NCBI GenBank assembly: GCA_030147505.1
Contig: JASBVG010000094.1
Span: forward strand, 31,372-95,371
Length of the DNA stretch: 64,000 bases
Direction of reading: 5' to 3'
Origin: Tardiphaga sp.
GTDB lineage: Bacteria; Pseudomonadota; Alphaproteobacteria; Rhizobiales; Xanthobacteraceae
Part shown: one piece after another, positions 1-64,000 of the stretch
How positions within the stretch are numbered: position 1 is the first letter of the stretch
Layout of the letters: each line of letters starts with the position of its first letter
Position numbers and translations under genes: made by a program
The notes under the pieces: model-generated
Database searches by the model: none
Told to the model about the DNA's origin: nothing
Seen by the model: only the letters and a program-made list of their open reading frames with translations

Positions 1-31
1 CGACTGCGGTCGTCAAAATCGTTCTGGTCAT
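1..31 (-). CDS. Possible 5' end of a CDS running off the left window edge (MTRTILTTAV...)
   Basis: Minus-strand ATG at 31 preceded by GGGAGAG; only about 10 codons visible. Confidence 0.3.
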   Translation of the reverse strand, partial: MTRTILTTAV

Positions 32-58
32 CGAAATCTCTCCCGTTTAATTTTTGTT

Positions 59-1408
59 TCAGCGCTTGCTCAGACTCAGCACGCGATCGACCATCGGGCC
101 GCACAGGCCGAGATAGTTCGCGGGGTCGCAATGCTTACGGATGTTGTCTTTGCCGCCGAGCGCATCGTGGATCTCAGGCACCTCGGCGAGAATGTCGGCG
201 AGCGTGCCGCCGCCCTCGATGGCCTTGCGGCAGGCGTCATAGACGACGTCATGCGCATGCTGGCGGCCGAGCTTTGGCGCCGCCGCCATCATGACCGCTT
301 CGGCAACGATGAGGCCGTGGGTGAGATCGAGATTGTCGAGCATGCGCTTCTCGTGCACGACGAGACCGCCAAGCATGAACTTTGCGTTTGCCAACGATGA
401 TGCGGTGAGCAGAAAGCTCTCCGGCAGCGAGGCCCATTCGACATGCCAGGGGCCGGTGGCGCGCTCGAGATCATGGATCATGCCATCGAGCATGGTGGCC
501 ACATGCTGACGCACCGCTTTTGCAGCGGCGAGCATCAGTTCGCTCGAAATCGCGTTGCGCTTTTGCGGCATTGTCGATGACGCGCCGCGTCCGGGCACGA
601 AAGGCTCCGACACTTCACCAAATTCGGACGATGACAACAGCATCACGTCGGTGGCGATCTTGCCGAGGGTGCCGGTGATCAGGCCGAGCAGCGTCACGGC
701 CTCGGCGATGCCGTCGCGCGCCACATGCCAGGTGATCGACGGCTGATGCAGGCCGAGTTCTTCGCAGAACAGCCTTTGCATTTCGAGGCCGCCCTCGCCC
801 ACTGAAGCCAGCGTGCCCGCAGCGCCGGAGAACTCGCCCAGAAGGATTCGCGGCAGCGCCTGATCGACACGCTCGATGTGGCGATCGATCGAGGACAGCC
901 AGACCGCGGCCTTGTAGCCGAAGGTTACCGGCAGCGCCTGCTGCAGATGGGTGCGCCCGGCCATCGGCGTGTCGCGATACTTCTTGGCCATGGCTTTGAG
1001 GATGTCGCGAATCTCACGCAGGTCGCGCGCGACGATAGCGAGCGCGGCGCGGATCTGCAGGACATTGGCGGTGTCCATGATGTCCTGGGTGGTGGCGCCC
1101 CAATGGACGAAGCGCCCTGCCTCACCGGCGGCAGCAGAGAGCTGATGCACCAGCGGCAGGATCGGATAGCCGACGATCTCGGTCTCATGGCGGAGCTTGT
1201 CGAAATCGATCTGGATGGACTTGCCGGCGGCTTGAATGGCTTCGGCGGCGGACTTGGGCACGACGCCCATGCGGGCCTGCGCACGGGCCAGCGCAACCTC
1301 CGCCTCGATATAGCGGCCGACCAAGGCCTCATCCGTGAACACGGCCCGCATCTCCGCTGTGCCAAACATGTCCCGGAACAGGACCGAATCGAAAACCGTG
1401 CTGCCCAT
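59..1408 (-). CDS. Adenylosuccinate lyase / 3-carboxy-cis,cis-muconate cycloisomerase family lyase (PcaB-like)
   Basis: 449 aa ORF with fumarase/ASL signature GRGASSTMPQKRNAISSE and AGRTHLQQALPVTFGYK. Confidence 0.85.
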   Translation of the reverse strand: MGSTVFDSVLFRDMFGTAEMRAVFTDEALVGRYIEAEVALARAQARMGVVPKSAAEAIQAAGKSIQIDFDKLRHETEIVGYPILPLVHQLSAAAGEAGRFVHWGATTQDIMDTANVLQIRAALAIVARDLREIRDILKAMAKKYRDTPMAGRTHLQQALPVTFGYKAAVWLSSIDRHIERVDQALPRILLGEFSGAAGTLASVGEGGLEMQRLFCEELGLHQPSITWHVARDGIAEAVTLLGLITGTLGKIATDVMLLSSSEFGEVSEPFVPGRGASSTMPQKRNAISSELMLAAAKAVRQHVATMLDGMIHDLERATGPWHVEWASLPESFLLTASSLANAKFMLGGLVVHEKRMLDNLDLTHGLIVAEAVMMAAAPKLGRQHAHDVVYDACRKAIEGGGTLADILAEVPEIHDALGGKDNIRKHCDPANYLGLCGPMVDRVLSLSKR

Positions 1409-1420
1409 GGCGCCTCCTCA

Positions 1421-1454
1421 TTATGTTCGTACATATTAAATTGTCCGAACATAA
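1421..1454. promoter_or_regulatory. Putative GntR operator region: two TGTNCGNACA motifs in the divergent promoter
   Basis: TGTTCGTACA (1424-1433) and TGTCCGAACA (1442-1451); also TTATGTTCG/CGAACATAA inverted repeat. Confidence 0.5.
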
Positions 1455-1533
1455 AAGATAAGTCAACCAGCTTCCTTGACGGGATGGCGGCGGATCAGGC
1501 TTCCCTTATTGGAACAAAGACTCAGGGGCTGAT

Positions 1534-2277
1534 GTGGCAACGGTCGAAAAGCGATACGCATTCGTCGCCCGGGCGCTGACCGAGGCGATAGCCGACGGGC
1601 GGCATCCGGTCGGTTCGGTACTGCCGACGGAGTTCGAGCTGGCGGAGCAGTTTGCCGTGAGCCGCTCGACCGTGCGTGCGGCAATGCAGGAGCTGCAGGC
1701 ATCGGGACTGGTGAGCCGCAAGCGGAACGCCGGAACGCGGGTCGAGGCGGCATCGCCCGCGCGCGGCGGCAGTGGGTTCACACAGGCGCTGAACACCATC
1801 GAAGCCGTGCAGCAATTCGGCACGGAGACCGAACGACACGTGCAGCGGGTGGTGGATGTGGTCGCGGACAGCGAGCTTGCGGCGCAGCTCGGCTGCCGGC
1901 CAGGCCGGCGCTGGCTGTGTATCTCCAGCCTGCGCATGATCCCCGGTGATGCCACGCGCACGCCGATCTGCTGGACCGACGTCTATATCGACGGGGCCTT
2001 CGCGGATGAGGTGCGCACGAAGATGGACGGGCATCACGAGATTTTCGGCACCCTGGTGGAGAAGATTTCGGGACGGCGCTTCGTGGAGATCCGTCAGGAT
2101 ATTTGGGCGGTCGGCGTCTCGCAGACGATGGCCGAGCCGCTGAAGGCCGAGGCCGGCGCGCATGCGCTGTCGATCCGGCGGCAATATCTGTTCGCTTCAA
2201 ACGAACTTGCGGAGGTTTCGCTGAGCATTCATCCGGCGGATCGCTATCGTTATTCGACAAGGCTACTACGCGGCTAA
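1534..2277 (+). CDS. GntR family transcriptional regulator (HutC/UTRA type)
   Basis: N-terminal wHTH LPTEFELAEQFAVSRSTVRAAMQELQASGLVSRKRNAGTRV followed by a UTRA-like domain. Confidence 0.9.
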   Translation: MATVEKRYAFVARALTEAIADGRHPVGSVLPTEFELAEQFAVSRSTVRAAMQELQASGLVSRKRNAGTRVEAASPARGGSGFTQALNTIEAVQQFGTETERHVQRVVDVVADSELAAQLGCRPGRRWLCISSLRMIPGDATRTPICWTDVYIDGAFADEVRTKMDGHHEIFGTLVEKISGRRFVEIRQDIWAVGVSQTMAEPLKAEAGAHALSIRRQYLFASNELAEVSLSIHPADRYRYSTRLLRG

Positions 2278-4112
2278 CGAATCATCCTTGGCTCGGATGA
2301 CGGCAATGCCACGTCGATCACGCGCATCTGTACCCGCTCCTGCCCCTGCCAGCGATCGACGGTGAGCGAGCCGGCCACATGCACCTGCTGGCCGCGATAT
2401 TCCTGCAGCGCGTTGCCGAGCTTCTGGCCCACCGAGCGGAAGGCGATGCCGTTGACCATGGCGCCGTCGGACGACTTCAGACGCAGACGCAGATGCGCCT
2501 GCCCGACTTCATCGACATAAGCGAGCTGATGCGAGAGCAACGCGATGACCGGCTCGGGATTGGCCTGGCCGAACGGGCCGGCGCGGTTGATTGTGTTGAC
2601 GAGATCGACGGTGACGCCGCGCGCGGTGACGGCGCCGTCGATGAACAGTTCTTTCTCATTGCGTGATTTAGCGACATCGGACGCGAGGCGCTCTTCGAGA
2701 AAGGCACGGAATTCGCCGAGCCTTTCCTTCCTCAACGTGACGCCCGCGGCCATGGCGTGACCGCCGCCCTTGATGAGCAAGCCATCAGTCACTGCCTGCC
2801 GCACCGCCTTGCCGAGATCGACGCCGGAGATCGAGCGGCCGGAGCCGGTGCCGATACCGCCGGGCTCCAGCGCGATGGCAAAGCTCGGCCGCGCGAACTT
2901 CTCCTTCAGGCGCGAGGCGACGAGGCCGACAACGCCGGGATGCCAGCCTTCGCTTGCGGTGACGATCACACTGCCCTTGTCCTCAAGGCCGAGCGAGGCA
3001 AGCGCCTCGGCTTCGGCCTGCGCCTCGGCAGCCTGTTCGATGGCACGACGCTCGATGTTGAGACGATCGAGTTCGGCTGCGATCCTGGCGGCCTCGGAGA
3101 CATCGCCTTCGAGCAAGAGACGTACGCCGAGATCGGCGCGGCCGATGCGGCCGCCGGCATTGATGCGCGGGCCAAGCATGAAACCGAGATGCCAGGCTTC
3201 CGGCGGGCCGTTGAGGCGCGCGACGTCCATCAAAGCGGTGTGACCGACATGGTCGCGGCGACGCAGCGCGATCAGGCCCTTGGCGACGAAGGCGCGGTTG
3301 AGGCCGATCAGCGGCGCGACATCCGCGACGGTGCCGAGGGCCACGTGATGCAGCATGTCGAGCAGGTTCGGCTCAGGCCTCTGCGGCGTCCAGAAACCGC
3401 GCTGGCGCAGCTCGCGGTTGACGGCGACCAATGTGATCAGCACGAGGCCGACGGCAGCGAGATGGCCGAGGCCGGAAATGTCGTCGAGACGGTTGGGATT
3501 CACCACGGCATCGACGTCGGGCAATTCCTCATTGGCCTGATGGTGATCGATGACGACCACGGACATGCCGAGCTTTTTCGCCTCCGCCAGCGGCTCGAAA
3601 CTGGTGGTGCCGCAATCGACGGTGACCAGCAGCGTATTGCCGTTCCCCGCCAGCGCGCGGATCGCATCCACGTTGGGGCCATAACCTTCGAAAATGCGGT
3701 CGGGAATGTGGATTTGCGGATCGAGGCCGCAATGGCGCAGGTGCCAGGCGAGCAGTGCGGAGGATGTGGCGCCGTCGACGTCATAGTCGCCGAAGATCGC
3801 GACCTGCTCGCGCCGCTCTGCGGCATCCGCAATGCGTTTGGCCGCGGCTTCCATCTGGGTGATGGTGAACGGATCCGGCATCAGTTTACGGATGGTCGGA
3901 TCGAGGAAATCCTCGACGGCATCGATCTCGATGCCGCGGCCGGCGATGACCCGGGCGAGCATCTCCGGCAGCTTGAACCGCTGCACCATCGCCAAAGCCC
4001 GCGCGGCGCCGCGCTGATCGACACGGTCGCGCCAGATACGGCCGGTGGCGGATTGGGTCACGCCGAGAAAGGCGGGACGGACGAGTTCGGGGATGTCGGT
4101 CGACGGGGACAT
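2274..4112 (-). CDS. recJ: Single-stranded-DNA-specific exonuclease RecJ
   Basis: DHH motifs (FGDYDVDGATSSALL, VIDHHQ), GGGHAMAAG DHHA1 motif. Confidence 0.95.
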   Translation of the reverse strand: MSPSTDIPELVRPAFLGVTQSATGRIWRDRVDQRGAARALAMVQRFKLPEMLARVIAGRGIEIDAVEDFLDPTIRKLMPDPFTITQMEAAAKRIADAAERREQVAIFGDYDVDGATSSALLAWHLRHCGLDPQIHIPDRIFEGYGPNVDAIRALAGNGNTLLVTVDCGTTSFEPLAEAKKLGMSVVVIDHHQANEELPDVDAVVNPNRLDDISGLGHLAAVGLVLITLVAVNRELRQRGFWTPQRPEPNLLDMLHHVALGTVADVAPLIGLNRAFVAKGLIALRRRDHVGHTALMDVARLNGPPEAWHLGFMLGPRINAGGRIGRADLGVRLLLEGDVSEAARIAAELDRLNIERRAIEQAAEAQAEAEALASLGLEDKGSVIVTASEGWHPGVVGLVASRLKEKFARPSFAIALEPGGIGTGSGRSISGVDLGKAVRQAVTDGLLIKGGGHAMAAGVTLRKERLGEFRAFLEERLASDVAKSRNEKELFIDGAVTARGVTVDLVNTINRAGPFGQANPEPVIALLSHQLAYVDEVGQAHLRLRLKSSDGAMVNGIAFRSVGQKLGNALQEYRGQQVHVAGSLTVDRWQGQERVQMRVIDVALPSSEPRMIR

Positions 4113-4199
4113 GCGCGCACATAAGCATGATGCGCGCGGGAGGCAAATAATGAAGTCTTATTTTACTCTCGGAATGACGGGCGAAGAACGCTTCCGGTG

Positions 4200-5192
4200 C
4201 TAACCGCGCGATAATTTAAGCGTTACTCGACAGGTCTTAGTATAAGTATCCGTCACGTTGCGCTCCTCCATCTCGGAGGACGATAATTTAACTAGCTCAG
4301 CTATTGTTTTATTGCTGCGGAAATAGCGTGTTTCGTTCGAAACGTTCCCGCTCACACGACATTTAACCCAACTCGGCAAACCGGAACATAGCGATCTGAC
4401 GTCGCCTACAGCTTCTTTCACCACTCTTGGCTTGTCGATTGGCGGTCCCAGAGATTCCACGACTACGCTGAAAAATTTATCAAACGACGTAGAGCAAGCT
4501 TTGTCCTGCAGATCCGACGAGCCGCTTTTCTTATCACCATATTTCTCCGAGTAAGCGATGGCATACTGGTAGCTGTACTCAACTATGATCTCACTAAACT
4601 GACTTTGATCAATCACGTTTTTCTTGTAGTACTTCGCGATCAAGTCAAAGCCATCAAAGGCCGTTCTATATTCAAAGAACGCCCCTTGTGGATCCGCTTT
4701 CCAATTACCCGAGGGAAATTTCGCTTTGATTTCTGAAGCCCCCAAATTGATTGGAGGGATCGCTAGATCGGCCAAGGTTTTATCGGCCTGAACTGAAGAT
4801 GAAGATTCTAGCGTTAGTTTGTCTAGCATCTTGCCGAACACACGCTCACGGCAATTTCGATCGCCAGTCAAAGCTTCGGCGGTAGCTTCTCGGGAAAGAC
4901 CTTCAAACTCTTCGCGAGAAAGCGAGCCTCGACTAGAGGCGCCGACATCAACAAGCTTCCCAATTAGCCCATTTAACTGAGCTTTTACATCGCCTTGGAG
5001 CTGAGTCTCGGTTTTCCGCCCTTTGGCCTCCACCGTGTTGCAAATCGAGGCAGCCGTTTCTCGAATGATCAGCATCTGCTGCGAATTCAATGTCTGAGAC
5101 AGGGCAACTTTCGCAAAACAAAAAACGCTGATGAAAATGAATAAAACCGCGAGCACGTCGGCTTTCGTTTGTGCGATCATTCCCAGCTCCAT
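4200..5192 (-). CDS. Hypothetical exported protein, AT-rich relative to neighbours
   Basis: 330 aa ORF with N-terminal hydrophobic segment (VLAVLFIFISVFCFAKVALSQ); no recognised domain. Confidence 0.65.
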   Translation of the reverse strand: MELGMIAQTKADVLAVLFIFISVFCFAKVALSQTLNSQQMLIIRETAASICNTVEAKGRKTETQLQGDVKAQLNGLIGKLVDVGASSRGSLSREEFEGLSREATAEALTGDRNCRERVFGKMLDKLTLESSSSVQADKTLADLAIPPINLGASEIKAKFPSGNWKADPQGAFFEYRTAFDGFDLIAKYYKKNVIDQSQFSEIIVEYSYQYAIAYSEKYGDKKSGSSDLQDKACSTSFDKFFSVVVESLGPPIDKPRVVKEAVGDVRSLCSGLPSWVKCRVSGNVSNETRYFRSNKTIAELVKLSSSEMEERNVTDTYTKTCRVTLKLSRG

Positions 5193-5293
5193 GCAGCCTT
5201 ACAAGAGCAAAGGCAGCAGCCTACCACGAAGACTGTATATTCCACACAAAACAACCGATAGATGCAAGCGCTATCGATAGCGATTTGCCATCT

Positions 5294-6013
5294 TCAACAC
5301 CCCAGCTGCTTCGCCATGTCTTCAAAATCCTCCGCCACCACATCCCAGTCGCCGTCGGCCTTGAAGTCACGGTTCTGGTGCGGGCCGTATTCGGTGATGC
5401 GGGGAACGAAGCCGGTCTTGAGGCCGCATTTCTGGGCGGCGTCGAGGTCGTTGTTATGGGCGGCGACCATCATCACTTCGTGCGGTTTCAAGCTCAAGAG
5501 TTCGCAGGCGCCGAGATAGCTTTCGGGATCTGGTTTGTAATGCTTGAACAGCTCCGCGCTCATGATGAGATCCCATGGCAGCCCGCCGAACTTCGCCATG
5601 TTCGTGAGCAGCGCCACATTGCCGTTCGACAGCGGGCTGATGACGAATTTCGTTTTCAGCCGCGTCAGACCGGGGACGGAATCCTTCCACGGATACAGGC
5701 GGTGCCAGCCGAGGGTGAGATGATGCAGGTCGTCGTCCGTGAGGCTCTTGATGCCGAACTTGTCGACCAGCCCTTCGAGGGACTGGCGATGCAGCTTGTC
5801 CAGCTTCAAGAAGCCGCGCTCGGGATGATGGCGCACGCTGTCCATAGAGGGCACATAGGCTTGGCGCCACGCATCGACGAGTGCGGTCCAGTCGGCGCTG
5901 ATGCCGCGAGTGGCGCTCCAGGCGGTAAAGTCGTTGATCAAGCTGGTGCGCCAGTCGACGACGGTGCCGAACACGTCGAAGATCAGGGCCTTGACGGCGG
6001 AGGTGTCGCTCAT
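5294..6013 (-). CDS. Haloacid dehalogenase type II, HAD superfamily
   Basis: KALIFDVFGTVVDWR, SNGNVALLTNMAKFGGLPWD, KPDPESY motifs. Confidence 0.9.
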   Translation of the reverse strand: MSDTSAVKALIFDVFGTVVDWRTSLINDFTAWSATRGISADWTALVDAWRQAYVPSMDSVRHHPERGFLKLDKLHRQSLEGLVDKFGIKSLTDDDLHHLTLGWHRLYPWKDSVPGLTRLKTKFVISPLSNGNVALLTNMAKFGGLPWDLIMSAELFKHYKPDPESYLGACELLSLKPHEVMMVAAHNNDLDAAQKCGLKTGFVPRITEYGPHQNRDFKADGDWDVVAEDFEDMAKQLGC

Positions 6014-6043
6014 GGTCTCGCTCCCGTTTTGTTTTTTATCGTT

Positions 6044-6078
6044 GTAGCCCGGATGGAGCGAAGCGCAATCCGGACTAC
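6044..6078. repeat. REP-like palindromic element
   Basis: GTAGCCCGGAT-ggagcgaagcgca-ATCCGGACTAC imperfect palindrome between two genes. Confidence 0.6.
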
Positions 6079-6082
6079 GAGG

Positions 6083-6538
6083 TCAGAGTATCTTCCGATA
6101 CTGCATGAAGCCCGAATTGTCCGCGACCTGATCGTAGAGGATACGCGCCTGCGCATTCTCGTTCTGCGTCAGCCAGTGGACGCGGCTGCAGCCGTCGGCT
6201 TTCGCCTTCGCATAGACGGCTTCGATCAGCGCACGGCCCAAGCCGAGGCCGCGGGCGCTGCTGTCGACGAACAGATCCTGCAGATAGCAGTAATCGCCCG
6301 TTGTCCAGGATGAGCGGTGATACAGGAACTGAACGATGCCGGTCAGCTTGCCGTCCACATAGGCGCCGAGCAGAAACATCTGCTCGTTGGCATCGTGAAA
6401 ACGCTTCCACGCGGTGTCAGTGGCAACCTGCGGCAGCGTGGCTTTGTAGAAGGTCAGATAGCCCTGCCACAGCGGCTCCCAGGTGGTCCGCTCATCGGGG
6501 CCGACGGGGCGGATCTCAATATTCTCGATTTTCGGCAT
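6083..6538 (-). CDS. GNAT family N-acetyltransferase
   Basis: Acetyl-CoA binding motif LFVDSSARGLGLGRALIEAVYAKAKADG. Confidence 0.9.
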   Translation of the reverse strand: MPKIENIEIRPVGPDERTTWEPLWQGYLTFYKATLPQVATDTAWKRFHDANEQMFLLGAYVDGKLTGIVQFLYHRSSWTTGDYCYLQDLFVDSSARGLGLGRALIEAVYAKAKADGCSRVHWLTQNENAQARILYDQVADNSGFMQYRKIL

Positions 6539-6548
6539 TTGCGCGCGC

Positions 6549-7580
6549 TCAATCGAGGTGGAATTTTTCGAGCTGGCGGTGCTCGCCCTTGATGATGCGG
6601 ACGGTGCCGGTCACCGAGCGCATCACGATGGTTTCAGTCTCGATCACGTCGCCGCGGAATTTGACGCCCGACAGCAGCGCGCCATCGGTGACGCCAGTGG
6701 CGGCGAACAGGCAGTCGCCCTTCGCCATGTCTTCGATGCGGTAGATCATCTTCGGATCGTTGACGCCCATCTTCCTGGCGCGTTCACGCTTCTCGTCGGT
6801 GTCGAGGATCAGGCGGGTCAGCATCTGGCCGCCGATACAACGCAGCGCCACGGCCGCGAGCACGCCTTCCGGCGCGCCGCCGGTACCCATATATATATCG
6901 ATGCCCGACTTGTCGGGATCGGTGGTGTGGATGACACCGGCGACGTCACCGTCCGGGATCAGGCGCAGCGAGGCGCCGGTGGCGCGGATCGCGTTGATGA
7001 GCGGTTCATGGCGCGGACGCTCCAGCACCAGTGCGGTGATCTCCGACACCGGCACACCCTTGGCCTTGGCGAGACGCTGGATGTTCTCGGCGGGAGGCGC
7101 ATCGAGATCGAGCAGGTTCTTGTCGTAGCCCGGGCCGATCGCCAGCTTTTCCATATAAACGTCCGGCGCATGCAGCAGCGTGCCGCCATCGGCCATCGCA
7201 AGCGTGGCAATCGAGCCCGGCATGTCCTTGGCGCACAGCGTGGTGCCTTCGAGCGGATCGACGGCGATATCGACCTTGGGGCCGGCATTGATGCCGACCT
7301 TCTCGCCGATGAACAACATCGGCGCCTCGTCGCGCTCGCCCTCGCCGATCACGATGGTGCCTTCGATCGGCAGCTTGTTGAGCTCGCGGCGCATCGCGTC
7401 CACGGCTGCCTGATCGGCCGCCTTTTCCTTGCCGTGGCCGCGCAGGCGCGCTGCCGACACTGCCGCACGTTCGGTGACGCGGACGATTTCGAGCGTGAGG
7501 ATGCGCTCAAGGAGCTGCTGCGGCGGGACGGAAATATGGGTGGACATCGATGGCTCCTTTAGTTCAGCGGGGGCGTTCAC
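6549..7580 (-). CDS. glpX: Class II fructose-1,6-bisphosphatase
   Basis: GTIVIGEGERDEAPML, DPLEGTTLCA, GTGGAPEGVLAA motifs. Confidence 0.95.
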   Translation of the reverse strand: MNAPAELKEPSMSTHISVPPQQLLERILTLEIVRVTERAAVSAARLRGHGKEKAADQAAVDAMRRELNKLPIEGTIVIGEGERDEAPMLFIGEKVGINAGPKVDIAVDPLEGTTLCAKDMPGSIATLAMADGGTLLHAPDVYMEKLAIGPGYDKNLLDLDAPPAENIQRLAKAKGVPVSEITALVLERPRHEPLINAIRATGASLRLIPDGDVAGVIHTTDPDKSGIDIYMGTGGAPEGVLAAVALRCIGGQMLTRLILDTDEKRERARKMGVNDPKMIYRIEDMAKGDCLFAATGVTDGALLSGVKFRGDVIETETIVMRSVTGTVRIIKGEHRQLEKFHLD

Positions 7581-7604
7581 TCCCGATAACGCTTACGCGG
7601 TCGT

Positions 7605-8927
7605 TCAGTTCTTTTCGATGCGGATGACCTGCGGCTTGCCCGAAATCACCTTGTCTTTCTGCACAGCCTGCAGCGCGCGGCGCATCGCGTCTTCGGACGT
7701 CGCATAGGTAATCAGGATAACCGGCACGGGTGACGATTTCTTGGTGCCGTCGATCGGCTCTAGCTGGCCATTCGGGTGCTTCTGCACAATGGATTCCAGC
7801 GAGATCTTCTGCTCGGCCAGACGCGTTGCGATACGCGCCGCAGTGCCAGCGAGATCGCGCGCCATCAGGCGGATGTAGTAGCCGCCTTCATGACGTTCCA
7901 TCGGCGCCTTGGTCGTGGTGGTAAGCTTGGCGACCGGCTGCGCAAAGGGCAGCGCGCGGACATTGCGCGCGACATCGGCGATATCGGCCAGCACGGCGGA
8001 GGCCGTGGCAGCACCACCTGCCCCCGGGCCGACCAGCGTGATCGGGGCGATGCCGGCGCCGTCGATAGTGACGGCGTTGGTGACGCCCATCACCTGAGCG
8101 ATGGATGAGGTTAGCGGCACCATGGTCGGATGCACCCGCTGCTCGATGCCCGTCTTGGTGCGCATCGCAACGCCAAGAAGCTTGATGCGATAGCCGAGTT
8201 CGGCGGCCGCTCGGAGATCTTCGGCAGCAATGGTCGAGATGCCTTCCACCGATACGGCGCTCTCGGCGACTTTGGTGCCGAATGCAAGGCTGGCAAGGAT
8301 CGCGAGTTTTTGCGCGGTGTCGTAGCCGTCCACGTCGAAGGACGGCTCGGCTTCGGCATAACCGAGGCGCTGCGCATCCTTCAGGCACTCCTCGAAGGAC
8401 AGGCCTTCCTGCTCCATCCGTGTCAGGATGTAGTTGCAGGTGCCGTTGAGAATGCCATAGACCCGGTTGATCGAGGTGCCCGACAGGCCCTCGCGGATGG
8501 TCTTGATGACCGGGATCGCACCGGCGACGGCGGCTTCATAATTCAGCGCGCCGCCATGTTTCTCGGCAGATGTCGCCAGCTTCAGGCCATGCTTGGCGAC
8601 CAGCGCCTTGTTGGCGGTGACAACGGACTTGCCCGAGGCAAGCGCAGCGGAGATCGACGACAGCGCAGGATCGCCTGCCCCGCCCATCAATTCGACAAAA
8701 CACTCGACCTCGGGATGGGTGGCGACCGCCAGCGGGTCCTTCATCCAGTCGATGCCGCGCAGATCGATGCCACGCTTCTTGGCCTTGTTGCGGGCGGTGA
8801 CAGCCACGACCTTGATGCCGCGTCCGCAGCGCGCGGCGAGGATGGACTGTTGCTGTTCGATGAGACGGACGACTTCGGCGCCAACGGTGCCGAGACCCGC
8901 GATACCCACTTTGAGGGGTGCGACCAT
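7605..8927 (-). CDS. hom: Homoserine dehydrogenase
   Basis: GLGTVGAEVV Rossmann, NGTCNYILTRMEQEG signature, C-terminal ACT-like region. Confidence 0.96.
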   Translation of the reverse strand: MVAPLKVGIAGLGTVGAEVVRLIEQQQSILAARCGRGIKVVAVTARNKAKKRGIDLRGIDWMKDPLAVATHPEVECFVELMGGAGDPALSSISAALASGKSVVTANKALVAKHGLKLATSAEKHGGALNYEAAVAGAIPVIKTIREGLSGTSINRVYGILNGTCNYILTRMEQEGLSFEECLKDAQRLGYAEAEPSFDVDGYDTAQKLAILASLAFGTKVAESAVSVEGISTIAAEDLRAAAELGYRIKLLGVAMRTKTGIEQRVHPTMVPLTSSIAQVMGVTNAVTIDGAGIAPITLVGPGAGGAATASAVLADIADVARNVRALPFAQPVAKLTTTTKAPMERHEGGYYIRLMARDLAGTAARIATRLAEQKISLESIVQKHPNGQLEPIDGTKKSSPVPVILITYATSEDAMRRALQAVQKDKVISGKPQVIRIEKN

Positions 8928-8999
8928 AGAATTGTAACCTGTCGGATTTTCTTAGTGAGCCGGGGGATGCGCGGAAGCCTTGCGGCTCCCGCACTGGCC

Positions 9000-10220
9000 T
9001 TATCGCCGGTTGGCGAGCGGAACCACGTTGTGCAACGTTTCCAGCCCGCTTTCAAGGAAGCGGCGGACACCGCGGGCAGCCTGGCGAATGCGCTGCTCGT
9101 TTTCGACCATGGCGATGCGGACATAGCCCTCGCCATGCTCGCCGAAGCCGATACCGGGCGCCACCACCACGCCGGACTTTTCGACCAGGAGCGTCGCAAA
9201 CTGCATGGAGCCGACCTCGCGGAACTTCTCCGGCAGCGGCGCCCAGGCGAACATCGAGGATTCCGGCGCCGGGATCGTCCAGCCGGCCCGGCCAAAGCTC
9301 TCCACCAAGGTGTCGCGGCGCTTGCGATAGGTGTCGCGCATTTCCTTGATGCAGTCTTCCGGGCCGTTGAGCGCAGCAGTCGCCGCCACCTGCACCGGGG
9401 TGAAGGCGCCGTAATCGAGATAGGATTTGACACGGGTCAGTGCCGAGATGATGCGCTCGTTGCCGACCGCAAAGCCCATGCGCCAGCCGGCCATCGAGAA
9501 GGTCTTGGACATCGATGTGAACTCGACGCAGACGTCAATCGCGCCCGGTACCTGCAGCACCGAAGGTGGCGGGTTCTTGTCGTTGAAATAGACCTCGGCA
9601 TAAGCGAGGTCGGACAGGATGTAGATCTCGTGCTTCTTCGCGAAGGCGACGAGGTCCTTGTAGAAATCGAGGCTGGCGACCTTGGCGGTCGGATTCGACG
9701 GATAGCAGACCACGAGCGCGATCGGCTTGGGGATCGAGTGCTGGATGGCCCGCTCCACCGCCGGGAAAAAATCCGGCGTCGGATCCGACGGCACCGAGCG
9801 GATTACGCCGCCCGCCATCAGAAAGCCGAAAGCGTGGATCGGATAGCTCGGATTGGGCACCAGCACGACATCGCCCGGCGCGGTGATCGCTTGGGCAACA
9901 TTTGCAAAGCCTTCCTTGGAGCCGAGCGTGGCGACGATCTGGGTGTCGGGGTTCAACTTCACGCCGAAACGGCGGGCGTAGTAACCGGCCTGGGCCTTAC
10001 GGAGGCCGGGGATGCCCTTCGAGGACGAATAGCCGTCTGTGCGGGGCTTGCCGAGGGTCTCCTTGAGCTTCTCGAGGACGTGCGGCGGGGTTGGCAGATC
10101 CGGATTGCCCATGCCCATATCGATGATATCGGCGCCCGAATTGCGCGCGGCGGCCTTGGCCCGGTTGATCTGTTCGAACACATAGGGCGGCAGACGGCGA
10201 ATTCGGTAAAAGTCTTCCAT
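9000..10220 (-). CDS. Class I/II pyridoxal phosphate aminotransferase (AlaC / LL-DAP aminotransferase-like)
   Basis: MGMGNPDLPTPPHV, NPSYPIHAFGFLMAGG, SMSKTFSMAGWRMGFAVGN PLP-lysine motif. Confidence 0.9.
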   Translation of the reverse strand: MEDFYRIRRLPPYVFEQINRAKAAARNSGADIIDMGMGNPDLPTPPHVLEKLKETLGKPRTDGYSSSKGIPGLRKAQAGYYARRFGVKLNPDTQIVATLGSKEGFANVAQAITAPGDVVLVPNPSYPIHAFGFLMAGGVIRSVPSDPTPDFFPAVERAIQHSIPKPIALVVCYPSNPTAKVASLDFYKDLVAFAKKHEIYILSDLAYAEVYFNDKNPPPSVLQVPGAIDVCVEFTSMSKTFSMAGWRMGFAVGNERIISALTRVKSYLDYGAFTPVQVAATAALNGPEDCIKEMRDTYRKRRDTLVESFGRAGWTIPAPESSMFAWAPLPEKFREVGSMQFATLLVEKSGVVVAPGIGFGEHGEGYVRIAMVENEQRIRQAARGVRRFLESGLETLHNVVPLANRR

Positions 10221-10319
10221 GGGTCTCGGGCTCCGGCGGAACCGCCTTCAAGGTGCGGTTGAATCGCTTCTTTTTAGCATGGGGGCCGGGTGACACCAGT
10301 CACGACCGGGTGGAATCGC

Positions 10320-10658
10320 TCAGCGGGCCGAGGTTTTTGCCGCGGCATCGGCCGGGGTCACGACGGCCTGACGGTCGCGGGCCTTGATCAGATCGGCCTC
10401 AAGCTTGGCCTGATCGGCCGGGGCCAGCGTGGAATCCTTGCTGCGGGCCGTCGGGATATCATGCACCGGAAGGTATTCGCCAGGCTGGGCCGGGCGCTGA
10501 GGCAGGTTCGCGGGCGCACCCACGACCGGAAGGTCAGCCACGGTGGAGGCACAGCCACCCAGAACAAGCGTAAGCGCGAATAGTGCTGCCGCAGCCCCCG
10601 CCCTGTAGCCCGCCTCTCCATCCGCTGTTTCCAAACGCTTCACGCCACAACCTATCAT
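10320..10658 (-). CDS. Small putative lipoprotein
   Basis: Internal start MIGCGVKR... gives lipobox LTLVLGGCAS; ORF track start at 10790 appears too long. Confidence 0.6.
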   Translation of the reverse strand: MIGCGVKRLETADGEAGYRAGAAAALFALTLVLGGCASTVADLPVVGAPANLPQRPAQPGEYLPVHDIPTARSKDSTLAPADQAKLEADLIKARDRQAVVTPADAAAKTSAR

Positions 10659-10881
10659 TCCGGACAGCCTCGTCCGCCGCGCCGCACCATCTAGATGACA
10701 AATCTTTAACACCGTCAGAATGGCGCGGGCTTTCCGGCAGGCTTGGGCTTTCAATATGACGGAAGCAAGACGGATGACGCGCTGCAGCACATTGAATCCT
10801 GCGGCGATCTGCGAACTGTGTCATCATGCTCCGGCGTGGCGACGTAGCGTCGCCGCATTGGAATGAAGCCGCAGCCGTGCC

Positions 10882-12735
10882 ATGACCGACGTCGCCGATA
10901 CCAAAACCTCCCCGAGCCCCACCAACAGTCAGACCAACGGCAAAGCCGACGACGGGGCGGCGAAGCCGTTCAATCCGGAAGCCTTCGCGCTCAACATGGC
11001 CAGGGCGATGGAGAGCGGCGGCAAGGCGCTGGCCGCCTATCTGCAACCGCGCCAGACCGGCGAAACCGTCGACAAGCCACCGAATGAACTGACCGAGATC
11101 ATCAAGACGTTCAGCACGGTGGCAAATTACTGGCTGTCCGACGAGAAGCGCTCCACCGAGCTGCAAATGAAGCTCGGCAAGGCCTATCTCGATCTCTGGG
11201 GTTCGGCCATGCGCCGGATGACCGGCGAAACGTCGGAGCCTTCGGCACAGCCTGATCTAAAGGACAAACGCTTCAGCGATCCCGAATGGAAGTCGAACCA
11301 GTTCTTCGACTTCGTGCTGCAGGCCTACCTGCTCGGCACGCAATGGGCATTCAACCTCGTCCGCAATGCGGAGGGGCTCGACGCGCATACGCGAAAGAAG
11401 GCCGAATTCTATGTCACCCAGATCACCAATGCGATCTCGCCCTCGAATTTCGTACTGACCAACCCTGAAGTGCTGCGCGAAACCGTGGCCTCCAATGGCG
11501 GCAACCTCATGCGCGGCATGTCCATGCTCGCCGAGGACATGGAAGCCGGCCGCGGCTCGTTACGCATTCGCCAGTCTGACGCCACAGGTCTCCAGGTCGG
11601 CGTCAATATGGCAACGACACCGGGCAAGGTGATCTACCAGAACGAGATCATGCAGCTGATCCAGTACACGCCGGCGACCGAGAGCGTGCTGCGCACGCCG
11701 CTGCTGATCGTGCCGCCATGGATCAACAAGTTCTACATTCTCGATCTCAAGCCCGAGAAGTCGTTCATCAAGTGGTGTGTTGATCAGGGCCTCACTGTGT
11801 TCGTGATCTCCTGGGTCAATCCGGACAAGGCGCTCGGCGCCAAGACCTTCGAAGACTACATGAAGCAAGGCCCGCTCGCGGCCATGGATGTGATCGAGAA
11901 GGTCACCGGCGAACTCACGGTGCACACGATCGGCTATTGCGTCGGCGGTACGCTGCTGGCCTCGACACTGGCTTGGCTCGCTGAACACCGCCGCGTGCGC
12001 GCGGCCTCCGCGACTTTCATGGCGGCACAAGTGGACTTCACCCATGCGGGCGATCTCATGGTGTTCGTCGATGAAGACCAGATCTCGGCGCTGGAAAAGG
12101 ACATGCAGGCCGCCGGCGTGCTCGAAGGCGCCAAGATGGCCATGGCCTTCAACATGCTGCGCTCGAACGACCTGATCTGGTCCTACGTGATCAACAACTA
12201 TCTCAAGGGCAATATGCCCAGGGCATTCGACCTGCTGCACTGGAATTCAGACGCGACGCGGATGCCGGCCGCCAATCACTCGTTCTACCTGCGCAACTGC
12301 TATCTCGAGAACAAACTGTCCACCGGCAATATGGTGCTCGACAACACCCGCCTCGATCTCTCCAAGGTCAAGGTGCCCGTCTACAATCTGGCGACGCGCG
12401 AGGATCACATCGCACCGGCGGAATCGGTACTGTATGGCTCGCAATTCTTCGGCGGCCCTGTAAAATATGTGCTGTCAGGCTCCGGCCACATCGCCGGCGT
12501 GGTCAATCCGCCGGCAGCGGGCAAGTATCAATACTGGACCAATGACAGCAACCACGCAGCGAATGTTGCCGAATGGATGAAATCCGCGACGGAGCATGCC
12601 GGTTCCTGGTGGCCGAACTGGCGCGAATGGATCGGCAGCATTGACAGCGAGCAAGTGCCGGCACGCGCGACAGGCACCGAGATGTTCCCTACACTTGAAG
12701 ACGCGCCCGGTAGTTATGTGCGCGTGCGCGCTTGA
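10882..12735 (+). CDS. phaC: Class I poly(3-hydroxyalkanoate) synthase
   Basis: 617 aa, lipase-like box GYCVGGTLL, PPWINKFYILDL, GSGHIAGVVNPP motifs. Confidence 0.96.
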   Translation: MTDVADTKTSPSPTNSQTNGKADDGAAKPFNPEAFALNMARAMESGGKALAAYLQPRQTGETVDKPPNELTEIIKTFSTVANYWLSDEKRSTELQMKLGKAYLDLWGSAMRRMTGETSEPSAQPDLKDKRFSDPEWKSNQFFDFVLQAYLLGTQWAFNLVRNAEGLDAHTRKKAEFYVTQITNAISPSNFVLTNPEVLRETVASNGGNLMRGMSMLAEDMEAGRGSLRIRQSDATGLQVGVNMATTPGKVIYQNEIMQLIQYTPATESVLRTPLLIVPPWINKFYILDLKPEKSFIKWCVDQGLTVFVISWVNPDKALGAKTFEDYMKQGPLAAMDVIEKVTGELTVHTIGYCVGGTLLASTLAWLAEHRRVRAASATFMAAQVDFTHAGDLMVFVDEDQISALEKDMQAAGVLEGAKMAMAFNMLRSNDLIWSYVINNYLKGNMPRAFDLLHWNSDATRMPAANHSFYLRNCYLENKLSTGNMVLDNTRLDLSKVKVPVYNLATREDHIAPAESVLYGSQFFGGPVKYVLSGSGHIAGVVNPPAAGKYQYWTNDSNHAANVAEWMKSATEHAGSWWPNWREWIGSIDSEQVPARATGTEMFPTLEDAPGSYVRVRA

Positions 12736-12985
12736 GCCAATTCACCTGCCAGCTAGCAACGATTTCTCTATTGCAATGTTACTTTGTTATCACACGCCAA
12801 GTAGTTGACTGCAGGGCCTTGCAAAGACTTGCAGAAATACGATTTGCGAATCATTGTTCGTAAATGAGTTCCATTATTTGTGCCCTGCTCTGATGCAGTG
12901 CAGATTGACGGAGGGATATCTCCGTTTCAGTTTATTTCTCAAGAAACCGCCAGAACATTCGATTCGAATAAAATGGAATTCGAAT

Positions 12986-15760
12986 ATGTTCAAACGCGCG
13001 TCAGCTGGCCCTCTCGACAATACAGCACGATACTGCTTTGCCGATACCAATACGCCACGCAGCCCCAAGAAGAACACCCGCCAATTTTCACCCGTCATCG
13101 CACTGTTATCCTCGAGCGTTATCGTAACCGGCTCGCTGCTGCTTGCTTCAGATGCTGCACTGGCCGCCTGCAGCAGCAGCGCCCCTACATCGGGACAAAC
13201 TGTTACTTGCGATTCATCTGCGCCAAATCCAACCAGCTCGGCCGTTACGGCAGCACCCGGCAGTTCGAACGTTACCGTCAACATTCAGAGTGGAAGCGCG
13301 CTGACCATCACCCGCGCCACCAGCGTCACCGGTGTAAACGTTGGCGATGGCAGTACGATCAATAACGACGGCAATGTTTCCCTCTCAGGCGGTGGAGGCA
13401 GTGGCCTTAACCGGGGCGCCGGCCTACTTGGCCTCGGCAACAACAATGTCTTCACCAACGGCGCGTCGGGCATCGTCAGCACGACTGGTGCGTTCAACGA
13501 TGGCATGGCCGCCAACGGCAGCGGCAATACATTGATCAACAACGGATCGATCACGACCACGGGGCCGAACGCCTATGGCATGACGGCAAGTTGGGGACAA
13601 AGCGGGGGCGGACAGCCCAATAATACCTTGATCAACAGCGGGACGGTCACCACCAGCGGCAGCAACGCTCGCGCAGCGTCAATCCTCGGCCAGAGCGGTC
13701 TCATCAATAATTCCGGCACGCTGCAGACGAGCGGTACAAGCAGCACCGGGGCCTATATGCAAGGCACCAATGATCAACTGATCAATTCCGGCACGATCCA
13801 TGCCAGCGGCGCCGGCTCGGAAGGCGTGTTTTCAAACACCGCCGGTTCGAGCTTCACGGCAACCATAATCAACCTTTTCGGCGGCCAAATCATTAGCGAT
13901 CAGGGACCGGCGATCCGAACGTTGAACGGGGCGACCACAATCACCAATGCCGGCCTGCTCAGCGGTGGCAACGGCACCGCGCTAGGCGGCGGCAACGGCA
14001 ACATCACCTTCGTGCTGCAGACCGGCTCGCAGATCATTGGACTCGCCAATGGCGGGGCCGGCAACAACGTGGTGCGGCTGCAGGGCACCGGCACGGTCAG
14101 CAATCCCTTCGCGAATTTCCAGACGCTGTACATGGAGGGCAGCGCCTGGACCTGGAGCGGCAGCGGGGATTTTCACGACACCTTCGTCAACAGCGGCGCG
14201 CTGCAACTACAAAGCTCGCTGACCGGCAACGTCAACATCGCAGCTGGCACCGGCCTGCTCGTCGGCAACAGCGCCAATCCGTCGATTACGCCGTATCCCG
14301 GCGGCCCGGCCATCACGGTCACCAATGCCGGCCTCATCGATCTCACCAACGGTTCTTCGCCCGCCACGAACAGCCTGACCATCGCCGGCAACTACGTCGG
14401 CAATGGTGGACAACTGAATGTCCGGTCGGTACTTGGCGCGGACAATTCGCCGTCCGACAAACTGGTGATTTCCGGCGGCGCGGCATCGGGAACGACGAGT
14501 ATTGGCGTGACCAATACAGGCGGCTCCGGCGGCCTGACCGTCAATGACGGCATTCTCGTCGTTCAAACCACCAATGGCGCGACCACGACGACAAACGCAT
14601 TCGCGCTGAACGGCGGGATGGTGATGGCGGGGGCCTATCAATACTATCTCTTCCATGGCGGCATCACAGCAGGCACGAGCAATAACTGGTACTTGAGATC
14701 AAGCGTACCGCCCGCCTCCGTCACCGGTACAACCCCGCCCCCGACTCCCGCGCCTGATACGCCCATCCTGCCACCCGCGCCTGTTGGCGGAACGGCTCCT
14801 GTCCCGCTCTACCGTCCCGAGGCCGCACTGTACTCAGCGGTGCCCGCGATGGCGCGGCAGCTCGGCATCACCACGCTCAGTAATTTTCACGACCGTCAGG
14901 GCGATCAGACGCTTCTGACGGGCGGCAATGGCATCGCTTCCGGCGCATGGGGCCGCGTGTTCGGTGAACATACCAGCCAGCAATGGTCCGGCATGACCAA
15001 TCCGTCATTCAGCGGCACGCTCAACGGCCTTCAATCGGGCCTCGACCTGTTCGGCTGGGACAACGATGGCCATCGCGATCGTGTCGGCTTCTTTGCCGCT
15101 TACGGACGCGCCTATGGCGACGTCCGCGGCTTCAGTAGAGGTTTTCAGAACGTGCCGGTTGGCACGCTGTCCGTCGACGCCACCAGCGTTGGCGGTTACT
15201 GGACCCATATCGGACCAGGCGGCTGGTATGTCGATGGCGTCGTCATGAACAGCTGGTACACGGGATCACCGAGCTCCATCGGTGGCCTCTCGGCAGCTAC
15301 AAGCGGCACCGGTTTTGCGGCCTCCCTCGAAGGCGGCTATCCCTTCGCGCTGACGTCCGGTCTCAGCCTCGAACCGCAGGCGCAGTTGATCTATCAGCAC
15401 CTGTCATTCGCAGCCACACAGGATCAGGTCTCGAGCGTGTCCTATGGCGGTGCCGATGCCCTGAGCGGACGGATCGGCCTGCGCTTGCAGGGCAACTATC
15501 AGGACACGATGGCGCTGCTGCAACCTTACTTCAAAGCCAATCTCTGGCAGGATTTCGGCGGTCGCGACACCGTCACATTCGCCGGGGCCGATATCCTCGA
15601 TACCCGCCGCCTGGCGACGGCGTTTGAATTCGGTGGCGGCGTTGTCGCGAAATTTTCCAGCGCAGTCGGCATCTTTGCGGGCGCCAGTTACACCACCAAC
15701 CTCAGCGGTAATGATCGACAAACAATCCAGGGCAATGCTGGCATCCGCGTGACCTGGTGA
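12986..15760 (+). CDS. Autotransporter (type Va) with beta-helix passenger and C-terminal barrel
   Basis: Signal peptide ending LLASDAALA; repeated NSGTI/NNGSITTTG units; proline-rich linker; barrel ending GNAGIRVTW. Start reset to internal ATG at 12986. Confidence 0.85.
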   Translation: MFKRASAGPLDNTARYCFADTNTPRSPKKNTRQFSPVIALLSSSVIVTGSLLLASDAALAACSSSAPTSGQTVTCDSSAPNPTSSAVTAAPGSSNVTVNIQSGSALTITRATSVTGVNVGDGSTINNDGNVSLSGGGGSGLNRGAGLLGLGNNNVFTNGASGIVSTTGAFNDGMAANGSGNTLINNGSITTTGPNAYGMTASWGQSGGGQPNNTLINSGTVTTSGSNARAASILGQSGLINNSGTLQTSGTSSTGAYMQGTNDQLINSGTIHASGAGSEGVFSNTAGSSFTATIINLFGGQIISDQGPAIRTLNGATTITNAGLLSGGNGTALGGGNGNITFVLQTGSQIIGLANGGAGNNVVRLQGTGTVSNPFANFQTLYMEGSAWTWSGSGDFHDTFVNSGALQLQSSLTGNVNIAAGTGLLVGNSANPSITPYPGGPAITVTNAGLIDLTNGSSPATNSLTIAGNYVGNGGQLNVRSVLGADNSPSDKLVISGGAASGTTSIGVTNTGGSGGLTVNDGILVVQTTNGATTTTNAFALNGGMVMAGAYQYYLFHGGITAGTSNNWYLRSSVPPASVTGTTPPPTPAPDTPILPPAPVGGTAPVPLYRPEAALYSAVPAMARQLGITTLSNFHDRQGDQTLLTGGNGIASGAWGRVFGEHTSQQWSGMTNPSFSGTLNGLQSGLDLFGWDNDGHRDRVGFFAAYGRAYGDVRGFSRGFQNVPVGTLSVDATSVGGYWTHIGPGGWYVDGVVMNSWYTGSPSSIGGLSAATSGTGFAASLEGGYPFALTSGLSLEPQAQLIYQHLSFAATQDQVSSVSYGGADALSGRIGLRLQGNYQDTMALLQPYFKANLWQDFGGRDTVTFAGADILDTRRLATAFEFGGGVVAKFSSAVGIFAGASYTTNLSGNDRQTIQGNAGIRVTW

Positions 15761-16052
15761 GGGCCGGAGACATTTTCACCAACAGCAGACCGTCACCGTC
15801 GCAGCTGACGCTAGGTGCTTCGGCTAGCCTACTGTCCACACGCCATATGTAAGACCTGTAAAGCGGCGGTATCCGTCAACGCCCGCGCGGCCTGCACAAA
15901 GCGCCGGGGCAAAAGCCAGTCAGCCTATCGACAATCGCCCCTCCCAACAGGCATAAAGCTGTTGAACAGACGTGCGTCGCGCGGGATGAGTTTGAAAAAT
16001 ATGCTTTCATTCGCTCACCTTCGGGAATTGCAACACTGAAAGGATAACGCAG

Positions 16053-16454
16053 ATGACGCGCGAATTGTTCTGGCTGACGCTGACGGTGATTCTCACGGGG
16101 ATCATGTGGGTGCCCTATATTCTCAACCGCATCATGGTGCGCGGTGTCGGCGGCACCCTGGCCAATCCCTCGCGCACCGACAAGCCGCAGGCCGAATGGG
16201 CCAACCGCATGATGTTCGCCCATGACAATGCGGTCGAGAATCTCATCATCTTCGCACCACTGGTCATTGTCCTGAATCTCGCCGACGTCTCGACGCCTGC
16301 CACGGTCATGGCCTGCATGGTCTATTTCTGGTCCCGTATCGCGCACCTCGTCGTCTACACGCTCGGTTTGCCGGTGCTACGCACGTTGGCCTTCGTCATC
16401 GGCTTCATCGCCCAGGCCGTGCTCGCCGTCGCGATCCTGCGTATTCCGGTCTGA
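16053..16454 (+). CDS. MAPEG family membrane protein
   Basis: 133 aa, four hydrophobic segments, [17 protein letters not shown] / [21 protein letters not shown] motif. Confidence 0.85.
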
Positions 16455-16479
16455 GGCGGGATGCGCTAGTTCTGCCCGC

Positions 16480-17421
16480 ATGAGCCACGCTGAGCCCGAT
16501 CTTCAAACCGTCGTCACAGAAATCGCCGAAGAGATGGCGCAGCGGCCCGACCGCGGCGAGGTCGCAAGCTATATTCCCGAACTTGCCAACGTCGATCCCA
16601 ACCAGTTCGCGCTGGTGGTAGTGGATGCCGACGGAAATATCGCGGCCGGCGGCGATGCCGACGTCCGCTTCTCGATCCAGAGCATATCGAAGGTCTTCAC
16701 CCTGACGCTGGCGCTCGGCATGGTCGGCGACCGCTTGTGGAAGCATGTCGGGCGCGAGCCGTCGGGCAATCCGTTCAACTCCATTGTCCAGCTCGAGCGC
16801 GAACGCGGCGTGCCGCGCAATCCCTTCATCAATGCGGGGGCGATCGCGGTGACCGACGTGATCCTGTCGGGCCATCAGCCGCGCGAGGCAATCGGCGAGA
16901 TCCTGCGCTTCATGCAGTTCCTGTCGGGCGACAGCAGCATCGTCATCGACGAGACCGTGGCGGCCTCGGAGAAGCGCACAGGTTTTCGCAACACGGCACT
17001 GGCGAACTACATGAAATCGTTCGGCGTGATCTCCAATCCCGTGGATTTCACGCTCGGCGTCTATTTCCACCACTGCGCGATTGCAATGTCTTGCCGGCAA
17101 CTGGCAATGGCAACGCGCTTCCTCGCCTATTCCGGGCGCAATCCCTCGACCGGCCTATCGGTCGTCTCGAGCGAGCGGGCACGCCGCATCAATGCACTGA
17201 TGCTCACCTGCGGCCATTACGACGGTTCCGGCGAATTTGCCTATCGCGTCGGCCTACCGGGCAAGAGCGGCGTCGGGGGCGGCATCACTGCGGTCGCGCC
17301 CGGCAAGGCGTCGATCGCGGTGTGGGCGCCGGGGCTCGATCATCACGGCAATTCGCATCTCGGACGCATTGCGCTGGAAGAACTGACCCGGCGGCTCGGG
17401 TGGTCGATTTTCGGGATGTGA
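16480..17421 (+). CDS. glsA: Glutaminase
   Basis: [38 protein letters not shown] motifs. Confidence 0.96.
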
Positions 17422-17432
17422 GGCTTCAACAA

Positions 17433-17464
17433 AAAGGGCCGAAACATTTCTGTTTCGACCCTTT
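17433..17464. terminator. Bidirectional rho-independent terminator between convergent glsA and DUF2735 gene
   Basis: AAAGGGCCGAAACA-TTTC-TGTTTCGACCCTTT with flanking A/T tracts. Confidence 0.8.
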
Positions 17465-17487
17465 GTCTCGGTTGCTCGCCCGCCAAC

Positions 17488-17688
17488 TCAATGTTCCACC
17501 TTCCGCTTATCCGCCTCGATGGCGTCGTCGTGGTACCAACCCGAGCCGAAATCGACGGCGGGGTAATCGTTAAAGTCCATCGGTTTGATTTCGGCGTGAC
17601 GCCGGGCAACCGAGGCGCGCCCGCCAACAGGAAACTGATAGATGGTTGCAGTCGGACGATTTTGATCGGAAAGATTGGTGTTTCTCAT
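17488..17688 (-). CDS. Small DUF2735-like protein, candidate glutamine synthetase translation inhibitor (GstI-like)
   Basis: 66 aa, ATIYQFPVGGRASVARR; divergent from and upstream of glnII. Confidence 0.75.
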   Translation of the reverse strand: MRNTNLSDQNRPTATIYQFPVGGRASVARRHAEIKPMDFNDYPAVDFGSGWYHDDAIEADKRKVEH

Positions 17689-18090
17689 CTCCTGGATCTC
17701 CTGCCTGACGCGTTTTTCTGTCGGTTTGGCCGTCAGGTCTTTAAAATGTAACAGGCTCGCTCGCGCTTTGTGCCGGATGCCTCATAAAAAGCAGGCAATT
17801 GCCACTAATATGCGCAGTACAGCCGCATGCGCTTTACGCACGCAGGCTTCAGCTGCGCCAGACAGTCCCCACAGCTGACGAATGAGCGTCCGAAGGGCAG
17901 AAAAGTTCCTGAAAAACTAGCCCTGCAACGGAAATGAGCAGGGCGGTATTCAGGTCTATGAGCAAAAAACCGAAAAATTCAGAAATTCCCGACCGATTCT
18001 GGTGACGGGCCCGGCTTCCTGAGACCCTTCGGCCGGACTGCTGGGGACGCTTCCGACATTCTCGTCATAAAACCGTTGCACCGCGACAAG

Positions 18091-18108
18091 TTGGCATACT
18101 ACGTGCTT
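18091..18108 (+). promoter_or_regulatory. Sigma-54 (-24/-12) promoter of glnII
   Basis: TTGGCATACTACGTGCTT with GG-N10-GC spacing, about 100 nt upstream of the glnII start. Confidence 0.75.
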
Positions 18109-18208
18109 ATGAAGACGCGCCGCCGGGGATGGAACTCCCGATCCCGGCATTGTCCAGAGTTTACTCCTGCCGGGGTTCACTCCTTTCGCCAACTCGTGAG
18201 AGACCTGA

Positions 18209-19243
18209 ATGACCAAGTATAAGCTCGAGTATATCTGGCTCGACGGCTACAAGCCGACGCAGAACCTGCGTGGCAAGACCCAGCTCAAGGATTTCGACAG
18301 CTTCCCGACCCTCGAACAGCTCCCGCTCTGGGGTTTTGACGGTTCGTCAACCGAGCAGGCCGAAGGCCGTTCGTCGGATTGCGTGCTGAAGCCGGTCGCC
18401 GTGTTCCCGGACGCTGCCCGTGTCAACGGCGTGCTGGTGATGTGCGAAGTCATGATGCCCGATGGCGTCACCCCGCATCCGTCGAACCACCGTGCCACCA
18501 TCCTGGACGATCCCGGCGCATGGTTCGGTTTCGAGCAGGAATACTTCTTTTACGAGAACGGCCGCCCGCTCGGCTTCCCGTCGGAAGGCTATCCGGCTCC
18601 GCAGGGCCCCTACTACACCGGCGTCGGCTACAAGAATGTCGGCTCGGTCGCCCGTGAAATCGTCGAAGAACATCTCGACCTCTGCCTCGCCGCCGGCATC
18701 AACCACGAAGGCATCAATGCCGAAGTGGCCAAGGGCCAGTGGGAATTCCAGATTTTCGGCAAGGGCTCCAAGCGCGCCGCCGACGAAATGTGGATCGCGC
18801 GCTACCTGCTGCTCCGTCTGACGGAAAAGTATGGCATCGACATCGAATTCCACTGCAAGCCGCTCGGCGATACCGACTGGAACGGTTCGGGTATGCACGC
18901 CAACTTCTCGACCGAATATATGCGCACGGTTGGCGGCAAGGCCTACTTCGAAGCCCTGATGGCCCAGTTCGACAAGAACATGATGGACCACATCAATGTT
19001 TACGGTCCGGACAACCACATGCGCCTGACCGGCAAGCACGAAACCGCGCCTTGGAACAAGTTCTCCTATGGCGTTGCCGACCGTGGCGCCTCGATCCGCG
19101 TTCCGCACTCGTTCGTGAAGAACGACTACAAGGGCTATCTGGAAGATCGCCGCCCGAACTCCCAGGGCTGCCCCTACCAGATCGCTTCACAGATCCTGAA
19201 GACGATCTCGGAAGTGCCGACGGACAAGAAGGCCGCAGCATAA
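18209..19243 (+). CDS. glnII: Glutamine synthetase type II (GSII, beta-Grasp type)
   Basis: KLEYIWLDGYKPTQNLRGKT, LWGFDGSSTEQAEG, GFEQEYFF, NGSGMHANFSTEYMR. Confidence 0.97.
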   Translation: MTKYKLEYIWLDGYKPTQNLRGKTQLKDFDSFPTLEQLPLWGFDGSSTEQAEGRSSDCVLKPVAVFPDAARVNGVLVMCEVMMPDGVTPHPSNHRATILDDPGAWFGFEQEYFFYENGRPLGFPSEGYPAPQGPYYTGVGYKNVGSVAREIVEEHLDLCLAAGINHEGINAEVAKGQWEFQIFGKGSKRAADEMWIARYLLLRLTEKYGIDIEFHCKPLGDTDWNGSGMHANFSTEYMRTVGGKAYFEALMAQFDKNMMDHINVYGPDNHMRLTGKHETAPWNKFSYGVADRGASIRVPHSFVKNDYKGYLEDRRPNSQGCPYQIASQILKTISEVPTDKKAAA

Positions 19244-19267
19244 GCTGCGCCTGACGCCAAATGAGAA

Positions 19268-19297
19268 ACGGCCCGAACGCGAGTTCGGGCTGTTTTG
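19268..19297 (+). terminator. Rho-independent terminator downstream of glnII
   Basis: GCCCGAAC-gcga-GTTCGGGC followed by TGTTTTGT. Confidence 0.8.
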
Positions 19298-19311
19298 TCT
19301 TGATCTCTTCC

Positions 19312-19415
19312 TGTCGTCACCCGGCTTGACCGGGTGACCCAGTACGCGCCGCTGCGGGTGATAGAAACGTGGAGCTGGTGTTTACTGGATCGCCCGGTCA
19401 AGCCGGGCGATGACA
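19312..19415. repeat. Composite inverted repeat made of two palindromic hairpin units
   Basis: 33-nt arms 19312-19344 and 19383-19415, inverted, 4 mismatches, each arm itself a hairpin. Confidence 0.85.
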
Positions 19416-19423
19416 ATGAGCCC

Positions 19424-20482
19424 TTACGGAAACATCGCCGGCTGATCGATGCCCAGCGTCTCGGCGAAGCCCAGCACCAGATTCATGTTCTGCACCGCCT
19501 GCCCCGACGCACCCTTGGTGAGGTTGTCGAGGGTCGAGACGATGATCGCACGGCCGGGGATACGATCCGCGGCAACGCCGATGAACGTCATGTTGGAGCC
19601 GCGCACATGGCGCGTATGCGGCGTCTTGCCGAACGGCAGGACATACACGAACGGCTCCTTCTCATACTGCTTCACCAGAATCTCGTGCAGTTCCTCGGCG
19701 GTTTTACCGCGCCGGCCGCGCACATAGATCGTCGAGAGAATGCCGCGGTTCTGCGGCAACAGATGCGGCGTGAAGGTAACGATGACCTCCTTGCCGGCAG
19801 CTTTCGAGAACTGCTCATCGAGCTCGGCCATGTGGCGGTGTTTGCCAACCCCGTAGGCGTTGAAGCCATCGGAGACTTCCGAGAACAGCATCTCTTCCTT
19901 GGCCGAGCGGCCGGCGCCGGTCATGCCGGATTTGGCGTCGATGATGATCTCGTCGGTCTCGATGGCCTTGGCCTTGATCAGTGGCACCAGCGGCAATTGC
20001 GCACACGAGGTGTAGCAACCGGGATTGGCGACAAGCCGCGCCTTCTTGATGTCGCGTCGATAAACCTCCACGAGGCCGTAGACGGCTTCTTTCTGTAGCT
20101 CCAGCGCATGATGCTCGTGCCCATACCACTTGGCATAAGCGGCGGGATCGCTCAGCCTGAAGTCGGCGGACAGATCCACGACCTTGGTCGCCGGTGCCTT
20201 GGTGAGCAGATCCTGCAGCACCTTTTGGGTCGTCGCATGCGGGAGCGCACAGAAGACGAGGTCGAGGCCAGCGGTGGCCCAATCGATGCTGTCGATGGAG
20301 ACCAGGGTCGGCAGATCATAAGGCGCAAATTGCGGGAAGACGTCGCCCATCTGCTGGCCGGCGCGCCGGTCGGCGGTGAGGATCGTCAGCTCGACCTTCG
20401 GGTGGCGCAAAAGCAGCCGCACGAGTTCGGCGCCAGTATAGCCGGAGGCACCCAGAATGCCGATTTTCTTCTTGTTGCTCAT
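19424..20482 (-). CDS. argC: N-acetyl-gamma-glutamyl-phosphate reductase
   Basis: GASGYTGAELVRLLLRHP, NPGCYTSCAQLPLVPLI motifs. Confidence 0.96.
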   Translation of the reverse strand: MSNKKKIGILGASGYTGAELVRLLLRHPKVELTILTADRRAGQQMGDVFPQFAPYDLPTLVSIDSIDWATAGLDLVFCALPHATTQKVLQDLLTKAPATKVVDLSADFRLSDPAAYAKWYGHEHHALELQKEAVYGLVEVYRRDIKKARLVANPGCYTSCAQLPLVPLIKAKAIETDEIIIDAKSGMTGAGRSAKEEMLFSEVSDGFNAYGVGKHRHMAELDEQFSKAAGKEVIVTFTPHLLPQNRGILSTIYVRGRRGKTAEELHEILVKQYEKEPFVYVLPFGKTPHTRHVRGSNMTFIGVAADRIPGRAIIVSTLDNLTKGASGQAVQNMNLVLGFAETLGIDQPAMFP

Positions 20483-21165
20483 CCCATAAATCCTTCCGCC
20501 TCGGCCATAGCAGCCAAATGTGACGTCTCTTCCGCAAACAAATGCGGCCGTAATTTGCGCATCTCGTTCGCGATTTCCACCGCTGCCGGCTCGGGCCGCA
20601 TGGCCAGCGCGCTCATGACCGCCAGATGATCGGCATCGGACTTGTGCTGGTTGAGCTTGAAGCTGCCCTCCACCCCATCCACCGCCATTACCACGCCGAC
20701 GATCGCTTTCCGCATCGCCTCGAGCCGGCCTGCCGCCATCTTGTCGGAAGTCCAGGGCTTCTTCGGCGCGAGCCAGCTTTCGAACCTTGCGCTGAGCGCG
20801 TCAAGATGCAGGCCGAGCTCGCGATCGGACAACAGCCGTGCGGGACCGGTGAGATGCACCGCCTGATACAGCCAGGTCGGCACCTGATCAGGCGATGCAT
20901 ACCAGTCGGCGGAGACATAGGCGTCTGCGCCGGTGATCGCCATGGCCCATGGCGTCACACCATCAGCGAGCTTCAGCAACGGGTTCTGCTTTGCCAGATG
21001 AAAGGCGAGATGCGGCGTGCCGTCATTGCCATATGTCAGACAAAACGGGACGGCTGATCCGATCGGCTTGCACCCGTCGAAGGCGCAAATCGTGCCAAAG
21101 CCACGCGCGTCCGCAAACGCGAGTGCGTTGCTGCGGTCGGTCTGGAATCGTGGCGGGATATACAT
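20479..21165 (-). CDS. FMN-binding negative transcriptional regulator (PaiB-like)
   Basis: MYIPPRFQTDR N-terminus, PLLKLADGVTPWAMAITGADAYVSADWY, FKLNQHKSDAD; start reset to ATG at 21165 preceded by AGGAGCC. Confidence 0.85.
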   Translation of the reverse strand: MYIPPRFQTDRSNALAFADARGFGTICAFDGCKPIGSAVPFCLTYGNDGTPHLAFHLAKQNPLLKLADGVTPWAMAITGADAYVSADWYASPDQVPTWLYQAVHLTGPARLLSDRELGLHLDALSARFESWLAPKKPWTSDKMAAGRLEAMRKAIVGVVMAVDGVEGSFKLNQHKSDADHLAVMSALAMRPEPAAVEIANEMRKLRPHLFAEETSHLAAMAEAEGFMG

Positions 21166-21401
21166 ATCAGGCTCCTTCCGAGTGAAGGCCGCCGGATGAT
21201 CGATCGCGCTGCTGTTCGGGAGAAGACTGCCGCGGACCGTATCCGGCGGCAGTGAGGCGATCTTTAGAGACGAGCGCCTGCTGCCGCGGGAATGCGGCGA
21301 CGGCGGGCGATGGCGCTGGTCACGAAATGGATCATGGGCGCCCACATAGAGCGGCGCCCACGAAACGTCAAGGTTGTTTCGCGTCAGGGCATCAGCCCGA
21401 T

Positions 21402-22388
21402 TCAGACCGGGCTCCACGGCGCCGGGGCAATGCGATAGCCATCGCCGTCCTTGACGACGTGGCCATTCGCCGGGAACGGATAGTGGAAGCCCTGCACACG
21501 CATCTTCTCCGCCACGAGCATGTCATAGACCTTGCGACGGGTGGCTTCGGCCTGCGCCGCGTCCTGATCAAACATCAGATGCCAGCCGGGATTGGCTGCA
21601 AACAACGCCGGCAGGTTGGTAATGTCGGACTGGATGAACAGCTTGTCGCTGCCCGACGAGAGGACGAACGACGTGTGGCCAGGCGTATGGCCGATGGCCT
21701 CGACTGCAAGCAGGCCCGGCGCGACGTCCTTCCCCCATTCATAGGGCGTGACCTTCTTCTTCAGGCCTTCGTTGAAGAGTTTGCGGTTGCTGGCGAACAG
21801 ACCCTTCATGCGATCGCTCGAGGCTTTCGCCATCTCGCCATCATCGTTCCAGTACTTCCACTCGGCGGCTGGCACGAGCACTTCAGCGTTCGGGAAAGCC
21901 GGCGTGCCGTCGGCGGCGAGCAGACCGTTTACGTGGTCGCCGTGGAAGTGCGAAATCACGACCATGTCGACATTCTTGGCGTCGATGCCGGCAGCGGCCA
22001 TATTGCTGGCGAACTGACCGACATTGCCTTTGGTCGCAGCGAAGGCACCAGGACCGTTACCAGTGTCGATCACTACCAGCTTGCCACCGGTGTTGATGAC
22101 CAGAGGCGCGAAATGGATGGTAACCTTGTCCTTCGGCAGGAAGGACTTCTCCAATTGCGCGTTGACCTCCTCCTTCTTCGCATTGAGCACGAAGGTATCG
22201 GCCAGCGGGAAGGTGTTGGCACCGTCCGAGATGACATTCACCTGGGCATCGCCAACCCTGTAGCGATAGAAGCTCGGTGCCTGTTTCTCTGCAAGCGGCG
22301 CCGCAGCTTTGGCGGGAGCGGAAGCAATAAGCGGCGACGCTGCGAGCGCGGCGGCACCGGTGAGAGCCTGACGACGAGACAAGTCCAT
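21402..22388 (-). CDS. MBL-fold metallohydrolase, exported (Tat-like signal)
   Basis: SRRQALTGAAALAASPLIA leader; SHFHGDHVNGL and GHTPGHTSFV motifs. Confidence 0.9.
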   Translation of the reverse strand: MDLSRRQALTGAAALAASPLIASAPAKAAAPLAEKQAPSFYRYRVGDAQVNVISDGANTFPLADTFVLNAKKEEVNAQLEKSFLPKDKVTIHFAPLVINTGGKLVVIDTGNGPGAFAATKGNVGQFASNMAAAGIDAKNVDMVVISHFHGDHVNGLLAADGTPAFPNAEVLVPAAEWKYWNDDGEMAKASSDRMKGLFASNRKLFNEGLKKKVTPYEWGKDVAPGLLAVEAIGHTPGHTSFVLSSGSDKLFIQSDITNLPALFAANPGWHLMFDQDAAQAEATRRKVYDMLVAEKMRVQGFHYPFPANGHVVKDGDGYRIAPAPWSPV

Positions 22389-22530
22389 GGTCGATCCCTC
22401 CAGTGAAATTGACCGGCATAATGCCGGTCCAATGTTGCAGCGATCTTTATCAGCGGTTTGACAACCGCGCGAGATGACAGATCGCCATGCGCGAGATCAA
22501 CACCCTGACGCTTCGATTATTCCAATATCG

Positions 22531-23061
22531 CTATTTGTACTTCAGCGCCCATTCGGCAACGACCGAGAGTGCATCGCCGCACATGATGAGGACGCTCGCC
22601 CAGACAAACGCCGAGGTGAAATTGGCCAGTTGGAAGCGCCAATACGGCATCTCGAAAATGCCGGCGACGAGCGGGACCGAGGCGCGGAGCGGACCGAAGA
22701 AACGGCCGATGAAAATGCTCGGCACGCCCCAGCGGATAACGAAGGCTTCTCCACGCGGCAGCAAGTTAGGGTATTTCGACAGCGGCCACATCTGGGCGAC
22801 GCGGTCCTTGTATCTGTAGCCGAACCAGTAAGACAGCCAGTCGCCCAGAGCGGCGCCGATAGCGCCGGCAATCAGTACCGGCCAGACGCTGAGATCGCTG
22901 GCGCCGACCAGTGCGCCGATAGCAACCAGCGCGCCCCAAGCCGGGACAAGCAAGGAGATGAATGCGAGCGACTCGCAGAAAGCAAGGATAAGGACGATGG
23001 GCGCGGCCCAAGCCTGATGCTCCCTCACAAATTCGGTGAGGCCGTGGAAAGCGTCTGCCAT
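22531..23061 (-). CDS. DedA family membrane protein
   Basis: GALVAIGALVGASD, GDWLSYWFGYRYKDRV, FIGRFFGPLRASVPLVAGIFEMPYWRF motifs. Confidence 0.9.
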   Translation of the reverse strand: MADAFHGLTEFVREHQAWAAPIVLILAFCESLAFISLLVPAWGALVAIGALVGASDLSVWPVLIAGAIGAALGDWLSYWFGYRYKDRVAQMWPLSKYPNLLPRGEAFVIRWGVPSIFIGRFFGPLRASVPLVAGIFEMPYWRFQLANFTSAFVWASVLIMCGDALSVVAEWALKYK

Positions 23062-23121
23062 GGCGTCACGTCTTGCCAGAGCCGCCGATCAAATGCCAGC
23101 AGCCGCCCTGCGACATCATCA

Positions 23122-24600
23122 TCACGGTTTGCGGAGGAAATAGTCATCGCCGCCCAGCGAGCCATAGACAAATGGCTCCTGGGCATTGGCTGTCGCAGCC
23201 ATCACATCATCGCGAACCAGTCCGAAAAACTTGCGGATTTCGACGCCCGGCTTCTGCATGTTCCGGATCAGCGCAGTTGCGAAAGGACTATTGGCCTGCC
23301 CGGACACGCCATCGGACGCCACCTGACCGGCTTTTGCCGCATAGGCCACGAGAGTAGCGCTCGTTTCCGGCTCGATACGGGCAAGACCCCGGCCCACCGA
23401 CCTGCTTGCGACCGTCTTGGCCATATCGCGCAGGAACGGATTGTCGCGGCACGCATCGAGGATGACCAGGCGCAACTTGCGCGCGCTTTCCACACTCGTC
23501 AGTACCGACTCGAGAGGTACCGCCTCGAACTGAACGGACCGATCGGTCTTCAATTTCGCATCCACCGGGATCAGATAATTGACGCCGTTCACCTCGATCC
23601 CGTGGCCGGCATAGTAAACAACGGCCCAATCAGCCCGAGCCGCCTCGGTGGAAAATGCATTTAGCGCCTCGCGCATGGCCGCGGCGCTGAGATCCTTGTC
23701 GAGATGGACGGCTTTGAAGCCGGCGGCGCGGAGTGACTCCGCGACAGCCTTGGCATCGCCGTTCGGGTTCGGCAGCTTCGGCACCGATACATAAGCGCCA
23801 TTGCCGATCACCAGTGCGACGCGAGTTTCGCCGCCAGGCGCATCCTGCGCGATCACCGGCGGCAGGGGATCGGCAGCGGGATTCGGTGCGGTCACTACAA
23901 CTGGCGACACAGCTTTGGACGCAATTGCGAGACCCATGGCGCGTTCGCGCGCCTCCGCCATTTCGCGCGGGGTGACGGAGGCTGGATCGACCCGAGCGGC
24001 GTGCGTGAAATCCGCCTTCGCCTTGTCGCTCTGCCCGATCTGCTCATAGGCCATGCCGCGCGCGACAAAGGTCTTGCCGGCGCGCGAATCCATGCGCGCC
24101 GACTCGTTCAAACTAGTGAAGGCGCGCTCGACGTCGCCCTTGCCCTGATAGGCCACGCCGCAGACACGATAAGCCACCGCATTGCGCGGATTGACACGGA
24201 TGATCGCATTGCAATCATCGAGTGCGAGATCGAATTCGCCGTTCTTGGAATAGGCCGAGGCGCGATTGAGAACGGTGACGGTGTCGTTCTGGCCGAGGCC
24301 GATGGCCTGAGTGTAATCCTTGATGGCCTCGTCATACTTCTTGATCTGAAAATAGACGGCGCCACGGTTGGAATAAGCAAGCGCGGAATTGGGATGGCGA
24401 CGGATGATGTCATCCAGCGATGCCAGCGCTCGCGTGTAGTCGCCTTTCCGGAACAGTGCGATGGCCGCGTTGTTGGCGCGGGCGACGGATGCGTTGCTCT
24501 CGGGAACGTTTCGGATCGTCTGCGCGGCGGCGGGGGATACAACAGGTGACAAAGCAAGCGCCGCTGCGATGATCATCCATCGAAATATCGATTGCGTCAT
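23122..24600 (-). CDS. Exported TPR plus caspase-like (peptidase C14) protein
   Basis: Signal peptide MTQSIFRWMIIAAALALSPVVSPAAAQ; TPR units; VALVIGNGAY, VVYYAGHGIEV (His), VILDACRDNPF (Cys). Start reset from 24639. Confidence 0.88.
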   Translation of the reverse strand: MTQSIFRWMIIAAALALSPVVSPAAAQTIRNVPESNASVARANNAAIALFRKGDYTRALASLDDIIRRHPNSALAYSNRGAVYFQIKKYDEAIKDYTQAIGLGQNDTVTVLNRASAYSKNGEFDLALDDCNAIIRVNPRNAVAYRVCGVAYQGKGDVERAFTSLNESARMDSRAGKTFVARGMAYEQIGQSDKAKADFTHAARVDPASVTPREMAEARERAMGLAIASKAVSPVVVTAPNPAADPLPPVIAQDAPGGETRVALVIGNGAYVSVPKLPNPNGDAKAVAESLRAAGFKAVHLDKDLSAAAMREALNAFSTEAARADWAVVYYAGHGIEVNGVNYLIPVDAKLKTDRSVQFEAVPLESVLTSVESARKLRLVILDACRDNPFLRDMAKTVASRSVGRGLARIEPETSATLVAYAAKAGQVASDGVSGQANSPFATALIRNMQKPGVEIRKFFGLVRDDVMAATANAQEPFVYGSLGGDDYFLRKP

Positions 24601-24839
24601 AGGCTCCCCTGCTGCTTTGCCGCCCTGTGTCATAATCATCGAATATTCATGGCATCGTCAGGGCATGTCGACAGGACTACGCCTTCGCGTAGTGACCGGC
24701 GATTGCGTTGGATGTCGTACTCTTCTGACGAATTGACAGACGCACGATCTGCCGATTTAGTTCACGCAACGGGGACCAGCGATCTCCCCGTCAGGCAACA
24801 TGCCCAAGAATCGCGTCCTGTTTCCACCAAGGGCGCCGC

Positions 24840-26252
24840 ATGTCTGCTATTGAGCCAAAGCTACTCGGCGTCGCGTCGGGCGATCCGGCCATCGATCCCG
24901 TCCGCTCTCACGGTATCTCGTTTTCGGAGGCCCTGTGCGTCTGGCTCCGCATTTCCCTGCTCTCCTTCGGCGGGCCGGCCGGCCAGATCGCGGTGATGCA
25001 TCGCATCGTTGTGGAGGAAAAGAACTGGATCTCCGAGGCGCGTTTTCTGCACGCGCTCAACTACTGCATGTTGCTGCCCGGCCCCGAGGCGCAGCAGATG
25101 GCGACCTATATGGGCTGGCTGCTGCATCGGACCGTCGGCGGCATGGTCGCCGGCGTTCTCTTCATACTGCCAGGCGTCATCGCCATCATGGCGCTGAGCC
25201 ATATCTATGCGGCCTATGGCAATGTCGGCTTTGTCGCGGCGCTGTTCTTCGGTTTGAAATCGGCGGTTCTTGCCATTGTCATCGAAGCGGTGATCCGGGT
25301 CGGCCGGCGTGCGCTTGGCAATTCCGTAATGTATGCGATCGCGGGCATTGCTTTCGTTGCAATTTTCTTCTTCGCCGTCCCGTTTCCGATCATCGTGCTG
25401 AGCGCCGGTGTCGTCGGCCTGATCGGGGGCAACTTGGGATCTCAACACTTTGCCGCGGTGTCTCACGGCAGCAAATCACAGGCTGCGATCGACAGTCTCC
25501 TTGGTGACGGAATTCCCGATCACGCCCGCCCTAGCCTGCAGCGGACGCTTCGGGTGCTCGCCATCTGGCTCGCAGTCTGGCTCGTCCCGGTGGTCGCCAT
25601 CGTCGTGCTTCTAGGCTGGGCCAGCGTCTTCAGCCAGATCGCGGTCTTCTTCAGCAAGCTGGCCATGGTGACCTTCGGCGGCGCCTATGCGGTGCTGGCC
25701 TATGTCGCGCAGCAGGCGGCCGACCACTATCACTGGGTCACCGCCCGCGAGATGCTCGACGGCCTCGGCATGGCCGAAACGACGCCGGGGCCGCTGATTA
25801 TGGTGGTGCAGTTCGTGGCCTTCATGGCAGCGTTACGCGATGCCAGCGGCCTGCCGCCCATGTTGGCCGGAACGCTCGGCGGCTTGCTCGCGACCTGGGT
25901 GACTTTCGCACCCTGCTTCCTCTGGATCTTCGTCGGCGCGCCCTATATCGAGGCGCTGCGCGGCAACCGCGCGCTTGCAGGCGCGCTGGCGGCGATCACG
26001 GCGGCCGTGGTCGGGGTCATTCTCAATCTGTCAATCTGGTTCGCGCTCCACACGCTGTTCCGGCAGAGCAATCCGATTGAGAACTACGGCTTCAACTTCG
26101 ACGCCCCCGTGCTCGCCAGCGTCGATCCCGCTGCGGTTGCGTTATCTGCTGCCGCGGCCATCGCGATCCTCTGGTTCAGGATCGGGATGCTTCCAGTGCT
26201 CGGTGCGTCCTGTGTGGCAGGAGTGCTGATGAAACTCGCCGGATTGATCTGA
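24840..26252 (+). CDS. chrA: Chromate transporter family protein, two-domain
   Basis: SFGGPAGQIAVMHR..LPGPEAQQMATYMGW and FGGAYAVLAYV..ETTPGPLIMVVQFVAF duplicated CHR motifs. Confidence 0.92.
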   Translation: MSAIEPKLLGVASGDPAIDPVRSHGISFSEALCVWLRISLLSFGGPAGQIAVMHRIVVEEKNWISEARFLHALNYCMLLPGPEAQQMATYMGWLLHRTVGGMVAGVLFILPGVIAIMALSHIYAAYGNVGFVAALFFGLKSAVLAIVIEAVIRVGRRALGNSVMYAIAGIAFVAIFFFAVPFPIIVLSAGVVGLIGGNLGSQHFAAVSHGSKSQAAIDSLLGDGIPDHARPSLQRTLRVLAIWLAVWLVPVVAIVVLLGWASVFSQIAVFFSKLAMVTFGGAYAVLAYVAQQAADHYHWVTAREMLDGLGMAETTPGPLIMVVQFVAFMAALRDASGLPPMLAGTLGGLLATWVTFAPCFLWIFVGAPYIEALRGNRALAGALAAITAAVVGVILNLSIWFALHTLFRQSNPIENYGFNFDAPVLASVDPAAVALSAAAAIAILWFRIGMLPVLGASCVAGVLMKLAGLI

Positions 26253-26403
26253 GCTCCGGCTCGCATCCGGGTTATTCCATCGCGCATCCCGAAGTCGTGA
26301 CCGGTATAGATGAACCATCCAGGAGGTGCGGAGCCTAATGGGCTCCTCACCGGCCCGCCAATGCGGCCAGACGCCGGCCATCAAAACCCGGGAGAATAAA
26401 TTG

Positions 26404-26784
26404 ATGATCGGATCATTGATGATCTGTGTGAGCACTGTCGTGTTGCTGGTCGGGATGGTGGCGGGCATCGCCATGGGGATCAAGCAGGACTTCCTCCTCT
26501 CGCCCGCCCATGCCCATCTCAATCTGGTCGGTGGCGTGCTGCTGTTCCTATTCGGACTGTATTACCGCGTGGTTCCGACGGTCGGCCGCAGCCCGCTGGC
26601 GAGGATTCAGGGCTGGCTGCATATCGTCGGCGGCCTGATGTTCCCGATCGGGATAGGCATCACATTGCTGGCCAATCACACCTATATGGCCGTTCCCATC
26701 ATCGGCTCGCTGATCATGCTCGCGGCCATGGTGCTGTTCGTGGTGATCGTGCTACGCACCGAGCGCGCCGCCGCCGTGGCCTGA
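26404..26784 (+). CDS. Small multi-TM protein resembling an isolated cytochrome oxidase subunit I helix bundle
   Basis: SPAHAHLNLVGGVLLFLFGLYYRVVP plus further TM segments; start reset to ATG at 26404. Confidence 0.65.
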   Translation: MIGSLMICVSTVVLLVGMVAGIAMGIKQDFLLSPAHAHLNLVGGVLLFLFGLYYRVVPTVGRSPLARIQGWLHIVGGLMFPIGIGITLLANHTYMAVPIIGSLIMLAAMVLFVVIVLRTERAAAVA

Positions 26785-26893
26785 CCCGGCGCTGCCGGCT
26801 GGTTAGCCCATGGACAGCCCAGTCGTGGCATAGTCATCGCAACGATTCGCCGCGGAATACCACGGCGACACCTCAGACAAGACTTCAAGACAT

Positions 26894-28939
26894 ATGGCCA
26901 AGGCACTGAAACCGAAAGACAAAGCCGATCTCTTTGGATCGGACGCCGCGAAATCCGCTACGCCCGCCAAGGCAGCCCCGAAGGCCGCCAATGCGGAAGC
27001 CGGCTACACCGCCGCCGACATCGAGGTCCTCGAAGGCCTCGAGCCCGTACGTCGTCGCCCGGGGATGTATATCGGCGGAACGGACGAAAAGGCACTTCAC
27101 CACCTGTTCGCGGAAGTGATCGACAACTCGATGGACGAGGCGCTGGCAGGCCATGCGACCTTCATCGAGGTGGAACTTACAGCCGACGGCTTCCTCACGG
27201 TAACCGACAACGGCCGCGGCATTCCCGTCGATCCGCATCCGAAGCAGCCGAAGAAGTCAGCGCTCGAAGTCATCATGTGCACGCTGCATGCGGGCGGCAA
27301 ATTCGACTCCAAGGTCTATGAGACCTCGGGCGGCCTCCACGGCGTCGGCGTGTCGGTGGTCAACGCCCTCTCCTCGCTGCTCGAGGTCGAGGTCGCGCGC
27401 AACCAGCAGCTCTACAAGATGACCTTCGCCCGCGGCATTCCGCAGGGCAAGCTGCAGGAGCTCGGCAAGGTCCATAACCGCCGCGGCACCCGCGTGCGCT
27501 TCAAGCCGGACACCGACATCTTCGGCGCCAAGGCCCATTTCAAGCCGCAGCGCCTGTTCAAGATGGCGCGCTCGAAAGCCTATCTGTTCGGCGGCGTCGA
27601 GATCCGCTGGAAGTGCGATCCCGAACTGCTCAAGGGCATCGAGGATTGCCCGGCCGAGGCGACCTTCCACTTCCCCGGTGGCCTGAAGGACTATCTCGCC
27701 GCGGCGATCCATGCAGACACGCTGGTGCATCCGGAAATCTTCTCGGGCAAGTCCGGCCGCAACGGCTCGCACGGCGCCTGCGAGTGGGCGGTCGCCTGGA
27801 CGGCGGATGCCGATGGCTTCATGGCCTCCTACACCAATACCGTGCCGACGCCCGACGGCGGCACTCATGAAAGCGGCATGCGCAGCGCCATGCTGCGCGG
27901 CCTCAAGGATCACGCAGAGCGCGTCGGCCAGGGCAAGCGCGCCAGCAACATCACCTCGGAAGACGTGATGGTCGGCGCCGCGGTCATGCTCTCGGTCTTC
28001 GTGCGCGAGCCGGAATTCCAGGGCCAGACCAAGGACCGCCTTGCCACGGCCGAAGCGCAGAAGATCGTCGAACAGGCCATCAAGGACCCGTTCGACCACT
28101 GGCTGTCGGGCAATCCGGTGCAGGCCAACAAGCTGCTCGAATTCGTCATGGAGCGCGCCGACGAGCGCCTGCGGCGGCGCGCCGAGAAGGAAACTTCCCG
28201 CAAGACGGCGGTGAAGAAGCTGCGTCTCCCCGGCAAGCTGGCCGACTGCACCAATACCGCGACCGAAGGTTCGGAACTGTTCATCGTCGAGGGAGACTCG
28301 GCAGGCGGCAGCGCCAAGCAGGCACGCGATCGCAAGACCCAGGCGATCCTGCCCCTGCGTGGAAAAATCCTCAACGTCGCCTCGGCGACCAAGGACAAGC
28401 TGACGGCCAACCAGCAGCTCGCCGACCTGATGCAGGCGATCGGCTGCGGCACCGGCGCACACTACCGCGAAGAGGACCTGCGTTACTCACGTATCATCAT
28501 CATGACCGACGCCGACGTCGATGGCGCGCATATCGCATCCTTGTTGATCACGTTTTTCTACCGGCAGATGCCGAAGCTGATCGACGAGGGCCATCTCTAT
28601 CTCGCGGTGCCGCCGCTCTATCGCCTGACCCATGGCAGCAAGACGGTCTATGCTCGCGACGAGGCGCATCGCGATGCGCTGCTGAAGAGCGAGTTCAACG
28701 CCAATGCCAAGGTCGATATCGGCCGCTTCAAAGGTCTTGGCGAAATGATGCCGGCTCAGCTGAAGGAAACCACCATGGATCCGTCGCGCCGCACCCTGCT
28801 GCGCGTCCAGCTCCTGCCCGACGATCGCGAAGGGACGGCGGATTCCGTCGAGCGCCTGATGGGCACCAAGGCGGAAGCCCGCTTTGCGTTCATCTCCGAT
28901 AAGGCGGAGTTCGCCAGCGAGGACTTGCTGGACGTTTGA
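26894..28939 (+). CDS. parE: DNA topoisomerase IV subunit B
   Basis: RRRPGMYIGGTDEKALHHL, VTDNGRGIPVD, EGDSAGGSAKQARDR, TDADVDGAHI motifs. Confidence 0.95.
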   Translation: MAKALKPKDKADLFGSDAAKSATPAKAAPKAANAEAGYTAADIEVLEGLEPVRRRPGMYIGGTDEKALHHLFAEVIDNSMDEALAGHATFIEVELTADGFLTVTDNGRGIPVDPHPKQPKKSALEVIMCTLHAGGKFDSKVYETSGGLHGVGVSVVNALSSLLEVEVARNQQLYKMTFARGIPQGKLQELGKVHNRRGTRVRFKPDTDIFGAKAHFKPQRLFKMARSKAYLFGGVEIRWKCDPELLKGIEDCPAEATFHFPGGLKDYLAAAIHADTLVHPEIFSGKSGRNGSHGACEWAVAWTADADGFMASYTNTVPTPDGGTHESGMRSAMLRGLKDHAERVGQGKRASNITSEDVMVGAAVMLSVFVREPEFQGQTKDRLATAEAQKIVEQAIKDPFDHWLSGNPVQANKLLEFVMERADERLRRRAEKETSRKTAVKKLRLPGKLADCTNTATEGSELFIVEGDSAGGSAKQARDRKTQAILPLRGKILNVASATKDKLTANQQLADLMQAIGCGTGAHYREEDLRYSRIIIMTDADVDGAHIASLLITFFYRQMPKLIDEGHLYLAVPPLYRLTHGSKTVYARDEAHRDALLKSEFNANAKVDIGRFKGLGEMMPAQLKETTMDPSRRTLLRVQLLPDDREGTADSVERLMGTKAEARFAFISDKAEFASEDLLDV

Positions 28940-28986
28940 GGCTTCGCCTCGCAAAACCAGACGGCGTGCACGCACGTATATCGCTC

Positions 28987-29178
28987 ATGCGTGCGCCCCT
29001 TCTCACTCTCGGCATACTCTCGTTGCTGATAGGCCTGCTCTGGATCGGCCAAGGCACTGGTCTCGTGCCATGGCCGCGGTCGAGCTTCATGATCAACCAG
29101 ATGCCATGGGCCTACTGTGGCGCTGCACTCGCTGCTGCCGGCCTCGGATTGACCGGCTACGCGCTGTCGCGGTCTTGA
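28987..29178 (+). CDS. Small two-TM hypothetical protein
   Basis: MRAPLLTLGILSLLIGLLWIGQGTGLVPWPRSSFM..; internal start of ORF 28936-29178. Confidence 0.6.
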   Translation: MRAPLLTLGILSLLIGLLWIGQGTGLVPWPRSSFMINQMPWAYCGAALAAAGLGLTGYALSRS

Positions 29179-29260
29179 TCGCAAAGCCCCTTTCCTCTCG
29201 TTCCCACTCTTGCAATGATCGCCTTCAGGCGCGCCGCAGAATGCGCCCGCGACGAACGGG

Positions 29261-30040
29261 GTGGATCGTGTGACCAATCAGCTTTTCGATCTCAAGGGCC
29301 AGGTGGCCATCGTCACTGGCGGAAATGCCGGCATCGGGCTCGCGATGGCGCGCGGACTGGCGGAAGCCGGTGCGACGATCACGATCGCCGACCGCAATGC
29401 GGACAATTCGGCGCAAGCGCAAGCGTTGCTCGAACGCGATGGTCACCGGGTTCACGCCGCCATTACCGATGTCACCGATGCCGCTTCAGTCGCTGACATG
29501 GTCGCGGCAACGCGCGAACGCTTCGGACGCGTCGATATCCTCGTCAACAATGCCGGGATCAGCATCGCTGCGCCTCTCGAGGAGATGGCGCTCGCCGACT
29601 GGCAGACGGTGATCGACGTCAACATGACCGCGCCGTTCATATGCGCACAGGCGGTCTATCCTGCAATGAAGCAAGGCGGACGCGGCAAGATCATCAATAT
29701 CGCCTCGGTGCTGGCGCAGCTCGGCGCGGGGGGAGCTGCGAACTACGCCGCCAGCAAAGGCGGCATCCTGCAATTCACCCGCTCGCTGGCAACGGCGTGG
29801 GCTGCGGACAACATCCAGAGCAATGCGATCCTCCCTGGCTGGATCGATACCGACCTGACCAGCCGCGCCAAGGAACGCGTGCCGGAACTGCATGACCGCA
29901 TCGTGTCGCGCGTCCCCGCCGCGCGCTGGGGCCGGCCGGACGACCTCGTCGGCGCCGCCGTGTTTCTCGCCAGCGCGGCATCCGATTTCGTCAACGGCGC
30001 GGCACTGACTGTCGATGGCGGCTTCTCCATTCAAGGCTGA
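29261..30040 (+). CDS. SDR family oxidoreductase
   Basis: TGGNAGIGLAMA, NNAG, NYAASKGG, C-terminal TVDGGFSIQG. Confidence 0.93.
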   Translation: MDRVTNQLFDLKGQVAIVTGGNAGIGLAMARGLAEAGATITIADRNADNSAQAQALLERDGHRVHAAITDVTDAASVADMVAATRERFGRVDILVNNAGISIAAPLEEMALADWQTVIDVNMTAPFICAQAVYPAMKQGGRGKIINIASVLAQLGAGGAANYAASKGGILQFTRSLATAWAADNIQSNAILPGWIDTDLTSRAKERVPELHDRIVSRVPAARWGRPDDLVGAAVFLASAASDFVNGAALTVDGGFSIQG

Positions 30041-30061
30041 TTGCGTGCAAAGGACGACACC

Positions 30062-30832
30062 ATGAACAAGGCACTGTTCGATCTCACCGGCCGCGTGGCT
30101 ATCGTCACCGGCGGCAATGGCGGCATCGGGCTTGGCATGGCGCGCGGCCTCGCAGCAGCCGGCGCGTCGATCGTCATTGCCGGGCGAAATCAGGCGAAAT
30201 CGGAAGCGGCCGTGGCCGCGCTGGCAGCAAGCGGCGTGAAGGCCATCGCGCTGGCGGTCGATGTCAATAACACCGCGGATCTGAAGGCGATGGTTGCCGG
30301 CACGCTCAAGGCGTTCGGTCGCATCGACATCCTCATCAACAATGCCGGCATCAATATCCGCAAGCCACCGCACGAGATCGCGCTGGAAGAATGGAATGAT
30401 GTGATCAAGACCAATCTCACCAGCGCCTTCGTCGCATCGCAAGCGGTGCACCCGGCGATGGAAGACGCCGGCGGCGGCAAGATCATCAATATCGGCTCGA
30501 TGCTTTCAATCTTCGGGGCGAGCTTCGCGCCGGCATATGCAGCGAGCAAAGGTGGCATCGTGCAGTTCACGCGCTCATGCGCCATCGCCTGGGCGCCGGA
30601 CAACATCCAATGCAACGCCGTGCTGCCGGGCTGGATCGATACCGAACTCACGCAGAATGCGCGGCGCGAAGTCGATGGCCTGTATGATAAGGTACTGGCG
30701 CGCTCGCCGTCGGGCCGCTGGGGTGCGCCGGGCGACTTTGCCGGCATCGCGGTGTTCCTCGCATCGCGCGCGTCGGACTTCGTCACCGGCGCAGCCATTC
30801 CCGTCGATGGCGGCTTCTCTGTGCAGGGCTGA
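30062..30832 (+). CDS. SDR family oxidoreductase, tandem paralogue
   Basis: TGGNGGIGLGMA, NNAGINIR, AYAASKGG, PVDGGFSVQG; strong similarity to preceding gene. Confidence 0.93.
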   Translation: MNKALFDLTGRVAIVTGGNGGIGLGMARGLAAAGASIVIAGRNQAKSEAAVAALAASGVKAIALAVDVNNTADLKAMVAGTLKAFGRIDILINNAGINIRKPPHEIALEEWNDVIKTNLTSAFVASQAVHPAMEDAGGGKIINIGSMLSIFGASFAPAYAASKGGIVQFTRSCAIAWAPDNIQCNAVLPGWIDTELTQNARREVDGLYDKVLARSPSGRWGAPGDFAGIAVFLASRASDFVTGAAIPVDGGFSVQG

Positions 30833-30844
30833 CCGCGGAGCGCA

Positions 30845-31687
30845 TCACTTCTCCGCGAACAACGCCCTTGCGTTGCCATGGGCGATCTTCTTCGCGATCG
30901 CCGGCGGCAATTGCGCCAGCCAGGCGCGATAGCCGGCCATGATATCGTCATAGCTCGCCCAGCGCTCCGGCACCCAGGTATCGGAGCCGACGAGGAAGCG
31001 ATCAGGATAGGTCTCGAACAGGCGACGCCATTCCGGCGTCAGCTTGCCGCCGCCGTCGACGATACCGCTGCGATAGGACAGCTCGCCCCAGAGTCTCGGG
31101 TACTTCGCGAGCATCGCGGCGACGCGATCGGGCCCGAGGCTGAATCCCGTATGCGCCCAGATGATCTGCGCCTTCGGATTATGACGCATCAGGATTTCGA
31201 CGGCTTCGGCATCGGCGTGAGCGTGCAGATAAAGGTTCTTCTCCACCGCGAAATCGACGGTCTTCTTCACCATCTCCGTATCGGCCGCCTTGCCGGTCAG
31301 ATGGAACTCGCCGACGCCGCGATAGTAACCGCGCTTGTACTCTTCCTGAACGAGATCGAAGATCACGGGATCGTTGAACCACGAGCCGATATCGGCCCGG
31401 ATGCGATAAGGCCGGATGAACGGCACCACCTGCAGACCGCCCGCCTTCCCCTCCGTTTGCTTGTCCATCAGGACATGCGTGCCGGTGTTCGGACGGCTGG
31501 TGGCGAGGATGCCGGTGACGCGGTTGCGCTTGAAGACATCGAGTACTTCGTCCGGCTGATAGTACGGCTTGGGCTCCCAATTATAATGCATATGGGCGTC
31601 GAAGATCTCGATAGGCTCATTGGCTCGAGCAGGCATAATGAGGGATGCGGCCAGAACAATCGCCGCGCTGAAAGCTCTGATCGACAT
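30845..31687 (-). CDS. Exported amidohydrolase family protein
   Basis: Signal peptide MSIRAFSAAIVLAASLIMPARA; IFDAHMHYN, YLHAHAD, IIWAHTGFS, VGSDTW metal-ligand motifs. Confidence 0.82.
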   Translation of the reverse strand: MSIRAFSAAIVLAASLIMPARANEPIEIFDAHMHYNWEPKPYYQPDEVLDVFKRNRVTGILATSRPNTGTHVLMDKQTEGKAGGLQVVPFIRPYRIRADIGSWFNDPVIFDLVQEEYKRGYYRGVGEFHLTGKAADTEMVKKTVDFAVEKNLYLHAHADAEAVEILMRHNPKAQIIWAHTGFSLGPDRVAAMLAKYPRLWGELSYRSGIVDGGGKLTPEWRRLFETYPDRFLVGSDTWVPERWASYDDIMAGYRAWLAQLPPAIAKKIAHGNARALFAEK

Positions 31688-31697
31688 CGCGACGCTC

Positions 31698-34600
31698 CTA
31701 TTCCGCCGCAACGGCGTGCGGACGGCCATCGATCTCGTCGTCCTCGATCTGCGGCTGCAGCTTCCGCTTCAGCTTGCGATCGATGCGATCGAGATAGATG
31801 TAGATCACGGGCGTGATGTACAGCGTCAAGAGCTGCGAGAGGCAGAGGCCACCGACCACGGCGACACCGAGCGGCTGGCGCAGTTCCGCACCGGCGCCTG
31901 CGCCGATGGCGATGGGCAACGTGCCGAAGATCGCCGCGAAGGTGGTCATCATGATGGGGCGGAAACGCAGCAGCGCAGCTTCTCGGATGGCATGTTCTGC
32001 CGACAGGCCGACACGTCGGCGCTCGAGCGCGAAGTCGACCATCATGATGGCGTTCTTCTTAACGATGCCCACCAGCATGACGATGCCGATCATGGCGATG
32101 ACCGACATCTCCATCTTGAACAGCATCAGCGTCAGGATGGCACCGATGCCAGCCGAAGGCAGGCCGGAGATGATGGTGATGGGGTGGATGAAGCTCTCGT
32201 AGAGGATGCCGAGGATCACGAAGGCCGCGAAGACGGCCGCGAGGATCAGCACGCCCTGTCCGCGCAAGCTATCCTGGAACACCTGCGCAGTGCCGGAGAA
32301 ACCGGTCGCGATCGTCACCGGCAGCTTCGAGTCGCTCTCGATCTTCGTGATCTGGTCCACCGCATAGCCAAGCGAATAGCCGGGTTGCAGGTTGAACGAG
32401 ATCGTCACCGCCGGCTGCTGCCCCTGATGGTTGATCTGCAACGGGCCGACCGTTGGCACCAGTTTCGCAACCGCGCTAAGCGGAATGGTCTGGTTGGCCG
32501 CAGTCTTCATATAGAGCTTCGAGAGATCGCTCGGATCGATCCGGAATTGGGGCTGAGCCTCGAGGATGATCTGATAGTCGTTGGTCGGCGTATAGATCGT
32601 GCCGATCTGTCGCGCGCCAAACGCGTTGTAGAGCTGGTTGCGCACCTGATCGACGGTAATGCCGTAGACTGCCGCTTTCTCGCGGTCGATATCGACCGTC
32701 ATCTGCGGATTCTTGATGTAGAGGTCGGTCGTGACGTCGAGCAGACCCGGCACCTTCGAGATCGCCTCGCGCATTTCCGGTGCGAGCCGGTAGAGCTGTT
32801 CGGTGTCGCTGCTCTGCAGGACGTATTGATACTGGCTCTTCGACGGGCGGCCGCCGATATTCAGATTCTGGATACTCTGGAAGAAGGCCTGCAAACCCGG
32901 CACCGCCGTCGCCTTCTGGCGCAGACGCGCCATCACCACCGGCGCCGCATCGCGTTCCTTCTTCGGCTTCAGCGCGACGAACAGACGACCATAATTGGCG
33001 GTCGCGTTGGGGCCGCCGGATCCGACCGTGGAGTTGATGTAATCGACGGCCGGATCGGATTTGAGAACGTCCACCAGCGCCTGCTGGCGCACCTTCATCG
33101 CTTCGAACGATGTGTCGGTGGCGGCTTCGGTGATGCCGGTCAGAAAGCCCGTGTCTTCCTGCGGAAAGAAACCTTTCGGCACGACCATGTAAAGCCAGAT
33201 GGTGCCGCCGAGGGTGGCAAATGTCACCATCAGCATTACGGCCTTGTAGGCCAGCACGCGGTCAAGAGTCCATTCGTAGCCACGCAACCAGGCGGCGAAC
33301 ATGTGTTCGAACATACGCAGGACGATATTGTCCTTGTGATCGGGATCATGCGCCTTGAGGACGCGCGCGCACAGCATCGGTGTCAGGGTCAACGACACGA
33401 AGCCGGAGACGATGATGGCCACCGAGATCGTGACGGCGAATTCGCGGAACACGCGGCCGACGATGCCGCCCATCAGCAGCACCGGGATGAACACCGCGAT
33501 CAGCGAGAAGGTGATCGAGATGATCGTGAATCCGATCTCGCGCGCGCCCTTCAGCGCCGCTTCGAACGGTTTCATGCCGTGTTCGATATGGCGAACGATG
33601 TTCTCCAGCATGACGATGGCGTCATCCACCACGAACCCGACCGACAGCGTCAGTGCCAGCAGCGTCATGTTGTTGATGGAGTAATCCAGCATGTACATGA
33701 CGGCACAGGTACCGAGGATCGAGATCGGCACCGCCAGCGCCGGAATGAACGTCGCCGAGGCCGAGCGCAGGAACAGGAAGATCACGATGATGACCAGCAC
33801 CACGGCGATCAGCAGCGTCTCTTCGACATCGGCAACGGCCTCGCGAACCGAGACCGATCGGTCCATCATTGTACTGACCTCGACCGAAGCCGGGATCTGC
33901 GCCCGCAGCGAGGGCAGGCGCTCGCGCACGGCATCGACCACGGCAACGGTGTTGGCGTCGGGCTGCTTTTGGATCGCCAGCACGATGGCACGCTGGCCGT
34001 TCAGCCATGTCGCGACCTTGTCGTTCTCGACTGCGTCATAGACCTTTGCGACCTCGCATAGATTCACCGGCGAGCCGTTGCGCCACGCCACAACGATCTG
34101 GCAGTAGTCCGCCGCCTTGGTCATCTGCCCCGAGGCCTGCAACGAGATATCCTGTTTCGGCCCGTTCAGCGTACCGACCGGTGTCGAGGAATTCGCGCGC
34201 GACACGGCGGTCCGGATATCCTCCAGTGACAAGCCGCGGGCCGCAGCCGCTTCCGGATCAGCCTGGACGCGGATGGCAAATTTCTGCGTGCCATAGATCA
34301 GCACCTGGGCGACGCCTGGAATCTGCGACAGCGCCTGACCGATCGTGATGTCGCCGAATTCGTTCACCGACGACAGCGGCAACGTGGCCGAACTCAGCGA
34401 AATGAAAAGGATCGGGAAGTCGCCGGGATTCACCTTGCGGAAACTAGGCGGGATCGTCATTTCGATCGGCAATCGCCGCTGCGCGATGGTGAGCGCGGTC
34501 TGCACGTCCAGCGCTGCCGCATCGATGTTGCGGTTGAGATCGAACTGAATGGTGATCTGCGTCGTGCCCTGCGACGACGATGATGACATCGACGAGATGC

Positions 34601-34826
34601 CGGCAATAGTGGAGAGTTGGCGCTCGATGACGCCGGCTACGGAGGCTGCCATCGTATCTGCGCTGGCGCCGGGCAGTGTTGCGGTCACCGCGATGGTCGG
34701 AAAATCGACCTTGGGCAGCGCCGATACCGGCAGCAGACGGAAGCCGAAAATGCCGAAAGCGATGATGGTCGCGGTGATGAGGGTCGTCATCACCGGCCGG
34801 CGGATACAGAGCTCCGACAGCGTCAT
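31698..34826 (-). CDS. RND multidrug efflux permease (MdtB/MdtC/HAE1 type)
   Basis: 1042 aa; SELCIRRPVMTTLIT N-terminus, GFVVDDAIVMLENIVRH, paired TM repeats. Confidence 0.95.
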   Translation of the reverse strand: MTLSELCIRRPVMTTLITATIIAFGIFGFRLLPVSALPKVDFPTIAVTATLPGASADTMAASVAGVIERQLSTIAGISSMSSSSSQGTTQITIQFDLNRNIDAAALDVQTALTIAQRRLPIEMTIPPSFRKVNPGDFPILFISLSSATLPLSSVNEFGDITIGQALSQIPGVAQVLIYGTQKFAIRVQADPEAAAARGLSLEDIRTAVSRANSSTPVGTLNGPKQDISLQASGQMTKAADYCQIVVAWRNGSPVNLCEVAKVYDAVENDKVATWLNGQRAIVLAIQKQPDANTVAVVDAVRERLPSLRAQIPASVEVSTMMDRSVSVREAVADVEETLLIAVVLVIIVIFLFLRSASATFIPALAVPISILGTCAVMYMLDYSINNMTLLALTLSVGFVVDDAIVMLENIVRHIEHGMKPFEAALKGAREIGFTIISITFSLIAVFIPVLLMGGIVGRVFREFAVTISVAIIVSGFVSLTLTPMLCARVLKAHDPDHKDNIVLRMFEHMFAAWLRGYEWTLDRVLAYKAVMLMVTFATLGGTIWLYMVVPKGFFPQEDTGFLTGITEAATDTSFEAMKVRQQALVDVLKSDPAVDYINSTVGSGGPNATANYGRLFVALKPKKERDAAPVVMARLRQKATAVPGLQAFFQSIQNLNIGGRPSKSQYQYVLQSSDTEQLYRLAPEMREAISKVPGLLDVTTDLYIKNPQMTVDIDREKAAVYGITVDQVRNQLYNAFGARQIGTIYTPTNDYQIILEAQPQFRIDPSDLSKLYMKTAANQTIPLSAVAKLVPTVGPLQINHQGQQPAVTISFNLQPGYSLGYAVDQITKIESDSKLPVTIATGFSGTAQVFQDSLRGQGVLILAAVFAAFVILGILYESFIHPITIISGLPSAGIGAILTLMLFKMEMSVIAMIGIVMLVGIVKKNAIMMVDFALERRRVGLSAEHAIREAALLRFRPIMMTTFAAIFGTLPIAIGAGAGAELRQPLGVAVVGGLCLSQLLTLYITPVIYIYLDRIDRKLKRKLQPQIEDDEIDGRPHAVAAE

Positions 34827-34830
34827 GGCG

Positions 34831-35955
34831 TCAGACCCCGGCCTTGCGGTTGCGGGCTTCGACCTGCGCGCCCTGCGTCAGCAGCAACTGGCCATCCACA
34901 ACCACATCCTCGTTACCGGACAGGCCGGTGGTGATCACCGATTGCCCCTGGAAGGTACGATCCACCTCCACCGGCTGCATCTGGGCCTTGCCGTCCTTTA
35001 CGACGAACACGAAATTGCCGGTCTGGCTGCGCTGCACGGCGACGGTGGGCACCGTGACGCCCTCCTCAACCCGTACGATCAGTTTGGTCTGCACAAGAAT
35101 GCCAGGCCACAGGATCTCGCTGGCATTGTTCATGATGCCGCGGACCGTGACCATGCCTGTAGTGGAGTCCACGGTGTTCTCCACCATGGCGACCTTGCCG
35201 GTCTCGGAGCGCTCGCTGTTTGGGATCGTTGCGATCACCCTGGTGGTGCCCGCAGCCATCGCATCGCGCAGATCGGCGAGCACGCGCTGCGGCACCGTGA
35301 AGGTCACGTAAACCGGCGCCATCTGGTTGATGGTGGCGAGCGGAGCGGTGTCGGCAGGCCGCACGAAATTGCCGACCTTTACATTGGCGGCGCTGATCCG
35401 GCCGGAGAACGGCGCACGGATCGTGGTGTAACTCTTCTGGACCTTGAGATTGTCGAGAGCGGACTGATCCGCCTTGATGGTCCCGGCAAGGATGTCCGAT
35501 TGGGTTTTCGCATTGTCGAGGCTAACCTGCGTGGTCGCGCCCTTGCCGATCAGATCGGCGAAGCGGCGAACGTCACGCTCAGCGCCGGCGAGCTGCGCCT
35601 GATCGCGCGCCAGCGTGCCCTCGGCCTGTTCGATCTGGGCGTCGATCTGGCGCGAATCGAGAGTGAAGAGCAGATCGCCTTCATTGACCTTGGCGCCGTC
35701 CTCGAAATGCACGGAGGTGATGGTGGTCTCGAGCCGGGACTTTAGCGCGACCGAGGAGATCGGGGTCACCATGCCAATGGCGTCAACATCGACCGGCACC
35801 GGCTTGCGCTCGGCTTTGGCAAGCTCCACGGCGACAACGCGCGCACGGGCTTGGGATGGCGCCTTGTCACCGCCCATCCATTGGGATCGAGTGACATAGC
35901 CAGCGACGGCGACGCCTCCGATGAAGAGTAGAGCGATCAGCGTTTGTTTCTTCAT
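34831..35955 (-). CDS. RND efflux periplasmic adaptor (membrane fusion protein, MdtA-like)
   Basis: HlyD-like lipoyl/hairpin and barrel regions; adjacent to the RND permease. Confidence 0.93.
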   Translation of the reverse strand: MKKQTLIALLFIGGVAVAGYVTRSQWMGGDKAPSQARARVVAVELAKAERKPVPVDVDAIGMVTPISSVALKSRLETTITSVHFEDGAKVNEGDLLFTLDSRQIDAQIEQAEGTLARDQAQLAGAERDVRRFADLIGKGATTQVSLDNAKTQSDILAGTIKADQSALDNLKVQKSYTTIRAPFSGRISAANVKVGNFVRPADTAPLATINQMAPVYVTFTVPQRVLADLRDAMAAGTTRVIATIPNSERSETGKVAMVENTVDSTTGMVTVRGIMNNASEILWPGILVQTKLIVRVEEGVTVPTVAVQRSQTGNFVFVVKDGKAQMQPVEVDRTFQGQSVITTGLSGNEDVVVDGQLLLTQGAQVEARNRKAGV

Positions 35956-36135
35956 GTGGCCTTCGTCACCTGTAACAATCTTTTGGTCGGCGCTCGGGTG
36001 TCGCTCCCCGGTTTCCGTCCCTGGCTGTTTTCTCGGCGCCTGTGCGCTTTAGGCTTAAAGCGTATCATGACGCCGCGGGGGATGGTATGCCAACGCGACG
36101 CAATTTTGCCATTGTTGTTACCGGAATCCCAGCAG

Positions 36136-36927
36136 ATGAGAATTGCCACCTGGAACGTGAATTCCATCCGCCAGCGGCTGGACCATCTGCTGACCTGGCT
36201 GCAGGAATGCCAGCCGGACATCGTGTGCCTGCAAGAGATCAAATGCATGGACGACGCCTTCCCGCGCGACCCCATCGAGGCGCTCGGTTACAACGTCGTC
36301 ACTCACGGACAAAAGACGTTCAACGGCGTCGCCCTGCTCTCGAAATATCCGCTCGATGAGGCCACCCCTCGCCTCGCCGGCAACGATCTCGACGAGCACG
36401 CCCGTTTCATCGAAGGCGTCGTATCGCTGAAGTCTGGCGTGGTCCGCGTCGCCTGTCTGTATCTGCCGAACGGCAATCCGGTCGAAACGGACAAGTATCC
36501 CTACAAGCTGCGCTGGATGGAGCGGCTGCGCGAATTCACGAAGCTCCGCCTGAAGACCGAGGAGCCGCTGATCCTCGCCGGCGACTTCAACGTCATCCCC
36601 ACCGCGCGCGACGTCCACAATCCGGCAGCCTGGATCAACGACGCGCTGTTCAAGCCGGAGACGCGCGAGAGCTTCCAGGCCCTGCTCGGCCTCGGCATGA
36701 CCGACGCGCTGCGTGCGGTCACGGACGAAGCGCGCCAATATACGTTCTGGGACTATCAGGCCGGTGCCTGGCAGAAGAACTGGGGCATCCGCATCGACCA
36801 TCTGCTGCTGTCGCCGCAAGCCAGCGATCGCCTGATTGATGTCGGTATCGACAAATATGTTCGCGCCTGGGAGAAACCGAGCGATCACGTCCCGGTGTGG
36901 ATCGATCTCGATCTGGAAGCGGCATAG
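36136..36927 (+). CDS. xth: Exodeoxyribonuclease III
   Basis: MRIATWNVNSIRQRL, CLQEIKC, AGDFNVIP, WGIRIDHLL, SDHVPVW; start reset to 36136. Confidence 0.95.
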   Translation: MRIATWNVNSIRQRLDHLLTWLQECQPDIVCLQEIKCMDDAFPRDPIEALGYNVVTHGQKTFNGVALLSKYPLDEATPRLAGNDLDEHARFIEGVVSLKSGVVRVACLYLPNGNPVETDKYPYKLRWMERLREFTKLRLKTEEPLILAGDFNVIPTARDVHNPAAWINDALFKPETRESFQALLGLGMTDALRAVTDEARQYTFWDYQAGAWQKNWGIRIDHLLLSPQASDRLIDVGIDKYVRAWEKPSDHVPVWIDLDLEAA

Positions 36928-37147
36928 GTCATCCAAAATGCTCGTCTATATTTCGGAGTGCGAACTCTACGGCACCTGAATACTGAATCACGGGCGGCAA
37001 CTGTCCGAACATGGGACAATCGCCCTTCAAGTTCGGGTAATTCAGCACCTCCACGCAAAGTTCATGCTCACCATTGCGTGTACTGTATTGACTTATCAAC
37101 CGCCTTGAGTGAACGATCTCTGCGTGTGTTTTCGGGAGAGTACGCCC

Positions 37148-37714
37148 ATGCCCGTCTGGCAGGAACTCGTCACGGTCTATCGCGGTCACACCGGCAAGTC
37201 GGCCCAGCTGAAGGTCGCATCGCTTGCACAATGGATATTGGAATCCAGTCGCGGGACACGTTCTCTCGCAAAGGATCATCTGAATTTTGCCGGCCTCACC
37301 TATCGAGACGAGATGGCCGCATATGCGACCCCGGTGACCTATGCGAGCGCCGATCACGAACCGACTATCTACTGCAAGTTCGCATCGCTCACGAATTTCA
37401 TCGAAGGCTACTGGCATTTCATCACCAGCCCTGCAGCGCCCTACAATAAGTGGCAGGACTACAGCACCGATTCCGCCGGCTACATCTCGTATATTGCGGA
37501 CACTGGCGATCGTCCGGTTCCGGGCTACGTCGCCGACGTATCGCGGTTGTTTCCCGAAGCAACAACACTTCTCGGACCCACGCCGGGCGCAGCACCGAGC
37601 GGCTTCGCTTCAAGAACGCGCAGATCGACACCCTCACCATCCGCACTGAGATCGTGCAGAAATCGCAATTTCCTGAATCGTCCGATCGTCCGCCCGCCCA
37701 TGTGGAAGCTGTAG
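37148..37714 (+). CDS. Glucosaminidase-domain protein, probable frameshift near the 3' end
   Basis: KVASLAQWILESSRGTRSLAKDHLNFAGL..ASLTNFIEGYWHFI; C-terminal about 45 residues have noncoding-like codon usage. Confidence 0.6.
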   Translation: MPVWQELVTVYRGHTGKSAQLKVASLAQWILESSRGTRSLAKDHLNFAGLTYRDEMAAYATPVTYASADHEPTIYCKFASLTNFIEGYWHFITSPAAPYNKWQDYSTDSAGYISYIADTGDRPVPGYVADVSRLFPEATTLLGPTPGAAPSGFASRTRRSTPSPSALRSCRNRNFLNRPIVRPPMWKL

Positions 37715-37750
37715 CAGCCTTTATGCTTCGCGCTGCTAGCTTCGATAAGC

Positions 37751-38569
37751 TTAGTCCCGCCTGCCCTGCACCCAGTGCTCGAGCATCTGGAGGGCCATGG
37801 CACGGTCGTCTTCGGAGGCCTTGGCGATGGCCTTCGCGTAGCTGTCGCGGATCCAGGTGTCGTCAGGGCCGGCATTGTCACGGGCAAGCGTCAGCCACAT
37901 CAGACCGCGGGCCATCTGGCGCGGAAGCATATCGCCATTGAACAGCATCTGGCCGAGCAACGCCTGAGCCTGATGCTGGCCCTTCTGCGCAGCGAGGCCG
38001 AGCCAGCGCACGCCATACTTGGCGTCGCGCGGCGTCCCAATGCCCTTCAAATAGAGCCGGGCCAGATCATATTGGGCATCGGCATTGCCAAAATAGGATG
38101 CGGCGTAAGAGAACATCTCACGCGCCCGCTCGGTATCCGCCTTGATCTTCGAATTCGGAATGCCGTCGAGATAGTAACGGCCGAGCGCGACGAAGGCATT
38201 CGCGACGATCGCCGCCTGCGGCGCCGATGGCGAATCTTCGGCATGAGCATTGGCGATGCGGCTGAAATATTCGAAAGCGCGCAGATCGTCCTGGGCGACC
38301 CCGTTGCCATCGGCATACATCCGGCCGAGCTTCCATTGGGCGATGGGATGGCCGCCTTCCGCGGCGTATTGCAGCGCGGTGAGAGAATTGTCCACTTTCG
38401 CCGCGGGCTTCCTGGCAATCGGAGCCGACGCCCCCGGCAGCACGGGAACCAGGGACGGCGTGGCGTCACTGCCGCCGACCGGCGAGCCGTCGAATGCCAG
38501 AGCAGGTCCGGCCGCAACGGCCGCGCTCAAAGCTAACACCACGAAAACAATACGCTCAAATATCCGCAT
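37751..38569 (-). CDS. Sel1-repeat exported protein (ExoR-like)
   Basis: Signal peptide IVFVVLALSAAVAAGPALA; Sel1 repeats (AQWKLGRMYADGNGVAQDDLRAFEYF, AQYDLARLYLKGIGTPRDAKYGVRWL). Confidence 0.87.
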   Translation of the reverse strand: MRIFERIVFVVLALSAAVAAGPALAFDGSPVGGSDATPSLVPVLPGASAPIARKPAAKVDNSLTALQYAAEGGHPIAQWKLGRMYADGNGVAQDDLRAFEYFSRIANAHAEDSPSAPQAAIVANAFVALGRYYLDGIPNSKIKADTERAREMFSYAASYFGNADAQYDLARLYLKGIGTPRDAKYGVRWLGLAAQKGQHQAQALLGQMLFNGDMLPRQMARGLMWLTLARDNAGPDDTWIRDSYAKAIAKASEDDRAMALQMLEHWVQGRRD

Positions 38570-39137
38570 AACTATGGTTCTCAAGGTCGCCGCCCGAGAG
38601 GCTCCAGGCGCCCGCACTGGTAAATTCTACCTGCTTCGTAAAAGTCTCATGAGTTCCCGACGCGTGGTTGGTCGCGCAAGCCACATGTTTGGACGCGCGT
38701 ACTTCAAATCCGCGGTCAATCAACTTTTCGTTAGAAAATCCGGTTGTGAACGAGGCCGCAATCGTCCGTCCGCCACTCACCTTCACAACATCGTCTTGCA
38801 TGACGGTCCATTCGTCGGCCGAAAGCAAAATGCTCTGGTGGAAATGTGGCTTCACGGCCGTCGAACTCTCCGCAATCGCCCAGCCCGCACCGGCGAAGCC
38901 CTGCGGGACGTCCTGATCGAGTCTTGTTGTTGTCAGCAACGGGATACTGACAAATTCCAGTATGTCTTTGACAACATCACGGCTGACTGAGTGCAAACCG
39001 GAGACAAACGGAGTCTTTTTGAAGATTTCGGAAGATCTGGACATCGCACGGCGTCCGGCAACGAACGGCCTTTGCCCACCCGTCGCCCCTTGGCGACCCG
39101 GCATGTGCGAATTGATGTTCGTCCTGACGTCCATCAC
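38556..39137 (-). CDS. Hypothetical ORF overlapping the start of the Sel1/ExoR-like gene
   Basis: 193 aa open frame with no recognised domain; stop overlaps the downstream ATG. Confidence 0.3.
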   Translation of the reverse strand: MMDVRTNINSHMPGRQGATGGQRPFVAGRRAMSRSSEIFKKTPFVSGLHSVSRDVVKDILEFVSIPLLTTTRLDQDVPQGFAGAGWAIAESSTAVKPHFHQSILLSADEWTVMQDDVVKVSGGRTIAASFTTGFSNEKLIDRGFEVRASKHVACATNHASGTHETFTKQVEFTSAGAWSLSGGDLENHSYADI

Positions 39138-39413
39138 GAACCTGGTTTCTCAGGCCGCTCCAAGGATCCGGGACAATCCCTTTGACATCCCGCCGATCTC
39201 GAAGCGTTCAGCCTTCTGGCTGACGAGAAATGATCTCACGAAGGCGTGTGGCCAAATAGCGGCAGCTGCAAGAGCCACCGTCTGACAGGGTTAAATGTTG
39301 GGGAACTGTGACAATGGAGACACAGGCGTTGCCCGGTAGCAACCATGGTCAGCCGCGTAGACCCAAGGGCGCTCGCGGACAGCGAGCACCCGGGATAACG
39401 GTGTTGGGCCAGA

Positions 39414-40832
39414 TCAGGTGTTCAGCACACGGCCATAGGCGTCCAGCACGGCTTCCTTCATGGTCTCCGAAATGGTCGGGTGCGGGAAGATGGTGTGGAA
39501 GAGCTCTTCTTCGGTTGTCTCCAGGTTCATGGCGACCACAAAGCCCTGGATCATCTCCACCACTTCCGCGCCGACCATGTGGGCGCCCAGCAACTGTCCA
39601 GTCTTCTTGTCGAAGATCACCTTCACCATGCCCTGGTCCTCGCCCTGGGCGATGGCCTTGCCATTGGCGACGAAGGGGAAGCGGCCGACGCGGATGTCAC
39701 GACCGGCTTCCTTGGCCTTGGCCTCGGTGAGGCCCACGGATGCGATCTGCGGATGGCAATAGGTGCAGCCCGGGATCAGCGACTTGTCCATGCCATGCGG
39801 GTTCAGGCCCTTGATGGCCTCGACGCAGATCACGCCCTCATGCTCGGCCTTGTGGGCCAGCATCGGGGGACCGGCGACGTCGCCGATGGCATAGATGCCG
39901 GGCACATTGGTCTTGCCGTATTTGTCGATGACGACGCAGCCGCGCTCGGTCTTCACGCCCAGCTTTTCGAGGCCGAATCCCTCGATATTGCCGACGACAC
40001 CGACTGCCGAGATCACGCGGTCGAACTCCTGGGTCACCGGCTTCTTACCGTCATCGATGGTCGCAACGACGCTGTCAGCCTTCTTGTCGAGCTTCGTCAC
40101 CTTGGTATTGGCGAGAACCTTGATGCCCTGCTTCTCGAACTGTTTTCGCGCGAAGGCGGCGATCTCAGCGTCTTCCACCGGCAGAATCTGCGGCAGCACT
40201 TCCACCACGGTCACTTCGGCACCGAAGGAGCGATAGAACGAGGCGAACTCGATGCCGATGGCGCCGGAGCCGACCACGAGCAGCGACTTCGGCATCTTGT
40301 CCGGGTTCATCGCCTCGAAATACGTCCAGACCAGCTTCTTGTCGGGCTCAAGGCCCGGCAGCACACGCGGGCGCGCTCCGGTGGCGACGATGATGTGCTT
40401 TGCGGTGTAGCTGCCCTCGCCCAGCGCGCCTTTCGGTGCCTCGGCCTGCGACTTCTTCACCGAAAACTTGCCAGGTGCGTCCAGCGTCGCCTCCCCCCAG
40501 ATCACAGTAATCTTGTTCTTCTTCATCAGGAACTCGACGCCGCCATTGAGGCGCTTCACCACGCCGCGCGAGCGCGCAATCACGGCCTTGATGTCGAAGG
40601 AGACGTTGTCGGCGGAGAGGCCGTAATCCTTGGCATGCTGGAAGGCGTGATACATCTCCGCCGAGCGCAGCAGCGCCTTGGTCGGAATACAGCCCCCATT
40701 GTTGCAGATGCCGACGAAATAGGCCTTCTCGACGATGGCCGTCTTGAAGCCGAGCTGCGCGGCGCGACTGGCCGTCACATAGCCGCCGGGACCGGAGCCG
40801 ATGACGACGACGTCGAAGGAATTGTCAGCCAT
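39414..40832 (-). CDS. lpd: Dihydrolipoamide dehydrogenase (E3)
   Basis: VVVIGSGPGGYVTASRAAQLG, GGCIPTKALL disulfide-type active site (NNGGCIPTKALL), AIGDVAGPPMLAHKAEHEG. Confidence 0.93.
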   Translation of the reverse strand: MADNSFDVVVIGSGPGGYVTASRAAQLGFKTAIVEKAYFVGICNNGGCIPTKALLRSAEMYHAFQHAKDYGLSADNVSFDIKAVIARSRGVVKRLNGGVEFLMKKNKITVIWGEATLDAPGKFSVKKSQAEAPKGALGEGSYTAKHIIVATGARPRVLPGLEPDKKLVWTYFEAMNPDKMPKSLLVVGSGAIGIEFASFYRSFGAEVTVVEVLPQILPVEDAEIAAFARKQFEKQGIKVLANTKVTKLDKKADSVVATIDDGKKPVTQEFDRVISAVGVVGNIEGFGLEKLGVKTERGCVVIDKYGKTNVPGIYAIGDVAGPPMLAHKAEHEGVICVEAIKGLNPHGMDKSLIPGCTYCHPQIASVGLTEAKAKEAGRDIRVGRFPFVANGKAIAQGEDQGMVKVIFDKKTGQLLGAHMVGAEVVEMIQGFVVAMNLETTEEELFHTIFPHPTISETMKEAVLDAYGRVLNT

Positions 40833-40893
40833 GATGTATCACTCGATGTTGTGGTGGCCGTTGAAGATGTGAGGGCGCGCGAAGTCAGCGTGC

Positions 40894-42258
40894 TCACACC
40901 ACCATCATCACGGGATTTTCGATCAGCTTCTTGAACGCCGTGATCAGCTCCGCGCCGAGCGCACCGTCGATGGCGCGGTGGTCGCAGGAGAGCGTCACGC
41001 TCATCATGGCCGCGGCGACAATCTGGCCATTGCGGACGACCGCCCGCTCCTCACCCGTGCCGACAGCGAGGATCGAGGATTGCGGCGGATTGATCACTGC
41101 AGTGAAATCCTTGATGCCATACATGCCGAGGTTCGAGACCGAAGACGAACCGCCCTGATACTCGTTCGGCTTCAGCTTCTTCGCCTTGGCGCGCGCGGCG
41201 AGATCCTTCATCTCGTTGGAGATCTGCGAGATGGTCTTGATCTCGGCCTGGCGGATGATCGGCGTGATCAGACCGAACGGCAGAGCCACGGCGACGCCGA
41301 TATCCGAATGCTTGTGGCGAAGCATCGCAGCCTCCGTCCACGACACATTGGCTTCCGGAATCTTCTGCAGCGCGATCGCCATCGCCTTGATGACGAAGTC
41401 GTTGACCGAGAGTTTGTAGAGCGGCTTGCCGTCGGCGTTCTTGCCGGCCGCGGCGTTGATCTCCTCGCGCGCGGCGGTGAGCTTGCCGAGATCGCAATCG
41501 ACCGTGAGATAGAAGGTCGGCATCGAATTGGTGGCTGCCGTAAGACGCTGCGCAATCGTGCGGCGCATGGAGTCGTGCGGCACGCTCTCGTAGGAGCCCT
41601 CCTCGTACAGGCCGAGGATCGCCTGATCCGACATTGCAGGCGCGCCGACCGTACCAGCCGCAGCGGCGGCAGCACCTGCTGCCGGCGCCTTCAGCGCACC
41701 GCCAGACTTCGCCTTCTCGACGTCGGCCGCGACGACGCGGCCACGCGGGCCGGTGCCGTTGATGCGCCCGAGTTCGATGCCGGCTTCCTTCGCGAGACGA
41801 CGCGCCAGCGGCGACGAGAACACGCGGGTGCCAGTGTTCGCAGCGGCCTGGGCGGGCGCAGGCGCAGCGGCCGACTTCGGCGCTTCCTGCTTGGCTTCGG
41901 CCTTTGGCTCAGGCTTCGCTTCGGGTTTTGCGTCCGCCTTGGGCTCTGACTTCGCCTCTGCCTTGGCTTCCGGCTTCGCGGCGCCACCGCCGCTGGCGGC
42001 AGCCTTCACATCTTCGCCATCGGCAGCGAGGATCGCGATGACCTCGTTCACCGGCACATCGGCGGTGCCTTCGGCGACAAGGATCTTCGCGATCGTGCCT
42101 TCGTCGACGGCTTCGACTTCCATCGTCGCCTTGTCGGTCTCGATTTCAGCGATCACGTCGCCGGACTTGACCGCATCGCCCTCCTTCTTGAGCCACTTGG
42201 CAAGGTTGCCCTTCTCCATCGTGGGCGACAGCGCAGGCATCAGAATGTTAATCGGCAT
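40894..42258 (-). CDS. pdhC: Pyruvate dehydrogenase complex E2, dihydrolipoamide acetyltransferase
   Basis: Lipoyl motif [13 protein letters not shown], peripheral subunit-binding domain, C-terminal [15 protein letters not shown]; start reset to 42258. Confidence 0.95.
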
Positions 42259-42344
42259 TGTCAGTGACCTTGTTGCGACCGCGGCGTGGTGGCGCCCATG
42301 TCGGTCGGACGAGCTATCTCGGCTTCGAACATTTCGACGATACG

Positions 42345-42566
42345 CTACAGCGCCTCGTCCTCGGTGAATTCGCTCTCGCGCCCATAGGCGCGCGCAGCGT
42401 GGCGCGCGATGTCGACCAGCAGGAGGCCCCACATTTCCGGATCCTCGAAGGCCCGCATGAATGCGATCGACAAACCGCCATCGACAACGAAAGCACGCAA
42501 CACTTCGGTTGCGTCCTCGCGCCCCTCGACATCCGGCGGCAGCGACTGTTCCTTCGGACCGGCCAT
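42345..42566 (-). CDS. Small DUF5076-like protein between pdhB and pdhC
   Basis: [61 protein letters not shown]. Confidence 0.75.
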
Positions 42567-42583
42567 GTCAGCCTCCGTGCGGG

Positions 42584-43978
<1,395 letters not shown>

Positions 43979-44012
43979 AGTAACTCCGGATTGCTTCTAG
44001 CTTGCGCGCTTC

Positions 44013-45053
44013 TTAACGGTAGATGTCGGTGTAGAGCTCGGACGCATCCGGCTCGGGATCGTTCTGCGCGAAATCGGCCGACGCGTTGACGATGTCGCGC
44101 ACTTCCGCGTCGATCGCCTTGAGGTCCTGCTCGCTGACCTTGGCTTCCAGCAGGCGGTGGCGCACCTGCTCGATCGGATCCTGATCGTGGCGGATCTTCT
44201 CGACCTCCTCGCGCGTGCGATACTTCGCCGGGTCCGACATCGAGTGACCGCGATAACGATAGGTCTGCATTTCGAGGATGTACGGCCCCTTGCCGGCGCG
44301 GCACCAGGCGACAGCCTTGTCGGCCGCAGCCTTCACCGCGCGGACATCCATGCCGTCAACCTGCTCGCCGGGAATGTTGAACGACACGCCGCGCTTGGAG
44401 AAATCCGTCTGTGCCGACGAGCGCACCACGGAGGTGCCCATGGCGTAGCGGTTGTTCTCGATGACGTAAATCACCGGCAGCTTCCAGAGCTCCGCCATGT
44501 TGAAGCTCTCATAGACCTGACCCTGGTTCGACGCGCCGTCGCCGAAGTAAGCGACCGAGACGTTGTCGTTCTCGCGATAGCGGTTGGCAAATGCGAGGCC
44601 GGTGCCGAGCGAGACCTGCGCGCCGACGATGCCATGGCCGCCATAGAAATGTTTCTCGCGGCTGAACATGTGCATCGAGCCACCCTTGCCCTTGGAGTAG
44701 CCGCCGCGGCGCCCGGTCAGCTCGGCCATCACGCCGTTAGCATCCATGCCGCAAGCGAGCATGTGGCCATGATCGCGGTAACCGGTGATGACCTGATCAC
44801 CTTCCTTGAGCGCCATCTGCATACCGACGACGACAGCTTCCTGGCCGATATAGAGGTGGCAGAAGCCGCCGATCGCACCCATGCCGTAGAGCTGGCCTGC
44901 CTTCTCTTCAAAGCGCCTGATCAGCAGCATGTCGCGCAGTGCGCGCATCTCCTGATCGCGGGTGAAAGCGGGCGGTGATGACTTTGCCTCAGAAGTTTTG
45001 GCGTCATTGCTCGATGCCTGCTCAGCGGGAGCGCTTTTCTTCGTTGCGGCCAT
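44013..45053 (-). CDS. pdhA: Pyruvate dehydrogenase E1 alpha
   Basis: TPP motif GDGASNQGQVYESFNMA, YRYRGHSMSDPAKYR. Confidence 0.96.
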   Translation of the reverse strand: MAATKKSAPAEQASSNDAKTSEAKSSPPAFTRDQEMRALRDMLLIRRFEEKAGQLYGMGAIGGFCHLYIGQEAVVVGMQMALKEGDQVITGYRDHGHMLACGMDANGVMAELTGRRGGYSKGKGGSMHMFSREKHFYGGHGIVGAQVSLGTGLAFANRYRENDNVSVAYFGDGASNQGQVYESFNMAELWKLPVIYVIENNRYAMGTSVVRSSAQTDFSKRGVSFNIPGEQVDGMDVRAVKAAADKAVAWCRAGKGPYILEMQTYRYRGHSMSDPAKYRTREEVEKIRHDQDPIEQVRHRLLEAKVSEQDLKAIDAEVRDIVNASADFAQNDPEPDASELYTDIYR

Positions 45054-45331
45054 GAAAATTCCGGATGCGAGAGAGGAAGTGAGTTCTTCCTACTCCAACT
45101 GCCAGCGCCGTGAAAGAGATTGCGGCGCGCGGAATGCCACACTCTATTTCGCACTGCAGCGAGAGTGCGAAACTTTAGAACACGGCAGCAGCGTGTTTTG
45201 TAATTTGCGGAATAGAAATGAGCATTGCTGTCATCCCATCGCAATATGCGGAAGTGAAGCGCTAACCATCGCATTCATGCAAAGCAGACTTGCTCCACAA
45301 GCTCGCGACTCAGGAAGCTTCGCTATGAATC

Positions 45332-45649
45332 TCAGTTCGGTTTGATGACGCGAACGACATCGCGCGAATGCGCATAGTCAAGTTGCCAGCGAACGCGCTC
45401 GTCGAGCATGTCGGGATCGAGACTTCCCGAGCGCAGGAGCGCTACACGCTGCTCGGCCTTGGCACGCTCCTTCTTGAGCTGGACCAGCTCCGAAGTCAGG
45501 GCAGTGATCTCCTGATCGAGCTCCTGCCGCGCATTAAGGCCATACTTGCCGGTATAGGCATTCATGCCGAAATAGCTGACCAAGAGCGCGGCCACGGCAT
45601 AGAGCGCAAGGCCGGTCAGAACCGATTTCAGGCGGGTATGTTTGACCAT
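45332..45649 (-). CDS. FtsB/DivIC-family septum formation initiator
   Basis: 105 aa, N-terminal TM segment, coiled-coil ELDQEITALTSELVQLKKERAKAEQRVALL. Confidence 0.85.
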   Translation of the reverse strand: MVKHTRLKSVLTGLALYAVAALLVSYFGMNAYTGKYGLNARQELDQEITALTSELVQLKKERAKAEQRVALLRSGSLDPDMLDERVRWQLDYAHSRDVVRVIKPN

Positions 45650-45714
45650 GCCTGAAAATGCGATGGCCCGGTTAAAGCGAGGCTAACAACCGGGCCGTGC
45701 GTGCGACCGAGCGC

Positions 45715-46269
45715 TTATTTCTTGTGAAGCGCGACCCAGGCTGCGAATGCGTCGATATAGGACTGCAGCACCGGCCGGATCGCGTCCTTAACGATCTCAC
45801 CGTTCTCGTCGAACGCGTCCCCGATGGCGTTCAGATAGATTTCCGGCTGGCCCATGATCGGTCCGGTAATGCCCGGCAGGGTCTGGCGGAGCGCCAACGC
45901 AGCGCCAAGGCCACCGATCGGGCCCGGCGACGACGTGACGAGGCCGGTCGGCTTGCCGAGGAACGAGCTCTTGCCGTAGGGGCGCGAGCCGACATCGATG
46001 GCGTTCTTCAGGACGCCCGACACCGAACGGTTGTATTCCGGCGCGACGAAGATCACAGCGTCCGACGCCTGGATCGTCTCACGGAACCTGAGCCAGTCGG
46101 CTGGAGGATTGGCTTCCAGATCCTGGTTGAAGAACGACAGGTCGTTCAGCATCACCACGTTGAGCTTCAGCGAAGCCGGTGCCAGTTTGGCGAGCGCCTG
46201 GGCGACGCGGAGCGAGAACGATTGTTTGCGAAGGCTGCCGACGATAACGGCAACGCTGTGAGTGGTCAT
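45715..46269 (-). CDS. NADPH-dependent FMN reductase
   Basis: VIVGSLRKQSFSLRVA, FVAPEYNRSVSGVLKNAIDVGSRP; start reset to 46269. Confidence 0.9.
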   Translation of the reverse strand: MTTHSVAVIVGSLRKQSFSLRVAQALAKLAPASLKLNVVMLNDLSFFNQDLEANPPADWLRFRETIQASDAVIFVAPEYNRSVSGVLKNAIDVGSRPYGKSSFLGKPTGLVTSSPGPIGGLGAALALRQTLPGITGPIMGQPEIYLNAIGDAFDENGEIVKDAIRPVLQSYIDAFAAWVALHKK

Positions 46270-46523
46270 GAAACATCCCCTGAAATGGCCGTCGCTGCGA
46301 CGCGAACCGACGCGGGCGTTCCTTGGCTCATCCGGCCAGACCATGCAAGTGCATGAATCCATCATTCGAACGCGGGATTTCGCCGGGGCGCGGCATTTGC
46401 GTACACAACTGCGTGACAGCGTCCCCGCCCCGACTGCGACCGCCTGCCGTCAGATCGTCCGTGACCTTACGGGCCATGGCCCGATCCGCATCGGACTCCG
46501 GTATATCGGGAGGTGTGGCCGAG

Positions 46524-47765
46524 CTACTCCAGACGTTCCATCAGGCGCAGTGACGGAAACAGCCTCATCCAGATGAGCGCGATCGCGATGGTACCGAGGC
46601 CGCCGATCAGAGCCGCGGGCACGGTGCCGAACAGCGCGGCCGTGACGCCACTCTCGAACTGGCCGAGCTGGTTCGAAGTGTTAATGAAAAGATAATTCAC
46701 CGCACCAACACGCCCACGCATTTCGTCGGGCGTTGCGAGCTGTACCAGCGAGAAGCGGATCACGACGCTGACCGTATCCGCTGCACCAAGGATCGCCAGC
46801 GCGGCCACCGACAACCACAGCCATTGCGAGACCGCGAACACCGCCGTCGCCAGTCCGAAAATAATCACGGCCTGGAACATGCGCATGCCGACGCGCCGGC
46901 TGATGGACCAGCGCGTCAGCACGATGGTCGTGAGTAACGCTCCTACGGCCGGAGCCGCACGCATGATGCCGAGCCCCCACGGACCGGTCTGCAGAATGTC
47001 GCGGGCATAGATCGGCAGCAACGCGGTCGCACCGCCGAGCAGCACGGCAAACAGATCGAGCGAAATGGTGCCGAGAATATTCGGATTACTGCGCACGAAG
47101 CCGACGCCGGCGAACACCGTGCGGAAACTTGGCGGGTCCTTTACCGCAACCTCGCGGGCCAGTTTGATCGCGCCATTGAGCACACCGCCGATCAGCCAGA
47201 ACGACGCCATCAGCACATAGGGCGTCGATGGCGATAGCGCATAGGCGAAGCCGCCGAGCGCCGGGCCGCAGATCATTGCCACCTGAAACACGCCGGTGGA
47301 AACCGCGGTGGCTTTCTGCAGATGTCCTTCCGGCACGACACCCGGCAGCAGCGCCGAGCCTGCCGGCGCCTCAAACGCCGTGGCCGCACCGATCACCACG
47401 AGCGCCACGAAGATCTGCGGCACCGTGATCCAGCCGGCATAGGTGCCCCAGGCAAGGAGCACGGCGGTCAGTCCCTGCAACATCTGACAGATTTGCACGA
47501 CGCGGCGGCGGTCGTAACGATCGGCAATGTGACCGGCGACGAACACCAGCGCCAGCATCGGCACGAACTGAGCCAGGCCGACCATGCCGAGATGGAAGGC
47601 ACTCCCCGTCAGATCGTAGATTTGCCAGCCAACCGCGACGGCCGCGATCTGCGAGGCGAAGCGCGAAAAGCTGCGCGACACCATGTAGTAGAGATAAGGC
47701 GGATGGCGCAGCAGCAGGCGCGCGCCATCGCTCACGACTTCGGCAGATTGATCGGCGAGTGTCAT
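46524..47765 (-). CDS. MFS transporter
   Basis: 413 aa multi-TM; FVPMLALVFVAGHIADRYDRRRVV. Confidence 0.9.
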   Translation of the reverse strand: MTLADQSAEVVSDGARLLLRHPPYLYYMVSRSFSRFASQIAAVAVGWQIYDLTGSAFHLGMVGLAQFVPMLALVFVAGHIADRYDRRRVVQICQMLQGLTAVLLAWGTYAGWITVPQIFVALVVIGAATAFEAPAGSALLPGVVPEGHLQKATAVSTGVFQVAMICGPALGGFAYALSPSTPYVLMASFWLIGGVLNGAIKLAREVAVKDPPSFRTVFAGVGFVRSNPNILGTISLDLFAVLLGGATALLPIYARDILQTGPWGLGIMRAAPAVGALLTTIVLTRWSISRRVGMRMFQAVIIFGLATAVFAVSQWLWLSVAALAILGAADTVSVVIRFSLVQLATPDEMRGRVGAVNYLFINTSNQLGQFESGVTAALFGTVPAALIGGLGTIAIALIWMRLFPSLRLMERLE

Positions 47766-48901
47766 CCCGGCATGTTCGGATTGATCAGGTACTTCTCGCC
47801 GGTGGCGCGCTTGGCATAGGCGCGCAGATTGTCGAGGTTGAGGACATCCTGAAGAGAAATGGTCTTGGTGTAGTGGCTGGCGAAGGTGGTCTTGAGCTCG
47901 GCGACCACGCGCGCGCGCAGCTTCGCCGCATCATCCTTGCCGATCTTCTGCAAAAACGGAAACAGCAACCAGCCGCCCATGCCCCAGGCCATGCCCGGCG
48001 GCGTCAGCTCGATCGGTCGCGGCTCGAGACGGCCGTAGACATAGACCTGCTTGTGGGTGGTCGAACCGTAGCGGCTATAGACCTTCATGGCCTTCACGGC
48101 CGCAGCTTCCATCGCATGCAGGATCTGGCCCTGCAGCTTGCCGCCGCCGGTGGCGTCGAAGGCGATGGTGGCGCCTGTCGCCTCCAGCGCCGCAACGAGA
48201 TCGTCGTAGAAGGTCGGCGCCGTGCTGTTGACGACATATTTCGCGCCTATATTGCGCAGCAATTTCTCCTGCGTCTCGCTGCGTACGATGTTGACGAGGC
48301 CGATGCCGTCCTTCTGGCAGATCTTGTTCAGCATCTGGCCGAGATTGGAGGCGGCGGCCGTATGCACCAGCGCCGTGTGCCCTTCCCGTTTCATGGTCTC
48401 GGTCATGCCGAGCGAGGTCAGCGGATTGACGAAACAGGACGCGCCTTCGGCCGCCGTCGTGCCATCGGGCAGCGGCAGCACGTCCTTCGCCTTGATCACC
48501 CGATACTGCGCATACATGGCGCCGCCGATCGCCGCGACCATCTTGCCGAGTAGCGCCTGCGCCTCGCGCGACGAGCCGGCTTTCACCACGGTCCCGGCGC
48601 CCTCGTTGCCGACCGGCATCGACTCGTCAAGACGGCCAGCCATCGCCTTCATATTGGCCTGCGCGACTGTTGCGTTGACGACAGCTGAGGCACCCGCACC
48701 CGAAACCCTCGCGGTCGCCGGATCGGCAGCGCCGAGCAACAGGCCGAGATCGGACGGATTGATCGGCGAGGCCTCAACGCGCACCACGATCTCGTCGGCG
48801 CCGGGCGCCGGGATCGCGACCTGCTGCAGCGAGATTTCGAGTTCGCCGCTGCTCTTGATCAGGGATCGAAGTTCGAGGCCGGTGGTGATGTCCGCAGTCA
48901 T
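47762..48901 (-). CDS. Zinc-binding dehydrogenase / MDR-family oxidoreductase
   Basis: VRVEASPINPSDLGLLLG, VGNEGAGTVVKAGS; start reset to 48901. Confidence 0.85.
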   Translation of the reverse strand: MTADITTGLELRSLIKSSGELEISLQQVAIPAPGADEIVVRVEASPINPSDLGLLLGAADPATARVSGAGASAVVNATVAQANMKAMAGRLDESMPVGNEGAGTVVKAGSSREAQALLGKMVAAIGGAMYAQYRVIKAKDVLPLPDGTTAAEGASCFVNPLTSLGMTETMKREGHTALVHTAAASNLGQMLNKICQKDGIGLVNIVRSETQEKLLRNIGAKYVVNSTAPTFYDDLVAALEATGATIAFDATGGGKLQGQILHAMEAAAVKAMKVYSRYGSTTHKQVYVYGRLEPRPIELTPPGMAWGMGGWLLFPFLQKIGKDDAAKLRARVVAELKTTFASHYTKTISLQDVLNLDNLRAYAKRATGEKYLINPNMPG

Positions 48902-48935
48902 GTCGCTCTCCCCAAATGCCGCGGTCTCCGCCGCG

Positions 48936-49523
48936 TCAGTAAATGCCCGGAATGATGCGCTTGGTCTCGCGCATATAGGCCCGGTAGTCGTCGCCGAACG
49001 CCTCGACCAGCATCCGCTCCTCATGGTCGATGCGGGTAAAGAACAGGATGGCGACAGCGACCAGTCCGCTCACGGCGGCCATGGCATTCGGCAACAGAAA
49101 GGCCTGCGCCAGCGCCCATAGCCAGAACGACGAATACATCGGATGCCGGATCAGGCGATAGACGCCACCGCGCACGATCTGGTGACTGTCGCGGATTTCG
49201 AGGCTGGCCGACCATTGCCGACCGAGATCCTTGTGCGAGCGGCGGAACAGCCACAGCGACAGCACATAGACGAGCGCACCGACCAGGACGGCGGCATAGT
49301 TCAGTTCGTAGTTCAGCGCAGCCGGCCAGCCCGATGCGAGCCAGATCGCCGGCACCACGAACAGGCCGATGGCGGCGACCGCCAGCAGCACACGCTCGCG
49401 GCTCCAGCCGACAGCCCGCACGGTCGCGGTCTTGCGTGCCTTCCGGGCATAGGGATAGCGAATGATGAACCACGCGACGAGCCCAATCGCCCAGACATAT
49501 TTGCCGAGAAGAGATGCAGTCAT
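48936..49523 (-). CDS. Isoprenylcysteine carboxyl methyltransferase family (ICMT/PEMT) membrane protein
   Basis: GGVYRLIRHPMYSSFWLWALAQAF, RIDHEERMLVEAFGDDYRAYM. Confidence 0.88.
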   Translation of the reverse strand: MTASLLGKYVWAIGLVAWFIIRYPYARKARKTATVRAVGWSRERVLLAVAAIGLFVVPAIWLASGWPAALNYELNYAAVLVGALVYVLSLWLFRRSHKDLGRQWSASLEIRDSHQIVRGGVYRLIRHPMYSSFWLWALAQAFLLPNAMAAVSGLVAVAILFFTRIDHEERMLVEAFGDDYRAYMRETKRIIPGIY

Positions 49524-49541
49524 GATCTTCCGTTCAGGCCT

Positions 49542-50828
49542 TCAGGCGGCGTCGATGGACGCCGCCGCCGTTGGCGCAGGAGATACAGGTTTTGCCGGCG
49601 CCGCGTCCAGCAGTGCCCCGTCCGGGCCGAAACGCGTGACGCCGCCGCCGACTGCCGTGATCTCGTCGAAGGGCAGCGGCCCACACAGCACCATGCAATA
49701 GTCATAGGGCGCGCGCTGCTGGTTGCCCATCACCATCTGATAGTGAACGCGCATGAAGCTGAAGCGATAGCGCTTGAACTGCTCCATGCCCATCATGTCA
49801 TGCATCTGGATGCGGCGGATATTCGGCCGGCCGTCGCTGCGCTCGCGGCTGACGCGCTTCAGCGTCACCGGATCGAAGCGGTAGAAGCTGATGACGTCGT
49901 CGCGGGCGTGATATTCGGCCCAGCGCACTGCCGGCGCGTCGGCGACCAGACGCGAGGCCTCACGCACGCTGGTGCCGGCCGGATGCAGCGCAAATTTCGG
50001 TATCGTCGCACTCACGGTGAGAACACAGATGGTCGGGCCATGTCTGGTCAGATCGGGGTCAAGCTGCAGCGCACGCGCCACCGTCTCCATCACCAGCGCC
50101 GCGCCAAGGCAGTGGCCGACAATGACGATCTCATCGACATCTGCCTTTTGCGCGCGGGCGACCAGCGTCCTGGCGAAGTCGTCGACGCGCGCCTTCATTT
50201 TCGGCCGCTGCCCGTAGACGTATTGGCGCGAAAATATCCAGTCGTCGAACACGTGATTGATCGGCTTGCGCCAGCCATAATATTGCAGCAGCGCCGTGAA
50301 CACTGCCGCCGCGGCCACAAAGCCCGCGATCCACGCCGCTGCCCCGGTCATGCCGAACAGCCAGGTCAGCCCATAACCGACCACCGCGCCAGCCGCCGCA
50401 AAGGCCGCGATCCACAAATACGAGAATAGGAAGAAGCCGGCATACTTCCAGCTCGCATAGAAGAAGCGGAACAGGGTTCCCGTCACCAGCCAGTTACCGA
50501 GCGTGATGAAAGCGGCACCGAGCCGCGACAGCATGCCCCGCGAATGATCCTCATTGATGAGATCGTCCCAGCGCAGCATCTCGTAGGTGATATCGGTGGT
50601 CCAGTTCGGGCCCGACGCCCGCGCCGGCCACGAGGCACTGACCTCACGTGCATCGGGAACACCGGATGCGCTGGCGGTGACACCCCATGTCTTCTGAAAC
50701 GTCGTGAGCGACTTTCGGAACCGCTCGAGTTGCGTATCCGGTGCGATCGGATCGTAGCCGCCAATATGGAAGACGTGTCGCCGCGCGATCATCGCTTGTT
50801 CGCTCCCGATTGCATCACGCATCGCCAT
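49542..50828 (-). CDS. Membrane-anchored alpha/beta-hydrolase-like protein with GHCLG elbow
   Basis: Hydrophobic segments then EIVIVGHCLGAALVMETVARAL. Confidence 0.75.
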   Translation of the reverse strand: MAMRDAIGSEQAMIARRHVFHIGGYDPIAPDTQLERFRKSLTTFQKTWGVTASASGVPDAREVSASWPARASGPNWTTDITYEMLRWDDLINEDHSRGMLSRLGAAFITLGNWLVTGTLFRFFYASWKYAGFFLFSYLWIAAFAAAGAVVGYGLTWLFGMTGAAAWIAGFVAAAAVFTALLQYYGWRKPINHVFDDWIFSRQYVYGQRPKMKARVDDFARTLVARAQKADVDEIVIVGHCLGAALVMETVARALQLDPDLTRHGPTICVLTVSATIPKFALHPAGTSVREASRLVADAPAVRWAEYHARDDVISFYRFDPVTLKRVSRERSDGRPNIRRIQMHDMMGMEQFKRYRFSFMRVHYQMVMGNQQRAPYDYCMVLCGPLPFDEITAVGGGVTRFGPDGALLDAAPAKPVSPAPTAAASIDAA

Positions 50829-51036
50829 CGCCGGTGCATAGCAAATTCGCCCGGCGTCACAAACCTATCACTGTCCAAATGAGTACCTTCGGGCAGTATT
50901 TTGTCGCCCCAGGGTCACACAGAGCCGGTTTCGCAACCGGTCCTATCACAAATCCGGGAATCGATGCAGGACTGTGATTGACGCGACAAGCTTATGTCTG
51001 AACATGTCGCGGGTTTCTCCTTGGAAAGAAAGCAAG

Positions 51037-51726
51037 ATGTCGATCGTTCTTCAAGGTCCGCGGCGGCCGTCCCGGCCCCTTTCTTGGGCCTCTCCAGCAG
51101 CTGCAATGCTGTTTCTGTGCTCCCTTGTACTTGCGACCTTCGCCGGTTCCAGTGCAGCCGAAGCCGCAAGCCGCCGTCCGGGCCAAGTCTATCTCTATCG
51201 CGGCATTCTCAACGTGTTTTCGCTCGGCATGGACCAGATCGCCTACAAGCTTCAGGCAGCCGGCGTCGCCACCTCGGTGAGCAATCACACCATGTGGAGC
51301 AGCGAAGCCAATGACATGATCGCCAAGTGGCGGGCCGGTAATCGCGAGCCGATCATCCTGATGGGCCACTCGGCCGGCGCCGACGCCACCATCTCGGTGG
51401 CCCGCAAGCTGGCGCAGTATAATATCCCGGTGGCGCTGATCGTGAATTTCGATCCGGTCGCGCCGGAGGCCGTTCCAAACAATGTGAAGCAGATCGTGAA
51501 CTACTACGTGCCCGCCGGCTGGGGCCGCGCCGTGTCCGCCGATCCGCGCTTCAAGGGCAAGCTCGCCAATGTGAACGAGAGCAGCAGCACCAACCACTTC
51601 GCCATCGACAAGGACGATACCCTGCAGCGCCAGGCCATCGCCCGCGTGCTCGCAGTGACCGGTGGCGGCGTCCGCCGCAAGCCGGCCGCACCGAAACCCG
51701 CCCAGGTCTCGGCCGTGCCGCAGTAA
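51037..51726 (+). CDS. Exported alpha/beta-hydrolase-like protein (GHSAG elbow)
   Basis: Signal-like AAAMLFLCSLVLATFAGSSAAEAA; IILMGHSAGADATISVARKL. Confidence 0.75.
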   Translation: MSIVLQGPRRPSRPLSWASPAAAMLFLCSLVLATFAGSSAAEAASRRPGQVYLYRGILNVFSLGMDQIAYKLQAAGVATSVSNHTMWSSEANDMIAKWRAGNREPIILMGHSAGADATISVARKLAQYNIPVALIVNFDPVAPEAVPNNVKQIVNYYVPAGWGRAVSADPRFKGKLANVNESSSTNHFAIDKDDTLQRQAIARVLAVTGGGVRRKPAAPKPAQVSAVPQ

Positions 51727-51746
51727 GCGGATTGTCCCTTCAGACG

Positions 51747-51779
51747 AAAACGGCCGGGGTGCACGCCTCGGCCGTTTTG
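51747..51779 (+). terminator. Rho-independent terminator
   Basis: AAAACGGCCGGGG..CTCGGCCGTTTT hairpin followed by GCTTTG. Confidence 0.7.
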
Positions 51780-51810
51780 CTTTGATCGGATGCCTCTATG
51801 AGACGAAAAT

Positions 51811-51836
51811 CGCCGCTCGCGTTTCCGCGAGCGGCG
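51811..51836 (-). terminator. Putative terminator downstream of eno
   Basis: Perfect inverted repeat CGCCGCTCGCG-TTTC-CGCGAGCGGCG; minus-strand T-tract ATTTTCG follows. Confidence 0.65.
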
Positions 51837-51863
51837 AAGATCGTAACAGCAAGACTGCGGCGC

Positions 51864-53189
<1,326 letters not shown>

Positions 53190-53275
53190 CTAGCCCATGG
53201 TGCGGGGCGGGAAAACCCCGGTTGGGATGACTGCGGCCGGCGGATTGGCTAAGAACCGCGGCAACGGAGACCGAA

Positions 53276-53755
53276 ATGTCAAAAAATCCTCGCAAATCCC
53301 CCAAGGCCGCCCCCGAGCTGCAGCTCGGCCGCGCCGTGGAGTGGCCCACCTCCCCCGAAGCCGCCCAGCTCGACAAGGTGCCCAACCCGCAAAAAGGTAC
53401 CGACTACACGGTGCGCTTCACCGCGCCGGAATTCACCTCGCTGTGCCCGATCACCGGCCAGCCGGATTTCGCCCATCTGATGATCGACTATGTGCCCGGC
53501 GCCTGGCTGGTCGAGTCGAAGGCGCTCAAGCTCTATCTTGCCTCGTTCCGCAATCACGGCGCCTTCCATGAGGATTGCACGGTGGCGATCGGCAAGCGTA
53601 TCGCCGACACCATCAAGCCGAAATGGCTGCGCATCGGCGGCTACTGGTATCCGCGCGGCGGCATCCCCATCGACGTGTTCTGGCAAACCGGACGTTTGCC
53701 GAAGGGCGTCTGGGTGCCCGAGCAAGGCGTCGCGCCGTATCGCGGACGGGGCTAG
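53276..53755 (+). CDS. queF: NADPH-dependent 7-cyano-7-deazaguanine reductase
   Basis: [44 protein letters not shown]. Confidence 0.96.
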
Positions 53756-53759
53756 CATC

Positions 53760-54110
53760 TCATACGCCCGGCGTCTGCCAATGTGGAAAGGTGACATAGG
53801 CCGTGACGGCACCCTGCTCGTGCGCGCGGATCGTGACCGACTGGCCTTTCGGCATATGGATGATCTCGCCGGGGCCTGCCGTCACGGTCTTGGCTTGCGA
53901 CGTGACCGATAGCTGGCCCTCCAGGATCACCATCACGTCATCGACCTGCATCGTCTCGTCGATAGCTTCACCCGGTCCATAGCGACCAAAGCCGATGGTG
54001 ATCGGTGCTCCATCGCGCTGGTCGACGACATTGCCCGCATAAACCTCGGCATCCGTTCCAGGCGAGCGTTCAAATGTCGCATCGGCGACTGCGAATTTGC
54101 GAACCTGCAT
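53760..54110 (-). CDS. Cupin-domain protein
   Basis: MVILEGQLSVTSQAKTVTAGPGEIIHMPKGQSV; start reset to 54110. Confidence 0.85.
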   Translation of the reverse strand: MQVRKFAVADATFERSPGTDAEVYAGNVVDQRDGAPITIGFGRYGPGEAIDETMQVDDVMVILEGQLSVTSQAKTVTAGPGEIIHMPKGQSVTIRAHEQGAVTAYVTFPHWQTPGV

Positions 54111-54197
54111 AAGAGCCTCCGTGATGATTGTCCTGCAGGTCTCCAACGCCGGGGCGGATAGCTGGTTCAACATCACAGAAACGGCGGACAGCGTGGC

Positions 54198-55373
54198 CTA
54201 GCCCGCATCAGCAGGCTTGCGCTGCTTCAAAAATCTCGCGCTGAAAAAGCCCAGTATGAACACCGCGGTGGCTGCGACCAGCAGCGTTGGCACCTTGCCC
54301 GCATGCGCCAGCCCGAAGCCATAAGCGATGGGGCCGACCGACTGGCCCATAAAGAAGCAGAATGCGTGCAGCGACATGGCGCTCGCGCGCGCTTCCTGCG
54401 ACAACTCGGTAGAAAATATCTGCAGCGAGCCGTGCAGCATGTAGAAGCCCCAGCCCATCATCAGCAGGCTCAGCGCCTGGACCTGCCAGTTCGGGCTGAA
54501 GCCGGTGGCGGCGAGCTGGATCGCGATCAGGATGCCGCCATAGATCATCATGCCATTGATGCCGAGGCGCGCCAGCATGTGCGACACGGTGAGCGTGTAG
54601 AACAGGCCACCGACCGCGAAGCAGGCGAGGACAAGGCCCGCGATCGACAGGCTGGTGACGCCGCCCTCGAAGAGGAACGACGAGACATAGGGAAACAGGC
54701 CGAGGATGCAGCAGCCTTCTATGAACACCGCGCTGTAAACGATCAGCGTATTCGGATTGCGGAAGATGACCCTATAACCCTGCACGAGCTTGCCGAGATC
54801 GGCCTTCGCCGCCGGCTTGATGATCGCAGCGCCCTTGAAACCGAGCGCGACTGCGACCGAGGCGGCAATCGCCAGCCCGCCGAGGATCACCAGCACGCCG
54901 CGCCAACCGAACAGATCGCCGATAATGCCGGACGCCGTGGAGCCGAGCAGGTTGCCGGTCATGGCGCCGGCCATCACACGGCTAAGCGCCACCTGACGGA
55001 GCTGCGGCCCCACCAGATCGCTGGTGAGGCTTAGCGTTACCGGAAACACCCCGCCTGCCCCGATACCGGCGAGCACGCGCGTCGCCAGCAGCAGCGGATA
55101 GGATGTGGTGAGCGAGCCGAGGATGCTCGCGACGCCGAGCAGCACCAGGCAGACAATCATCAGCCGTGCTTTGCCGAACATGTCGGCGGCGGCGCCGAGC
55201 ACCGGCTGCACGATGGCAAAGGTGAAAGCGAGCGCCGACGACAGGCCCGCGGCGACGGCAACCGTCACCAGCATGTCGTCGGCCACGTGCGGCAGAACGG
55301 GATCGAGCGCGCGCTGCGACAGCGCAGCCGCAAAAGACGCCAGCGCAATGATCTTGATGACCGGCGGCAGCAT
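54198..55373 (-). CDS. MFS transporter
   Basis: 391 aa multi-TM; VLAGIGAGGVFPVTLSLTSDLVG. Confidence 0.9.
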   Translation of the reverse strand: MLPPVIKIIALASFAAALSQRALDPVLPHVADDMLVTVAVAAGLSSALAFTFAIVQPVLGAAADMFGKARLMIVCLVLLGVASILGSLTTSYPLLLATRVLAGIGAGGVFPVTLSLTSDLVGPQLRQVALSRVMAGAMTGNLLGSTASGIIGDLFGWRGVLVILGGLAIAASVAVALGFKGAAIIKPAAKADLGKLVQGYRVIFRNPNTLIVYSAVFIEGCCILGLFPYVSSFLFEGGVTSLSIAGLVLACFAVGGLFYTLTVSHMLARLGINGMMIYGGILIAIQLAATGFSPNWQVQALSLLMMGWGFYMLHGSLQIFSTELSQEARASAMSLHAFCFFMGQSVGPIAYGFGLAHAGKVPTLLVAATAVFILGFFSARFLKQRKPADAG

Positions 55374-55416
55374 CAGTGCGTCACGGCAGTCCGATGGGCA
55401 AATCGACGCTGCATGA

Positions 55417-56274
55417 TCACGGCTTCGCTTTCGCCGTCTGCTTGGCGAGCGTGTCGAAGCCCATCAGGTTCCTGACCAACGCCTCGAAGTCGCGCAGCGG
55501 CACCATGTTGGGTCCGTCGGACGGCGCATTGTCGGGATCGGGATGCGTTTCGATGAAGACGCCGGCAACACCGACCGCCACAGCAGCGCGCGCCAGCACC
55601 GGCACGAATTCGCGCTCGCCGCCGGATGACTCGCCCTTGCCGCCGGGCTGCTGCACAGAGTGAGTGGCGTCGAAGATCACCGGAGCCTTTGTGGTGCGCG
55701 CCAGGATCGGCAAGGCCCGCATGTCGGAGACCAGCGTGTTGTAGCCGAAGGACGCGCCGCGTTCGGTCACCAGCACGCGGTCATTGCCGCCGCCCACCAG
55801 CTTCTTGACGACATTCGCCATGTCCCACGGGGCGAGGAACTGGCCCTTCTTCACATTGACCGCTTTACCGGTTGCCGCAGCGGCAAGGAGCAGATCGGTC
55901 TGCCGGCACAGGAAAGCCGGAATTTGCAGCACATCGACGGCCTCAGCCGCTCGCGCGCATTGTTCGTTCTCATGCACGTCGGTGAGAACGGGCAACCCGA
56001 AGGTCTCGCGGATTTCCGCAAAGATCGGCAGCGCCTCGTCAAGGCCGATGCCGCGCGCGGCCGAGGCGCTGGTGCGGTTGGCCTTGTCGAAGGAGGTCTT
56101 GTAGACGAGCCCGATCCTGAGCCGCTCCGCGATCTCCTTCAGCGCCTGGGCGGTTTCCAGCGCATGCTGCCGGCTCTCCAGCTGGCATGGCCCGGCGATC
56201 ACCGAGATCGGAAGATCGTTGCCGAAACGGACGGTGCCAAGTTCAACGACGGGCGCGGCGGTGATTGCGGACAA
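55417..56274 (-). CDS. kdsA: 3-deoxy-8-phosphooctulonate synthase
   Basis: [51 protein letters not shown]. Confidence 0.97.
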
Positions 56275-56416
56275 GACGGTCTCCTTCAGGGAACGCGACC
56301 ATCAACCGCAGGAGCGAAAGGGATGCAAGTCCGAAGGGATTGCATCTCGCCTATTCGGATACCAGGGTTGCAAGCACCGCGGTACAAGCCGGCGGCATTT
56401 TCCTGCCGACACACCG

Positions 56417-56743
56417 CTACTTGAGTGACGAAAACGCCGTCGGCGCCAGAAACTGGCTGGTGATATTGGCGACGATCTGGCCGTCTTCCTCGGATCTCGC
56501 ACGCGCCGAGATCCAGTCGGGATCGGTCATGAAGGCGGCCCACAGCGTCTCGCGCTCCGCCAGCGATTCCCACTTCAGCATGTAAGTCAGGTCATTGTTC
56601 GACTCACCGATCACCGTCGTGAAGAAGCCCGCCTGGCGGATGCCGTGCTTCTCCCAGAGCTTCAACGTTGCCGTCTCGAACCGCTTGAGCAGTGCAGGCA
56701 GCCGGCCCGGCAGACAGCGGTAGATGCGCAATTCATAGATCAT
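56417..56743 (-). CDS. NIPSNAP family protein
   Basis: MIYELRIYRCLPGRLPALLKRFETATLKLWEKHGI. Confidence 0.9.
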   Translation of the reverse strand: MIYELRIYRCLPGRLPALLKRFETATLKLWEKHGIRQAGFFTTVIGESNNDLTYMLKWESLAERETLWAAFMTDPDWISARARSEEDGQIVANITSQFLAPTAFSSLK

Positions 56744-56875
56744 CGCATTTGGTTCCTTCCCCTTTTGACGGCCTAGACCGGCCCTGGTGCATAGCTCGTC
56801 GCGGCATCGTCCCTTGCCCGCGCCGGTACAGGCTTACATCATGGGCCCCTTGGCGCAACCACACCCGGACCAAAG

Positions 56876-57190
56876 ATGCGACACACCGCCCTCTCCCTGT
56901 TCTTCACGATCACCCTGACCGCCGCAGCCATGGCGCAGCAACCCGGCCAGATCACGTCGGGGGCAACCGGCGTGACCGTGAATGGCAAGCCCGCCGCGCG
57001 CGTCGGCGACACCACCACGGACGGCAAGATCATCGAGGGCGCCAAGGGCGTCTATATCAACGGCAAGCCGGTGGCCGTGGTCGGCGGCAGCACCGAATGC
57101 GGCGCCAAAACCACCTCGGGCGCCACCGGCGTCTTCGTCAACGGCAAGCCCATGGCCCGCGCCGGCGACACTACATCGGGCTGCAAGTAA
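56876..57190 (+). CDS. PAAR-repeat protein with N-terminal Sec signal peptide
   Basis: MRHTALSLFFTITLTAAAMAQQ leader; GVTVNGKPAARVGDTTT, GVYINGKPVAVVGGSTECG, GVFVNGKPMARAGDTTSGC. Confidence 0.85.
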   Translation: MRHTALSLFFTITLTAAAMAQQPGQITSGATGVTVNGKPAARVGDTTTDGKIIEGAKGVYINGKPVAVVGGSTECGAKTTSGATGVFVNGKPMARAGDTTSGCK

Positions 57191-57196
57191 GCGCAG

Positions 57197-59905
57197 ATGA
57201 CGTCGTTCTGCCAGACGCGCTGGATGGCGGGCGCAAGCCTCGCCTACCGGCTCGCGGTGGCTATCGCCGCGGGCGTCGTGGCGCTGTCCGTCACCCCGCA
57301 TATCACCCAGGCCCAGAGCCGCAAGACGCCGAGCGAGCGCGAATTCGTCGATCGCATCAATGACGCCTTCCGGCTGCTGCAGGCAGGCGACAGCGAAGGC
57401 GGACGCCTGCGCCTGAAAAACACACTGCGCGCCCTTGCCGAGAGCAACTTTACCGAGCTGACGATCCGCGCCTATCTCAACGCGGTCACGCTGTTCGAAC
57501 GCCGCCGCAATACCGCCACCGCCTCCGAACTGTTTGCCGATGCATCAAAGACCCGCGCCGCGCAGGAGACCGGCAGCGCTGCCGCCACATTCTGGTTCGA
57601 ATATGCGCGTTTCCTCAACCGCACCAACCAATACGAAGCCGGCATCCCCGTCGCCGCCGAGGCGCATAAGCGCATGCGTGCGATCTATGGTATGAATTCG
57701 CAGGAGGACATCGCGGGCGGCGATATTCTCGCCACCGTGCTCACCAATAACGGCGCCGTCGCCGCCGGCCTGAATCTTTCCGAAGAGATTTATCTCAACG
57801 CCAAGAAGGCACTCGGCGACCGCGTGCCGCTGACCTGGCGCACCGAGAACAACTATGCCGAAGCGCTGCGCATGGTCGGCCACCCCGATGTGGCGGCCAC
57901 CATCGACGAGCCCCTGCTAAAGCGGCGCATCGCGCATTACGGCATCGGCAGCATCCAGGCGCTGGTCAGCGCCAGCAATCTCGCGCTCAACCATCTCGCC
58001 ATGGGCAACGAGGCCGAGACGCTGAAGGCGCTCGATCTGCAGAAGCGAGCCGCTGCCGCGCTCGCCGATCCGACCTCCGAACATGTGGCGCAAGCGGAGG
58101 TCTGGATCAAATATACCAAGGCGTATTTTCATCCCGACCGGCGTCTGAGCGATGCCGATCTCGAAGCGATGGCTCGCGTGAAGGACTGGAATGGCGGGCC
58201 AGACATCTTGCGCATCAAGACCGCGCAGCTCGCCGCCGATCAATATGAGATGCGCGGCGACACGGAACGCGCCCTCGCGCTGCGCATCGACGCCTATCAG
58301 CGATCGCAGGCAACCATCGCCCAACAGCATCCGATGACATTCGACGCCCTGCTCGGCGTCGCCATGACGCGGATGAAGCGCGGCGACAGGGATACGCTCG
58401 CCACATTCAAGGACGTCGAGCAACAGTCGTTCCGCTGGATGCTGCGCGAGGTCGGCACCGCCGGCAACCGCTATGTCGCCGAGACCATGCGCAAACTCGC
58501 CGATGACATCCTGTATGAATTCGGCCGCTACGCCCTGCAGGAACCGACCGCTGCGCAGGCCTACGCCGAGGCCGTCACGCGCTGGAAGACTATGGAAGAC
58601 GGTGACCGCACCCTGCTCCGTCTCACCATCGATCGCCTCCCCGACGACGCGACCAGGGCGCTTGCGCAGACTGTGCTGCGCCTCTCCGGCCAGCAGCAGG
58701 AGCTGCTGTCATCCGGCAAGATCGACGGCGATGCGCGGCAGGTGCTGACCGAACTCCAGGAGGCCCGCAAGGCGCTTGCCGCGCGCATGGGTGAGAAAGC
58801 ACCGAACGGCCTCAAGCTGCCGACCATCGAGGACAAGCTCGAACCCGCAGATGCACTGGTGGATTTCTTCGTCAGCGGTCGCCGCAACCGCGTCACGCCC
58901 ATTGATCCGAAACCGGAGATGCGCCTGCAGGCGGTGATCCACCGCCATGGCAAATCGCCGTCGCTGGTCGATCTCGGCCCGCTCGACAATTTCCTTGGCG
59001 CCGATGTGACCTCTGCAGATCGCATGAAGACCTTCCGTCGCCTCTACGACACGTTGCTCGGCCCGCTGAAGCCGCAGCTCTCTGAGGTGAAGCGCCTGTT
59101 CCTGGTGCCCGACAGCGAACTTTACAGCCTGCCCTTCGCGATGCTGCAGGATGCCGGCGGCCGCTATCTCGACGAGATTTACGATACCCGCATCCTGACC
59201 CGCGCCGACGCGCTTTTCTTCGCCGATCACGACACCAAGCTCGCGGCGGGCAGCAAGGCGCTGCTGGTCGGCGGCCTCGATTATGCCGGCGCCGCCAATC
59301 AACTGCCCTCGACCAAAACCGAGATCGACACCGTCGAGAGCGATCTGAAAAAGCGCGGTCTCACCGTCACCAAGCTGGCCGGCGATGGCATCGGTGAGCC
59401 GCTCCTTCGCAACGATGCCAAGGGCGCATCGCTGATCCATCTCGCCACCCACGGCTTCTACAAGACCGCCACCGACCGCACCGACGCGCTCTGGCGTAGC
59501 GGCCTCGTTGCGTCCCGCCCCAATCTCAGCCGCCCGCCACAGCGCGACGACAATGACGGCGTGCTCTATGCCCACGAGCTGATGAACTGGGACCTGTCGT
59601 CGGCTGATCTGGTCGTGCTTTCCGCCTGTCAGACCGCCCTCGGCGATCCCAGCCGCGTCGGCAGCGTGCGCGGCCTCCCGACTGCACTCGCCATCGCCGG
59701 TGCACGCCGCTCGCTGCTGACACTGTGGGAAGTCTCGGACGAGGGTACGGCAAACTTCATGGCACGGTTCTATCAGGTGCTCGCCGACGACGGCCTCGAT
59801 TATGCGAGCGCCCTGCGCAAAGTTCGCATCGAGGCGATGCACGGGAAAATCAAGGCCGCCGACGATCCGTCGGTCTGGGCGGCTTTCGTGTTCTTCGAGA
59901 GCTGA
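57197..59905 (+). CDS. Exported TPR-CHAT domain protein
   Basis: Signal-like LAVAIAAGVVALSVTPHITQAQ; C-terminal CHAT motifs LIHLATHGFY (His752) and VVLSACQTALGD (Cys811). Confidence 0.92.
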   Translation: MTSFCQTRWMAGASLAYRLAVAIAAGVVALSVTPHITQAQSRKTPSEREFVDRINDAFRLLQAGDSEGGRLRLKNTLRALAESNFTELTIRAYLNAVTLFERRRNTATASELFADASKTRAAQETGSAAATFWFEYARFLNRTNQYEAGIPVAAEAHKRMRAIYGMNSQEDIAGGDILATVLTNNGAVAAGLNLSEEIYLNAKKALGDRVPLTWRTENNYAEALRMVGHPDVAATIDEPLLKRRIAHYGIGSIQALVSASNLALNHLAMGNEAETLKALDLQKRAAAALADPTSEHVAQAEVWIKYTKAYFHPDRRLSDADLEAMARVKDWNGGPDILRIKTAQLAADQYEMRGDTERALALRIDAYQRSQATIAQQHPMTFDALLGVAMTRMKRGDRDTLATFKDVEQQSFRWMLREVGTAGNRYVAETMRKLADDILYEFGRYALQEPTAAQAYAEAVTRWKTMEDGDRTLLRLTIDRLPDDATRALAQTVLRLSGQQQELLSSGKIDGDARQVLTELQEARKALAARMGEKAPNGLKLPTIEDKLEPADALVDFFVSGRRNRVTPIDPKPEMRLQAVIHRHGKSPSLVDLGPLDNFLGADVTSADRMKTFRRLYDTLLGPLKPQLSEVKRLFLVPDSELYSLPFAMLQDAGGRYLDEIYDTRILTRADALFFADHDTKLAAGSKALLVGGLDYAGAANQLPSTKTEIDTVESDLKKRGLTVTKLAGDGIGEPLLRNDAKGASLIHLATHGFYKTATDRTDALWRSGLVASRPNLSRPPQRDDNDGVLYAHELMNWDLSSADLVVLSACQTALGDPSRVGSVRGLPTALAIAGARRSLLTLWEVSDEGTANFMARFYQVLADDGLDYASALRKVRIEAMHGKIKAADDPSVWAAFVFFES

Positions 59906-59908
59906 GCC

Positions 59909-59942
59909 GTAGGGCGGACGAGCGAAGCGTAGTACGCCCTAC
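59909..59942. repeat. REP-like palindromic element
   Basis: GTAGGGCG-gacgagcgaagcgtagta-CGCCCTAC. Confidence 0.6.
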
Positions 59943-59953
59943 GATGACCCATG

Positions 59954-61000
59954 CTATTTCTGCCTGAACCCAGTCAAAAACGAATCCAGACAATCCTGGA
60001 TCGCATCGATGCCGTAGCCGCCCTCCTGCACGACAAGTGTCGGCAGATCGAGCGATCTCATCTTCTCCCCGACGCTGCCAAAGTCCTTCGCATCGAGCTT
60101 GAAGATGCCGATCGGATCGTCGCGATGAGCATCGAAGCCCAGTGCAACCACCAGCGCGTCCGCACCAAAGGCACGAACGCGTTCGATCGCCTTATCGAGC
60201 GCGGCGTTCATCTCGGCGCCACCGGCGCCTGCAGGAAGCGGAAGATTGAGGTTGCAGCCCTCGCCGGCGCCATAGCCGGTCTCATTCGCAAAACCGGTAT
60301 AGAACGGCACGAAGTCGATGGGATCGCCATGGATCGAAATCGTCAACACGTCCGGCCGCGTGTAGAAGATCTGCTGCGTGCCGTCGCCGTGATGAATATC
60401 CACATCGATGATCGCGACCTTGCCGAAGCGGCTGCGCAGCCGCTGCGCCGCAATCGCGCTGTTGTTGAGATAGCAGAAGCCGGTGCCGCGATCGGCGCGG
60501 GCATGATGGCCTGACGGCCGACACAATGCGTAAGCCGCGCGATCACCCGCGAGGATCGCATCTGCGGCCGTTACCGCCGTTTCGGATGAACGCAGGATGG
60601 AACGCCAGCTGTCGGGTCCCATCGGCACCGAGAGATCGCCGAGATACCAGCCGACCTGGCCGATGAAGCCGGTGGCCGGGCAATCGGGCCGCGCCGTCTC
60701 CTCCACGCGCCCGCTCCAGTACGGGAAATATTGCGGCCACACTTCCGGTCCGTGATCGGGCAATTTCGCCCAGTTGTCCCATGCGCTTTCCAGAAATCGG
60801 ACATAAGCGGCCGTGTGCACCGTGAGCGCGGGCGCAGTCCCATACTCAGCCGGCATCTCGGGCTTGATGCCGTGACGCGCCAGCGCACCAAGCAAGCGTT
60901 CGGTGCGAACAGGCGAATCCTTGATGGGGACGAACTTGCCGTAGCGCATGAATTGCTGCGGCGCGTGGATCGCCTGGTCCGGATGATAGAAAGCACGCAT
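59954..61000 (-). CDS. Histone deacetylase / acetylpolyamine amidohydrolase family protein
   Basis: RPSGHHARADRGTGFCYLNNSAIAAQ, VDIHHGDGTQQIF; start reset to 61000. Confidence 0.93.
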   Translation of the reverse strand: MRAFYHPDQAIHAPQQFMRYGKFVPIKDSPVRTERLLGALARHGIKPEMPAEYGTAPALTVHTAAYVRFLESAWDNWAKLPDHGPEVWPQYFPYWSGRVEETARPDCPATGFIGQVGWYLGDLSVPMGPDSWRSILRSSETAVTAADAILAGDRAAYALCRPSGHHARADRGTGFCYLNNSAIAAQRLRSRFGKVAIIDVDIHHGDGTQQIFYTRPDVLTISIHGDPIDFVPFYTGFANETGYGAGEGCNLNLPLPAGAGGAEMNAALDKAIERVRAFGADALVVALGFDAHRDDPIGIFKLDAKDFGSVGEKMRSLDLPTLVVQEGGYGIDAIQDCLDSFLTGFRQK

Positions 61001-61158
61001 GGAAATCTCCTTCGATCGTGCCGATGAGTTAGCAGACCAGGCCATCATCGCCAACGCTTCCGCCCGACGGAAAACGCGGATGTGCCTCCCGCGATCAACG
61101 CCTCTCGACGTCTCCGATGTAAACGGTCAGACTTCGCATCGTCGTTCGCTCTCTGGAG

Positions 61159-62361
61159 ATGTTGCTGATGTCGTCTGCGCTGATGTCCGGTTTTCCGTCC
61201 CTCCCGACCGATCAGGTCTCCCTGGCCAACTGGCGCACCGGCCCTTTCAACAAATGGGCGTTTCATCATGTCCGCGATATCGTGCCGTCTGCCGATATCC
61301 CGAACGCAGGCGACGACGTCTGGCAATTCGAGTCTCGCCCAAGCGATCTCTCGTCATTGTCCGTCGAACATGATGGCATCAGCTATTCCATCGACGGACT
61401 GCTCGACGCGACCGACACGGACGGCGTCGCCATCCTGCATCGCGGCAAGGTGATCTTCGAGCGTTACGCCAATGGCATGAGCACGAACACGCCACACATC
61501 CTGATGTCGGTGTCGAAATCCATGACCGCACTTGTGGCGGGCATCCTTGTCGAGAAAGGTGTCCTCTCCCCGGAGCAACCGATCGTCTCGATCATTCCGG
61601 AGTTGCGCGGCTCGGTCTATTCCGACGCCACCGTGCGCCACGTGCTGGATATGCGCGTGGGGCTTCGGTTCGACGAGAACTATCTCGCGACTTCAGGCCC
61701 GATCGTCGAATATCGCAAATCGACCGGCTGGAATCCGCTCGGCCCCGGCGAGAGCCCGAGCGACCTGCGCAGCTTCCTGACCAGCCTCGGAGATCGCGAA
61801 AGTCCGGACAACGGCCCGTTCCACTATGTTTCTCCGAATTCCGACCTGCTCGGCTGGATCATCGAGCGCGCAAGCGGCAAGCGCTTTGCGGATCTGATGA
61901 GCACGCATGTTTGGCAGCCGATGGGCGCGCAATATCCCGCCTATGTCACCGTCGACCGTTTCGGAGCACCGCGCTGCGCGGGCGGCATCTGCACCACGGT
62001 CTTGGACCTCGCACGCGTCGGCCAGCTCATGCTGCAGGGTGGCAAGCGGAATGGCGCCTCGATCATCCCGTCGCAGTGGATCGAGGACATCTTCACGAAT
62101 GGTGATCCGGCAGCTTGGTCAGCCGGCGATCTCGCGCCCTATTTCGGCGGCCGCTCGATGCACTATCGCAACAAATGGTATGTGCTCAGAGATCGAAAGA
62201 TGGCGCTCGGCCTTGGCATTCACGGCCAGAACATCTTTGTCGAGCCGGCGAAGGAACTGGTGATTTCGAAGATGTCGTCGCAAGCGGCCCCGCTGGATGC
62301 AAAGCTGACGGAGCTGACGCTGCGTTTCGCAGAGGCGGTGAGCGATCACATCGGCCGGTAG
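61159..62361 (+). CDS. Serine hydrolase (class C beta-lactamase / NylB-like fold)
   Basis: SxxK box MSVSKSMTALVAGILVEKGVL, YVSPNSDLLGW YxN-like motif. Confidence 0.88.
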   Translation: MLLMSSALMSGFPSLPTDQVSLANWRTGPFNKWAFHHVRDIVPSADIPNAGDDVWQFESRPSDLSSLSVEHDGISYSIDGLLDATDTDGVAILHRGKVIFERYANGMSTNTPHILMSVSKSMTALVAGILVEKGVLSPEQPIVSIIPELRGSVYSDATVRHVLDMRVGLRFDENYLATSGPIVEYRKSTGWNPLGPGESPSDLRSFLTSLGDRESPDNGPFHYVSPNSDLLGWIIERASGKRFADLMSTHVWQPMGAQYPAYVTVDRFGAPRCAGGICTTVLDLARVGQLMLQGGKRNGASIIPSQWIEDIFTNGDPAAWSAGDLAPYFGGRSMHYRNKWYVLRDRKMALGLGIHGQNIFVEPAKELVISKMSSQAAPLDAKLTELTLRFAEAVSDHIGR

Positions 62362-62386
62362 CGGTGGCAAGCTGATCAAATCAGGT

Positions 62387-62414
62387 GGGCGGATTGGCAA
62401 AACGCAATCCGCCC
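62387..62414. repeat. Intergenic palindromic element
   Basis: GGGCGGATT-ggcaaaacgc-AATCCGCCC. Confidence 0.6.
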
Positions 62415-62421
62415 TCAACGA

Positions 62422-64000
<1,579 letters not shown>

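Follow-up and report, generated by a model that had tools for sequence, protein, structure and literature searches.

PAAR domains are regarded as components of the T6SS and of related contractile spikes. The orphan (class 1) T6SS tips VCA0105, c1882 and EAEC T6SS-1 PAAR lack a Sec signal, start with a PAARxxDxHxC half-repeat, bind zinc by His/Cys residues and need VgrG; the tip zinc of T6SS PAARs is held by four His/Cys (PMC10715212). PAAR proteins with a TM helix were described as strictly T6SS-associated, and caspase-clan peptidases tied to secretion modules are known from polymorphic toxin systems (PMC3482391). The combination of a TPR body with a C-terminal CHAT domain is found in Csx29 of Craspase, a conditional caspase-like protease that is coupled to a partner, Cas7-11 with its crRNA (PMC10028731, PMC9729208).

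Here we describe a locus in a stretch of 64,000 nucleotides from a Tardiphaga sp. genome (hereafter the window), in which a small PAAR protein with a Sec-type signal, referred to as exported PAAR, precedes a TPR-CHAT protein. With the orphan T6SS tips, the exported PAAR shares the repeats, the predicted cone and the organization as a single small domain, but it differs from them by three C-terminally closed repeats, by the missing metal His, by the signal and by the absence of a T6SS. The closest parallel known comes from prePAAR effectors with their split PAAR, in which the N-terminal half-repeat is likewise non-contiguous and supplied from elsewhere in the chain; in these effectors, however, the half-repeat is N-terminal and ahead of transmembrane segments (PMC7773334), whereas its equivalent in the exported PAAR is C-terminal, and the exported PAAR comes with neither a TM domain nor a chaperone or toxin. 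Francisella IglG-like PAARs, as far as they are cited in PMC10715212, have four tip Cys like some of the exported PAARs, but these are T6SS proteins and the majority of the exported PAARs has only two Cys. The TPR-CHAT protein resembles Csx29 in its layout; unlike Csx29, it is predicted to be secreted and lies beside a PAAR, and neither Cas7-11 nor CRISPR was present among the locus neighbours. In contrast to polymorphic toxin systems, there is no toxin or immunity domain at the PAAR-CHAT locus. A literature search, with subscription journals mostly outside its coverage, returned no earlier description of an exported or re-ordered PAAR or of a PAAR with a CHAT.

The two proteins of the locus

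The features referred to in the text are located in the window as follows:

56417..56743, minus strand: NIPSNAP-family gene, context only and not part of the system (Pfam NIPSNAP, 2.7e-28; synteny)
56876..57190, plus strand: exported PAAR protein, 104 aa (Pfam PAAR_motif, AF2, Foldseek, alignments)
56876..56935, plus strand: predicted PAAR signal peptide MRHTALSLFFTITLTAAAMA (pattern kept in orthologs; evolves faster than the mature part)
57098..57100, plus strand: codon of Cys75, corresponding to the tip-ligand Cys position of canonical PAARs (4jiw/4jiv chain alignments)
57146..57187, plus strand: C-terminal half of repeat 3, corresponding to the half-repeat that opens canonical PAARs (KPMARAGDTTSGCK, includes Cys103; permutation test)
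57191..57196, plus strand: gap of 6 nt from the PAAR stop to the CHAT start
57197..59905, plus strand: predicted secreted TPR-CHAT caspase-like peptidase, 902 aa (Pfam CHAT, AF2 helices in the N-half, catalytic motifs)

A sequence-only reading of the window had reported a 104-aa PAAR protein and a 902-aa TPR-CHAT protein 6 nt apart, and the ORFs, their coordinates and their Pfam matches were confirmed. The 104-aa ORF matched PAAR_motif (PF05488) with an E-value of 1.4e-20 and 73.7 bits at a gathering cut-off of 27, and scored 51 bits against the T6SS PAAR equivalog NF033420, below the cut-off of 124. A putative signal peptide of approximately residues 1-20, ending between AMA and QQ, is followed by three full PAAR repeats, and the mature protein contains two Cys (Cys75 and Cys103) and no histidine. 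The AF2 model of the protein had a pLDDT of 86.6 overall, with block means of 90-97 across residues 21-100, i.e. the mature domain, and predicts the PAAR cone fold. In a Foldseek search with this model, the top six matches were PAAR spikes (best E-value 1.6e-3, TM 0.4-0.6); the poor E-value and TM are expected from the altered chain order described below.

The 902-aa ORF matched Pfam CHAT (PF12770, clan CD) over residues 612-898 with an E-value of 5.6e-56 and 190.5 bits. The CHAT domain follows a putative signal peptide of approximately residues 1-40, ending between TQAQ and SRK, and a helical/TPR body, for which we obtained a weak Pfam match to TPR_12 and a similarity to NF040586 over residues 94-446 (5.3e-18, under the model cut-off). 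The AF2 model of this protein showed helical pairs in the N-half, but its confidence was low (pLDDT 58) and too poor for further use. The reported HATHG and SACQTA motifs are both present, with His752 and Cys811 as the dyad, and these two residues were invariant across every aligned relative. The catalytic dyad is thus intact by alignment, and peptidase activity is predicted. Signal-like N-termini and the catalytic His/Cys motifs were also seen in the CHATs adjacent to PAARs in other genomes.

Between the window and its relatives, dN/dS was 0.07-0.14 for the mature PAAR, which is under strong purifying selection, and 0.10-0.18 for CHAT; these low values argue against either ORF being a chance one. 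The signal region of PAAR changes much faster. To recognise signal peptides, we relied on the pattern of n-region, hydrophobic core and AxAQ and on its conservation in orthologs. By this measure, the signal peptides proposed earlier are likely for both proteins, as the signal-type pattern is kept in relatives of PAAR and CHAT while the letters vary, and both proteins have a signal-peptide-like N-terminus pointing to Sec-type export.

Order of the repeats and tip cysteines

Ordinary PAARs start with a half-repeat (MxxPAARxxDxHxCP), followed by two repeats and a closing strand (GSGNVLIG). In the exported PAARs, three complete repeats follow the signal, the last one closing in the C-terminal half listed above, and in alignments to solved PAARs, no counterpart was obtained for the N-terminus of the canonical or the C-terminus of the exported proteins. 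In a permutation test, the C-terminal piece of exported PAARs was moved to the front and the resulting sequences were scored with an HMM built from 17 ordinary PAARs. The score rose in 8 of 8 exported PAARs, seven of them with near-full coverage of the profile: the window PAAR went from 48.2 to 53.7 bits, with the profile span extending from 21-85 to 3-90, and the PAAR of locus L171 from 54.6 to 74.7 bits. Upon the reverse permutation, 16 of the 17 ordinary PAARs scored higher on an HMM of the exported ones. When all cuts of the window PAAR were scanned, the best one coincided with the repeat boundary, and cuts one repeat before it scored almost as well, which a repeat protein would be expected to show. 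By these comparisons, the exported PAAR is re-phased, with the canonical N-terminal half-repeat replaced by a C-terminal one. As the PAAR repeats are homologous to each other, this order could have originated from gain and loss of repeats instead of a true circular permutation. The sequence-only reading had noticed neither the changed order nor the missing metal His.

The periplasm is normally an oxidising compartment. Since the exported PAARs carry paired Cys, disulfides are suggested at the position of the metal. The family has no conserved His and the window protein lacks the four His/Cys of a canonical zinc tip, but Cys75 matches the conserved tip Cys in alignments with solved PAARs and was invariant in the ortholog alignments A1 and A3. 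Mature exported PAARs have either two Cys, located in repeats 2 and 3, or four, located at the N-terminus and in all three repeats; the automatic cleavage cut at times clips the N-terminus, so that exported PAARs tabulated with three Cys have four in the full sequence, and a few rows of this table are not members of the family. The sole exception, L029 (L052/L029, G079:C144), has a frameshift that breaks the third repeat, and is either a pseudogene or a sequencing error. Judging from these positions, the Cys probably form one or several disulfides that replace the metal; a bound metal may be present instead, most likely in the 4-Cys forms. Several 4-Cys forms (MPACAVTGASSVMINGRPALRLSDVAACPP...) were seen among divergent exported PAARs at the loci L183-L186 and L190-L192 (family f41, G161, G184), and these may form an older branch within the exported family or a separate one. 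A further unusual architecture was noticed in Dehalococcoidales and actinobacterial MAGs, where larger proteins that include an Ig-like stretch end in PAAR repeats (L100:2582-2764, L114:4269-4454).

Contractile machines

The earlier reading had the pair occur without a T6SS, and our searches agreed: VipB, Phage_sheath_1 and Phage_GPD/VgrG were not found in the genome of the window or in the other Tardiphaga tested, including Tardiphaga genomes rated 100% complete. As no VgrG-type protein was found in the genome, neither was a needle for this PAAR to cap. VipB sheath proteins were not detected in 38 of the 43 genomes carrying an exported PAAR, among them every Tardiphaga tested, and a phage-sheath match over the cut-off was obtained for only one (G483) of 15 genomes tested. 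A T6SS elsewhere in the genome that would use the PAAR is not supported either, as this PAAR is the only one and contractile proteins were not found.

Distribution and inheritance of the exported PAAR

The Tardiphaga genome (6.2 Mb, 95% complete, estimated contamination 7.6%) contains a single PAAR and a single full-length CHAT, and these two genes are adjacent; with an estimated 5,900 genes, the chance of such adjacency for two single genes is approximately 1 in 5,000. As the contig is syntenic with other Tardiphaga, it is unlikely to be a contaminant. The genes at the locus are kdsA, NIPSNAP, PAAR, an HDAC-like deacetylase gene and pyrG, besides CHAT, and the NIPSNAP gene adjoins the PAAR slot in most relatives. 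Synteny is complete from eno to pyrG in Bradyrhizobiaceae bacterium PARB1 (L058), whose PAAR and CHAT are 89% and 88% identical to those of the window, and in Tardiphaga sp. P9-11 (L059).

Within the family, 30 of 150 genomes gave a match, two of which (G074 and G141) were ordinary PAARs and were excluded, leaving 28 genomes with an exported PAAR. Nearly all of these 28 PAARs sit in the slot between pyrG and kdsA, where the gene is syntenic in Tardiphaga, Nitrobacter, Afipia, Rhodopseudomonas and other genera; the copy of G427 adjoins kdsA. Several other families of the order have the PAAR at different, family-specific sites, e.g. by queE or groES. Outside the order, no exported PAAR was found among 385 genomes of the class and 399 of the phylum; the PAARs obtained there were, among the matches read, ordinary ones without signal peptide and mostly with the ligand His/Cys. 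The exported PAAR is thus a family of the order Hyphomicrobiales/Rhizobiales, usually without an adjacent CHAT.

The PLSDB plasmids gave no match at an E-value of 1e-8, and GC and GC3 of both genes were near the values of the neighbouring genes, with no clear compositional deviation. The synteny across the family, the neighbour-like GC and the lack of plasmid copies indicate an ancestral gene of the lineage, vertically inherited in the pyrG-kdsA slot across Nitrobacteraceae, and not a recent insertion. The proposal of a discrete insertion among housekeeping genes therefore had to be abandoned. In some relatives, a gene on the opposite strand lies between PAAR and pyrG (L038:8675-9343, L043:7824-8381); its product recalls ClpP-like periplasmic proteins (SSPGG motif) and is a candidate second protease bordering PAAR.

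Pairing of PAAR and CHAT

A CHAT gene immediately downstream of the exported PAAR and on the same strand was found in 8 of the 43 carrier genomes, in four genomic contexts. The other 35 have no adjacent CHAT, although some have CHATs elsewhere. Among the PAAR-bearing Tardiphaga sampled, CHAT was next to PAAR in five of six, and two named Rhodopseudomonas have the pair in the same slot, with a CHAT of 74-76% identity. At other sites, the pair was present in G398 (Rhizobiales Ga0077537, loci L070 and L168), whose CHAT is 26% identical to that of the window, in G312 (L173) and in G355 (L170), the latter with two CHATs in tandem after PAAR. The adjacency thus reaches beyond close relatives, as the sequence-only reading required, to Rhodopseudomonas and to other families and sites with a TPR-CHAT of approximately 26% identity. 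The genes are separated by 6 nt in the window and in L058, 12 nt in L059, 21 nt in L062, 19 nt in L066 and -4 nt in L070, i.e. an ATGA overlap; wider gaps were seen in L173 (approximately 27 nt) and L170 (approximately 85 nt).

In the CHAT tree, the PAAR-adjacent members are split between two deep clades that both also contain solo relatives, which forces at least two changes. The pairing either arose repeatedly or persisted over great divergence, and both cases favour a functional link, which the adjacency probably reflects. At the same time, the solo PAARs in 35 of 43 carriers and the solo close relatives of CHAT mean that neither gene requires the other. In Tardiphaga G066 (L033, G066:C1), CHAT is internally deleted and PAAR is intact and constrained, which argues that PAAR is independent of CHAT; the short scar between PAAR and the HDAC-like gene resembles the codons near the CHAT start plus the last residues (FES-stop). 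The conserved unit is therefore PAAR, and CHAT is an optional, patchy partner. Of the module proposed earlier, the non-random pairing stands, but not the fixed cassette: PAAR is usually alone, CHAT is patchy and was lost in G066. A fixed two-gene cassette was rejected, as most PAARs have no CHAT beside them.

Possible roles

Sec export in the absence of a T6SS, together with the recurrence of a downstream CHAT in separate lineages, suggests that the PAAR tip fold has been put to another use in the cell envelope. With moderate confidence, we favour a reading in which PAAR is a Sec-exported spike-tip domain that acts as a recognition or cap element of the envelope, with a secreted TPR-CHAT coupled to it in part of the lineages. 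The exported PAAR would be a soluble PAAR-fold domain, closed by its C-terminal repeat; we infer that it would reside in the periplasm, with a disulfide at the tip, and that its flat base could bind an extracytoplasmic partner, beta-helical or of another kind. Some lineages would probably make TPR-CHAT from the same transcript, and the TPR part of this protein may contact and dock PAAR, either free or bound to its ligand. This docking could direct or switch on cleavage by CHAT of PAAR, of the PAAR ligand or of a third protein. Toward CHAT, PAAR may be a scaffold, a sensor or a substrate, the three roles proposed in the sequence-only reading. If so, the PAAR fold would have a second life outside injection machines, and the recurrent link to PAAR would offer a concrete and testable partner for extracytoplasmic caspase-like proteases. 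PAAR genes of this kind are likely mislabelled as T6SS proteins in annotations that use PAAR matches alone.

Alternatively, PAAR and TPR-CHAT could be two independent envelope genes on a shared transcript, PAAR being structural and TPR-CHAT a separate peptidase, with an adjacency due to incidental co-expression. The carriers without adjacent CHAT, the solo CHATs of other genomes and the deletion in G066 would all be accommodated by such an arrangement, but we consider it unlikely in view of the recurrence of order, strand and short spacing with CHATs of only about 26% identity in four contexts and three families, and of the few CHAT genes per genome where the pairing recurs. It is improbable that the exported PAAR serves as a decoy or guard toward the VgrG/gp5 spikes of T6SS attackers: it is predicted to fold like a VgrG/gp5 cap, most carriers have no contractile machine of their own and conflict systems often contain CHAT/caspase folds (PMC10028731, PMC3482391), yet its slow, purifying evolution is unlike that of a fast-evolving decoy and PADLOC returned no model match for PAAR or for two TPR-CHATs. 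Decidedly improbable is the extended version of this idea, an envelope guard-and-protease immunity in which PAAR captures incoming contractile needles, or a surface beta-helix of the cell itself, and licenses CHAT; if true, an immune module would have been built from the attacker's own spike fold.

The remaining two explanations are hardly tenable. The PAAR_motif match and the spikes as closest folds are what an ordinary tip of a T6SS, an extracellular contractile system or a phage tail would give, with the signal peptide being a misread start, but the score of 51 bits against the NF033420 cut-off of 124, the signal-type N-terminus in orthologs, the missing metal His and the lack of VipB, phage sheath and GPD/VgrG in a genome with this PAAR only make such a role very improbable. 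A T6SS, phage or eCIS tip was rejected for the genome of the window, as sheath and VgrG-type proteins were not found; a contractile system might sit in the unassembled 5% of this genome, but the Tardiphaga genomes rated 100% complete gave no match either. There is similarly little probability in a conflict cassette that recently moved in between housekeeping genes: the patchy CHAT and the variable content of the pyrG-kdsA slot would agree with mobility, but neither the synteny of PAAR in four named genera and by kdsA in G427 nor the neighbour-like GC/GC3 and the missing PLSDB matches do.

Further genes associated with CHAT

At the L168 locus, a small gene for an exported protein with the haem-binding motif CAHCH (L168:9856-10179) overlaps the end of TPR-CHAT by ATGA and is apparently the third gene of that operon. 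A second conserved type of TPR-CHAT, of approximately 1050-1130 aa, was noticed in Afipia- and Tardiphaga-like genomes (L291:5088-9979, L292:2134-6758, L293:4680-9533). Downstream of it are genes for a small, apparently secreted protein and then for a zinc-ribbon/coiled protein (MECPFCAETIRDEAIACKHCSRDL...), and this arrangement looks like another CHAT-centred operon.
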